64,000 nucleotides of DNA from contig JAOVFP010000005.1 of NCBI GenBank assembly GCA_025738555.1, positions 682,001 to 746,000 on the forward strand. Direction: 5' to 3'. Numbering within the stretch: the first letter of the stretch is position 1; each line of letters begins with the position of its first letter. Made by a program: the position numbers and the translations under genes. Of this stretch, positions 1 through 64,000 are shown one piece after another. The stretch is from Cyathus striatus. Its lineage: Eukaryota; Basidiomycota; Agaricomycetes; Agaricales; Nidulariaceae. The notes beneath the pieces were generated by a model. The model had not been told where the DNA came from and made no database searches. It saw only the letters and a list, made by a program, of their open reading frames with translations.

Positions 1-41
1 AGGGGGAGGTTAGACTGGCCTCGCACCTGGAGTACGAGACG

Positions 42-1337
42 ATGGTAGCAAGGTTGGGAATAATGTCGTTTAGTCCACAGTGGGTGGAAAGGTCCTTACA
101 TTACCACAGGGAGGCTGATAGTTTGACGATGCCGGTGGACAAGTCGATTCCAGTGGAGAAGGTAGTGGAGCAAGCAGTGGCCGAGGTAGGACCAACGAGG
201 GTAGGAGTTCCAACTCCTACAGTTGAGTCGGAGGTAACGACTACTCCACAGGTAGGTACCTACATGAGCACGGAGCAGATTGCTGACCGCGAACGCACTG
301 TTCAGCAGTTGGAGGCCGAGGGCCACACCATGACTCCGGAGGAAGAGGTGGGGAAGAACATCCAGCGGGCGGAGAACGAGGGTGGCTCCAAGAGGAGGCG
401 CACCGACACGAATCTGGAGGACATGACAGAGGCGACGCCAAAACCTCCGAGGAAGAAAACAACGACCCGGACTTCCCAACGCAAGGGAATAAAGAGCAAG
501 GCCCTGGTCGACGACGAGGTGGTGGAAGACAACGCTAGCAGCAAGGCTAGCCAGTCTGGAAGCAAAAGTCGTACTGGCACAGAGAGCCAGGCTGGCAACA
601 AGTCCGACACCGAGATGGAAGAAGTGAAGACCTCGGCAGAGAAGAAGGGTAAAGGTGTGGAGAAGACCAAGACGGCTGCGGAGAAGAAAGAGAAAGAGGT
701 CTACGTTTTGTCTAAAGTCCCTTGTAATATGTGCAGCAAGTTCAGTAGGGAGTGTTTGCTGGACCTCGAGTAAGTTGTTCGTTTCTTTTTCGGAGTTGTT
801 CTGACTTGCTCCTAGGGGAAAAAAAATGAACCACAAGGCATGCGAGGCATGTCGGACGAAGAAGGGGAGATGCGACAGCGAAGGAATAATGTGGGGGACT
901 GTAGTCCCGGGGAACGCAGAGGAGCGGAGAAAGGGTCTGGAGAAGATGCAGACCGGTGGTGTGGGGCAGGAGAAGCTGGTGGAGGAGTTGCAGACGCAAC
1001 TGGCGGTGGCAAGGTCGGAGTTAGAGGTCGCGGAGAAACGGGCGGATGAATTGTGGACCAAGGGGAAGATGTTCGACGCCGAGTGCAAGATCCTGAGGGA
1101 TCAGCTTTATCTGGCGGAGAATGAGTGCGACAAGTTGGCGATGCAGCTCAACTCCGGGAGCCCTCATCGGCCATGCTCATGGAGGCATTGGGGAGGAACG
1201 TCAACATGCACACGGAGTTGATGGGAACGTTGAATAGGTTGATGACAACCACACAGGTGGCAGAAGAGGGTACTCCAGCGGAGACTAATGAGTCTGGGAG
1301 TAATGAAGAGGAAGAAGAGGAGGAAGACGAAGAGTAG
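42..1337 (+). CDS. Zn2Cys6-like acidic protein, convergent to the gypsy pol gene (5' partial, 3' frameshift)
   Basis: Exon 1 (to 769) and exon 2 (from 816) join across a 46-nt GTAAGT...CCTAG intron and stay in frame. The join brings two C-x2-C-x6-C half-motifs together (CNMCSKFSREC at the end of exon 1, CEACRTKKGRC at the start of exon 2), which resembles a Zn(II)2Cys6 binuclear cluster with a 13-residue linker. A Lys/Glu-rich region lies before the cluster; a probable coiled coil and a poly-Glu tail follow. The frame is open from the window edge, so the true start may lie outside. After about 1,160 the coding signal moves to another frame (open 1125-1337), so the copy has a frameshift or a missed intron. 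The function is unknown. The cluster suggests nucleic-acid binding, but this family is not a characterised regulator. It may be an extra antisense ORF of the retroelement. Confidence 0.5.
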
Positions 1338-1666
1338 TGTACAGTAGTAGACAGGGGAAAAATTGTATATACTTATTTTTTGTAGACTTTAATGATTTTT
1401 TGGCACGAGGAGAACGAAAAGTAAGAGTAAACAGTAAGACGGAGTAAAGAGAAACACCTTAGGAGAAAACCAATACAACTCCGTACTTCCACTCTCAGCC
1501 CACCTTGTTAAGTATGCAAAGTGACGAATCAGCTATGCTTATTAAACGTAGTGGTCATCATGCAAGCGGCGTCCGGAGAAGCATCAATCTTCAACCTTTG
1601 GTCAGAAGACGGATATGGATATACAATAACTATAGCAGAGAAACGAAAAATGTAAGTGGAGAAAGT

Positions 1667-4600
1667 CTATGTAACAGGAGTAGAAGGATTGGGCTTATCG
1701 GGATAACGAGCATGAAATTCCTCTATGAGCTCTGTAGCATGTTCTACTTCAGTGGCAGCCAACCAAGTGAGTTCTTCGTCGGTTCCTTCATAACCAGTCC
1801 ATTGGACTAAGTAGCGAAGAGGGCATTTCTTGAACCGGCGATCTAGCTTGGAGTCGCAGATCTCACTGATCTCGAACTCGATATCTCCGTCGATTTCCAC
1901 AGGGGGAGGCGGAGGTATCTCTCGACCAGGGATGGTGTTTTCAACTGCGGGCTCGAGCATAGAAACATGGAATATGGGGTGTACTGCTCGGAAATTGGAA
2001 GGGAGTCTAAGGGTGCGGGAGTGGGTACCAGTTTCGGCAATGATCTCGAAAGGACCGTAATACTTTTCAGCCAATTTCTTGGAAGGGCGAGTGGTGTTAA
2101 AGAACTTAGCACGGATGAAGACTTTAGTTCCAACTTTGAACTCCGGGGCAGGCAAACAATGGTTGTCTGCTCCGACCTGATAGTGCTTCTGAGCAAGTGC
2201 TATTTCAGCCTTGAGGTTTTCATGAAGTTCCTGGAGGTCCACGGCGTAGTCCCTAGCATGAACGGAGGTAACATCACGTTCGGGATAGACTGAAATCTGT
2301 GGATGATAACCCTTATTGGCGAAGAAAGGAGTAGTATTAGTGGTCAAGCTCGGTGTATTGTTATACACGAACTCAGCGATGGGGAGGAGATCAGCCCAGT
2401 TGTCCTGCTGGTAATTGCAGTAGATGCGGAGGTACTGTTCTAAGACTTGGTTAATGCGTTCAGTTTGTCCGTCGCCTTCTGGATGGTATCCGGAGGTAAA
2501 GTGTAGGTTGATGTCGAGAACCTTACCAAGAGACCGGAAAAAGTGGGAGACGAACTCCGAACCATGATCGGAGGTAATGTGGCTGGGAACACCATGCTTA
2601 GAGAATACGTGCATGACAAAGAGCTTAGCGAGCTGGGCGGAGGTAATGGTGTTATGACAAGGGATGAATATAGCTTGCTTGCTAAGGCGGTCAACAATAA
2701 CTAGGATTGAATTGTACTTATCAAATCCAGAGATGGGAAGTGTTTCAATGAAGTCCATAGATATAGAGTTCCATGGGCGCTCCGGAATAGGGAGTTGCTT
2801 CAAGGTACCGTAGGGATGGTGACGCTGTGGTTTAGACTGTAAGCAGATGGTGCAAGACTTACAATAGTCCTTGACATAAGTACGGAGTCCAGGCCAAGTA
2901 TATTCCCGTCGAATATTATCCAAGGTCTTGTTTTGACCAGGATGTCTGGCGAGTAAGTAATCATGTTTGTATTGGACAATGCGAAGGCGGAGAGAATCGT
3001 CATCTGGGACATAGATCCGGTTGTCGAGGTGGAGTAATCCATCTGAACCGACAGACCAACAATTGGTAGGGTTGTGAAGGTGGATGGATGCGACAGTGTC
3101 TAGGGGTTGGGCGGTGAGGATGTCACGGTGGAGTTGCTCAACATCCATAATGATGCTGGCACGGAGAACAGGATGAAGGAGTGTGGTGGCACAGATAGAG
3201 GCGATGAGCTGTTCTTGGGTAAAAACAGGGCGAAAATTGTGCGGATTGACTTTGGCATAGTCGTTATTCCCCCCTTTAGGGTAGACGTCCCATCGTCTAG
3301 TTAAAGCGTCAGGTTTCGCACCAAGTTTCCCTGGGTGGAAACGAATAACCAGATTGAACTGAGACAGGTACTCTGACCAACGAGCCTGGCGGCGAGTGAG
3401 GATCTTGGTGGTGGAGAAATACTCTAAGTTTTTATGGTCAGTAACCACATCAACCGGAGTACCAGAACCTTCCAAGTAGTGTTGCCAGACACGAAAAGCT
3501 TCAAAGATAGCCAGGAGTTCCTTGTCGTGGGTGTCATAATTCAGTTCAGGAGCGGTGAAGGTACGGGAATGGAACACAATGGGGTGAATATCGCCATCGT
3601 CAGCAACAGTCGAGAGGATTGCTCCGAGAGCATAATTGGAGGCGTCAGTCTCTACAATGATCTGGGCGTCAGGGACCCAATGAGTGAGTATGGGGGCTGT
3701 AGTGAAAGTGTCCTTAAGTTTCTCAAACACTGAACGGCAAGCCGGAGAAAAGTCCCACTTCAAGCCCTTGTGGGTAAGACGAGTGAGTGGCACTACAATG
3801 TCGGAGTAGTGCTGGATAAAGCGCCTATAGAAGTTGGCGAACCCAAGGAAAGACTGAACATCTTTGACCTTCTTAGGTTCGGGCCAATCCCTAATGGTTT
3901 GGACTTTATCCTGGGACATAGTGAGGCCACCCGGAGAAAGGACGTAACCTAAGTACTCAACAGATTCAGTGTGAAATTCACACTTGTCCGCCCGGGCATA
4001 GAGCCCATGTTGGCGTAAATGCTTGAGGACTTCTTTAACGTGCTATTTGTGCTCCTCGAGACTATTGGAGTAGATTAGTATATCGTCAAGGTAGACTGTA
4101 ACGCACACATCGAGCATGTCCTTGAAGATGTCGTTCATGAAACGTTGGAAAGCCACAGGTGCATTGGTGAGTCCAAACGGCATAACTAGCCATTCAAACG
4201 AGCCATAGCAAGTGCGAAAAGCGGTCTTCCACTCATCTCCATCAGCGATGCGGACTAAGTGGTAAGCGTGGTGGAGATCGATCTTGGTGTAGATTCTAGC
4301 CTTGCGAGGAGAATCAAGGAGGTTGGAAATAAGGGGAAGGGGATATTGATCCTTTTTGGAGATTGCATTAAGCCCACGGAAATCGACACAAAGTCGAAGG
4401 GATCCATCTTTCTTCCGGACAAAGAGCACTGGTGCTCCATGTGGAGAACGAGAAGGACAGATGAAGCCAATCCGGAGATGTTCGTCGATGAACTCTCGTA
4501 GAGAGGCCAACTCAGACTGCGAGAGTGAATATACAGTACCGACTGGAGGAGACGTACCTTCCTCCAAGTTGATCCGGAGATCGTAAGGGCGATGCGGAGC

Positions 4601-5394
4601 AAGAGTGTCTGCTCGTGTTTTGCTGAAGACGTCAGCGAACTCGTGGTATTCCAGAGGAATACTAGAAAGGTCCACGGCTTCTGCAGCCATGGCAGCGGCA
4701 GAAGCTGAAACTATGGCACCGACTTGTATCCTAAACATCTGCGAGCCTGCGAGCTTACTAGCCCGGAGAAAAGCTGCAGCGTTAATGAGCGAGATACTAG
4801 GAGGTGGACTATTGTCTGGCGGAGGAACAGAAGACGAAGCTGGTGATGGAGGGGTTTGCAAGGAGGCAGATGCCTTCAGTGCAGGTGTCGACAAAGACAG
4901 AGAAGATTCTCCTAGGACCGGGGTTTGGAAGCCAAGTATACGTCTCTCAGTCCAGTCAATCAACGGATTGTTTTGGGAGAGCCAGTTAAATCCTAATACC
5001 ACGGAGCAGGAAGAATCGAGCGGAGTTACATAGAATGAAATATCCATGCATTCACCAGTAGGAAACGTTACAGATAATAATATACTCTCTGTAAGTATGG
5101 AGTTAGAGGTACCGTCAAATAGTTTCAGTGCAATGGGAGGGACCGGAGTTGTGGGAAGGTTGTGCTCCCTCACAAACGACGAGTCAGCAAAACAATGGGT
5201 TGAACCAGAATCGATGAGCGAAAGGAAGGAAAGAGGCATATCCGGCGCAGCTGGAGAAAACGAAGTCAATGGAATATTTACAGCTTGGGGGTCAAAAAGA
5301 GCGGATGTGTTTAGTCTTATCTCCTTAGGTGCACAGGAGAGATTAACGCGGCCCTCAGCCTGTGCGGAGTCACTGGGGCCGCTCTCTATTTTTT
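1667..5394 (-). pseudogene. pol: Ty3/gypsy pol polyprotein with one nonsense codon
   Basis: Polyprotein for reverse transcription and integration. Reading from the gag/pol overlap, the aspartic protease shows LIDSGSTH. Reverse transcriptase follows, with MPFGLTNAP and the catalytic YLDDIL. After a TAG at 4043-4045 the same frame continues into the RT thumb and RNase H (VETDASNYALGAIL). The integrase has an HHCC zinc finger (HPGQNKTL...CKSCTIC) and a DDE core (SMDFIETLP, TSDHGSEF, HPEGDGQTERIN). A chromodomain (YLVQWTGYEGTDEELTW) closes the protein and probably directs insertion to heterochromatin. The stop lies a few codons after YLDDIL, where CAG to TAG is the simplest change. Everything else is open over about 1,240 codons, so the copy is young. 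Pol has no start codon of its own and is probably made by -1 frameshifting from gag. Confidence 0.92.
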
Positions 5395-7185
5395 CGAACT
5401 CTCAGCCGAGTTCGCCGAGGGAGTTGCCTCGGTAGAGGTGGCAGTGGCCGCACGGGCTTTGGTGGCAGAGGCTGCCTTTCGACAGTCCTTGGCCTGATGA
5501 CCAGCATTGCCACAGAATAGGCAAAGCTTCTGGTCCAGGCGACGTTTACGTTCCTCCGGGGTGAGTTTCCCGTCAGAACCAAGCTTCCCAGTCAAGTCTG
5601 GCGCCTTGGACTGGTTCTGCTTTTGCTTGTTCTTGGGTTTCCCCGAGGACGAAGCGGAGGTAGAAGAGGCGGAGGAGGAGGTAGAGGAGGATGGAGTCTT
5701 GGAGGAGGAGGAAGAATTCGAAGTTGACTTCGAATTCTGATTGCCCTTAGGCTTCTCCGAAGACTTGGCAGCAGACTTGCTGCGCTTCTCCTCAATGTTG
5801 CACTCGGTATTGCGCTCCCAATGCCTCTGATCGTAGCCCTGGGCTACCTTCTTAGTCCCGGCAAGGGTGATAGGCCGGCCTTGCTCTCGATGAGAGAGAG
5901 CGTCCTTTAAACGAGGACAAAGGCCACGGTAATATACCGAGTTGAGGGCAGCATCATCCCAAGGCAAGAGTGCGGCATATTCGTTGAACTTTATTTCATA
6001 AGTCGTGAGCCGCTGATTATCCTCCATGTGGAGGGAGAAAATGCGAATTTCAGCCTCACCAACAGGGTTGGTATGGCCGAAGTGAGTCCGGAGGAGCTGA
6101 ATGAAGTAGCCCCATGAATCCATCCACAGCTCGTATGCATCATCATCGAGATGAGTGGCAAACAAATTGCTGGCAGAGCTACGGAGGAAAGTCAACGCGT
6201 AGTTGACTTTAGAGGCATCGTCCAGGTACAACTGGGGGTTGTTCCGGAACACCAAGCGGACTTGCGTAATGAAGGGCTCCAGCTTAAGCGTGTTGGAGCC
6301 GTCGAAGTTGTCCGGCTGGTTAACCTTCTTCTCCCGAACGGGAGGAGGAGGTGGTGGAGGTGGTGGTGGCGGGGCAAAATAACCCACCACTGAGGCCACC
6401 ATTTCCAGGATTTCATCCTGGGTGAAATTGTAGTGGGGTCTTGCAGTTGGGTGACGAGGGTCGCGGTAGGGGCCCCTGGAGGGAGGCCTTGAAGGAGGAT
6501 CAGAGGGATCAGAGGGAGGACCTCCGGGGCCATTTGGTCCGCCAGGACCATTGCCACCAGCACCTGCCTGCTCATCATCATCCCCTGGCTCGTTATCATC
6601 ATCTCCTGGCTCGTTGCCGTCATCTCCAGATCCATCACCGTCGTCACCATCATCTCCGGGTTGATCACCACCGTCTCCATTATCGTCTGGAGGGTTGTTG
6701 TTTCCAACTCCGGCAGAATTACCACCAGAAGGAGGTGGGGGTGGAGGATGTCCTCTACTGCCTGAGGCTACAGGCTGTTGGGCAGGTGGCGAAGTGGCTG
6801 TGGATGCTTGCTGCTGGCGTGCAGCTGCACCTTCCGGAGAAATCTGAGTATCCACCGGTTCGATGGACGCGTTGGGGATGAGAGTGGGGTCGTAAGGAAC
6901 GCTCAATGGTATTGGGCGTGGTGCGTGCAGTTGATTGCTGTGAACCGGCTGAAGTTCACGAGCTGCATGATGAGTGGAGGTAATTCCTCCAGAGACGAGA
7001 GCACTAGCTGAGGGTGGGGTGTTCCGCCAAGAGAGAGGCGGAGCAGAGTCAACACGACGAGGCGTGTTAGCGGTGTTACTTTCACGGGCTTGCTGAGCAG
7101 CTAGACGATTGCTATGGCGCACATCGTTTTGCTGCTGTTCATGGCTCCTAGCATGTGCAGTCTGAGTCTGCGTGCGGGTAGCCAT
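5386..7185 (-). CDS. gag: Ty3/gypsy Gag (capsid-nucleocapsid) protein
   Basis: Structural protein of the virus-like particle. I start it at the ATG at 7185 (MATRTQTQ) because the open frame upstream runs into the LTR at 7240, leaving a 54-nt leader. The N-terminal third is low-complexity, rich in Gly, Asp and Pro, with Asp/Gly repeats and a run of Pro near 6350. A capsid-like retrotransposon Gag region follows (motifs [31 protein letters not shown]). Then comes a basic Ser/Lys-rich stretch and one CCHC zinc knuckle, [14 protein letters not shown], near the C-terminus. The frame is about 599 codons and has no internal stop. Confidence 0.9.
5389..5394 (-). promoter_or_regulatory. Candidate -1 ribosomal frameshift site, gag/pol junction
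   Basis: Gag ends TCG AAA AAA TAG. The six A residues abut the stop codon, and the pol frame is exactly -1 to gag and open through this point. Slippage of AAA onto AAA bypasses the stop and enters pol (next codons ATA GAG AGC). This is not a perfect X-XXY-YYZ heptamer, because the base before the run is G. Downstream structure was not computed. Confidence 0.55.
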
Positions 7186-7239
7186 GAGAGAAAGAAAGGC
7201 GTTATGAGAAGAGGAATCCAAGGTGGTAGTTTCGTATAC

Positions 7240-7902
7240 TGTCACGACCGTGCCCCTAGCCTGACTTGGCGGCGGAGTACAAGAGAGTGACTGCGGAGAA
7301 GCGAGGGGTGAGTGTAAGACAAAAGCGGAGAACGATAACTCAGGGGGTAGGACTTCGGCTTCAGCTTATGTGCTGCGCCCCTGGGATTTCCGGTCCTGGA
7401 TTTCGGAGTAAGGGCAAGCCCTTCGGAGAAGACGAGAGACGGAAGACGAGAGGTGTAACTTAAGTCAGACGAAAGGGTGAGAACATAGTTTAATACGAAA
7501 CTAAAGACTAAGTACAAATCGAGTACTACTTAAATACTGGAGACTTGGAGTAAGTAAAGGCCGCTGGCCTTGGCCAGCGGAGAAGTATGGTCAGGGTAGG
7601 CATACGTAGAATGAAGACTATAACTAATTAAACATAATAAAACACATCGGAGAAGTGAGCGCGTATGGCGGTGTAAAGTAAAACTGATAGTGGCGCACTT
7701 AAGAATAATAAGTGACTCACTATGAGATGTATACTACAATACTGAGGGGATAGCTCAGTAGAACGGAAGAAAGGAAACAAGAGTAATCTATGTACAGTAA
7801 TCAATAAGTAATATTAAGAGCGTAATCAAAGTCCGGAGTAAACAAAGGGAAAGGCGGAGTAAGAGCATAGGGGTCTGGAGGTAGGCGATACGGGATATGA
7901 CA
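7240..7902 (-). repeat. 5' LTR of the gypsy element
   Basis: A 663-bp segment bounded by TGTCA...TGACA inverted termini on either strand, immediately upstream of the gag leader. It contains no open gene. It ends exactly where the foldback element starts (7903). No second LTR is in the window to confirm the limits, so they rest on the terminal inverted repeat and on position. Confidence 0.6.
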
Positions 7903-7978
7903 CTTATATGATATGGGATATCATATAAGGTCTGAGTTTTATGAGTGAGGCATATACTATATGTATATACAGGCTATT

Positions 7979-8450
7979 CATAAGTACTCATTACTTTATG
8001 CTTCCTATTATTATTGTAATGCTACTATGTGTACTCATAAGTACTCATTAATTTATGTTTTCTATTATTATTGTAATACTAGTGTGTGTACTCATAAGTA
8101 CTCATTACTTTATGATTCCTATTATTATTGTAATACTAATATGTGTACTCATAAGTATTCATTACTTTATGTTTTCTATTGTTATTTTAATACTAGCATG
8201 TGTACTCATAAGTACTCATTACTTTATGATTCCTATTATTATTGTAATACTAGTATGTGTACTCATAAGTACTCATTACTTTATAATTCCTATTGTTATT
8301 GTAATACTAGTATATGTGCTCATAAGTACTCATTACTTTATGTTTTCTATTATTACTGTAATGCTTCCTATTATTATTTTAATAGTATTATGTGTACTCA
8401 TAAGTGCTCATTACTTTATGCTTCCTATTATTATTCTAATAGAATTATGT
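7979..8450 (+). repeat. 57-bp tandem array, left arm
   Basis: About eight head-to-tail copies of a unit starting CATAAGTACTCATTACTTTA. The starts at 7979, 8036, 8093 and 8150 are 57 bp apart. Because 57 is divisible by three and the unit has a stop-free frame, a 300-codon ORF with a 19-residue Tyr-rich repeat appears across it. That ORF is a by-product of the repeat. Confidence 0.85.
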
Positions 8451-8879
8451 ACGCTTTTCAAGTGTGTCACATCTGTCACAATTTTCCCGTGCCTCATGTT
8501 TTTCCCACGCATCGCGTTTGTCACGCTTTGGCGCGTTTTTCATGCTTTAGTGCGTTTGTCATGCTTTTATGCGCGTCACGCGTCACGTTTGTCACGTTCT
8601 TTAATAAGCGTTACGCTCTTATGCATGTCACACATCTCACATCTATTTGTCACCCATTTCACACTCGTCACACGTGTCACGTCTTTGAGGCGTGTCACAC
8701 CATGACAATCTGCATGCATGTCACACTTTTCACATATGTTACATATGTCTTTTTTTTTAAATGCATCATGTGTTTTTCATGCATGTCACATTTTTCAAGT
8801 GCATTGCAACTTTTTCACAAATACAATGCTTTCCAATCCCATCATATTTTTCTGTCTCTACAACTATTCAAGTTGTCAT

Positions 8880-9900
8880 GAGAGTGGAGTAAGTATTTAA
8901 TAGTAGAGTGAATTATATATGCAGATGAAATGATATGTACTTGTAGAATTGGAGATTGTAACACAGAAAATAACAATTAGAAAATTATAGAAGTGTGGTA
9001 GTAATAAGAAACTAGAATGAAAAATGTAGAGTGTATATGTAGTTGAAGGCTTATCCACACTGACAGAGCATGGGAAATTTGGAAATGAGATGATATGATG
9101 TTTAATAATCAGAACTAGAGATGTAATTAAATGACAAAGTAAAAACTATAATGGTTAGTCTGGATATGAGAAATGATGAGATAATTAAGATAAAAATGAA
9201 TATTTTGGAAATATTTAACAACTGAACAGAAAAGGACATATACTGAAAGAATTACATATGGATAACAAATCTGAAAGAATGGTCAGTATATGTGATTCCA
9301 CATCACATCAAACTCATATGTCTCAGTCATTAAATGATCATGATTCTTGCATTAACCATTGGTTATTCTTATATCTCCAACACACATTTTTAAGTCATAT
9401 GCTTACTCTATATGATTATGTGACACTTCTACACTGTCATGTGTTTCACATCTCCTGTGCTTCTCATCACTTTCTTGCTCAGTGATCATTACTTGCTTTT
9501 CTATTCTTTAGATTAGTGTCAACTACATCATCACCTTCTTTTCTTCTTGTTCTCTTTTCAGAAAGACTACTTTGTCTTTTTTCCTTTCTTGCCTAAGAAA
9601 AACTTACTATCATTTTTCTATAGTCATGTGCAGTATTGTCATACAGAGTCTGAATCAATGACTGAGTTGTCAATGCAAGAGGCTGAATTACCCAGCTAAG
9701 TAATGAGATATGGCTTAAATGTGGCATCACTGAGTGCTCTGATTTCTTGGATATGAAATGTACAGAACATTTTTCATTATAGACCTGTTGGAACCCCATC
9801 AACATGTCACAATCATGATACACATGCAAGTACAATGTGCTTGAAATGTGTTATAAATCTCAAAGATGTGACATAAGTAACACTTATGATGTGTGTGAAA
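8880..9900. other. AT-rich centre of the foldback element, no gene seen
   Basis: The longest frames are about 80 codons, with no recognisable motif or splice-linked continuation. This is the loop of the foldback structure. Confidence 0.6.
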
Positions 9901-10539
9901 GCATGATGAAAGCCTCAATGACATATGATGCATGTGCAAATCATAAGAAACAGATGTGACTTATGTGATGAGCATGACTTACGTGATGCGTGACTTATGT
10001 GACGTGTGACGCGCATACAAAGCATGACAAATGCACTGTGATGAGCATGAAAAGCGTGACAAATAGATGTGAGATGTGTGACATTCATAAAAGCATAACG
10101 CTTATAAAGAACGTGACAAACGTGACGTGTGACGTGCATGAAAGCATGACAAACGCGCTAAAGCGTGACAAGTGTGGGAGAATCATAACAGACATGACGC
10201 ACGTGAAAATTGTGACAAATGTGACACGTGGGAAATGTGTGATGAATGTAATGCATGGGAATATGCATGACAAACATGATGGGCAGGAAGAATGTGACAA
10301 ATGTGATGCATGGGAATATATGTGACGAACGTGACGCGCAGGAAATTTGTAACAGATGTGACACGCGTGCAGTATGTGATAAGTGCGAAGCGTGGGAATA
10401 TGTGTGACGAACGTGACGTGCGTGAAGTACGTGACAAATATGAAGTGCGGGAATATGTGTGACGAACATAATGCGCGTGAAGTACGTGACAAATGCGAAG
10501 CGTGGGAAATATGTGAAGCGCAGATCAACTAGTAATCTG

Positions 10540-11190
10540 TAATAACAATGAGTACTTATGAGTACCCACAATACCATTACAATAACAATAAGAAATGTAA
10601 AGTAATGAGTACTTTTGAGTTTGTTAATACCATTACAATACAAATAGGAAATATAGAGTAATGAGTGCTTATGAGTACTCATAATACCATTACAATAACA
10701 ATAGGAAATATAAAGTAATGAGCACTTATGAGTACTCTTAATACTATTACAATAACAATAGGAAATATAAAGTAATGAGTACTTATGAGTACTCATAATA
10801 CCATTACAATAATAATATCAAGCATAAAGTAATGAGTATTTATGAGTACCCACAATACCATTACAATAACAATAGGAAATACAAAGTAATGAGTGCTTAT
10901 GAGTACTCCTAATACCATTACAATAATAATAGCAAGCATAAAGTAATGAGTACTTATGAGTACCCATAATACCATTACAATAATAATAGAAAGCATAAAG
11001 TAATGAGTATTTATGAGTACCCACAATACCATTACAATAACAATAGGAAATACAAAGTAATGAGTACTTATGATTACCCACAGTACCATTACAATAATAA
11101 TAGGAAACATAAAGTAATGAGTACTTATGAGTACTCATAATACTATCACAATAATAATAAGCACAAAATAATGAGTACTTATGAATAGCA
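10540..11190 (-). repeat. 57-bp tandem array, right arm (inverted)
   Basis: About twelve copies of the same unit in reverse orientation (AGTAATGAGTACTTATGAGT...). Several copies have small indels, and unit-to-unit variation is higher than on the left. Confidence 0.85.
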
Positions 11191-11398
11191 TGTATATACA
11201 TATAGTATATGCCTCACTCATAAAACTCAGATTTTATATGATATCCCATATTATATAACACTGCTGTTAAATGATAAATTTGGCTGACACCCCTCAACAG
11301 ACCAAGAGCTTGCAGAACAGGAAAGAGAAGAGATCCTGGAGCAATGAAGGGAGGCCAGTAGAGTACTATACAACTTAGGACATGTCGGAGCGACACCT

Positions 11399-13439
11399 AT
11401 GGATAGCGAAGACCTCACAGATGGGGTGATGGCCACCCTGCAGACATTGCTGGAATGCATAGACCAGCTCAATGAACGAGTATGACAATTGGAGCAGCAA
11501 AATGACTCACTCCAGTCGTAAATCTGATACATGCAGGCCAAGTGTCCTGCTAGCAGAGAAAGGAGCTACGATAGGGATGAATGACCCTATCACCGCTAGT
11601 ATGAAAGGATGAGGGAGTTGAGACACTATGAGCAATCAAGGACCGCTAGTATGGAATACAGGAGAGAGCGCACCCTGCCTGCAAGACCAACAAAGGCCTT
11701 GCCAATCAAAAGAGGACCGAGCTCTGAGACACTGGCCCAAGGAAGTGGCCGAGGAGCAGCAGGACTGCCTCAACCAACACCCCAACAGCATGGATGGGCA
11801 ACTGCAGTCACCCTGGACATACCAGGACCATCCCATGCGATGCTGATGAAGAAAAAGGACCCGTCAATGGTACTCAAAACTGAATACCAGGATGATGACG
11901 AGGGAACAGATGATGAGTCAGCTTCGGTACTACAAGACTTGGATAGCCTGACAGAAAGGCAGATCAAGCATGTTAAGCAAAAACATGCTGTAGCCATAGC
12001 CAAATACAAGAAGATACAGGAGAATGAAGTGGCAAGGAAAAAGAGTCATATGGGTCGCATTCCAGACACCATAGGGGTAGTTGAACTCTGAAAAGGCACC
12101 ACAGAACGGGACAACTAGATGTCGGGGATGGTTGGCCCAACCATCTTTGTATCTGTGCACTTGAATCGAGCATATGCAGGATGATCTGCAGAAGATGCCT
12201 CATGGTATGAACTGTACCATAATGGCATCTTCTCCACATCATTGCCCATATACACTGTCACACCAAGAGGGTTCCCGATGAACCCCCTCGAAGTTGACAA
12301 CCTCCACAGAATCATCCATGACCCCCAGTTCTCACACTTCACCCAATATGAAGTGTATGAACTGCTATGGGTATTCCACAGGATCGCCACATGGTCAACA
12401 CAGGACAACAGGGACCGGACCATGCAATATATTTTGGATGATGAGCACTTCTGGAAAAGAGTAACTGCTCCTTCCATTACATACATGCAAGGACTACTGG
12501 AGATAGAACACTCCATCGCGTCATTTTCAAGACACGCATCAAATAATACAGGGGGTGCAGGACTGCAAATGCCCGCACTCGAGGACCAGCTGAGAGTGGA
12601 CACACTGTGCAGATATATCGCACATCATGGACACCTGGGGAGTACAAACCCCTTTACAGGCATAGCAGTGGACCACTCCTTCCATGTGTGCCAAAGGAGC
12701 ATGTTTGGGTATCTGCTGGGGAGGGCATTAGTGCCCTCCCATAGCAATACTCATGCTCCCTTCATACATGAGGCTGCATTCTTAATGGCACAACCAAACC
12801 TCTACCATGAGGAGGTTGAAAAATGGAACCTCGCTCACCCCACGACCCCATTTGAGGCCCAAACCAGGCCTCATTATACCTTTCGACATTACGTGTGTGA
12901 CCCATAATCAGGCCAGAATCTGAGCCTGTATGATGTAATTGAGACCTTCATCATCAACAGGATACCCATAGAGTGGGTAGATCACAGGTACCCATTTGGT
13001 CTGAACTACTTAGATACCCACTACACTGCCTCCCCCCTCTGATGCGACCTCTATAATGAGGTCGATAACCAGAGGCTCATGCACCTCCACCAATTCAGGG
13101 AGCCAGATGCAATTGAGGCCTGGTTGGGGTGGTGGACCCCATCACATGAGGATTTCGACTGCATACACACGCTACAAGGTATCGACATCTGAAACAATGG
13201 CCCAAGGGAGAGGCCAGGGCACTGGTTACTATTCAGGGACAAATCAACATTCCACTACCTGTAACTACCCTCACACAAATAATTCAATAGGGTTAATAAC
13301 CAACCCCATTGTAGCAACACCCCCTCACATGAGTGCCTCCACCTCTGGTGGGTCAAATGACCCAATGTTCAGCAGCACCAACGCACATAATGAAACCACT
13401 GGCTTGTCTGGCACTAGTGACGAGGATATGCCATCTTGA
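11399..13439 (+). pseudogene. Gag-like gene of a second LTR element, many nonsense codons
   Basis: One frame can be followed from the ATG at 11399 to about 13,190, interrupted by stops at 11483 (TGA), 11519 (TAA), 11525 (TGA), 11582 (TGA), 11597 (TAG), 12089 (TGA), 12116 (TAG), 12182 (TGA), 12905 (TAA) and 13040 (TGA). Most fit CGA to TGA or CAR to TAR. The open parts encode an N-terminal coiled-coil region, a basic region and a conserved-looking domain (e.g. NPLEVDNLHRIIHDP, YEVYELLWVFHRIATW). The last part (13056-13439, SDEDMPS end) is in a different frame, so there is also a frameshift. I do not recognise the family. Its place just upstream of a polypurine tract and LTR makes it retroelement-derived. 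Confidence 0.5.
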
Positions 13440-13535
13440 CCATCCACCCCTCAACCTCCCCAGGCATTGCCACCACCAGGACCAGCATCCTGCTAGCACA
13501 ACGTCGCAAAACTTACCACCTTTGCTTTGCTAGAC

Positions 13536-13563
13536 TGAGTTGACTCAGTCTAAAAGGGGGGTG
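13536..13563 (+). other. Polypurine tract with adjacent 7-bp palindrome
   Basis: ACTGAGT-TG-ACTCAGT (13536-13551 approximately) is a near-perfect inverted repeat, followed by AAAAGGGGGGTG at 13552-13563. It directly precedes the LTR start TGTAAG, which is the expected place for the plus-strand primer of an LTR element. Confidence 0.6.
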
Positions 13564-14252
13564 TGTAAGCTGCTGCCTACATACCGGAGTTGTCATCTGT
13601 ATTTGGTCGTGTTTGCCAACGGCCTTACGCTGTTGGTCTCTATTTACATATGCTTATGCAATACAGACAGTAGCTTTTTCCTTTGTACCTTGTAGACTAC
13701 CAGTTGACATGGTCTGGTTTACATTGTGCAAGTGTAAGAGAATGCATAAAGGATTACACCTTTACATGGTGGAAAGAGTGGTGCACAGAATTGAAGGACT
13801 GGTGGGATGTCAGATGTGTTGTTGTGGGTGAAACTTGATTAGTCATAAACACACACATATGGCTATATGGCCTGATGTCCAGAATCCACATCATCTGGAT
13901 CTTTCCAAATATACTACCAAATAATTCTCATGAGGCACTGCTTCTCTAGAAACAAACATATGGAAACACAAGCCAATACCCCACTTCTTGGTAACCAATA
14001 ATCGATACTGTTAAAAATCTCCTTGAACACCATTGTTCTGCACAGCCTCCACCTCAAGACAATGGATCTACCATTACCAAATTTGAAGGACAATGCAGGA
14101 TTGGTTTTGGATAGGATTAGTCAGCAGTAGGAGGAAAAGAGCATAAAAGGAGAGAGGAATTGAGCCTTAGACAGTAGTTTTATCCATTACCAAATAGCCC
14201 GCCACTAGCTAGGATCTTACTCACCTGTTCATCCCCAGTAGTTATTCTTACA
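13564..14252 (+). repeat. Probable 3' LTR of the second LTR element (689 bp)
   Basis: It begins TGTAAG right after the polypurine tract and ends CTTACA at 14247-14252, a perfect 6-bp terminal inversion of TG...CA type. A TATA-like CATAAAAG lies at 14143-14150, about 100 bp from the end, as expected for a U3/R boundary. The partner LTR is not in the window; the left part of the element is cut off near the foldback element. Confidence 0.55.
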
Positions 14253-14534
14253 CATTAGATACAGAATCTATTGTGCTTTTCTTCAGTTCTATTAGTAATG
14301 TAAACAACGCAGCTCAACTCACCATATAAATAAATTCACAGTAATATCAAAGTAACTCAACTCAACTCAACGTAACACAGCTCAACTCAACGTATTGAAT
14401 CTCAACGTCACTTTTATCATATCTATTCAGTAGCAGCACATATTAGTTTATGTGCTGCAGCCACCAAGCTACAGTCAGAAACAACCAAGGCTCTCAACTT
14501 CGTTTCAACCTTCACCACAGTACCAATCTTTATA

Positions 14535-14737
14535 TACAGCCTTTGCTGTACATACAAGCTTTCCTAGTGTTTCTAGTAGTCATTGTTACCCTATACAGCT
14601 TTAGCCGTATACTCTAGAAACTCCCATAGTTCATCTCTTATTTACAGCCTTTGCTGTACCGCACCAGTCATGGGCCAAGTTCTAAGCAAACCTAGCAAAG
14701 CCCCACAGTTCATTGCCCATTTACAGTCTTTACTGTA
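14535..14737. repeat. Four copies of a TACAGC-CTTT-GCTGTA hairpin motif
   Basis: Copies at 14535-14550, 14594-14609, 14643-14658 and 14722-14737. Copies 1 and 3 are identical. Copy 4 is TACAGT-CTTT-ACTGTA, in which both arms changed and pairing is kept. Copy 2 has one mismatch. The fourth lies inside the ORF at 14670. Confidence 0.7.
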
Positions 14738-14963
14738 CATCCCATATCATAGGAGTTTGCAGGAATACATACGATCAGTATCCCTCAACCCCCAGGTGCT
14801 AGGTACGAATAAAGTCACTTCCTGCCGAACACTTAAGGTATCAATTACCTTGAATGACAGTGTTAGCGACAGACAAGCTAAGTGCTTGAAGTCAAACTTA
14901 AACACTCAAATATGGAAAGATGATGACTTATTGCTCATCTGGAATAAACTAGCACAAGAATAA
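14670..14963 (+). CDS. Small ORF with a myristoylation-type N-terminus, unknown
   Basis: A 97-codon frame starting MGQVLSKPSK. Gly at position 2 and Ser at position 6 fit the N-myristoylation consensus. No domain is recognised. The frame is open upstream to 14583, but the ATG at 14670 is the natural start if the signal is real. It lies after the LTR at 13564-14252 and before the Harbinger ORF1. Nothing else is recognised between 14253 and 15244 apart from the hairpin repeats and a 9-bp palindrome GTCATGTGA-CTAA-TCACATGAC at 15159-15180. Confidence 0.25.
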   Translation: MGQVLSKPSKAPQFIAHLQSLLYIPYHRSLQEYIRSVSLNPQVLGTNKVTSCRTLKVSITLNDSVSDRQAKCLKSNLNTQIWKDDDLLLIWNKLAQE

Positions 14964-15244
14964 TGAACTACTAACTAGAAAGACCATATTTATAGAAATG
15001 TACCATAAGGGAATCACATGTAATACTACCTAACCTACAATGCATGTAACTGTGCTTCTACATTAAGAACTCATGTATAATGTACAGCCGAACTGTGCAA
15101 CTGTGCCCACAGTTATGATGAGTAACATATGTTGATATGTATGGTGTCCGCATTGTGTGTCATGTGACTAATCACATGACATAGATATGATATGATTAGA
15201 TTTAGATTAGATAAGAAGCGAAGTTCTAACAGGATGAAGAAGTC

Positions 15245-16276
15245 ATGAAGCTTACTGAACAGCAGCAGCAGGCAGCTGCACTGAAGACTGCTATACCACA
15301 TCCTGATCCCCCTAATGGAGAGGAGCCTTCAGTTGTCAACATCAGTGATGATGAATGGTGTTCGCTTTCAGAGTGTGACAAGTTGAAGATTGTTGCATAC
15401 ATTACTCAAGTGGACCTTTGGCCTAAGTTTAAGTTGGCTCAGAATTCAGTGTGGATAAAGGTGTGTCCCTTCTTATTGTTGTTTTCTTTTACTCATCCAG
15501 CATTATAGATTTCAAACGAGATACTTCCAGGCATTTCAGTTGAGGTCATATGAGCATACTGGAATGCCCAAGCATGGTTGAAGTACAAAGCCATCCAACA
15601 ATGTGATGAACACACAGGTGGTGGTGATGGTGATGATGAGGCTACACAGACCACTGAAGAGATGGGTAATAGACAGAAGAAGACAGTGTATGGGTACTCA
15701 CATGCAGTATTGGATGAGTTTAAAAGCTCAAAGATTTTCCAGTTGATCAATAATGTGTATGTTCTTGTTCTATCTTTTGCTTTTATATGCTTACAGCTCT
15801 TTGTGGACAGTGCTCATGATGATGCCAACATCATGCATGAGTGGGCCTTTAACTTGTGATCAACCCTTTCAGATGATGATGACAATGACAATGGTAGTGA
15901 TAATGACAATGGCTGTGGACCACCTGCTCACAAACGGTCCAAAGGCTCAGGCTCTTCCATGATCAAACATTCATCTAGCAACAAGGACATTGATAGCCAC
16001 CACAAGCTACTGGTTGAGACTGCCAATGCTGTGAAGCAAAAGGCTCACAGTGCCAATGCAATTGCTAAAGAAAAGCTCGAGCTTGCATGGAGGCATGATC
16101 AGCATGAGGAGGTGGAGCATCAGGATAGGCAGCAGATGACAGCTCTGCAGATGGAGCATTATAAGCTTGCAATGGAGATGAAGAGGTGGGAAATGGTTAT
16201 GGCTATGGCTTCCCATGTCAATCCAGATATTGTTGCAGAAGGTTGTGAACTCAGGAAGAAGTGGAAGCTTCATTAG
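15245..16276 (+). pseudogene. Myb/SANT-like accessory protein of a PIF/Harbinger element (ORF1)
   Basis: Three exons can be joined: about 15245-15459, 15508-15752 and 15797-16276, with GTGTGT...TATAG and GTGTAT...TTACAG introns. The first two encode a Myb/SANT-like DNA-binding region (WCSLSECDKLKIVAYI, then a helix ending YWNAQAWLKYKAIQ). The last is an acidic linker and a long coiled coil ending GCELRKKWKLH. Two in-frame TGA codons (15551, 15857) sit where CGA is the simplest ancestor. In PIF/Harbinger elements such a protein helps bring the transposase to the ends and nucleus. The gene is convergent with the transposase gene on the minus strand, about 40 bp apart. Confidence 0.6.
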
Positions 16277-16312
16277 TTATTGGCATAGTAGCATAATACT
16301 GTATGTAGTAGT

Positions 16313-17546
16313 CTACTGCATTAGAAAGTATGCAAGAAGCTCTTTGTGCTGCAGTATTCCTTGCCTAAGTAAGACACTGGTATCACCATTGAGTTCAGTT
16401 GTTTCCTCTGCCTCCACTTCTACTTCCTCCTGCACATGTTCATTGTCCCTTCCATTAAAATGAGCTATAGTGATAGGGTCATCTGCAAATCCCTCCAAAA
16501 TGTTATGTAAAACCATTAGCACTGCAACAAGTTGATATATAGTCTTCATGTCTCATCCTGGAAGTGAATGTAAAATAGAAAAGCATCCTTTTAAACAACC
16601 AAATGCATGTTTGACTGTGATGTGAATAGAAGAAAGAGCTTGGTTCGGTGTGTTTATGGTTCCCAGCTTCATTGGGGTTGCTAGTGAGATTATGATCATT
16701 GAATGGTCAAATAAAGAAAGGTGTTAATGGATAGCCTGCAACATTGAGTCAGAAGCTTTGTATCATCATATGGGTCAGTGCTCTGACCTTTATCTATGAG
16801 AATGTATTCATGCTCTCTAAAATACTCCCTTTGACTGAGCCACAGATCTGAGTTCTTGAACACCCGGCTATCTTGAACAGAACCAGGCCAGCCAAGTTCA
16901 TAGGATGTAAATTGGCTTTGATTATTAACAGTTGCCTGAATATTCAACTGTACAGTAATGAGTCAATGCAAAAATAAATATAGAGCTTTTCTCACTGCAT
17001 AAAACTTCTTATGACACCAATATGCAAAAGGATTAACCTTTGGCTTGTCTTGCAAATGAATATAACTTCCATCACCAGAACCTATCTGCCCTGGAAAGAA
17101 AGAACCACATTCTTCCATTCTTCTAGCTTCTTCATCACACTCAGCAGGAGTAGGCCAACGAAGAAACTGGGGACCCAATTTATGGAGTGCTTTAGAAACA
17201 CAGTTCATGTATGCATAAGTAGCACCTTCTGATATTGCCATAACACTCACTACTTTAACTCCAGTTTCTGCCCCAACATGGCATAGAAAAGTTGCAAGTT
17301 GATGTTCAACAGGGTGTTGAGGCTTACAGCCTTTGCTAACAAATACAGGATCATCTTTAATGAGGTCCACAAGCTTGCAAAAAGATTCACGGTCCATGCT
17401 AAAAAATAAGTACTAGGAATGAGACTCAAATTTGTAAGACTTACCAAAGCCATGCTTTGAATTGGCGGTTTGAGAACTGTGTCATCAGCAGCTCATAGAA
17501 CTGGTCTGCTTTCTCTTCATTATACATTCCTCGCCTTCCATACCTC
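16313..17546 (-). pseudogene. PIF/Harbinger transposase (DDE superfamily), 3' part
   Basis: This continues from the N-terminal piece at 25501-25302. Introns at 17399-17444, 16948-16995 and 16736-16787 (46-52 nt) keep phase. Recognisable parts are an N-terminal helical domain, GSGDGSYIHL with the first catalytic Asp, KKFYA/LNIQATVN, and GWPGSVQDSRVF with the second Asp. Then come DKGYPLTPF and HAFGCLKGCFS. The third catalytic position reads VKHAFG where the family has V-E-HAFG, so Glu is replaced by Lys (codon at 16610-16612). TGA codons at 16707 and 16553 replace Arg codons, and a frameshift lies near 16,650. The copy is dead three times over, besides the 7.7-kb insertion in its first exon. 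Confidence 0.85.
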
Positions 17547-17581
17547 CCAAAGTGGAGCTCTTTACACTCCCCCTCCCCTTA

Positions 17582-17875
17582 CACCTGAATTTCACATGAA
17601 TTTCATGTGAATTAGTGAAATTCATGTGAACTTTTTACCCATTATTTTTTCAATTTTTGGGTGAGAATGCAGCAAATTATTTCACATGAATTTCACATGA
17701 ATTTCATGCAAACTTCACATGAACTTCATCTATTCACATGAATTTTAGGTGAAAGTTTCATGTAATATTCATGTGAATTTTCACATTCCAGATTCATGTT
17801 CACTCTCAATTCATGTGAAATTCATGTGTAATTCACATGAATTTTACATGAAGTGTGAATGGGTGAATGGAACAT
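17582..17875. repeat. Left subterminal array of palindromic TTCACATGAA motifs
   Basis: Many copies of TTCACATGAA and TTCATGTGAA in both orientations, often overlapping as ATTCACATGAATTTCATGTG. They are matched by the array at 24945-25275 at the other end. Dense, short, palindromic subterminal motifs are typical transposase-binding regions. That role is inferred here. Confidence 0.8.
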
Positions 17876-17902
17876 TACTCTTACTATATATAGTATAGCA
17901 TA

Positions 17903-17998
17903 TATAAAAAAAAGAGTGCTCACACCGGTATTCGAACACTCTCCCTGGCTAAACCAGCAGATATTTTCCCACAAATGGGACACTTAACTGTTGCACCA
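17903..17998 (-). repeat. tRNA-like sequence (A and B boxes), probably SINE-derived
   Basis: On the minus strand TGGTGCAACAGTTAAG resembles a tRNA A box, and GTGTTCGAATACC about 45 bp later resembles a B box. Acceptor and T stems do not pair well, so I do not call a functional tRNA. It lies just inside the left KDZ subterminal array. Confidence 0.35.
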
Positions 17999-18344
17999 TA
18001 CGACCTTATTTACCAATAGCACTATATACTATATAGTCACCATATCCTCTCTACTCACCAACTGTTTTTGCGCAACCTCAAATTACTTCCCACATGTTCA
18101 CTGTCATACCACGTATTCTCCACTGTCCTTCCACCACCACCACCACCACCACCACCATTCCACTCCCTCTCTTTTCTCCATCCAGCTCCATGTTGTAGAG
18201 CACTGTTTCACGCTCGGTAAGTTTTTTTCACAGATGATCAATATCGATGGATATCGATGAGTACTGAGTACTCTTTCTCTAGGATCAATTCCCCTCTCCC
18301 TCACCACTGTTGACTCCCACCATTGTTGATCTTCCTGCAGTCAG

Positions 18345-19217
18345 GTAAGTCTTTTTTTAGCATGTATCTATGTTAACACAACTGACATTTTCTTATTGAT
18401 TACAGCCTTCACTCCCACATATGTGCTTCGTATCAATATGGCAATGTTGCGTTCAACACGTCGACCCACCTGCATTCATCGGTGGTTGCTTGCAGGTAAG
18501 GTTTTTTTTAGCATGTATCTATATCCACTTAACTGACACTTCCTTATCGATTACAGCCCCCACTCCCACATGTGTGCTTCGTATCGCTGCGTTCGACACT
18601 GCAAGATACACACGTCGTCAACATACCACGATGCGTCAATACGCACAGAATTGTCTTCCCCGCCTCAACTTCCCTCAGTTTTGTCGTCCGGTAGGGGGGG
18701 TAGTGTGTTCGGACATGTTTAGTGGGTTTATGGGGTAGTTGTGCTCAGGCAATTGGGTAGTACGGTATGTCTCCTTCCCCCTCCCCCTCCCCATGCTAAC
18801 CCTCCAAGCTTCATGGGCGGCAACACATTCTATGTCAGACCACAACAGCCCCCCTCTCAACATCTGCCCCTTTCAGCCATCCACCTCGTCCCATGTGGGC
18901 TTATTGATGCCACATCATCGGTTGGTGGCTTAACTACAGCAGCCCCCCTCTCAACACCTGCCCCTTTCAGCCCCAGCGTCAATGTGAAACACCAACACTG
19001 CATTACTGCCCCCTCCTCAACAACTCCACGCCCGCAGGCTTATCAATGCCACGTCATCCATAGGTGGCTAATGTGTGTGTGTACAATGCTAGGGGGACAT
19101 GTGTGCACCGAGGTCTGTCATAGAGTGCCACCTGCTTTATCCAATTCATCACTGGCAGGTAAGTCTTTTCAGCATGTATCTATATCCCTACAATTGATAT
19201 TTCATTATCTATTACAG
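18345..19217 (+). repeat. Three near-identical intron-like units
   Basis: 18345-18405 (61 nt), 18496-18556 (61 nt) and 19159-19217 (59 nt) all run GTAAG...AGCATGTATCTAT...TGAYA...GATTACAG or close to it, with donor, branch-like and acceptor signals in place. After copies 1 and 2 the flank CACTCCCACATRTGTGCTTC is also shared, so these two at least arose by local duplication. No coding exons could be assembled around them. Confidence 0.55.
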
Positions 19218-19289
19218 CTACCATTCTCACATCAACACAGCAGTTCGCCCCTTTCAGCCCCAGCATCTGGCGTACATCTCCCCCCTCCC

Positions 19290-19900
19290 TCGGCCTCTGT
19301 GTCTGCATGCGTGCGTTAGCATACGTCTCCTCTCTTGGCGTCTGTTCTGCATGCGTGCGTTAGCATACATCTCCCCCCTACCTCGCTGGTTGTGTGTGTG
19401 TATACATCTCCCCTATCCCTCAGTGTCTGTGTCTGCATGTATATGTGCATACATCTCCCCCCTCCCTTGCTTGTTGCATGTGTGTATACGTCTCCCCTAT
19501 CTCTCGGCGTCTGTTCTGTGTGCATGTGTTAGTGTACGTCTCCCCCCTACCTTGCTGGTTGCATGCATGTATGTGTCTCCCCTATCCCTCAGTGTCTGTG
19601 TCTGCGTGCATGTGTGCATATGTCTCCCCCTCCCTCGCTGGTTGCGTGTGTGTGTACGTCTCCCCTATCCCTCGGTGTCCGTGTCTGTGTGCATGCATAT
19701 GTACGTCTCCCCTATCCCTTGGTGTCTGTGTGTGTGTGCGTGCATGCGTGTATGTGTCTCCCTCCTCGGCATCTGTGTCTGCATGTGTGCGTAGGTCTCC
19801 CCCCTCTCTCGGCGTCTGTGTCTGTGTGCATGTGTTAGGCATGCGTACATGTACGTTAGCTAGTGTACATTAGCATACATCTCCCCCCTCCCTTGGCCTG
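19290..19900 (+). repeat. Minisatellite of about 85 bp, TG/CTCCCC-rich
   Basis: A unit containing TCTCCCCTATCCCTCGGYGT and TGTGTCTGCRTGCATGTGTG recurs. The TCCCCTATCCCTC cores near 19408, 19493, 19578 and 19661 give a period of about 85 bp. The open frames across it on both strands are repeat artefacts. No gene is seen in 18000-20350. Confidence 0.7.
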
Positions 19901-20359
19901 TATGTGTTCATGCACCATGCTGCATTTGTGTATTGCTAGGGGGTAAGGGGGGGGGGGGAAGATTTCAGATTTGAGGACATTCAGAGCATCTGTACATAGA
20001 TCTGTTTGTGTATGTCCACCCTCTCCCTCGCCTATCAGTGTGTGTACCGTGTTGTCAATGTAACCCTTAGAATAGTCTCGGAATCGTCAGCATGGGGAGT
20101 TGGCATTGAAAATGGTGCACACCATAGTTAAATTTAGTATAGATAATATTAGTCTACCAATAGAACTGATTCCCAAGTCATTAAGATATTTTTGGATAAG
20201 ATCAGAAGACTGTCAACATGACATGTGTGTGTACACATGGGACACAGGCCATTGAAGGATTGTTCATTGTGTTCCCCCCTGCTTAACTCTCAACCACCAT
20301 CTCTGACTTCAACTTTGTTCAACTCTTTGTTTAACTCCTCCTCTGTGTTTTCAATAAAT

Positions 20360-22513
20360 ATGCCATCTCAAAACAGCAAAAAAAATAACAATACCCCAGT
20401 CTCACCTCCAACTTCTTGCAGTGGCTTGATTCGCAATGAGCCACCTGCATCTAAAGGCTGCAAATGCACACAATCCGGTGCAGATACCACAGCTGAACCA
20501 GCTGCCAAGAAGCCTGCCATTACAGCTGGTGAAGAAACAGTGGATAACAGTGCAAAGCAGGAAAAGAAAAGTGGTGGAAGGGGAAGAGGTGGGAAAAAGA
20601 GGGGGAAAAGTGGATGGTATGTATCAACTATTTTAATTAATTTTCATAGTTCAATGTCTGACTTAAATTTAAGTAAAACTGCTGGTGATAAGGATAAGGA
20701 AGATGAAGCTGCAAGTAATGCAGCTAATAAAGAAAAATCCAAGGCATAAGTATTTATTTCATTTGCACTATATTTTTCTAATGCAATAATTTTAGTGCTA
20801 TGAAGAAACTCCAGGAAATGTCAATTTCTATTGCACCACCTATGCAGCCCAAGACTGCTGGTGCTTCTGAGATTACTGAGACTTCTGAGATTACTGGGGC
20901 TCCTGAGATTACTGAAACTTCTGAGATTACTGGGACTCCTGAGATTACTGGGACTTCTGAAATTCCTGGCCCTTCTGAAATTCCTGGTACTTCTGAGGTC
21001 TTGGCTACAACTCCAAGCCAATCAAGTGAATCTGATGATAATAACTTTGAAATTGGACATGCCAGTGAGACTAAGAGCATTACTCAGGATAATGATGAGG
21101 AAAATGAAGGTGATACAGAAGATAAAGACAGTGGTAGCAATGGTGATAGTGATAATAATAACAATGATGATAATGATGTGGAAGAAGAAATAGAAGAAAT
21201 GGTTATAGATGAGGAGAACACCAGCTTGGCACAGGTTGAGGAGGAAGATGTGGACACAATGAGTATTGGTATGTACTATATTTTTATTTGTACCTTTTCT
21301 AAAATGTTTATAGACTCCACATTGGCATCTGATGCCATACCTACAAAGAAAGATTTGAAGGGTGCATCCAGAACTACTGGTATTTCTTCTTATTTTTTTC
21401 TTGGTCATAGAAGTTCTGAAATAAATTTCTAGGAGGCATATTCCAGGGCAAAGCTCAAGGAAATAATTTTCGGTTTGCTGATAATACAAATGAAAGTTCA
21501 TCTATGGTTGTAAACCCTCAGGGGTTTGTCTAGATCACAGTTTCTAATGATTCTCCTAAGTTTAATCCAACCCTGTTGAATACTGAAACACCATCTCAGG
21601 CTGTGCCAACTACAGTAAATTCTTGCCTTAAATTGGTACTGGACTCAGTTGCAAAAAGAATGCCTATCATTAAATGTAAGATTAACTTTGACTTAATGTT
21701 ATCATTTGACTAATATTACTTAGTTCAAAATAGGCTTATTATGAATTTTGATACTGAGCGCGATACTTGGATTATATTTGGACGTTTCAATGATATTGAA
21801 AGCACTGATACTATTCAGTGGACTTCTCGAGTAAATGATCTGGTGTTATATCTTGCTGCTGTAATGTCATTTTAACTTATATTCATATCTAATTTCTCAT
21901 AATTTCTTAGATTTCTGTGAAAGAAACTGTCAACTTCCACTTAGCAAGAAGTGTGGGCAGTTCCTATGGAGCATCAACAACTACTAAGAGCAGTGAAAAT
22001 GCCTCTGCCTCTGCTGCTACTGATGAGAATCTTAACATCCCTGATGGACTTACTAAAAAACAAGAACTTATTATATCTGTTTATAAAGTGAATAAGTCCC
22101 TTCTTGGACATAAGAACTGGTCTATTCAGATAGCATGGAAAATCTACCAAGAGGTACAACGAGTCAAACACTTGGTAGATACAAGCCCACAGATGTGGCC
22201 CTCTGATATGGATAAGCCAATTATGAGAGACTTACACACAATGTTTGGAGCTGCTGGGACTGCTTGGCATCATTGGGATAAAGTTCTTAAATTTGTATCC
22301 AACTACCCTGACATGGAAGAGTGGTTGAGTACTGCAACCCCACCAGATAATAAAGCAACTCATGAGTTATGGGGATTGGAGAAGACAGCAGGATTCAGTA
22401 GAACAGACTTGGAAAACTGGATTAAGAAAAAGAAGGGTATTAGTGCTGGAAAGGGAAAGCAGAAAGCAGAGGGGGGAAAGGGTAAGAAAGGATCTGGTAT
22501 AAAGAATAAGTAA
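20360..22513 (+). CDS. Multi-exon ORF upstream of the KDZ transposase, unknown
   Basis: The first exon starts MPSQNSKKNN at 20360 and ends at a GTATGT donor (20617). An acceptor at 20673 with a CTGAC branch keeps frame. Later open blocks are 20800-21270 (acidic, with eight copies of a five-residue SEITG/TSEIT repeat at 20867-21000) and 21917-22513. The last block is a basic-tailed segment with WSIQIAWKIYQEVQ and a helical region ending in a Lys/Gly-rich tail. Exon joins between 20749 and 21917 are uncertain; a TAA at 20747 may be a real end or a mutation. No domain is recognised. Its position inside the KDZ element suggests an accessory protein. Confidence 0.35.
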
Positions 22514-22620
22514 GTAAAGTTGTGAAAGATAGCATGTTTTACTTTTAAATTTGTATCCAATGTACTTTTAGTTTTCTCTATATCTGTGTATGGCTTCTTC
22601 AAATCTATTATGCAATAGTG

Positions 22621-24738
22621 ATGCAATATTATTGGTTGATTGCACTAGCATATTTACCTATGGCTTATGGTATTGGACCTGAACAAGAATTTCCTATGCT
22701 GAAGTTTGCTAAATTTAGTTCATTTATTCAAGAAACATTTGGTTCAAAAATAAGCTATCAACTGTTTTATTTCTGCTATTTACATTAACAAAAAATGTTG
22801 AATTGCTAAATCTGCATGCAAGGCAGCACTATCGTGAAGGAAATGATCGAAGAAGATCTCAAATCTCAAGTTGGATGAATGTATTAGCAACTACTGTTCA
22901 AACTGTTCTTGGTGATAAAACAAAGTATTTATTTTCAGAAAATGAGATTCCAACCATAGTTGATGATGATGAAATAATTTCTGAAATTGCAATTAAGCTG
23001 GATAAATTTGCAAAATTTTTAAAGCTGCATCCTTATGATGATGATGGATTTACCCAGGAACTTGGGCCTATTTCTGAGAAAAAAATTACTCCTGTATGTC
23101 TTGTATGCCCAACATCTATGCGATGTGTTACAGTATCTTGTGAAGGTCATTCATTAAGACAAAATTCAAAATATTCTGATATTCCTAAAGTTACTTTAAT
23201 TGAAGGAACAAAATTGTACTACAACACATATATATTAACTGGTCATTGCTCAAATTGTAATACAATTTACTATGCAGATCATAAGCATATTAATATTAAT
23301 GGTCAAGAGCCTCAGACAGAATATTTGAATAATGCATGCTATGTTAAAATTGGGACACATTTATGGGTAGATTGTGTATTCTCAAAAGCAGTTATGAATG
23401 CCACATATAGTTTTCATGCATCTACTGCTGCTTATGCAGAGTTCTGGACAAATAGCTATGGTGATAATAATGAGTTAAGTTGCCGACAAGTTTGGGATGC
23501 ATTTATAGAAGAATCAATTTGCAATGTGAGCACAGCATCCAATAAACAATTTGTGGTTCATGATGGTCTATCCACTAAAGATGTTACTATAAAAGCATAT
23601 GAATATCTTGGAGAGAGTGGAAGAATAAATCTGGCTTCAAACCACAGCTGTGCAGAGTGTACTCAACCACATAAATCAACTGCAGATACTATGAATAATA
23701 TAAACAATAATGCAGCATCTGAAATGGCTTCTCCAGTAAAAATGGTTGTTATTGATGGTGTTGTAATGGGACCAGTTCACTGTGCAATGGAAGGCTGTTC
23801 TGCTAATGTAACCAATCACCGTGGTGGTGTATTCTGTGGATATCATAATATTCAACATGGAGCAAAGTGTCATGTGAAAGATTGTACCAGACAGAAGGTT
23901 CATGGTACTGAAGCATGTGAAACTCATCAAGAAATATGGAATAAACACCATTCAAATTACAGCTCAGCAGGTCTTTCTGGACTAAGACGAGCATTACAAC
24001 ATCACAATGAGAATTTGTCTTGGCTACCTAGAATAAATCATACCAATCAGCCACATGATGAAGAACAGAATAATGATGATTTTTATACTCGTAAAACATA
24101 CTTTTCTCCAAATCGTTATTACTGTGTAGAGACAATTTGTGCTCCATGTGGTGCTGTCATTGCATGGACAAAATTTGTCAAGTCTGAATCCTCAAGACAT
24201 ATTTTGGAATTTTTAAATATGGTTTTTCCTGATCCTAAATTACAACCAGCATATATATGCATTGATAAAGCATGTCTTGTTCTTCGTTTCATTGTAAACA
24301 ATGCCATTCATCATATTTGGCTTGATACAAGTCAATTTGTTGTTGACAGTTATCACTATACAAACCATAAAGCAGATGATGATCTTTGCCGCACATACTG
24401 CAATCCTGCACCTAATGATGGTTCTACTCCTAATCTTGTAGTAATTGATCATGATTGTAATGGAAATCCATATTTCAAAAGAGCTTTTAATACACAGGTG
24501 AGCTTAAGTACTTTAAGTTGTATTCAATATTAATATTATTAAAGGCTTGTGAACAACTCAATGCTTGGCTTGGTGGATTTGAATCAATACTGAAAAGAAT
24601 GACTGTATCAAACTTTAACTGGTTTTTGCATGCTATGTTGTTTTATCACACACACAGCATGTATTGAACAAGCAGCAAAAAAGAATGGTAAGGTTGAGTA
24701 GGGATTTATTTGAAAATGAGGAGGAAGAGTACATGTAG
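22621..24738 (+). pseudogene. KDZ-type transposase with CxC cysteine clusters, two small frameshifts
   Basis: The main open block 22749-24533 encodes a helical N-terminus (TKNVELLNLHARQHYREG). It is followed by a cysteine cluster (CLVCPTSMRCVTVSCEG, GHCSNCNTIYYADH) and a second cluster (HCAMEGCSANV, FCGYHNIQHGAKCHVKDC), which match the CxC5/CxC6-type clusters attached to KDZ transposases. The end of the KDZ domain follows: CRTYCNPAPNDGSTPNLV, then RAFNTQ and, after a 47-nt intron (24498-24544), ACEQLNAWLGGFESILKRM. A 1-nt contraction in an A run (22746-22750) separates the first 40 codons from the rest. A 2-nt excess in a CA run near 24645 shifts the last 30 codons (HVLNKQQKRM, stop at 24738). 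Apart from these two runs the gene is open. Confidence 0.75.
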
Positions 24739-24944
24739 GTTGTAAATTGTAAATTGTAGACTATTTTGTGTAGAGCATTAAATGATTAGTTTGGTTTCAC
24801 TATAATTTATCACATTTTAAGTAAACTTTATTTTATTCTAAGTATCATAAGGTAAACTTCTATAATACAAATGTACTCATGTAAAACTATATGTTAATTG
24901 TACTTATCTTTATCAGTACTAAATAGCCTATAATTCATCTAATA

Positions 24945-25275
24945 TTCATGTAAAATTCACATGAATGACACCTAATTTTCAATGTGAAATAGCTTATAAT
25001 TCATCTAATATTCACATGAAATTCATGTGAAATTCATGTGACTTTCACCTAATTTTCAATGTGAGATAGCCTATAATTCATCTAATATTCACATGAATTT
25101 CATGTGAATTTCATGTGAATTTCATGTGAATTTCACCTAATTTTCAATGTGAAATTTCACCTAACTTTCACCTCACCTTCACCTCACCTTCACCTAATTT
25201 TCACTTAAATTTGATGGTTTTGGAATATTGTATGTGAAGGTGAAATTCATGTGAAATTCACATGAATTCATGGTG
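24945..25275. repeat. Right subterminal array of palindromic TTCACATGAA motifs
   Basis: The same motif family as at the left end, here with runs of GAATTTCATGTGAATTTCAT and CACCTAATTTTCAATGTGAA spacers. It ends in a G-run at 25278-25288, mirrored by the C-rich run at 17569-17579. Confidence 0.8.
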
Positions 25276-25301
25276 AAGGGGGGGGGGAGTGCAAAGTACT
25301 G

Positions 25302-25501
25302 CCAAAGTGTATGTTCCGAAGCAATGTTGCCTCACTCAATGCAATCTGTGCAATTCCCAAAGTGGCAATCTCGTCGTCTTCGTCATTTGCATCCGCGAGA
25401 AGAAGGATTGCAAGTGTTTCTAGATCTTGGAGCACACATTTGCGGGCTTCAAACTTTTCTGTTTGTGAATACGTACGCTTTCCATTTCGTTCTCTAGCCA
25501 T
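25302..25501 (-). pseudogene. PIF/Harbinger transposase, N-terminal part cut off by the KDZ insertion
   Basis: It starts at the ATG at 25501 (MARERNGKRTYS) and encodes 66 codons ending LLRNIHFG at the insertion point. The first eight bases of the target duplication complete the codons for HFG. The remaining protein (RYGRRGMYNEEKADQFYEL) restarts at 17546 in the same phase when one target copy is removed. The Harbinger element's own outer ends could not be defined. The region to about 25530 is its 5' flank. Confidence 0.75.
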
Positions 25502-25529
25502 ATCACTTGCGCAGGGGGGGTGAACTCAA

Positions 25530-26793
25530 CAATTTATTCATGCTACACTATGCTCCCCAGGTGCTCAGTTGCGATGAGCAACGCGTTATCGAGTTCAAAC
25601 TCCGAAACTCAGTGAAGGACTGCAATACATTGCTTGGCACCATTTAAACCATATGGACCCCTCACGCTTGTACTCGCTTACACTTGGTACCTTTTCTTTT
25701 GATGCCAGAAATTAAGAAAAATTAAGAATTGAGTAGGACTACTTAATAGGGGAATTCAAACCTGGCGATACGCTACTGTGAATTCTGTATCGTTGCCAAG
25801 GAAAACGAGCGGCGATCAGTTCGGAGTTCATAATGCTTAGATCGTACAAGAACCAACCACACTTCATGCCCCCTTCCAAACCCGGAATAACACTCACCTA
25901 TCCACATCCCCCACACCACCACTATATATGTTTCGTCCCCATCTTCAATCCCTCTCCACCGCCGTCCCTGAAACCTTCACAGGTCCCACCTTCCTCAGCG
26001 CCTTCTCCAACTTCGGCACGACAGTCTTCAAACGCACCAATGAGGGCGATGTTGAGAATGATAATAGGAATTTAAAATCGTTCTCGATGGGGGTGAACGT
26101 GTATAGGTCGTAATAGGACATGAGTAGTTACATCTTCGATCGTGGTTTGGGAAAGATTGTACATCAACCCGTGGGTAGGTGGAAAGAGGGCTTGAGGTTC
26201 TTTTGAATAGCTAGCGCTATGTGAGGCGTGTCCAGTTGAGTGCATCGACCTCGTGTGATTACACAGAAACCAACGAAAGAGAATAAAAATAAACTCACGA
26301 ACGAAAAGTCAACAATACCCCCAAGAACATGACCCATCCCTGAACGTCCCACTAAAATTCTCGCCGCGAATAGAGTCGACGACGTGACATTGCATTCACT
26401 TTTGGCAGAGGGGGAGGCAGAGAATCTTGGTGGTCTTCTGTACTGCATTTCGGAGAAGAGGTCGTCTTAACAGTTGTCGGTGAGCATCTGGTCGAGGATA
26501 CGTGAACGCAATGCTGTGTGGGTTCGTGGTCGAGTTCGGTACGTTCTATTGGAAGAAGGGGAATGCGTACCAATGGGCAACATAAATGTTTGTCAGTACA
26601 ACAGTATAGAGGGTAGAGCAGCGGGTAAGGAGACAGTGGTACCATAAATTCGTATCACATCCAATGGCCTGTAAATTCAAATCATGTACTCGCCTTTGTC
26701 TAGATCTATAGAAGGGATTTGTACTCGGATTTTTATTCGCGCAGATGAACAAGGATTTGACAAAGGGAAGGAAGGGAGGAAGTTGCACTGTGC
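25530..26793. other. No gene recognised
   Basis: Several frames of 60-97 codons on both strands lack recognisable domains. The frame from 25928 (TAVPETFTGPTFLSAFSNF, ending at 26113) has a protein-like composition and may be a gene remnant. I cannot name it. Confidence 0.3.
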
Positions 26794-28075
26794 AGAAGTT
26801 GTGGGGAAGACAAATCGGTTACATCATAGTCACGTGCACAACTAATAATGTTTCTGCTGGCAACGTCGAGCTTGATGTCAACAACGGCGACGAACCGTCA
26901 CGACCCTCGTCATTCCACTATCTACGATATATCGTTTCGTTGCTTCACTATAGTATAACGGGTCTCGCTTCCATCTTCATTCAATCTTAGTGATATCCTG
27001 CCCACTCGAACCACCTGCTCTTGACTCACTGTACCAAAAGACAACCCGTCTCTCGACCTCAGAACGAGAACACCTAAGTTCGATGCTGTCCTCCTCTGCA
27101 TCTAGGTACGTTGTGCACTTTCGTCCCAGAGCCTTATGTGACTAGTTGATCACTTAGCTGATAGACCTCTGCTACCCTCGAGCGTAACATCAAAGCTTCT
27201 CCCCACGAATGCTCTCGCTAGCAGTATCCCCCATGAATGCTCTGCACTGTAGCTGGGGCATGATGTCCCCTCCGTGAACGTGGATTCTGCGTTCGCTAGC
27301 CCTATAGGCATCATATGCAGTCGCAGCCAGGGTCACGTAAGAAGCGGTATAAAGAGTATGTACCCATTTGCCATATCATCCCCTTACCCCTCCCACAAAC
27401 TGAAAGTATAGCGCCCTCCATTTCGGCTCCTCCCTCCCCCCGTATAGGCCCACCTCCACCTCTCACATAAAAAAGCCCCAACGTGATCTCTTCGCATCTC
27501 ACCACATCGCATCGACATCTGTGTCTACGCAGTATCCACTATTGCACATACCTACAGCTACATGGGTGACCTTTTTACCTTTTAGGAGCCGCGCACTGAG
27601 TATCTGCGGAGGAAAGATGGGCGTTGTGATTGCAGACGATGTCGGTGGCAACTGGGAGCGGGAGGGGCTGAGGAGATGGTTGTGGGACAAGCTGGAGAGG
27701 GATTTTCGTGCGCTGGTTCAGCAGTCGGCGACTGCTTGCGTCCCCAAGACGTAGGCTTAGGATGACGAAGAACTAAACACTCGCAGACCAAGTCTCATAG
27801 AAAGTGGCATAACGAGCGTGTTCTCCAACGTTGCATCTTCCCCACGCTCCTCTCTCCTGCTGGCAAGCACATTACCCTCCGTCGGAGGTGTTGACAAGGA
27901 AGGTGGAGGTTCGACTCGAGGAGGTTGCTGGTGTACTGACTCCGAAGGTATAGGGCGCAGTGAAGGGCTGTTTGAAGGGGGTAGTGAATGAGACTGGAAG
28001 GACGATACCACCATATGAAGAAAACGTGACCTCTACAACGATTAGACTGCCTCATCTCACGGACTCTATCCCACA
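26794..28075 (+). repeat. Direct repeat copy A (partner 32386-34042)
   Basis: From AGAAGTTGTGGGGAAGAC to ACTCTATCCCACAA this copy matches copy B in order and orientation at roughly 80-90% by eye. Shared landmarks are GCAACGTCGAGCT, CTGTACCAAAAGACAACCCG, GTCTACGCAGTATCCACTAT and GTGCGCTGGTTCA. A 77-codon frame (27521-27754, ending ALVQQSATACVPKT) is open here but shifted in copy B, which suggests a gene remnant of unknown family. Confidence 0.7.
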
Positions 28076-29497
28076 AATGTAGACAATGTCAGATATTGGC
28101 CAGCTCAGGACGCACTTTCACGCCTTTTTACCGAACGAAGCGTCAATTCTTGTACCAAGCTGAAGTGCTGGCATATTCGTGCATTTCCCTACTACACCAC
28201 ACAAACATTTGCCACCACTCTTCTGCTGTCTCTGCCAATAAGTAGTCCCGTTTCGCCTCCCCATCTCGATATCGACGGTTTACTATCCACCCATTCCTTC
28301 GACGATGACTACCTCCCTTTTCATCACCTGCTCTTCCATCGTCCCCTATACGTTCGCCTAAACGAAGACGATGTTTCAGTTATAGACATCGGCGAGCTCA
28401 AAGCTTACTCCAACATCTCCCTAGTGAACGTTGAATGACTTGTTCAGAGGGTCGGATTTATAAGATAGCTTCTAGGTTTTGATCTCTTGTAGTGTATTAG
28501 TATGTAAGAATCAATTTTTTTTGTCATTTTCATCAATGCTTTGGGTGTGATGTGAGTGTGTGCCTCGGTCTTTGAGATGAGTGAGCGGATTAGAATCGAC
28601 CTTGAGAATGCATGGTAATTTGTTGAATGGCTTACATGTATTTTCGGTAGGCACTAGGCACTGTTGATCTAGGAACCCATAATACAAGTTTGCGACTCGC
28701 AGTTGGGGAAAGAGGAGAGTGTCGTGTCGGACATGTTAGATGTGGCTATGCAAGGGTCGTATTACCGTTTGGGAGAAGATAATAACAAACACGGTTCGGC
28801 TAGGGGAACAATGGATGCAATATATTAGATTTGGGACAATGTGGAAGACTGTACTTCAAAATATTATAAGATAACGGTGAAATGGAAGGGAGCTGTTAGA
28901 ATTGCAGCTGTTGCTTTCCCATGACACCGCTTGGAGTTGAATTCTTTCATAATGCCATGAATAAACCACTTCGAATTTTTGTTGAAAATTTTATCATTGG
29001 GTTTCAGTTGGGTTTCATACTTAATCGTTGTAATATGTTTTTAGTGAGTTCGATTCTTTTATAGAGAATGTAGGTTTGATGTTTATTGTTTTGCCGTATC
29101 AAACACTGCACTGATCCTTTCCCCAAGGCATAAAGCCGCTACCGTCGCATCTGAATGAGAATAAACCTGGGTAGTGAGCGGCTAGAGATAGTTAACGCCT
29201 GGTATGTACTGATAATAGCTAGCATTCTGCGTACTCGGCGGTAATCATCTTTCACCGAATGAAGCAAGTTGCGGCCTGAAGGCGGTGATCGCAAGTCAAC
29301 ATCGAAATAGCTTTGGTGTTATTGTACAAAATATATGTCTACAATACCTAATTCGTCTGAATGTACGGCGGTTTTGTATGTTTATGAGTGACGAAAATAC
29401 GGACGAGCAACTGCTCCGAGGACGATATAAATTGCTTGTGCCACAGGCTCTCGGCAAAATATCACTTCTCGATATTCCATGTCCTTTCTACCCCATA
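28076..29497. other. Mostly non-coding; one coding-like stretch at about 28225-28439
   Basis: The frame ending with a TGA at 28437 reads HLDIDGLLSTHSFDDD and VSVIDIGELKAYSN, which has protein-like composition but no start or recognisable domain. The rest is AT-rich with no support for genes. Confidence 0.3.
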
Positions 29498-29833
29498 ATG
29501 TCTTTTATCGCTCACATCCTTCGCGAGATCGCTATATACTTCGATTTCACCTGGAGAGATTGGTCCACCACGCTTATTCCAGGAACTATTTTCGCAGTAG
29601 GCGCTATGCGAGGACTTCCCATCCCGACAATGCTGAACAACTATCTGTTCATGATTTGGTGGATGTCGAATTTTGTTTATTTCTTCACCCTCTCCAATCA
29701 GATCGTCGGAGTTGTTGAAGATACAATCGACAAGAGAGACCGTCCGATCCCTTCAGGGGAAGTTACCCTCGCGAGTACGAAGATCCGATGTATATTTGTC
29801 TTCTCATCATTTCTATTGATGTGTGCTTTGTGA
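29498..29833 (+). pseudogene. UbiA-type prenyltransferase, N-terminal fragment
   Basis: The ATG at 29498 gives MSFIAHILREIAIYFDF, a hydrophobic first segment and the first Asp-rich motif NQIVGVVEDTIDKRDRPIPSG, the prenyl-diphosphate/Mg2+ site of UbiA enzymes. The frame stops after 111 codons (FLLMCAL). The second Asp motif and the remaining membrane helices of a family that is usually near 300 residues are absent downstream. It lies about 370 bp upstream of the P450, so the pair may be a remnant of a terpenoid or meroterpenoid gene group. That link is inference. Confidence 0.65.
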
Positions 29834-30153
29834 ATAATATTCCTCCATATCCATCGTTTATTATTATAAAACCATTGGTTTTCCTTGTTGGTCTCATCTC
29901 AGTTCGATTCTTCCATCTGTAATTACCCGTGGCTTAATGAACACGTGTGAGTACATGTGGTCTTTTGGTGAGACAACTGACATCTACCCAAAAATATAAT
30001 TATAACAACTCAATTCACTCAGGCGGACTTGAGTTATCGAACCTTTCGTAAAGAATACAAACACTAATAAAATGAGATTCTACCCATGTCCATGAATTTA
30101 GAATCTCCAAGTTTCGATTCTATACTTGGAAACATATAATGGTTAAAGCATAG

Positions 30154-30160
30154 TATATAA
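30154..30160 (+). promoter_or_regulatory. TATA box of the P450 gene
   Basis: TATATAA lies 41 bp upstream of the P450 start codon in an AT-rich stretch, the only such motif in that upstream region. Confidence 0.45.
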
Positions 30161-30200
30161 ACTGGCAAAGCTCCTCGCAGCGAAACCTATTCATCCCATA

Positions 30201-32210
30201 ATGAGTCTACTAAACGCCCTTTCTCTCTCTGCGGCTTCTGCACTTCTGCTGTATTTTGCTCTGCGCAGAAATACGCACAACAAAGATCTACCACCTGGTC
30301 CGCCAGGTCTTCCATTCATAGGCAATGTTTATCAACTTTCAGAAATGAAATGGTTAACATTTAGCAAGTGGAACAAAGAATACGGTACTTAACTTCATAT
30401 CTAATCAGTACGAGTTACACATATCCTTTTAGGTCCTATTTTTCATTTGAACCTCGCTGGAAAACATGCGATTATTCTGGGGAGTAAGAAGGTCGCTATC
30501 GATTTGTTTGATCGACGCGCAGCAATTTATTCCGGTCGGCCAAAGTCCATAATGATTGATATCGTCACAGGAGGACTTTCATTTGCATTTGGTCAGTATA
30601 CCGAAAAGTGGAAACCTGTAAGGAAAGCTGCCCATAAGTATGCTTTTGAAATTCTATTAAATAAGAATAACATTTAACTTAAAGATCTTTGCAGAGCGCT
30701 GAGCAACGATGCTGCTAAGAGATATCAATTATTTCAGGAATCTGAATCCGTTGTGTTGATATCACAACTTCTAGGGTCGCCTACCGAGTTTGATGAACAT
30801 CTAAACCGGGCCAGTAATTCTCTTGTTTTATCCGTGCTTTACGGACAGACCCCTATAGTGTCCTCATCAGATCAAAGAGTCAACATGATATCCGGTTTCA
30901 CGCATCGTATCACGATGGCAGGATCTCCTGGAAAATATCTGGTGGAATTCTTCACTTGGATGCGATTTTTGCCAAGGTGGATGTGTAAATGGAAGACGGA
31001 TTCTCAAGAGTGGTTTCTCAAAGACTCAGATATGGCTATGGGCCTTACCGAGGACGTCAAAAATCGAATGGTTAGTGAACGTTTCCAGGTCATTTGAAAG
31101 AAATTATTCAGTTCGATCCTTAGATCAATGGCATTCAGGAGCCTTGCTTCGTAAGCTCATTGTTGGAAAACAATAATGAGATTTCGAAGGTTGATTGTGC
31201 ATGGACAGCACTAACTTTATAGTATATATCAGTTTTTTTTTTTTTCGGATCTGTTCTGATTGCTCTGCTAATTCAGCGCGGCAGGTGCTCATATCGTAAG
31301 AAACATATCTAATGTATTGGCAACAGAGTTGATCTTAGAAGCTTTTAGGTGTCAGGCCAAATGTCGTGGCTCATGTTAGCTATACTTCTTCATCCCGAGG
31401 CTCAAACAAGGGCACAGGAAGAACTAGATCATGTAGTAGGCCGAGAGCGCCTTCCAAATTTTGGCGACTATGAAAGCTTGATTTATGTCCGAGCAATAGT
31501 GAAGGAATGCATTAGGTGGAGACCTGTCGCTCCTTTAGGCAAGGATCTATCTTTTTATTACCAAAGATTTAATGTGATGGTTAATTTTAGGTGTTCCACA
31601 CAAACTGGATCAAGATGATTTGTATGATGGCCATTTTATACCTAAGGACACTATTTGCATCTCTAACGTATGGTGAGATCGAGACATCCTAGCGATGATA
31701 AAGTGTTAACATGTAGTCGCATATTTCAGGGAAATGAACCATGACCCGGATGTCTATGGGCCTGATGCGGGGGAGTTCAAACCTGACAGATACCTTGATT
31801 CCAGCACTACTAATATGAAAGACGACGGGCATTTATCATTTGGGTTTGGGAGACGGCATGCACACTTATTTATCAACCAGGTTCTATGATCTGAACCATC
31901 ATTTATGCAGGGTTTGCATTGGTCGACATCTTGCAAATGATGCTATGTTCATATTTATTGCACGTGTCCTGTGGGCCTTCAATATCTCTCCGAAAGTGGA
32001 TGTATCAAAGAATGTGGTGCTCCCGGATCACATGGAATGCACTGACGATGGACTAACTATGTGAGCTTCGATTCATATTTAGAATGAAGTCAAATTGATG
32101 AATACACCTCCCGTTTAAGGCTTCCAAAGCCCTTCCAATGCAATATTACTCCAAGATTTGAAGGAGTTGAATCAGTCGTTACTTATGCAGTGGAATCGCT
32201 TGGGCTGTAG
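30201..32210 (+). CDS. Cytochrome P450 monooxygenase, 506 residues, ten exons
   Basis: Haem-thiolate monooxygenase of the microsomal fungal type. Exons 30201-30384, 30433-30637, 30695-31070, 31124-31221, 31277-31295, 31349-31538, 31591-31672, 31730-31855, 31911-32060 and 32120-32210 sum to 1,521 nt with no stop. It has an N-terminal membrane anchor, the PPGPPGLPFIG hinge, and the I-helix reading AAGAHI. The K-helix is KECIRWRP (ExxR), followed by EFKPDRYLD and the haem-binding loop FGFGRRVCIGR. In the I-helix the usual Asp/Glu-Thr pair is His-Ile, so oxygen activation may be altered. Introns 31539-31590 and 31856-31910 use GC donors (GCAAGG, GCATGC). The substrate is not readable. The neighbour is a UbiA fragment. 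Confidence 0.93.
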
Positions 32211-32385
32211 AGTGATGTTCAAATGTTGTTTTTTGTTTTAAATACCGAGATTAGACTTATGTACAATATTTCAAGCAATGCAACCATTTACCTTGGGATT
32301 CGGCTGGAACAACTATGAGGGGTAATTTTATTCAGTTGATGGCCGTGAACGCAGTCTCACGATACCGACTGGCCTCCGGTCTAGG

Positions 32386-34042
32386 AGAAGTTGTGGGGAA
32401 GACGAATCAATTACATTAATTTATAGTCACGTGCACAACCAACAACGGTTCTGCTGGCAACGTCGAGCTGGATGTCAACAGCGACGACGACCCTCCACTC
32501 TCTACGATATACCATTTCGATGCTTCACTACAGTAGTATAACGAGTCTCGCTTCCACCTTATCATTCAATCTTAGTGATATCCTGCTCACTCGAACCTCC
32601 TGCTCTCGGCTCACTGTACCAAAAGACAACCCGCCTCTTGACCTCAGAACGAGAACACCTAAGTTCGATGCTGTCCTCCCCTGTATCTAGGTACGTCGTG
32701 CACTTCCGTCCCAGCGCCTTATACAACTAGTCAATCACTTAGCCGATATACCTCTTCTGCTACCCTCGAGCGTAACATCAAAGCTTCTCCCCACGAATAC
32801 TCTCGCCAGCAATATCCCCCATGAATGCTCTGCGCTGTAGCTGGGGCATGATGTCCCCTCCATGAACGTGGATTCTGAGTTCGCTAGCCCTACAGGCATC
32901 ATATGAAGTCGCAGCCGGAGTCATGTAGGAAGCGGTATAAGAAGCATGTACGCATACGCCATATCATCCCCATGCCCCTCCCACAAACTGATAGTATAGT
33001 GCCCTCCATTGCGGCTCCTCTCGTATACGCCCACCTCCACCTCACACACAACAATGCCCCAACGTGATCTCTTCGCATCGACATCTGCGTCTACGCAGTA
33101 TCCACTATTGCACATACCTACCGCGACGTGGATGGCCTTATCACCTGCTGGGAGCCGTACACAGAGTATCTGAGGGAAGAGGAACGGTGTGATGTTAGAC
33201 GATGTTGTTGGCAAGTGGAAGCGGAAGGGGTTGAGGAGAAGGTTGTGGGACAAGTTGGAGGGGGCTGTTCGTGCGCTGGTTCAACAGCCGGCGACTCCAT
33301 GCGTTCCCAAGGCGTAGACGAAGAACTATGCAGTCGTAGACCAAGTCCCATAGGAGCGGCATAGCGAGCGCATTCCGCATTATATCCTCCCTCACGCCTC
33401 TCTCTCTCAAGCTGGCAAGCGAAGCACCTTCCATCACCACTCCTCCATCCCCCTCGTACTACTAGCATCCTCCCTCTGCTTCACATAGTCCTTTACCCCA
33501 TGTCCCCTTCTCCTACCTCCATGGCCACCTCCCTACAACAATGCCCACTTCTCAAGATGGCTCTCATTCACGTCCTACTTCGATCTCCCCTTATCGACCC
33601 TTCACCTTCGGAGCCCTATCCTCCTCAACGACGTCTGCGTCTACGCAGGACCCACGATGGCCCATTCCCGCGTGATAAATCTCGCCTTCTCCTCTCCCCG
33701 AAGTCACGCACCAAACATAAGAGGGAGGAAGAAGAATAGCAGGATAGGGTGGTGTATGACGTTGGCGACCAGTGGGGGAGGAGATGTTGAGGAGGAAGGT
33801 AGAGGCTCGACTCGAGGAGGTTTCTGGTGTAGTGACCGCGAAGGCATAGAGCATAGTGGAGGGCTATTTAGAAGGGGGTAGGGAGTGGGGCTGGAAGGAC
33901 GATACCATCAGTGACACAAAGAAGACGCGACCACCACAACGATTACATCGATCCTTGTCTCCTCGTCTGCCGCCGTCCTACCATCCTCGTTCTTCCTGTG
34001 CCCCCGTCCTCAGTGTTCCCGCTCACGCACTCTATCCAACAA
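32386..34042 (+). repeat. Direct repeat copy B (partner 26794-28075)
   Basis: The same landmarks as copy A in the same order, with an extra stretch of about 350 bp near 33,445-33,785. That stretch carries another version of the NDVCVYAG / IDICVYAV coding-like module. It begins about 180 bp after the P450 stop codon. No gene is open through it. From 34043 to 34336 nothing is recognised. Confidence 0.7.
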
Positions 34043-34336
34043 CCCTGCTTCGCCTCCCCCTCGTCCACAACCTAGCGCGGATGAAAGAGGAATTGGATAG
34101 GCTCATTTCACTGTGGAAAGTGATATGTTAGTGGTTTCAAGCATGTGGGGTGAGGTCCTGGCTCAGGTGGCGGACGATTGGGGCGTCCTTTTCCTTTCTT
34201 CACCGTTTTAGTTCTTGTATAATTACTTGAATGCTTCCGAAAAAAACTATCAAAGTGAAGTTCCGATTCAAATTCCACAGAAAATAACTACGCCACCGGG
34301 GTAATTACAGGATACTTTAACATCTACATCAGTGGT

Positions 34337-36688
34337 CTAAAATAAATTTCTACACATATACAAATCGTGAGCAGGCGCAATATCCACGCCACATGCAACA
34401 TCATTGGGGCGCCGTAAGTCACTGTGTGTATTGATATATGGCGGGTACGTCACCGCCCCGATTGATCCCGACCAATCAAAGTCCACAAATTTAAATTTCG
34501 GTACTGATTTGGAATTGCTGGTTGGTTTTATCTCCAGCATAATATTCACGTCACGTATATCACCATGAACCATGCCATTTTCATGCAAATCTTCAAGAGC
34601 TTTCTGAATTTTCTTCTTCACCCCAGACCGGCCAAAAAGATCGTCAGCAGCTTCACGAATGCTTTTCCAATCGCGCTGCTCGAGATACTCCATCACAACC
34701 ATTATCCATCCTCCAGGGAGTACTTTCCATCCAAGCAATTTTGGAGCTAGTCCCTTCTCCGCCAACCATTCGTGAACGTCCTTTCCGTAACGACGAACAT
34801 ATTTGATAATGATGTCTGGAGATGAGCTGGTTTCCATGGTTTTCCCATAAAACATAAATACGGACTCGTAGTGTTTCTTTGGATTCTGAATGTATGTAAA
34901 TTCTTGTTCGACATCAGAGCCAAAAGGTTGGTAAGAAGTCGGGTATGGAAAATAACCTCGAACAAGTGTTTCTAACTCTTCTGGATAGGCTGAAGCAGAA
35001 ATCTCGCGAGAAAGATTGTTTGATTGCGTTGGACGAGAAGAACGACGAGGGCCTGATGGGACGGGCAATAGATTATTGGACGGAGATGTATAACGGCCGT
35101 TGAGAGTGTTAACAGCTATCATCGTAGCTGTTAGGTGCCTAGCCAGAGAAATGTATGCTGCTTCGTTGGAAGAATGAAAATCAAGCGGAATAGAAGAGAA
35201 CGCCTCCAAAGCGGTGCGATCGGTGAATGCAGCGCCGTTGAAAGTTATATTGGGCCCTAAAGTCCAGACTCGTAAGTTGAACGGACAATAAGAGTGATTG
35301 AGTATATAAGTATCACTCACCAACAACAGTTATAATAATACACGGATACAAATAACGTAAGTTATTTCTCTGATTATCGCCTTTGACCATGTAGTCGAAG
35401 TAGAACACTGCTTGTAAAATGGGTTCAGTGTGGGCTATACTGATTTCATTCTTTACCTCGATAAGGACTAGCGTATTATGTCCGACCGCTACGTGCCCGT
35501 CGGATGGATACTTAAACGTATTATGTATAACAGAATCTGGGTTGAGTTCTAGTCCCAACGCCCACAAAAGTTCTCGTACGTCCTCAGCGCGGGATTGTTC
35601 CTTGTCGTGAAAACGGTTCATACGCTCTCGGAGATCAAGAGCACATGTATACGCTTTCTCCGTTGGCTGGACGTATTCACAGTCATGCACGAATTGTGCG
35701 AATACAGGGTCAAGTAGCACCATAGGCAGACAGTGTTGCCGTTTCGTAGGACGTGAATAATTGAAATGTTCTTTCGACTTCCTCGCCGAATCTTGAAATT
35801 CTCGGAAGTATTTAAAGTTGCCAAGTGTGGATGGTCTAGGTGACTTGTCACTAGCACTAGAACTGCTAGTGATAGATTGCTCTGATTGTTCTAATCCCAC
35901 TTCCTCAAAACTGTCAGATCCTCGGGGAGATGTGACGTCTGACGCGGTGAAAATATTAGAAAATTTGACACTGAAGTTGATAATTGCGTACCTTCAGATG
36001 GAATCGTTACGAGACAATATATACGATCTGGATGCGTTGCTTTAAAGATTTCTGACAATTTCGCTGTAGAGTGCATGACCATATCTTCAGTGCGACCTGG
36101 AGTGACAGGACCACTCTGAGTCTCCACAGGAATGTCGACTTTCCAAAGCTTTATATTGCTTGTTTTTACATTCTCCAACTTATCTGAGTCAACCTCGGAT
36201 TTAATGAGTGTCCGGAGTTGCGTCACTGTCTTTTCATGTCGAATCTTAATCAAGTACATTGTAGCTGTGTCGTCTCCTTTAACGTAACAATTAATTCGGA
36301 GATCTGGTGCGGATATAAATCAGAATTTCCACTAAAATCTTTGTAGCTCACGGAAAGGTTTTATAACGACGTGAACGTTGTCGTTTTCGTTCTCGATATT
36401 GCTAAAGATCGCGGATAATCTTATCCTAGATTCTAAACAATCTTCATCACCGAGTCCGAGGTTGGCGATTGTCTCATCGTAGTTGTCGGACGTCGGAAAG
36501 GATACTTTCCACAAGCTACGCACATCTGGCTGTACATCATTATCGTCGTCAATGGTGCCAAAGTTGTATGCGTCTTTGATGGCTTTCTTTAAGTCTGAAA
36601 CAAATGCAGAAGGAGCGATTTCGATGGGCATTATGTTTTTTGGAGAATCTCCTAGCAAGCGGCAGTTGAGAGTGATAAGATTGGACAT
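34337..36688 (-). CDS. Crinkler-type effector-like protein: two header domains, PD-(D/E)XK-like domain, kinase-like domain
   Basis: Exons 36688-36352, 36303-35992, 35938-35321 and 35256-34337 sum to 2,187 nt (728 codons) with no stop. Residues about 1-110 form a ubiquitin-like Crinkler header (ITLNCRLLGDSP, LWKVSFP). Residues about 115-215 are a second, diverged header (RINCYVKGDD, IKLWKVDIP). The middle has DGHVAVGHNTLVLIEVKNE, which fits a PD-(D/E)XK nuclease core. The last 300 residues are kinase-like: IIIKYVRRYGKD (Lys), HGDIRDVNIM (catalytic loop) and FVDFDWSG (metal-binding Asp). Such header-nuclease-kinase proteins are proposed effectors in conflicts between organisms; activity here is inferred. 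Two truncated kinase paralogues lie at 43345 and 47551. Confidence 0.8.
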
Positions 36689-36799
36689 GAATGATTTAAT
36701 ATTGATGTCCAGTGCAAAACCGCAGCATGCCTTTATACGTAAACTGACTTCCTCACGTGAGAGGTCTGCTATTGTTCTGTAAGTTACTAAAAAGAACAA

Positions 36800-37339
36800 T
36801 CACATTATTTACCACGCGGGTAGTAAGTACTTAACACCAAACTGCAAGGACATACAATAACTTGCTTGATACTGGCACCTATACAACCCGATGTATTACT
36901 GGAAATAAAAACATTATTTACTATGTACTGTCTAATTACTGTGTGCGGACTCGATATTATTGCTCTTTACTTTTGCATTTATCTCCTGGCCAGGTTGTTT
37001 GCGAATTGCATTGTGTATGGGTTTTTCTCATCGAGGCACTCAGGATAAATTGCGTGAGCGAAAGTTCCTTTTAAGAATTTGTAACAAATACCTTGCTGTG
37101 GGATGTTGTCAGTCCGCGAAGATGATACTGTCTCGGAGGGAAGCGATATATGTATGTATCTGAAGAAGAGCGGGTAAGTAAATGAGACCGCAACAGATAC
37201 CGAAATAAGTTAAGTACTGAATTTAGGATATTCGTCGAATGCGAATGCATGAGCAACGCTCAACAACATCCTACTATGTGTCGGACTACATGCTTATGCT
37301 ATAGCTGATAGGCTGCATCTGACGGACACCTCGGCGCTC
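36800..37339. other. Intergenic, no gene seen
   Basis: This AT-rich stretch lies between the Crinkler-type gene (transcribed leftwards) and the left end of the DUF6589/helicase element. Short frames only. Confidence 0.5.
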
Positions 37340-37348
37340 GGTGCCGCA

Positions 37349-37475
37349 TAGTCCGGTAGGCCGAACCGTCTAAGACGAGATCACGCTTGCGTCACATGAC
37401 TGGCGTGGGGGTATCTCGTCGATAGACGGTCCGGTAAAACTCGTTGACGTTTTAGTATAGCGTTTCTTATCGTAA
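37349..37475 (+). repeat. Left terminal inverted repeat
   Basis: Pairs with 43256-43128. Within it CCGTCTAAGACGAGAT (37365 on) and ATCTCGTCGATAGACGG (to about 37430) can fold into a stem around a loop containing GTCACATGAC. The right repeat can form the corresponding stem. Confidence 0.8.
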
Positions 37476-37584
37476 CCCTCTCCTCCCTTCACCCCTCCTC
37501 CCTTCATCCTCCCTCCCTTTCCCTGCCCTTGTTCCCCCCTTATTCACTCAAAATACTGTTTGACATCTCTAAGAAAGCTCTGCA

Positions 37585-40483
37585 ATGCCTAGTAACAGCA
37601 AGAAAGCCAACAAGCCGCGCCAAAACCAACGTAACCAGGCTAGCACAAATGCTGTGCCATCAGGGCTCGCGAGCGACTTGGCCAACGCTACGGAAAACGT
37701 TCCAAATAACAGGGAGGGGTCTTTACTGGATAACGTTGGAGGTGAAGGAAGTTCGAGCACAGTGCAGGAGCCTTTGGCTGAATCTAGGTACGCTTGACCA
37801 GTTGAATTGGGTCTATCACATACTAACAACTTGTTTTTTAATCTAGTCATGCTGCTTCGGGTGCTGGGGCCAAATCACGAGCAGCTAGGAGATCTCTAGC
37901 TACGAAGGTCTCGGAGATTTTGCCATCTCTCAAGGATGCGTATATTAGTCCTTTCGACGTGGTCGGAGCACTTCTAGATGAAAACAATGTGGAATTTCGA
38001 GCCTATCGCACCGAACTGTATAAACCTAGTAATAAGAAGTTGTTTTCTATTCTTGATAATGTTGCTGCAAGTGGATATGGTCGAGACAAGTTGTTAATGT
38101 GGCTAAGGAGTCCTACTGGCGCTGGGCTATATGAAGACAAGATTGGAGAAGAAATGGATATGCTTCGTGACAAGTACAAGCTGAAAGGCTTAGGAGAAAT
38201 CACCCCAGAGTATATTGAAAACCGAGAAGCTGATACCTTTAGAGAGGATGCGCCATTTACAATGGGTTTATTACGTTGCGCTGCGCAGACAAAGCGGCAG
38301 GAGGAAGAAAACATAAAGAAGAAACCAGATCAGGTAACTATCGCATGCCCATTGGTACCATTCGTCATTTATATATATTCTTAACAGGTTTGTAATTCAG
38401 TTATGCGTCAGCTCCTTTACCAGCATTCCGGCCGCTGTCTTGGTTTCAGTGCTGAGTTTGGGCTATACCTGTGGGCCACTGGCTCTGCGCGCTCTACCAT
38501 TGATGCTATGCATTGTTGTGGGCTTTGTGTATGCTACCCATCGGTCTTTAACCATGTAAGGGCCCTTGTGACAGGGTGTATGTGCCTTGCCAAAGCTGTG
38601 GCCGCTTCCCCTCATGCTTTCTGCTATGATAACTTGAATCTCAGCACGTCAATTCATGTTGAGCAGCGCGGTTCGTCATCTACTCCAGGAAAGGTGACAT
38701 CTGGCACACTTGGGATTTTATACAAATTGCCAAATGCGACACGGGAAGTCATGGAACTGCAGCCAATTTTAGACAGAATGTGCAACCCAATGTATCGTGG
38801 TCTTGATTTCACAAAAGACCTTACATTATCTGATGAACAACTCGACTCCGTGTTTTATCAGTTCCGAATACACATTATTAAAATTCTCTTCAAACACTGC
38901 GATAAACTTGACAAGCAATACTACCAGTCGGAATCACTGCTGAAACATAAAGCACGTCGTCCACTCCCACCTGACCAGCGTACCAAATTTTACCCGATCC
39001 GAGTATCTACTCATGAAGAAGCATCGACAAAAGGAAATCTCCTCTATCATGATGAGGTGTACTTAAATATGTTGGAGCAAAAAGCAGAAGAGCTATCGAA
39101 GTGGTGTATCCTTAGTATAAACGACCAGCTTACTAATGCCCGCATTCGCTCTGGCCAACTCTTACGTGCAGATGATCTAAACAACTACTATCGACGGCTC
39201 ATATTTCAACTAGGCATGGGGCTTTTCCATGCCGTGCTCAATCTGGCATGGGCACTCTTACATATCCATCGAGGGACACTAAGTCAACAGGGTTCACTGA
39301 CGTACTGGTTTGCAATTCCCGAGAAGACCCGTCTCGGCGGGCAAAAGCCTGATTATCATACATTATATGCCACTCTCACTCAGATTCTTGAAGGGGTCGT
39401 TCTCTGTGCTTGGAAGAAAATTTGTACTGAAGACGGAAGCACGATTGAAATGTATGCAAAGTCGAAGCCAGCGCCTGAGGACCTTCATGACAAGGCTGGA
39501 GTGCTTCTTGAGGAGTACTTGACTCCACTTCCTCCATTGTTCTCTGCTGGTCAAAATACTGATGACACTGACAACTCCGATACCCTTGTATCATCATCTG
39601 GTAACACTGTTGTACCTCCTCCTGTTGTATGTGAGGGCCAAGTGGACCCTTTAAAGGATAAAGTCCATCAGAACCTACGTCTCCTTATGCGAGATACTCT
39701 CTATCTTTTGGAGCTTGTTTCTTCTATAAAGGATGGAGACTTTGGTCGCATTGAAGATATTTTACCCCACCTGGCAATGATATATCGTGGTGCTGGCAGT
39801 AACAATTATTGTACAGAGACACTCTTTATGATCCAAAACCTGAAGTATATATGGACACCAGAGCTTTCGTGCATTTCATTGCTATTCTGCAATAAACATT
39901 GAATAACCATACATATTTCACCAGAGATATTATGCGGGATATACTTATTGTAAATCCTTCAGGTATTCCTGGACACAACATTGCTACTGATGCTAACATG
40001 GAATACACAATTCGAGAAGTCAAGGTTTGTTATTTGTTCTAATCTAGTCTAGTTAATTTTTTCTTACTTAGTATTTAGGAACTAATCATTGTAAAAGGTT
40101 TACAAACAACATGGGATCAGGTTGGCGATGTTTCTGCTGCTATTGTATACATCAAGGAAATAAAACGGAAGATTGCGAACCAGTTGAACCTTCCCCATCA
40201 GAACAAAGGTCACTCTGATGTTGATGTCTCTCATCTTGTACAGCGAATTGCGAGCAGGGTGGAGGTTGAGAATATGCTGACCTTTAGACCAAATCGGACT
40301 GGTAATAATTGTGTTGCTCCAATTCATGACTTGCTTGAAGAAGGCTCCAAGAAATTAAAATCAGATTCCCTTAGCACGTTCAATACAAAGTTCAAAAACT
40401 TTATAGCAGGAATGGTAATTGAAGAAGAAAACGATGACTTGCCAGCATTTGGGCTTTCAGTCGATGAGATGGAAATTGAGTAG
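37585..40483 (+). CDS. DUF6589 family protein, 891 residues, candidate transposase
   Basis: Exons 37585-37787, 37847-38333, 38388-39868, 39925-40024 and 40079-40483 sum to 2,676 nt with no stop. Introns are 54-59 nt, and the first has a TACTAAC branch. The N-terminus is basic and low-complexity. The body matches the DUF6589 proteins common in Agaricomycetes: FCYDNLNLSTSIHVEQRG, KVTSGTLGILYKL, YWFAIPEKTRLGGQKPDYHTL and NPSGIPGHNIATDANMEYTI. Conserved acidic residues in YDNLN and ATDANMEY could belong to an RNase H-fold active site, but that is a guess. It is the only complete gene in the inverted-repeat element. A CT-rich tract at 37478-37540 precedes the start, as in many fungal promoters. 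Confidence 0.85.
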
Positions 40484-40507
40484 ACCATTTAATAATATAA
40501 AATTGTA

Positions 40508-43114
40508 TTATACATGTGCATTTCTTTGAGCTAATTCAGCTTCCCTGCGTGCCTTTGCCTCTATATGTGCCCTTTCCACTGCTTCCTGACGCCGATTTTC
40601 CTGGTCTAATTCAAATGCACTTTTATTTCTATCCTCTCTGCTTTGACAAGATGCTTGGAAGATGGTGTTTTTGGCCTCTAGATTCTGTATCTGTAGCAAT
40701 CGTCTTTGTGCCTCATTCGCATCAATCTGACCAAGAACTCCATAAGTTTGAGAGCGCTGATTAGAATCATTCTTAAAAGCTTCTCGAATACTTTCTGCCT
40801 GCTCTGCTATCTTATCCAATTTTCTTCGTTTTCGTTGCTCTTCTCGTTCCAGCTGTTTCTCTTCTTGTAACTGACTAACTTCCTGATCGAAATCATGAAT
40901 GACATTGAATATCAGGCCAGCCCATTTAGTCTCCCACTCTGCACTTTCACCTATGCTCAGGGTTACTTGCTGGTAGTTAACAATTTCAGATGGGTGAACA
41001 CGAGCAATGTTTTCAATCGCCTTGTCACTGAGGATTAGGTACTGGGGGCGAATAGCATGGTACTTGTCTTTTTTCCAGGTTTCATAGCGCCATTTAGCTA
41101 GTCGAGATGCCAGTGAAGTTCATTGTATACGAGGTAGTCGGTAGTGAGTGATACTGCCAGATGCACATTTTTCTGCTGATGGTACAGAATATGGTTTGCG
41201 ATGAGGATCTGATGGTGAGCTGGAGTAGATGATTCCAGTGAGCGGATCATGGTATAGTAGCTTTCCAGGAAAGTAGAACGAGAAATCAAAGGGGTCCAAG
41301 TGAGCAGTACTATTGCAGCAAAAGGGACCTGTAAATAATAGCGCTACAAAAGCATGAGATGATGTCACCACAGAGATTTGGTGTGAAGTATAGAGGAATA
41401 CCATTATCACTCCTGTCATTATTGTATGTCGCATATGTTTCTCGCAAACATTTATCTGAATTCTGAACCATTTTCAGCATGGAAATGCCTGTTCGTTCTT
41501 TTTTTGTGGTCTTTTCAGTAATTTCACCACAAATTGGTCGATCTGGATCAAGTGTTGGTTGTACAGTGTCTATCAAGCTCTCCTTCTCCAATGCGACATG
41601 CAAATCTACCTCCCTTGCCCATGATTCAAACATTAAAAGGAAAATGGATGGTGTAACGCCATCACGCCCACAACGACCTGCTCTCTGTAAGGTCATTGTC
41701 ATCTCTCTTGGTATTCCATACTGAACAACCCAATCAACGTCTTGGACATCTAAACCCTAAGGCAATGTTGAAAAAGACCAAGAAATAGAATCATAAATAA
41801 GTCGCACTGTAGATGCAGCTTCTGTTGCGTGTAGAATCATACATCTACCATTTGGATCACGAAAGTCGTTATATGTTTCTTTGAGATACTCATCCGACAT
41901 CAGGCTGAAGAATGTCTTCACTAAGCCTTTTCCACGCAACTCTGGTGCCAACCGGTTCTCTTGAAAGTTCTTAGCACCAATAGCGCTTTCAACGCTGTCA
42001 TGAAATACAATTCCCTTTTGACGGCAGTGAATGTCGGTACTTGGGACCAAGAGATTTTGAATTATAAAGTCAAGATTTCGAAAATCGCTCAAGGGCCCAA
42101 CGATCTCATGAGTTGCATATGCAATATTAGGGCGATTGCAAGACATTTTGATATCGCATAACCGGTCATCATTGAAGTGTAGATGTTGCTTGACAGTTGC
42201 TTTAATGTGATCTGGAAGAGTTCCTGAAAGTGCTGCAACTGAAACCTTTGATCCCAACTTCATCCGGAGCTCAGAGAGATGGCCCCAAGCAGGCCGAAAT
42301 GCCTTCCCCCCATAGAGATTGATGCCCGCGGTGTATATAGAATGGACTTCATCGACAAACAGAAATAAGATTCGCTTCAGGAAGTCGATTTTGTGGAGAA
42401 AACGCGATAGTCGTGGCCAATGGCCATTGTTGATGAAGAATTGCTTGGCCTGAACGACGAGAACTGAATAGGCACCAGTGTAAACATCCTATCCGGTGTA
42501 CCATAGAGTTTAGATGGTTTAAGCAATAGTAAAACTAGCACCCAGACCTTCCAAAGCTTCTGATCGTTAGGTGTTTCTTCATTTATTGCCAATGTAGAGA
42601 TGCCATATGACCGAAATTCGAGTACTTGCATCTCTTGCAGCTTCTTCAACGGAGATATGACAATAGAGATGCGATGTTGATGTAGAAGCACTGGGAGTAT
42701 CATGCAGAATGTCTTCCCAGATCCTGTACCAGCGTCAATGAGAGCATCCTTTCAAGTACAGAGAGCTATCGTTGCTTGAAGTTGAAATGCACGCGGAGTC
42801 TTCTTAAAGCCAGACACGATGAACATAGCTAGCGTCACCTTTAGACCAATAAGCTTCTCCCTCTCCTTGTATGAGTCCCAAAACTCCCCAGAAACAGCCT
42901 TATCTGCCGGTATATGGGTATTGTAAAGCTCTTGAGCTTCTTGAATGCTTGTGAGCACTGTAACATAAGCCAAAGTTAGTCTATTCATGTCAGTGAGGGG
43001 CTCATCGCATGTCTCCATCTTAATAAGAACACCAGCAAACTTAAATGAGTTGAGGACAGTGGAAAAGAACCAAGGGAACAGGGTATATTGTGCGAGCAAG
43101 GGAGGAAAGCGCAC
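40508..43114 (-). pseudogene. RecQ-like DEAH-type DNA helicase with two nonsense codons
   Basis: The frame runs from the Met at 43114 through introns 42489-42549, 41757-41807 and 41329-41368 to the stop at 40508. Motifs: Walker A AGTGSGKTF, the DExH box as DEVHSIY, SGTLPDHIK, and motif VI QRAGRCGRDG, as in RecQ helicases. A Cys-containing zinc region (LDPFDF nearby) and a long charged coiled coil follow to the end. TGA at 42752 and at 41120 interrupt the frame; both positions fit CGA (Arg) to TGA. The coding sequence is otherwise continuous, so loss is recent or the stops are suppressed. In the element the helicase could serve strand unwinding during transposition or repair (inference). Confidence 0.8.
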
Positions 43115-43127
43115 GCGACGAGGACAC

Positions 43128-43256
43128 GTAAGAAATGCTACACCAAAACCTCAACGAGTTTTACCGGTCTGCCTATCAACGAGATAGGCCACGCGCCCTC
43201 ACATGACAAAAAGCGTGATCTCGTTCCCAGGATAGGCAGACCGGCCCTCCGGTCTA
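43128..43256 (-). repeat. Right terminal inverted repeat
   Basis: Inverted copy of 37349-37475. ACCGGTCTGCCTATC (43163 on) and GATAGGCAGACCGG (to 43244) pair within the repeat. The stem sequence differs from the left end while the ability to pair is retained. Confidence 0.8.
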
Positions 43257-43344
43257 GGTGCCGCAGACCGTATTTTAAATAGGCAACAATACCGAGTAGT
43301 ACGTAAGCGTTAAATCACGTGCTTATAAACGCGTTCCTACTTCT

Positions 43345-44169
43345 TTGCATACAGATTCTCTTCTTACTATCTCTGGATGCGCATTGACTGATCGTCCCAC
43401 AATGGAAGCAATTTGTTCAATTCCTCTGAACTATCACCATTTAAATGAAGCAGCTTACGACTCTCTCGCCCGTCATCTTACGGCTTTGCGATTGGCTATC
43501 GATACGCTACGTGAACGTGCAGGCCAAACAGTTCCACCACAATTCATGCCTTCAGCAAGCCCTCCCTACGGATTTACACCATTTGTCACACGTATCTTCC
43601 CGTACCCAACCACATTCACAGCTCTTAACTCGGACAAATCATTATCCTTCACGTATCTTTCGGAAGTTGAAGGGCGACGGTACCTTTTTAGAGGACAAAC
43701 GGAAAGCGGTCGCAGTATTTGCATCAAGTTCGTACACCGATACGGAAAGGACGTCCATGAATGGTGCGCACGGCAGGGATTTGCGCCTGAATTAATCGCA
43801 TTTGAGAAGCTCCCTGGAGGGTGGTTTATGATCGTTATGGAATACCTGGATAAATCATGGGGCACCCTTTCCAATGGAACTTCTGACATCACTGTGCGAC
43901 ACGTATTTAAGGAACCGATATATAAGGCCCTCAACGACCTCCATCGAAATGGTATGGTTCATGGAGATATTGGCGATATGAATGTTATGGTCAAGAAAGG
44001 AGGGAATGCGTTTGTGCTCGTTGGCTTCGACTGGGCGGGTTTGGCCGAAAAGGTCACTTATCCATACATCAATGGTAATGATGCGATAGGTCGGCCAGAT
44101 GATGCACGTTATAGCAAGCCAATTTTGCCTCGACACGACATTCAGATGCTCGAAAGGGTGTTTTTGTAG
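43345..44169 (+). CDS. Truncated Crinkler-linked kinase paralogue, probable pseudokinase
   Basis: A single 274-codon frame that aligns with the C-terminal part of the Crinkler-type protein from the segment ALTDRPTMEA onwards. The headers and nuclease-like domain are absent. The ATP-anchoring region (IKFVHRYGKD) is kept. The catalytic loop reads HGDIGDMNVM (Arg to Gly before the second Asp), and the metal-binding motif reads LVGFDWAG, so the Asp is Gly. Both changes predict no phosphotransfer. It starts 89 bp right of the DUF6589 element end, so the missing N-terminus may have been lost with that insertion, though the left flank of the element holds no matching piece. Confidence 0.7.
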   Translation: MHTDSLLTISGCALTDRPTMEAICSIPLNYHHLNEAAYDSLARHLTALRLAIDTLRERAGQTVPPQFMPSASPPYGFTPFVTRIFPYPTTFTALNSDKSLSFTYLSEVEGRRYLFRGQTESGRSICIKFVHRYGKDVHEWCARQGFAPELIAFEKLPGGWFMIVMEYLDKSWGTLSNGTSDITVRHVFKEPIYKALNDLHRNGMVHGDIGDMNVMVKKGGNAFVLVGFDWAGLAEKVTYPYINGNDAIGRPDDARYSKPILPRHDIQMLERVFL

Positions 44170-44682
44170 GTAGAATGTGGGTGTTTAGTTTGTCTTAGTT
44201 CGTATGCTAGGAAGAAGTAGATACCTATATAATTGAACGCACTGGGGGTAACATCACTGTTCTTTTTATTTACTTCAGTTGTGGCATTATCACTTTGTTG
44301 CCTTACTTCCTTTACCATAGCCGGTAGCTTTTCCACTGGGTGACTGGCAGATTTTCTATTTATGTTTGTCTATTTCTCTGTCTTATCTTGTACTTCTAAT
44401 TTACGACGCACAATCAAATATGTCACTCGTTTACCGTACCACGCTGCGCCGAGGCACTCCATTCTCGTGATAGTTCTTACTCTTATGCATAGAGATTGGC
44501 TACTTCGTGTTTTCCTCCATTTTCTCTATAGGCGCCTGAGGTCCTGGACCTGGGACCGAGGCCCGGGGATTGAGTAGGTCTGTTTACATGTATATAAATG
44601 CTTGCCGCTGTTTGCTCTGTGTACGTCACAGTCGGACTTTCAAAATCGCTCGCGTCTACCGCTTGAGGCAACCTCACTATGG

Positions 44683-44870
44683 AAACCCGGAGCACCACGC
44701 TCAGAAGCATCAAAATATTTTGTGCTCCGAGCATCGGCTGCTCGGCAGATCGCTTATACCTTCGCTTAGATATGTATACTCGGGTCAAGAAATTCGGTAG
44801 TGAGTTGGATAGAAATGAACCAAGGAAATATGGTAGTGGGTAAGTGTTCTTATAGTTATGCATTATAAGT
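44683..44870 (+). repeat. Inverted duplication, left copy (partner 47345-47545)
   Basis: GGAAACCCGGAGCACCACGC through GGTAGTGGGTAAG...TCTTATAGTTATG matches the reverse complement of 47345-47545 at about 90%, about 2.5 kb apart. Confidence 0.75.
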
Positions 44871-45430
44871 ACATAGCTATACAGTTGTGGTCAGGCAGTA
44901 TGTAGTGAGTTTAATCGTGGATCGAACTCAGGACCTCTTGAATAGTGCGCAAGTAAATTTAGAACAGGATAATAATAGTGCTGTGAATATTAATAGCTTT
45001 CAAGAACAAGCTGAAACCGCGCTCCATTAATCGTAGTTCAAGGGGACACTTGCACTGGGCCAATAGGCATGGTAGCGACGTGGTTTTTCGGGCGCTTCAC
45101 GAGCAGCTGGCACTTACTGAGATCATCTTTGTGAGTGTGTTCATTCATGACCTCCCGCTCGAGCACTCATTTTATTCTTGATCTTAAACACGATTTATTC
45201 GCAGTGGCCAGACCTTGATCACACTTCGGAACTGGTTATGTGGATGGTACAAGGAGCTCAGAGAATTGAATGCTACGCATTCTTCTTCCTCCCTCCTGCA
45301 CCAGCACCCCGCCACCCCCACGCCAGCGCCGTGTTTCCCATAACCCACCCTCCTCCCTTTCGCTCTCACTTCACTGTTTCATTATCCTTTATGTTACTTG
45401 TAACTCAGCCGGTAGTTTTTTTCCTGTGAA
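44683..45430 (+). CDS. Hypothetical spliced gene fragment
   Basis: METRSTTLRSIKIFCAPSIG begins at 44679-44683 and runs to a GTAAGT donor near 44839. Coding-like blocks follow (RALHEQLALTEIIF before GTGAGT at 45132; WPDLDHTSELVMWMVQGAQR after CAG at 45204). The first block also exists inverted at 47401-47545. No family is recognised and the joins are tentative. 44170-44680 shows no gene. Confidence 0.25.
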
Positions 45431-47344
45431 TGCATGTTTTTCCCACTGGGTTTTTTTTCATGAGGGTTTTGATGCACCCATGCTGCTAGTGTAGCCTGTA
45501 GCCCATTTTTCTTCAATTTCGTCTACTTCTCACTTTTTCCCTTTCTTCACTCTATTTCTCATTCGTCTGCTTTTTTTATTGTATCTTTATCTTTGTGTAT
45601 ATTGTACATGGTGCTATGTGTTAATGTAACCTTTTCTCAGTGCCGGGGCGGCCAACTTCAGCGGTTGGCGCCTCCCCCTCTGCTACTCTAACCGTTCATC
45701 CCAGCGAGAGTCTTCCGATTTGCTTGTATACTACGTATTTGTCAGTGCTACACAAGAAGATACGATCTGAGCTAATGTGCTATGACGCTCCGTTTGATCA
45801 AAAATTACCGTGCCGTAGTTCGGTTGCCGTGTACTGTAACATTTGAGATTTCGGTTTTTTTAAGCCAATTCTTATGTTTAAATATTAATATGTATTCTAT
45901 GGTGTACATACACTATTTTGATGAGGATATACATCAAGGAAGTCTCTTTTACACAACTTTTATACGGTGTTTTGCACAAGTTCGCATGCGAAGGTTATTT
46001 TCCCACGCTTACTCTGTGTATGGAGACTCTTCAATAATACTTGCTAGTGAGTAAGATACATGCATAGATATTATAAAAATGAGTTAATGCACTTATATAG
46101 TGTACATAGAGGCTTATGCATGTCAAATTTCGAACACATTCCATCTTTATTAGGTCAATCAACCTAGAGAGGTGACTAAAATGTCAGAATGTCGGTGGGC
46201 TATTTATTAGCATTATTAGTACAGAAAACCTGACTTTAGAATGGCTAAAAAATATGTAGTGTATAACTCGCTATTTATGGAATTCATAAGGTGTAAATTA
46301 CCTATAATAGAAGTTTAGTCAATGTTGCAACAACGTTGTTGAAGTATTCGCGCATTGAGAGAGCATGGGAAACCAACCTTGTGTATGAGAAACAACGTGA
46401 AAAGAGACACTTTTATGGCAACTTGATAGGTTAAGGCTCTTTCTAATATTTTATACATACCATTAACTATATACCAATGTCGATAATATAAGAATAACGG
46501 GGGAAAATCTCGAAATGCCCAATGCTATGGCAAACGGCAACTGAACTACGACACAGTGATTTTTGATCAAACAGAGCATCATAGTATGCTAGTAGGATCT
46601 ACTAGTATATCCTTAAAAAGGATAAGATTCTATGCATGCCTGCATAACGTTATCATGAGTCCGTTCAACCGAGGAGTTCTAAGGTGCTAGAAGGGGTGAT
46701 TAGTAATGGAAATATGACGATGGGAGCGCAGCATGATAGAAGAACTTCGAAATGAAGTTCAAGCACGAAAACTTGATGGATTTTCGAAAATGAAATAGTA
46801 AAACGGAAGACAAGAGAGCTGATAATAACTTAAAGACACAAATAGAAACACAAATAGAGACTACAAGAGGAAAAAAATTTACTGAGTTAAGGGGGAGTAT
46901 GTACATGGATTATATATAAAAGTAGAATAAGGAGGTTGCTTAATGAGGAATGGTTTGTAGAACGGAAAATAAGTTTGTCTGAATTGTAGATTGTGCAAGG
47001 AATAATGTATGATATGAAATGGTGAGAGTAGCGATGAATTGAAGAGAGAGACTTGGGGACAATGACACGCACTTGGTTACGCTAGTTGCAGTATTCAGCA
47101 GGCCTTATTTGTGCGCGATGCCGACAATTTTGAGTCCTGTTGAGTCATAGTGGTGTTCTAGGCGATGCACGAGTGTCAGCGTTGAAGGAAGTCTACGGGA
47201 GGGACAAGGGAGAGGGGGAGAGCAAACACAAATAGTGCGTTGATGCGAGCGTGGTTAGATTTGATAGTGTTATTAAGGTGTGAAGCTTTGTAGTGCAGGC
47301 GAAACACCCGCTCTACAGCCAAACCACAACTCACTGGTAATGTA
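45431..47344. other. AT-rich, no gene seen
   Basis: Frames up to 90 codons have no recognisable domain or exon continuity. A spacer between kinase copies. Confidence 0.5.
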
Positions 47345-47545
47345 TAGCTATTTACTTACAATACATAACTATAAGAATGCTTACCCACTACCACCTTTCC
47401 TCAATTTATTCTATCCAACTCGCCACCGAATTTCTTGACCCGAGCATACATATCTAAGCGAAGGCGTAAGCGATCTGCCGAGCAGCCGATGTTCGGAGCA
47501 CAAAATATGTTGATGCTTCTGAGCATGGTGCTCCAGGTTTCCATA
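47345..47545 (-). repeat. Inverted duplication, right copy
   Basis: Minus-strand copy of 44683-44870. It encodes the same METWSTMLRSINIFC start and an early stop. It ends about 5 bp before kinase homology begins at 47551, so the breakpoint of the truncated kinase and the end of the repeat coincide. Confidence 0.75.
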
Positions 47546-47550
47546 CTTCT

Positions 47551-48240
47551 GTGCCAGAAACGGAGCGGGGCCGGTTCCCTTATCCAACTTCGTACCAACC
47601 TCTCGGCGGTACTGTTAGTACAGTTGAGACAACTTTCAAATACGTCGAGACCTTGCCTGAAAGTTCGACGGCTCTAGGATTTATGGGACAGACGACAGAC
47701 AGTCACGCACCAAATCTGATTATCAAATTTGTTCGCCGCTACGGAACGAATGTACACAGGTGGCTGGAAGAAAAAGGATTGGCACCCAAATTGCTTGGGA
47801 TGAAGAAATTCCCTGGAGGATGGATTATGGTCGTTATGGAACTTCTATCCGAATTGAAATGGAGGAACTTACATGATTACACTCGACTTCGTGGCGTGTT
47901 TGACGGGTCTGGTCTAATGAAAGTGATTCACGACGCTCTTGAAGACTTACATAATAACGGCATGGTTCATGGTGATATTCGGGACGTCAACATCATGGTG
48001 GGTATTCATCAAGAAATTCCGACTATAATGAAGTTTATTGACTTTGATTGGGCGGGATCAGTCGGAGAGGTTACTTACCCGCCATTCGTAAATAAGGCTT
48101 CAGATTTAAAGCGACCAGAAGCGGTTTCCTATGGTGTAGATATTGTGCCTGCTCATGATATGTGTAATACCACAGAGGTTCAACGAGAGGTTTACGTCAA
48201 ACCAAGGCGTGATACACGGTGTGAGAAGGTCTTAGGTTAA
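47551..48240 (+). pseudogene. Second truncated Crinkler-linked kinase paralogue
   Basis: About 229 codons aligned to the kinase-like part of 34337-36688 from FPYPTSYQPLGG onwards. There is no ATG at the start of homology. IIKFVRRYGTN, HGDIRDVNIM and FIDFDWAG are kept, so the active-site residues survive in this piece. The last 25 codons (after DIVPAHDM) diverge from the other copies. 48241-48740 shows no gene. Confidence 0.65.
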
Positions 48241-48570
48241 TAAATGAGTGCTTAGAATGTCTCGATTCAAGCTTGTCCTTACTATACAAATTATAACTAC
48301 TTAAATACTCTTTTACTATCTATTTACTATCTGTTTACTATCTATCTAAATATGTACCGTGAACGAATTACCCTTCGTTATTATCACCATGTGCATCGCT
48401 TACTCTTGTGTGATCTCTGAGAGGGTTAAGGAACAGATCACATAATGCATACGATGAGTAAGTGAGGAGATAGACAAAGGAAGGTGAAACGACTCCGAGA
48501 GGTGAGCGCATCACTGATGCGCGTTCTAGGAGTGTCTAAAGATAGAATAGCGCAGAATACTATATTTACC

Positions 48571-48631
48571 GTTGACGGGATGTCCAAGGTTCAAATCATT
48601 TTCGGATCCGACTTCGCTTACTCAGCTTCAG
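48571..48631 (+). repeat. 61-bp dispersed repeat, copy 1 (copy 2 at 57656-57716, inverted)
   Basis: GTTGACGGGATGTCCAAGGT...CTCAGCTTCAG is repeated in reverse orientation at 57656-57716 with about four differences. The core AAGGTTCAAATCAT resembles a tRNA B box, so a tRNA-derived SINE is possible. Confidence 0.6.
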
Positions 48632-48739
48632 TGCACCGGCGACTGGTGACTGGTTGACCGCTCTCCCTGCAACTCATCATATCCGATCCCACACAAATCC
48701 CCCCCTCTTCAAGCTTCAACCTTTCTTTCGTACTCATAT

Positions 48740-49420
48740 GCTAGGGTGCTGGTGATAATATTGGAGCTGTATCCCTCAAGAGTGGATGGGCTTGATGCCC
48801 TTATTGATTTTCTGCGCTACTGGATTGGTCTCTTGCTGAACAGAGGTACCAGAGCTGTACCCACCCTCGATGTGGACTTCAAGAGCAGGTGGCTTGATGC
48901 CCTTGGTGACCTTGTGTGCTACCATGTGGCAATGTAGGTGGCGGAGAAGAGAGAGGGGTGGTCTTGAGATTGCTTATTGGGCACCAGAGCCTGGCAGAGC
49001 GGTTTGAGAGGAGGGAGAGGGAGATGTTTTCTGGGGCTAAGTGGGGTTGAGCTGTGCATTGTGGGTTCCTCTTCTAGTGTCTTATCCCTCCAGCTCAAAA
49101 GGTTATATAGAGCCATTACAGACCTGGAGGCAAAGATCAGCAGCGAGAACACCACTGATGAACTCGATGATGGATGAAATAGCGCCGGTTCATGCTCAAA
49201 GACAAGGAAGTCGAAAATGAAGATCTCGAGAGGGAAAAATGGCGAAAGCGAATCGACGATCATGAAAAGTGTGTACATAGGCTATTCATTTTTTTTAAAC
49301 TTGTCATTAACAATTGCATAGTCTCACCGAGTCAGTTCACAATCTCCTTGAGATATCGCTTGTTCCCGCCATCCTCGCCTCTGTGAACTATCCCCACCAA
49401 GTACAATATTATTGTTTGAT
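48740..49420 (+). pseudogene. Rearranged fragments resembling an EST1/SMG7-like protein
   Basis: Two coding-like pieces, LQLKRLYRAITDLEAKISSE (49092-49177) and MLKDKEVENEDLEREKWRKRI followed after an intron by SVHNLLEISLVPA, recall fungal Est1-like proteins. DFKSRWLDALGDLVCYHVAM (about 48876-48937) recalls a part that should come later in that protein but lies upstream here, so the locus is scrambled. Recognition is from memory of the family and is weak. 49421-50376 holds short frames only (one, 49465-49695, ends ELPKVDTLKSVSDAIL) and a 10-bp inverted repeat TGGCACCATT/AATGGTGCCA near 50190-50255. Confidence 0.3.
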
Positions 49421-50376
49421 TATAGACCTTTTCATTTTCCAAACCCCTCAAATCCCTTCGGCATGTGTCCTCTTCACCCATTGCCAATGCAGATCAAGGC
49501 AGACTGATGACCAAGGCTGTTTCAGAGGCAGCAGGTGAATCACTGCATACCACAGATGACGGCCGGGAGCTCCCCAAAGTTGATACGCTGAAAAGTGTCA
49601 GCGATGCCATACTGTGGGTACCGACAACAGCCCATACCCAGTGTCGGTATTGTGCCACAAAGTTGTTGGAGATTGTGCCGGCTCATCTGAAGTAGAGGAT
49701 GGTTGCATGCGATTAGTACGGTGCTTGACTGGCAGATTGCATCATTACCTCGGTTTGTTCTCCAATTGGTGGGGGGGGGGTTGAATCGGAAGAGCTCAGA
49801 GGCATTTATCTTCGTGTCAAGAGGTTTGTTCTTCCTAATGTTTTCTTGTTTTCTTTCAATTCTGACAAGAATTTTCTTAGTATTATGACCACTTTAAACC
49901 CCTTCCCTACTGCTTGCGAGTCTGTCTTGCCCATTTGGTCTCTCGCTGTGCTCTACAGTACCAAGCAATCCACCTCTTTTACGGCTTAATCCTTACCACG
50001 CACAACTAACCTCGAGCCTTAAGTCTTTCTGAAGAGCGTCAAACTTTCAAGTTACTCAAGAAATATTCAATTAAAAGCTAAGTTTTCGTCAACGTTACAA
50101 ACTAACACTGTTTCCTGTTTCTAGTTCTGTGGCCAACGAAGAAGGATAACGCTCGCTAAGCGTTCCTCAACTCATTCTTCCACACCATCTGGCACCATTT
50201 ATTATTATGAAGATGTTGCTCCTCAACCATGCATTCACTCCACTCAATGGTGCCACACTTATCTCAATGCTCAGCACGCAGAATAGATTGATGTATATGT
50301 ATTTGATACTCTCTGAGAATTTGCACTGTATGTAAAGCTCTGGATATAGTCAATATAGTAGCTACTTATGGATTAG

Positions 50377-52005
50377 TTAACCCTCCATTTCCTTCGACAT
50401 TAGCTCAAAGACTGTCCATGCAGAGTGGAAAGTAATCTCAGGTCCCCCAATTGTTTGATAAGGAATGCTTGCCATTTGAGCGAAGTCATGACTGTACCAA
50501 CATAAATGTTGATCTCGGGGCCCTACTTCTTCTTCAAGGGCATGTCTTGCTTCTTCTTGGGCTTCCTCAGGTACCGGAATTAGACACTTCAAGCCACCAA
50601 ATTCCTCAGGGTGCTCTAGAGCATCAATTGGTACATGACCGGATGGCATCAATTTGGCTTGTTGAGACCGAACATGATGTTGATTCCAATAAGTTCGAAA
50701 ATTATCAAGTTCCTCCTGAATTATGGGGATAAATACCCAGTAAAAGAGATCACTAAAAGTATCATTAGTAGTTACACAATGAAGGTTATGATACTAGCAG
50801 GAAAATTACGCACTGATGAAGCACACTATGTGATTTAAATATGTACTGATCCTTTCCTTGAAGGATCAAATCTCTCAAGTTCACTCCAAGCTTATCCTTT
50901 AACCTGCACCAGAAAGATTCAATGACAATGTTGTGCACACTTTTCATTGAGATGACACCTGGAAAGATGTCGGAATCAATTTCAGGGGAATAGACATCCC
51001 TAGATGATAGGATAAAACTCATTATGAGCACTGAGAACAAGATATAGCAATTTCTGCTCACCGAAATGCAACTTGAAATGCATATTGCCAGCCAATTTCT
51101 GACCCTTTATCTGTGGTTAATTGCACACCAATTCCTATAAAACATTATTCCTCTTGATGCTGTCAACAGAAAAAGTTAAATATCAGCACACCTCCAATTT
51201 CATGAACCAAATCCAAGAATATGTGGCCTAGTGCTGCTGCAGAGCGCGAGTTGGGGAGCAAAGTAAGTTTCAAGAGTGTACCTGACCACTTGTCCCTGTA
51301 TCTGTATATTCCCAGACTAATATCTCCCATCTGAAGAGCTTGTGCATTTAGCTTGTCATGTCCATCGGCAGATATCTCATGGAATGGGCCAGCAGAGTCA
51401 AGAGCTTGACGTACAATCTTCCCAGATCTCTTTCCAGGAAAACGATGATCAAATCCATCTGGTGCATATTCTAGCATAATTTCATGAACTTTGTCACTTC
51501 ATGCTTTCAAGTAAGTAAAATTTGAACATAACATACTATATGTTGACTTACCGAGAAACCATTATCAAGCAATCTTTAAGCTTTGCTTTCACAAATGCAG
51601 GTCCATTATTTTGCAAAAGATCCTTTTCAATCTCTTCTACAACAGCTGCCTTGATTTGTTGCATGTTTTTCCGAGGGCGTCGCACAGTGGGTATGTCAAA
51701 TTTACGTTCCAATGCATGAAGTGTGCTCTTCCTGTCTCAATAGCAATGAGCATTAAAATCTGAGTTATTATTCAAGCTTACTCAATTGTGAGGCCAGTAT
51801 CTCGTTGAAGTCTGGAAAGCTTCTCCTTTACCTGGAGACCACGCATTGCATACTCAAGAAGTTTATCCTTTAGGTCAGGAGGGTCTGTAGTAGAAATGCA
51901 GCGCAGGTAAGTTATTTGATTTTGCAGTGATACATCATATATTTGAATGCACCTACAGTTCTTCTTTCCCCACCCATTATTTCCAGCAGGGTTTGGCATT
52001 GACAA
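50377..52005 (-). CDS. Integrase-core-like (rve-type DDE) protein, 423 residues
   Basis: Exons 52005-51957, 51884-51782, 51731-51552, 51496-51192, 51134-51062, 50999-50814 and 50752-50377 sum to 1,272 nt with no stop. The N-terminal part is helical with a basic HTH-like stretch (FDIPTVRRPRKNM). The core has SADGHDKLNAQALQM, then LTTDKGSEIGWQ and HNIVIESFWCRLKDKLGVNL. The acidic residues in these three motifs are in D, D, E order, as in retroviral-type integrase cores. The end has YWNQHHVRSQQ and MPSGHVPIDALEHPEEFGG, a pattern shared by a family of stand-alone integrase-like genes in Agaricomycetes. It is divergent from the alpha-kinase gene across 562 bp. No terminal repeats were found around the pair. 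Confidence 0.75.
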
Positions 52006-52567
52006 TTATAAGTTCAGGATTTCAGCTTTGTTGTGTTGTACTACCGGTGCATATTTAACTAATGACAAGTGTGTAAATAGCCAGACATTCTCTAAAATCT
52101 GAAGTCTGGTTCCGAGCCGATTTAGGTGTGCTGTAGCCTATTAGTTTACTTCATCTGTTGCTTACCGTTCATCTAGTTTAAACTTTTACTGTCACAAATT
52201 CAATAAATCAGCTGTAAATTGACCAACAACGTAAATAGAGATCTATTGGATCAACACCAGCCAGAAGAGACAGGCCCTGTAAGTATACGTATTGCTATTT
52301 CATTGGTTCCTACTACAAACTTAGATGGCTATGGAGCTCTTAGGCGACAACTGAAGTACTTGAGGTCTTTTCTAGCCCAAACTGTTTGACGTACTGGCCT
52401 GTCTAACTTAATTTCATAGTCCATTTTTTTCGGGATTGGTTTTATATATATATATATATATATCTGGGCTGCAGGTGATGGTGTTCGAGTCACTCCACTA
52501 CTGTGAAACATATCACATTTCCTTTTGGTATTGACTCAAAGTCAACCACTCATTTCATACCTTCTGC
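52006..52567. promoter_or_regulatory. Shared divergent promoter region, integrase-like and alpha-kinase genes
   Basis: 562 bp between two divergently transcribed intact genes. It contains a (TA)n run at about 52443-52464 and no open frame. A bidirectional control role is inferred from position only. Confidence 0.35.
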
Positions 52568-55342
52568 ATGTCTGATTGTTGCGATGGCTGTGGAAAAGCC
52601 TTTCCATTGTTGACAATGCTGGCTGATCAGCAGTGTCCAAAATGTGAGAAGCTTGCAAAGTACCTACATGGTTCAGAGGAATACAATGAAGTCATTGTGA
52701 GTACTCCTATTTCTCTCCTTCCAGTATTTCATAAACTTTGATTATTATTTCAGAAATGGTTGCAGTGCATTTCCTGTGGCAAGTCATTTCGGAATATGCA
52801 GCACTCACAAGGTTCTCAAAACTGCGGAGCTCTGAACTGTATTTCAGCCACCCAGTGTAAGTGTTTCAGTTTCTAAATTTTGTAATGGCTAAATTAAAAG
52901 GCTTATTAACATATCTTTACAGCTTCTGTTGGTATACCGAGTGCTAATGTACTCAGTTCTAACACCATCAATATCACACCACCAGTACACTCTGCCCTGC
53001 CACCAGATAGCCATGCTGTACGAGCAGCTGCATTGCGTGATCGACTTAAAATTGCAACACCCTCTCAATCTTCTAGCCAAAATATTCCATTGAGTACAGC
53101 CACAATTCAACGACATGAGCTCCCAAAGAGCCCTTCTGGACGGGGTTTACAGGAGCATGAAGTTGATATTGCTTGGAAGGTGAGCATGCGGTAGTTATCT
53201 AAGCTTATTCATTATAATGGTTAAACCAATAAACTATGTTCACAAAGTATCGACGGAGCACCTCTAGCAAGTTTGAAGCTACCTTGGGGACAGGTTATAG
53301 TTCATACAAGATGTCAGAATATCTTACAGGCGAGTCCATCAGTACTGTCTCCTGTTCTACTAATTTACTCATAGTACCACCTTTATTAGATGTACAAGCT
53401 GATATTCTCATTCGCTTGAATGATAACTGGATCAAAAATGAAACTCTACCACTAACAATGTAAGTTGTTTATTGTTCTCGTGTTCTTGGCACCTTTTTGT
53501 TTTACTTAGTTTATATAATTAATCATGTTAATATTATCAGGGAAGAGATTAGCCTTCGCTTTATAGGAAACAAGTTATTGGAGAATGGGACCGCAACAAT
53601 GAACCTTTCCGAATTTGTTCAACACTACTCGGCAACAGCAAGGAAGTTTTGTTTTTATCTTGAAGAGGTATTCCCGGAACAAAAGAAGAAAAAGCTGAAG
53701 AATCACCAGACTCTTATTTGTTTTGAAGTTCTTATACATATGGATCTTGTGAGTTCTGAGCATTGAATATATATTTTAAACTTACATATTACATGCCTAG
53801 TACAAGAAAAGGTTAAAATATTCACAGGGGGAGAATGAGAGTGCAAATTTAATGATGAAATCAACTCTCCAAAGTGTATCAGGCAAGCATGCACGCACTG
53901 ATTCATTTAGTTCAGATGAACAGTATGGACAAGTTTCAAAGCATCGAAAATTATCTGGTAGTAAGTACTCTACTTGATTTGTGGAGAGGTTACTAGGTGT
54001 TCATCTATGATATCTAATATTTTGATGATGTAGACCATTCTCATAACAACCCTCTCCTTTCTTCCACATATCGGCTCTCAGCGCGCCAAGAACTCACTTC
54101 TATAAACAAGACTTCTAGTGTTACACTAGCAAAAATTATTTGCATGACAGATTCCATTTCTGGAATGACAAGTTTCCACAGAGTCAACAAAACAATCTCT
54201 GGTCTCCTTAGTAACAAGTCATTCTCCAAAGGAACGATGAAGTGTGCATTTGAGGTATGGCTTCTGGGAGTTGACTTTTATATACCAGCGCTAATGCATC
54301 TTTAGCTTGTAATATCTGACGAGTTGTCGAAGTCATCTGGCCTCTATGTTGCAAAATGTTTCTTTCGACTTGCTGACAGTGAAGACTCTAGAAACCTTGA
54401 TGACATGAGCCCTGACTTCGATGCACATTCACATAATATACAGATTCAAGCTGAATGCTCACATTTGGCGATAGGTAAATGGTTTCTTAATGCATTTTAT
54501 GAGTTGTGTCATACCCAAGGTGTCGATGTTGATGAGTGTAAGCCACTAAGCACATACAATTTGTTTTCTCCCTAAGCATTGACCGAACTTTATCATTTCA
54601 GGTATTATGTTCTCAGATGGATATCTTGCACAGGAACTGGATGAGCCTTGGAGTCCAGCTTCAGGGATGAGCCAGTTTGAAACAGAAGGGATTATGTGGC
54701 TTGTGGAGAAGCACCGCTCCACTACAGTTATCCGCTTTAGTGGAACACTGGAACATCCATCGTCAAAAAAGGACCTCCGCAGTTCCACCATCTATGCATT
54801 TGCTCATTTCGCATATGGGTTCAGCAACTCCACTGTGGTATTTGCTGATCTTCAAGGTACTATCAATTCCATTTGCAACATCATGATGTGATTTCTCTTT
54901 GCTTATTTCATTTCTATTTACCAGGGACTCCATCTCGAGTGAAGGGCCGTGATGGGTTAATACTTTTCGACCCCATGACCCACACAGCTGATAGGTAAGA
55001 CTTCTCTCTCTCTCACCATTTTACACTTAATCTTACTGTAATACCAGAAAATCTGGTATTGGTGACTTCGGTGAATGTGGAATAGTTACATTTATTCACA
55101 ATCATGTTTGTGGATATATCTGCATACGTCTTGGACTTGACAAATCTGCTCCTTTAGATGAAAGAAACCACAGAAAGATTGCAGTACAGGGAAAATCAAG
55201 TCAAAGCGATTCCGAGGGGGATGGGGATGCTAGTTCAGAAGAGGGCAGCTTCATGAATGAAGATCATGTTCCCGAATCAGTCAATGATGGCACTGCTCAG
55301 CCTCCACATAATGAAGGCCCCTCATCTACAGAAGATAAGTAG
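52568..55342 (+). CDS. Alpha-kinase-like protein with N-terminal zinc-ribbon cysteines, 704 residues
   Basis: Eleven exons (52568-52696, 52754-52856, 52923-53179, 53248-53459, 53541-53748, 53828-53960, 54034-54254, 54306-54537, 54602-54856, 54925-54994, 55048-55342) sum to 2,115 nt with no stop. The N-terminus has three CxxC pairs (CDGCGKAF, CPKCEKL, CISCGKSF), suggesting zinc ribbons. A Ser/Thr-rich linker follows. The C-terminal 330 residues fit the MHCK/EF2K-type alpha-kinase fold: KGTMKCAF, FADLQGTPSRV (family DLQG), LFDPMTHTADR, and GDFGECGIVTFIHNHVCGYICIRLGL-like spacing, in which the family has GNLGxxGI...HxCNxxC. The paired Asn of HxCN is Gly here. An acidic Ser-rich tail ends the protein. 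It is expanded in mushrooms; targets are unknown. Confidence 0.8.
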
Positions 55343-56285
55343 AAGTTATACCACAGTTTACTACATCCAGTATTATTACAATAAGTGTTCTGCTAAATTG
55401 CACTCAATCCATCTATAGAAAGCAAGTCCCTGTAAAGTGATACTCATTTCTGCAGATACAAGAGTTACATTATCTTATAATACGTAGTTTGTCCCTCCTA
55501 TGACCATAATATGATAGCAGTCTTTTCTTTATTCTCACCCTTTCTGCTCATGATTACTGTCTCACTATGCTAGCTGGTTTTCAACAATGGTGAGGAGGGT
55601 GTTATGTTAAAGTTCCAGGCGATGATGAGGAGGTGCCAACATTGTCAGAAACAGGGAGAGAAGGTGTTGTGTTAGTGTCGTGTCCTGGCCAGAGCTACAG
55701 CTGGATTCCGGGAGTCCATCACCACCATCTATTTATTCCTCCACCTGCCAAAGCAATAGCACAAAAGGTGGCCACCAGCCAGAAATTTCGGTGCAGGCTA
55801 ACAAACACAAGGCAACAGGGAAAGGGGATAACCACAGAGTGTTTCCAACACACAAGCCTAGAGCAGTCCCTGTCAATGTACAATATGAGAATGCTATAAT
55901 ATATACAATAATGCCATGATAACTGTGTCATACATCAAATGCAGTTCACCTGTCTTAGCAGGTTATCGAATGTGAGAGCTGTTATATATTTGGCATAAAA
56001 TATGAGAGATTCTTGACGGTCTCAGCCCCAAGATCGTGAGGTGATCAATAAGAGGGCGCGGCAGCACTCACTAGCTGGCGGTACTGGGCATCGGCACCTC
56101 ATTGACATTGTGGAGCCTGTTGACCTCCGCCTCAGTAGACTTCAGTCTGATCTTTGGCTGCTCCTTGATGGTATCAAGATACCTGATGTGAGAGGTAGCT
56201 GAACGGCAAGGCATTAGTGCTTGTCATTATATTTTGGTGTAGAAAGTAACTTACCCTGATCGAGCAAAGAAACTTTGCTGGACTT
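55343..56285. other. No gene recognised
   Basis: Frames of 60-90 codons without domains; the one at 55633-55899 is open but compositionally unremarkable. Confidence 0.45.
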
Positions 56286-56715
56286 CTAGTTTGAAGGGGC
56301 GGAGGTATCCTTGAGGCAAGCATACCCATCCCAGAGCTCGTCACATCTCTTTTGCTCCGATTCAATGCACTGCTTGCAAATGGTCTCACAACACCTATCA
56401 AAAATGGCAAAGATCAGCAACATAGCTCTCATTACGAGACCGAGAGACTTACGAATCAGCACTTCCAGCATTTTCAGAAGGCTGGAAGTCATCATCCTCA
56501 TTGTTGCTTTGGCTCAATATCCTCCTGTGCGCTGCCCTCGCGCTTGTCCTGGTCGCAGGAGCAGCAATGGGGTTAAAGCAATGTGACCTGGGAATAGTCG
56601 CCACAACATAAGGGGTGGAGGCAAGAGGGGAGTGTGTTCCACTGCCGCCACTGTGACGGCCTGGTGCAATACCATTAGATGACATCTCACCAGCATTCGA
56701 ATTGTAGGTTAGCAT
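56286..56715 (-). CDS. Hypothetical two-exon protein, unknown
   Basis: Exon 1 (from 56715 or the inner Met MSSNGIAPGR) encodes a Ser/Gly/Pro-rich region and SQSNNEDDDFQPSENAG. A GTAAGT donor near 56455 and a GATAG acceptor near 56399 join it in frame to CCETICKQCIESEQKRCDEL and a stop at 56286. The layout resembles small disordered proteins found near fungal transposons. It may continue downstream through a GTAAGT at 56255. A second, separate minus frame at 57079-57393 (SYGAHPPYLDHLLRFPIQSV) also looks protein-like. Neither is recognised. Confidence 0.3.
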
Positions 56716-57655
56716 CAGGGAATGCTTGCACCATCAGCTGTGGTAACAAGGCGAAAAAGTACAGAGATCAAGACAATGTCGAATGTCAGCGTCATCAGTA
56801 ATGTTGGCCGGGGGAGGAAGTGAAAACATTGTCAGCGATGATGATAAGGAAGTATTGATGCTAATAGCGGTCCTAGGTTAGGACTCAGCAGCACTGGCAT
56901 GGTACTGACAAAGGCATGCTGTGATTTTGTGTGCACCCCAAGAACAATGTTCCTCCGCCTGTAAAGATGTGGGCACAGCTGTCCCCCCAGTGTGGTGAGA
57001 GGGGTGCCTCCTAATGAGCCAGGAAATTACTCACTAAGTCACCTTTTATGTTGGAGAATCAGAACGTAGCCATAAACATCAAACTTGAACTCCTCTTATT
57101 CCTCTTCGAAGGATTTGCGCCCACTGCATCACAGAAGTGAAAACACAACAAGCGACGGTGTCAGAAGCCAAACGCTCTTCATAAGCCCCACTCCATCTCC
57201 GATACTTTGCCTTAAGCAGTCTCGATACACTTTGGATAGGGAATCGGAGAAGATGGTCCAAATATGGAGGGTGTGCACCATATGAAGGCAGCAGAGATGC
57301 GAAGACCGAGAGTGTTATTCCCGTGAAGCGGATGAGGAGGCCTCCAAAAGTGTGCCAGCTAAGCGAGGTCTGGGAGGATTGTACAATGTGCAATACTAGT
57401 TGCCATTAATAGCATTCCTAACAATGTAATTCAACACCAATAAGTATATGGGTATCAGATGAAATTAAACAAACCACCAAGAGAGCCATCTACACGGTAG
57501 CCTCACCCATCCAAGTTTGACCCAAGCAACACAGAAACACCACCCAGACGGAAGGGGAACTCGTATCATGCACCTGCTTGTTGCTTGTTGAAACACTGAA
57601 AGCTGAGTGCTTGAGCGCTGACTTGAGCGGGCCAGCCCGATCCGATAGTAGCCAG

Positions 57656-57716
57656 CTGAAGCTGAATAAGCAAAGTCGGATCCGAAAATGATTTGAACCT
57701 TGGACATCTCGTCAAC
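57656..57716 (-). repeat. 61-bp dispersed repeat, copy 2
   Basis: Inverted partner of 48571-48631; flanking sequences are unrelated. Confidence 0.6.
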
Positions 57717-58117
57717 CGTACTATATTAGGTAGTTTACATATTGGGTAAACTACGCGCGTCGGTCTGTCCATCACCACAACCCTTACAATATGCATATGT
57801 GTAACAATTTGTTGTACACGGCCAACGGGAGAGCAGTGCTGAGCAGCTGTTTGGAGGAATATATGCTTAGCTTAGAAACGAAGGATTGGCTGAGCACTTC
57901 CACAGGTTAGATCGGGTCTGTTAACCGAATATAAATAGTACTACTTCGGCTGAGCACAGATATGGTGTCGGGAGCATCCGAATGTGCTTATTAATGTCCT
58001 AAATAGTATCTAGCTTAAAGATCGCTTCCTTTCCTTATCATTGATCAGGTTATCTTCAAGCGAGCATCGCTTCCTGAATTGCCGCAGTCATTGTACTCAT
58101 CCCTACCCCTCCCTATC

Positions 58118-61100
58118 ATGGATCTACATCCTGCTATACATCCGGAAGGCATGTAATCTTTCCACCTGATGTCTGATATTTAATAATGTAGCTACAGTAT
58201 GGAAAGAATTTGCTCCAGATCCTGACGACATTGAAGTGAGATGGATATGTTTGGCTTGTAGATCACATCCAATTGTTGAATGGCACCGAGAGAGACATGA
58301 AAGATCAAAAAAGCACTCGAGTAACTACAGATTTTGGAAGGAGGAGCAGATACTCAGTGAACATGCTTCAATGCATCCGGTGGATACTCAGGAAGATGTG
58401 GTGTCACAGAACACTGAAGGAGTTCTTACTCAAGCTCTTCATGAATTATCGCAAAGTGAAGATCTGAATATTACTAGATCCTTATCTGATACAGAAGAAG
58501 AAAGATATAATTCAGAGTATGTTCATACTTTGGAGGAGGATAATGAGTTCACTTCCAGGGAATATAATCTTGATGAACTTGGTAATCTGAATGAAACATT
58601 GTTTGAGGAACAAGCAAATAATATTTCCCATTCAATTGAATCTTGGCTCTCCAATACTTCTGATGTTTTGCTTGATATTCCATCTGAAAGTGAATCTATA
58701 GAGCATGATAGTTTGGATGAACCAGGTATACCTCTTCTACCATATATCAATGTAGCAGAAAGTAGTAGTACTCAATTGCACTTCACAGGCATAAGTCCAT
58801 TTCATCTAGTGAATAAACCAAGATGGACCAAAAAAGAGTTGGCTGAAACTGAAGATGAAGTGTGGTTTCCTTGGCCAAGTAAAGCTGTATGTTTTATAGT
58901 AAAGTGGGTGCACTGAAATTTACTAACTTCATACAGACATGTGTATTAGATGTTCTGCATCATTTGCCTCGCTCTGCATTCTCAGAGGCACAGATGTCGG
59001 TTATAACATGGTCCCATCAGGCTCTGGGATCAGAAGGAGTCCCAACTCGAAATACAATGAAAACTATTGAAGAATATCTACAAGAAACATGTGGTATAAA
59101 AACCATTCGGTACAAAGGTGCATTTGATCACATCTATTATGTGAACGATCTGTATGCAATAGTTGCTCAAGTATGTCCTGATGCCATATTGATAATAATT
59201 GTCCTCTCCAACTCACTGCTGTAGGAGATGGGAAACCCTACTGTACACAAGCATTTAGAGTTTTTTCCAGAAGACAAGAATGAGCACTTGAGCAATGCTA
59301 ATCAATTCAATCGTTGGCATCATGAATTGGACCCAAATTTAGCAACTCCTATGATCCATTTGGATAACCATGATTTCTATATTTTTGAGCCAGCTTTGCT
59401 TTCAACTGGTGAAGTTTGCATTCCCCATCGTTGGTTCAAGAGAGATGGTATTCTCTTTGCAGATACATGGAATATGAGTGAAGAAATTGAATCAGAAGGT
59501 TGGATTGTTCAAGAATATGAATCCTTCGAAATTCCATCACATCAGTTCTCAGTTTCTTTTCCATTTCTTCAAAACAGCTTCATGCTACGAGGTATTCAGA
59601 ATCCGGAAAAAATTCAAGGTGTGTCTATGATTTATAAATTACAGTTTCAGAACAGTTCTAATTTTCTAAATACACTTTCAGGTAGTTACAAAACAAAATA
59701 CAATGCTCTCTGTCATATATCTGAGCCTTGGACCTATACAAACCCAATTGAAGGTAATCACTGGCAGAAGAAAGCCAGTGGACATAGAGTTCTTGCATTT
59801 CCCATATGGCTATATTGTGATGACACCTCTGGAAATACCTCAAAGCGCTGGAATAAGCATAATAGCTTCTTGTTTACTGCAGCTGGACTTCCTCATGATC
59901 ATGCACACCTTGAATATCATGTTCACTTTTTATGTACCTCAAACACTGCACCACCTCTGGAGATGTTAGATGGAATATCTGAACAGGTATTTCAATTAAA
60001 ATTAACTTTGAAATAAAATAGGCTTATTTTTATGCACCACTACAGATAAATATAGCTCAGAGAAATGGGGTATGGGCATGGGACTGTGTAATGCAAGAAA
60101 TTGTGCTCCTTATTATATCTGTCCTTGCCATACTTGGGGATAATCCTATGCAAAGTGAACTCTCCTGTCATATTGGATTGCATGGAAAATTTTTTTGTCA
60201 ATGCTGCTTTGTCAAAGGACAAGAGCAATCAAAGAAACAATCGGATCCAGTAAATGGATCTCACTCCAATAGTGATGCAAGTCAAACAAGCATACACTCT
60301 GATTCTTCTGCAATAAACAGTGGTGGAGGTAAAAGAAAGAAAAACTCTGAGGGTGCTAGTGATATGAAAGAAAGAGTTATTCAATTTTTGAAGGTGAGAA
60401 TTGACAAAAATGTATCCCATATAAAATTGCTGAATGTTATTTTTTTTAGATAGGAAAACTTCGAAACCGTGATGATACAATTAACAATCTCCACTCTATA
60501 TTTACAACTGCAAGCCAAGTTCGTGGTAAAACAAAATCAAAGCAAATGAAAACAAACTTTGGCATAAAGGATATGTATCAAGATCACTTTACAGAACTTA
60601 TATTTAACTTCATCAAGAAGCTTCGTGGCTCACAAGAGCAAAAGCAAGAACAGATAAATGAATATATCAGTTCTAAATTGCCTGAAATAACTATAAGTCC
60701 AATTTGGCGAATTCAAAATGACCTTGATCCTCATCAAGATACTCCAGTTGAAATACTGCATGTTATTTTACTTGGATTTGTGAAATACTTCTGGTGAGAT
60801 GCAATGGCAAGACTGTCAAATGATAACAAACAACTTGTTATCACCAGATTATCATCTGTGAATATTGATGGCCTCAATATATCTCCTCTTGCTGGACAAA
60901 CTCTCGTAAAATATGTAACTGGTCGTGATTTTCACATCATTGTGCAAGTGGCACCATTTGTCTTGTATGATATTGTCCCAAAGCCATGTTACAACACTTG
61001 GATTTCACTTTCAGTATTGGTTCCATTAGTTTGGCAACCTGTTATCCATAATATTGATGCTCATGTGGTATGTTAAATACTTGACATTATATCCTTTGAT

Positions 61101-62430
61101 AATGGAAACTAATTAGTATACATATCTAGAATGAGGTCCGAATTGCCATTGACAATTTTCTATTATGCACAACTCGCTGGACACCTCGTTGGTTCAACAA
61201 ACCAAAGTTCCACATCATTCTTCATCTTCTAGAACATATAAAACGCTTTGGACCTGCTATACTTTTTGCAACTGAAACATTTGAGTCTTTTAATGCACAT
61301 ATTCGTGCTCTGAGCATTAACAGCAACCGCCAGGCACCTTCTAGAGATATTGGTAGGGGATTTGCTGCATCAAACCGTATACGACACCTGTTAAGTGGTG
61401 GTGAATTTAAAAAAAAATCTGTTGAGCCAATAGCAGTGGAAAATGATATAAATTCTATTCCAGGACCTAATCATGCAGTATATCAGAAGCCGGGCATTGG
61501 GCCACAAAAGCTTATCATACAAGATGGAATCATATGAAATGCAATGGGATTCCCTGCACCAAAACCTTCTATGGGTGCTTCAGATTTCTATTGCATTAAA
61601 GTGTGAAGACTGATTTGATATTTTGACAGATGATTACTCTTTATCAGTAACTAAACCACATACATGGAATACAACAAAAGCCTCACACCTATTACCACCT
61701 GAAGTGATCAAAAACAGCCATGCAAAAGATTTTATGTATTTGTATTGTGAAAGTTTTATCACTCAAAGTGGAGACAAGTACAGAGTCGGATCCTTTACTA
61801 TTGTACAGCTGAATGGGGCAACTCGCATTGGGAAAGTTTTAGAGATTCTCCAAGTTTCCCCCTCAACCACGGATATACCCAGCTATATCCTTGTGCAAAT
61901 CCACTCCACAGATACAATATCTGACACTTACAGAATGCCAAAACTTGTTTTCCGTGATATTTATTATATGTTGAAGCCCGAGGTAACACCTCCCATAACC
62001 ATATGATGATGTGTTTGAACTAAAAGGTTTCTATAAATTTCAGAATATCATATGTACAGTCAACGTACAACATAATTGTGCAGATCACAATTGTACAACA
62101 AGCAGAACTCGGGAAATAAGACAGGAACGTGAGAAAACCTCCACATATTCTTGCAAGATCAAGCATTTGCCATCCAATGATACAGACTTGATTTTAAATA
62201 TTGCACAAATGCGAAACTCAATTCATATGCATGATTTCCGCCCACAAATGAAGGATGCTACAGATGCTGAACGCCTTGAAGCTGTGGAAGAGGGAGTTGC
62301 TGTAGAAATTACATCGAGAAAAGGAAGACAAAGAAACGAACGAAATCAGCCTCATCATTCTCCACAAATGCCACATTCCCTTGCACAGCAAGTGCATTCA
62401 AATTTAATTCATGGGACATCGACTCTGTGA
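58118..62430 (+). pseudogene. Plavaka/CACTA-like transposase with two nonsense codons
   Basis: Ten exons (58118-58148, 58198-58886, 58937-59170, 59225-59618, 59682-59986, 60046-60393, 60450-61067, 61130-61574, 61630-61982, 62044-62430) sum to 3,804 nt and keep one frame, broken only by TGA at 60795 and 61535, both at likely CGA Arg codons. The first intron uses a GC donor. The N-terminus has a C2H2-like finger (CLACRSH...EWHRERHERSKKH) and an acidic region. The core is NKHNSFLFTAAGLP, HVHFLCTSNTAPPLEMLDGI, GVWAWDCVMQE, LGDNPMQSELSCHIGLHGKFF (split motif) and ETFESFNAHIRALS, as in the basidiomycete Plavaka branch of CACTA transposases. A C-terminal Cys/His tail follows. About 1,267 codons in all; nearly intact. 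Confidence 0.85.
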
Positions 62431-62562
62431 AACTTATTGGGAAGAGGAAACAATTCGGAGGCCTGAGTGCTGAGCACTGAAATTTCATTCAATGTTCACT
62501 TGCGGTCATCAAGCGATGTCAATTTTGGTTGGCCAATCAACTTGTCGAGGTCTTTACGCTCG

Positions 62563-62823
62563 CCCCCCCATTCCATCCGGACTCCGGGTGGACTCCGTGG
62601 ATTCCATGGATTCCTGATGGACTCCGGCTGGACTTTGGCTTAACATATTTTAGCTGTAAGTCCAGCCATTTTCGTCGAGTCCGGTCCTGCTCGAGTCTGT
62701 CTCGAGTCCACCAGGAGTCCACCCGGAATCCATTGAATAGCAGGGGTCCAGCTGGTTCAACAGGAATTCCGGCGGACTAAATCCGTACGGAATCCAACTG
62801 GACTCAACAGGACTCCTGCCAGA
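62563..62823. repeat. GGACTCC/GGAGTCC-rich foldback repeat
   Basis: GGACTCCGGGTGGACTCCGT on the left and GACTCAACAGGACTCCTGCC on the right, with GGATTCC/GGAATCC between, make the segment largely self-complementary. It is 130 bp past the Plavaka gene. It may be a subterminal region or a separate MITE-like repeat. Confidence 0.45.
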
Positions 62824-62904
62824 ACAATTGAATAGTCAGTTGACATTTACTTTATATTAATTAATACTACAATAAGTACTAATACCGAATTAAAATAAAT
62901 ACAT

Positions 62905-62998
62905 ATGCTGTCCACAGCGTGATTCGAACACAGGTCTACCCAATGATTACATAACAGCATACTCACACGCTTCGCGTGTAACCGATACACTATAAAGG
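62905..62998 (-). repeat. tRNA-like sequence (A and B boxes)
   Basis: On the minus strand TAGTGTATCGGTTACACGC fits an A box and CTGTGTTCGAATCACGC a B box with a 4-bp T stem. Acceptor ends do not pair fully. It is probably a tRNA-derived SINE head or a decayed tRNA. Confidence 0.4.
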
Positions 62999-63099
62999 CA
63001 TTATTATTGCTACGTGTATTACACTATATGTAGGCCACTCACGTGCACACACGGTGCATGTTCGGCAACTCCCGTTTTGGACACGTCACGACCACCTAA

Positions 63100-63910
63100 C
63101 GGTCACAACGACATTCACCCCTTCCCTCCCACCCTCTCCTTCTCCCCTCTTCTCCCCTCCCCCTCTCCCCTCCCCCTCTCCCCTCCTCCTCCTCTCTCCT
63201 CCTTCCCAATGACAGCAAGACGACAACAACAACGAGGGAACAACCACAACGCGGGCGACTAAGGGATGAAAACGACGAAGGGGAAGGACGACAGCTCGGG
63301 GGGGAAGCAGAGAGAGGAGGTGACACGGGGGGGGGGAACTGTAAGGGGGGCGTGTCGAGGAATGGCGGCATATCGAGATGGGGGCGCCATGTTAGTGAGG
63401 GGGTGGGCACATTGAGAGGGGTGCAGCACGTCAGCAAGGAGGACGGCGCATCGAGAGGGGGGTGCCACATCGAGGAGACGAGAAGGAGGATGCCGCATCA
63501 ATGAGAGAGGGGCGGAACACTAGGGAGGGCGCAACGAGGGGTGCGTGCCATGTCGACGAGAGGGGGGAGGTGCACAACGAGAGGGAGGGCGGCATGTCGA
63601 GAGAGAGGGGAGCGCCACAACGACAAGAGGGGGGCGCAATGAGACGGGGGGTAGAGCAACGAGGAGGGGGGCCCAATGAGGGAGGCTCAATGACGACGAG
63701 GGGGAGAGAACAGCGGGGGTGCAACGAGAGGGAGGGGGGGCATAACGAAGAGGGGCGCGCCACGTTGAGGACAGGAGGAGTGAAGCAAGAGGTGCGCAAC
63801 GAGAGGGAGGCGCAACGAAGGGGGGTATCCTGTCGACAACAGGCGCTCCCCCGCCCGTTGTCGTCGTTGAGAGCGCCGGGCGGGAGCGTGGGAAACACGG
63901 GGAGGAGGGA
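63100..63910. repeat. GA/CT-rich low-complexity DNA
   Basis: 63120-63210 is CT-rich. 63300-63900 is a degenerate GAGRGGGGGGCGCAACGA-like array. Long frames on both strands are compositional artefacts. 63910-64000 is AT-rich with nothing seen. Confidence 0.75.
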
Positions 63911-64000
63911 GGCGGTAAATTTTTAAAATAAATAGAAATATGTAATTTAATTATAATAAATTTATTTGTTTTGATTATTTTGCATGAATTTTAATAATTT

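What the first reader, a model, noticed from the sequence alone, without database searches (positions are those of the whole stretch)
37349..43256. Possible new DNA transposon class: DUF6589 plus RecQ-like helicase between long inverted repeats
About 120-bp terminal inverted repeats start TAGWCCGGWRGGCCG and are flanked by a perfect 9-bp duplication, GGTGCCGCA. They enclose exactly two convergent genes 24 bp apart. The DUF6589 gene is open over five exons (891 codons). No known transposase is present, so DUF6589 is the best candidate for the mobilising enzyme. I know DUF6589 only as a lineage-expanded domain of unknown function; that it marks a transposon with its own helicase is, as far as I know, not described.
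Basis: partly seen in the sequence, partly recalled or inferred. Interest (0 to 1): 0.88.

Follow-up and report, generated by a model that had tools for sequence, protein, structure and literature searches.

The report
Mushroom jumping gene with own helicase
This is a cut-and-paste type jumping gene in a mushroom genome that carries its own likely cutting enzyme and a DNA-unwinding helper; its build matches an already described group called AcademH, so the useful part is that a protein domain of unknown function (DUF6589) can be read as the probable cutting enzyme.

The parts
37340..37348 (.). target-site duplication, left copy GGTGCCGCA
   Evidence: exact 9-bp match to 43257-43265; the same length of duplication in 8 of 10 large and 13 of 15 short copies
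37349..37469 (.). left terminal inverted repeat, starts TAGTCCGGTAGGCCG
   Evidence: bases 1-121 of the element recur as the left end of ~570-bp non-autonomous copies
37585..40483 (+). DUF6589 gene, 5 exons, 891 codons: inferred DDE transposase
   Evidence: splicing by eye; Pfam PF20231; fold, modelled on the relative P0001
38628..38630 (+). codon of D311, candidate first catalytic aspartate (first strand of the relative's model)
   Evidence: aligned to D313 of P0001, D in 44 of 44 letters at that column
39123..39125 (+). codon of D476, candidate second catalytic aspartate (right after strand 473-477 of the relative's model)
   Evidence: aligned to D478 of P0001, D in 42 of 42 letters
39816..39818 (+). 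codon of E707, candidate catalytic glutamate (helix 698-714 of the relative's model)
   Evidence: aligned to E703 of P0001, E in 35 of 35 letters
40508..43018 (-). RecQ-like helicase gene, several exons, two in-frame stops in this copy (42752-42754, 41120-41122)
   Evidence: WRN, RecQ, RECQ1, RECQ5 and BLM lead the PDB sequence matches of the related copy L037
43128..43256 (.). right terminal inverted repeat, ends ..CGGCCCTCCGGTCTA
   Evidence: bases 5780-5908 of the element recur as the right end of short copies
43257..43265 (.). target-site duplication, right copy GGTGCCGCA

Best explanation
The element is a DNA transposon of the AcademH kind. Inferred mechanism: the DUF6589 protein folds into an RNase H-like DDE transposase, binds the ~120-bp inverted repeats, cuts at the TAG...CTA ends and joins them to a target with a 9-bp stagger, which host repair turns into the 9-bp duplication. 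The RecQ-like helicase is an accessory enzyme, probably unwinding the ends or the strand-transfer product. Shown here: ends, duplications, related empty sites, recurrent gene pairing, predicted fold and conserved triad. Inferred: catalysis, cut-and-paste rather than another DDE pathway, the step at which the helicase acts, and the name AcademH (by architecture, not by a tree). In this copy the helicase is interrupted, so the copy may depend on helicase supplied in trans or be inactive.
For: Perfect 9-bp duplications, all different in sequence, in 8 of 10 large copies whose two ends I read and 13 of 15 short copies. Joined flanks of L067 match related element ends across the junction (88% over 150 bp) and those of L071 match another repeat (93% over 97 bp), i.e. 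related sites without the insert, searched only among the held loci and the window. 58 of 93 DUF6589 loci have a helicase match within 10 kb, 57 convergent; 57 of 64 helicase loci lie near DUF6589; about 1.1 pairs expected by uniform placement. In other fungi 9 of the 30 fungal helicase hits (P0047-P0076) share species and contig length with a DUF6589 hit, three of them with consecutive gene numbers. AF2 model pLDDT 77.7; in VIA-align the first 12 rows are all transposases: Hermes 11.0 to 8.8, P element 8.9, ISCth4 8.3, Tn5 7.4 to 6.8, next row 4.9. D313, D478, E703 without exception in the letters at their columns. AcademH has a helicase and 9- or 10-bp duplications (PMC10045372 passage) and occurs in Basidiomycota (PMC10799480 passage).
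Against: No reference Academ or AcademH transposase was available, so homology to Academ was not tested; Kojima 2020 is not held. Foldseek alone found nothing significant (best E 1.2) and the Hermes alignment has rmsd 6.7 over 300 residues at 9% identity. Only 22 of the 30 best DUF6589 loci keep all three acidic residues in my profile alignment; E703 aligns with H or Q in six. 35 of 93 DUF6589 loci have no helicase match within 10 kb. L038 has no duplication, L039 none between its own two ends, L073 and L074 none. The DUF6589 homologues listed were from Agaricomycetes or unnamed sources (each scoring at most 7,991 candidates), none named as an animal, where AcademH is also reported.
Confidence: 0.82

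Rival explanations
1. A separate, so far unnamed DDE superfamily of Agaricomycetes that acquired a RecQ helicase independently and also makes 9-bp duplications; it works like AcademH but is not one.
For: No sequence link from DUF6589 to a named transposase in the Pfam scans; the profile search returned 59 proteins, 57 of them labelled DUF6589 and 2 without a label, named ones all from Agaricomycetes.
Against: Two proteins, helicase and duplication length all match what the citing papers say of AcademH, and AcademH is reported from Basidiomycota.
Confidence: 0.12
2. KolobokH: a fungal Kolobok lineage with a RecQ helicase.
For: KolobokH encodes a RecQ helicase and is known only from fungi, and a red-alga Kolobok has its RecQ helicase on the complementary strand, as here (PMC9587614 passages). 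[quoted passage not shown]), and C/DxxH is a motif shared by Kolobok and four other superfamilies.
Against: Kolobok duplicates TTAA (recalled); here 21 of 25 copies have 9-bp duplications without a fixed sequence. In KolobokH the helicase lies downstream of the transposase domain; here it is a separate convergent gene.
Confidence: 0.03
3. A Mutator-like element (MULE), which also has long inverted repeats and about 9-bp duplications (recalled).
For: Length of the inverted repeats and of the duplications.
Against: No MULE or other transposase domain in Pfam scans of the window proteins or of the 45 relatives; recurrent RecQ-like partner.
Confidence: 0.03
4. The helicase moves the element and DUF6589 is a passenger.
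For: The helicase is a constant companion: 57 of 64 helicase loci lie beside DUF6589.
Against: 35 of 93 DUF6589 loci have no helicase match within 10 kb; DDE-like fold and conserved triad are in DUF6589; the DUF6589 gene is open while the helicase is broken in the window copy.
Confidence: 0.03

Closest known systems
AcademH (Academ superfamily; Kojima 2020, Mob DNA 11:15; known to me through passages in PMC10045372 and PMC10799480 and from recall)
   Same: Transposase plus helicase, 9- (or 10-) bp duplications, occurs in Basidiomycota.
   Different: Not shown: sequence kinship of DUF6589 with the Academ transposase. Published AcademH also occurs in animals; my two DUF6589 protein searches listed only fungi and unnamed sources.
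KolobokH (PMC9587614 passages)
   Same: RecQ helicase in a fungal DNA transposon.
   Different: [quoted passage not shown] here 9-bp duplications of varied sequence and a convergent helicase gene.
hAT (Hermes) and P element transposases
   Same: Best-scoring solved folds for the DUF6589 model; RNase H-like core with a helical insertion before the glutamate (the description of Hermes is recalled).
   Different: 8-bp duplications and no helicase gene (recalled); 8-10% identity over the structural alignment.

Membership tests
AcademH | encodes a DDE-type transposase | tested here: met
   predicted RNase H-like core in relative P0001, top 12 VIA-align rows transposases, conserved D-D-E; a prediction, not biochemistry, and Foldseek alone was not significant
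AcademH | encodes a helicase | tested here: met
   RecQ-like helicase as convergent partner; broken in the window copy
AcademH | 9- or 10-bp target-site duplications | tested here: met
   9 bp in 21 of 25 copies with both ends read
AcademH | present in Basidiomycota | tested here: met
AcademH | transposase falls in the Academ clade | not testable with these tools
   no reference Academ sequence at hand; Kojima 2020 not held
KolobokH | TTAA duplication (recalled) | tested here: not met
   9-bp duplications of varied sequence
KolobokH | RecQ helicase | tested here: met
KolobokH | C/DxxH motif between second D and E | tested here: inconclusive
   a DxxH at P0001 650-653 is conserved (D 38 of 39, H 32 of 40) but about 170 residues after the second D
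MULE | recognisable MULE transposase domain | tested here: not met
   of 45 relatives scanned all match DUF6589; the only other families at E up to 0.01 are one weak match each to Ntox28 and Radical_SAM
hAT | 8-bp duplication (recalled) | tested here: not met
   9 bp

The most novel reading that the evidence does not exclude
DUF6589 founds its own DDE superfamily, distinct from Academ, that independently recruited a RecQ-like helicase and expanded to some ninety loci in this mushroom genome.
Probability: 0.12. Interest if true: 0.55.

Novelty: new member of a known kind. Interest (0 to 1): 0.33.

Why it matters
DUF6589 (PF20231) is filed as a family of unknown function, and the named relatives found here are called 'hypothetical protein', 'unnamed protein product' or 'DUF6589 domain-containing protein'. 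Reading it as a helicase-linked DDE transposase would let genome projects mask these genes as transposons rather than count them as host gene families. The Pfam match starts after the first candidate aspartate (372 against 313 in P0001), which may be why the core was not recognised. The system is also a good place to ask why some eukaryotic transposons carry a helicase, since large copies and short copies with perfect duplications occur in one genome.

Tried and rejected
New class of transposon: dropped because the published AcademH traits match. Pattern TAGNCCGGNNG over the whole genome: 505 forward and 510 reverse against 551 and 541 for the reversed-pattern control, so the short end motif alone carries no signal. 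Sequence search of the PDB with the DUF6589 profile: no match up to E 10. PDB sequence search with the 243-residue helicase piece of the window alone: nothing significant (best E 0.019, entries named R7 and R11; RECQ5 at 0.21), so the RecQ assignment rests on the spliced copy L037. Foldseek on PDB: nothing significant. Plasmid collection: no match. Reference Academ sequences or an Academ signature in held papers: not found in the listings and passages I looked at. PF20231 as a string: four papers whose titles concern steel sintering, pig gut microbiota, photonics and the infant mycobiome, not opened. Ends of the distant DUF6589 families: not seen. L038 has no duplication; L039 has one only with an outer end of a different repeat family; L073 and L074 none. 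Two single-ended short copies (C2:4337983, C18:2375259) were left out of the count because they were not in the answered fetch. Truncated large copies with one end only (for example L033) were not counted. In the empty-site test the matches of L069 to L060 (the same place) and of L031 to the window are self-matches and were not counted.

Full report
What is there. The window lies at bases 682001-746000 of contig C5 of an unnamed 107-Mb, 24-contig assembly. Bases 37349-43256 form a 5,908-bp element flanked by GGTGCCGCA on both sides, at 37340-37348 and 43257-43265. The two ends are inverted repeats of about 121 and 129 bp (lengths from the recurring ends); their alignment scores 141 against at most 44 in 200 shuffles.

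Genes. The plus-strand gene splices from five exons into 891 codons and matches Pfam DUF6589 with E=1.3e-67 on its main exon. The minus-strand gene ends 24 bp from it; its pieces match DEAD (8.2e-11) and Helicase_C (4.8e-7). Spliced from the related copy L037 it is 768 residues long, matches Helicase_C (3.7e-15) and DEAD (2.8e-14), and its leading PDB sequence matches are the RecQ family: WRN 2.1e-18, the bacterial helicase 1oyw 8.9e-18 (RecQ, recalled), RECQ1 3.3e-17, RECQ5 and BLM. A 243-residue piece of the window helicase alone gave nothing significant there. In the window copy the helicase has two in-frame stops within exon sequence, 42752-42754 and 41120-41122. A copy with an open helicase frame exists.

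It moves. A DNA search of the same genome with the element gave 125 matching pieces, a lower bound. I read both ends of ten large copies: the window copy, L032, L034+L042, L035+L041, L036, L037, L038, L039, L040, L046+L043. Eight have a perfect 9-bp duplication; L038 has none, and L039 has one only with an outer end of another repeat family. Of 15 short (521-593 bp between paired ends) copies fetched, 13 have perfect 9-bp duplications, L073 and L074 none. The 21 duplications are all different in sequence. Joined flanks with one copy of the duplication, compared with the held loci and the window only, gave two related sites without insert: L067 sits inside the end of a related element (88% over 150-151 bp to L037, L038, L039 and L040, weaker to others) and L071 inside another repeat (93% over 97 bp, in L060). 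These are paralogous sites in one genome, not strain polymorphisms, which I could not test.

The pairing is general. DUF6589 gave 105 matches in the genome, which merge into 93 loci; a 243-residue helicase query gave 71 matches down to E 4.9e-4 in 64 loci. 58 of 93 DUF6589 loci have a helicase match within 10 kb, 57 of them convergent; 57 of 64 helicase loci are beside DUF6589; uniform placement would give about 1.1 pairs. Counted by hand from that list, 54 are within 6 kb. 35 of 93 have no helicase match; a good part of the DUF6589 matches are fragments, the helicase query reaches only relatives, and both searches score only the best candidates. In other fungi, 9 of 30 fungal helicase hits (among the 120 rows shown of 190) share species and contig length with a DUF6589 hit; three have consecutive gene numbers (Candolleomyces aberdarensis g3858/g3859, Coprinellus aureogranulatus g2074/g2073, Dentipellis fragilis g10773/g10774). 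For the other six only the shared contig length is known, and 21 of the 30 have no such partner among the listed DUF6589 hits.

What it is called. Passages in two held papers citing Kojima 2020 say that AcademH generates 9- or 10-bp duplications while AcademX makes 3 or 4, the difference seeming related to helicase and nuclease (PMC10045372), and that AcademH occurs at low copy number in Basidiomycota, Ascomycota and Mucoromycota (PMC10799480). A bivalve study gives a mean Academ length of 5,565 bp (PMC10294476 passage), close to 5,908. A passage in the Marasmius oreades genome paper reports putative non-autonomous Academ elements in that mushroom (PMC8290104). The original AcademH paper is not held, so the transposase itself could not be aligned. 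'Low copy number' sits less well with some ninety DUF6589 loci here. KolobokH, another fungal transposon with a RecQ helicase (PMC9587614 passages), is disfavoured by the duplication length. I therefore file the element as AcademH-like by architecture with confidence 0.82, and leave 0.12 for a separate superfamily.

Novelty. The kind is known. I found no held paper that names DUF6589 (0 papers of the 5.39 million searched) and four that hold the string PF20231, none with a title on transposons (titles and abstract starts only). That covers only the held library. The link from DUF6589 to AcademH is therefore a probable new annotation, not a new class.

Noticed in passing
window 43300-44166: A kinase-like open frame (Pkinase E=1.9e-4, below Pfam's cut-off) begins just outside the right end; its first ATG, at 43402 by my count, is about 145 bp from the element, so the insertion may sit in its promoter.
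   Followed up: partly
L053, L054, L055, L056, L057, L059 (contig C1, 6.19-6.46 Mb): Six 72-77% identical pieces of the element's first 549 bases (two reach its end, four start at base 123-148) lie within a locally repeated unit at least 1.7 kb long, so an old insertion seems to have been multiplied by segmental duplication.
   Followed up: partly
L060:1691 and L039:560: A second repeat family with similar ends (TAGACCGGWAGCCGGTCGG) lies directly beside or around copies of this element; in L039 its end shares the 9-bp duplication with the far end of the element.
   Followed up: no
L067, L071: Short copies inserted into the ends of other repeats of this or a similar kind, i.e. nested insertions.
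   Followed up: partly
L003, L009, L017, L027, L028, L030: DUF6589 loci in which the glutamate column reads H or Q; misalignment or a changed catalytic residue was not resolved.
   Followed up: no
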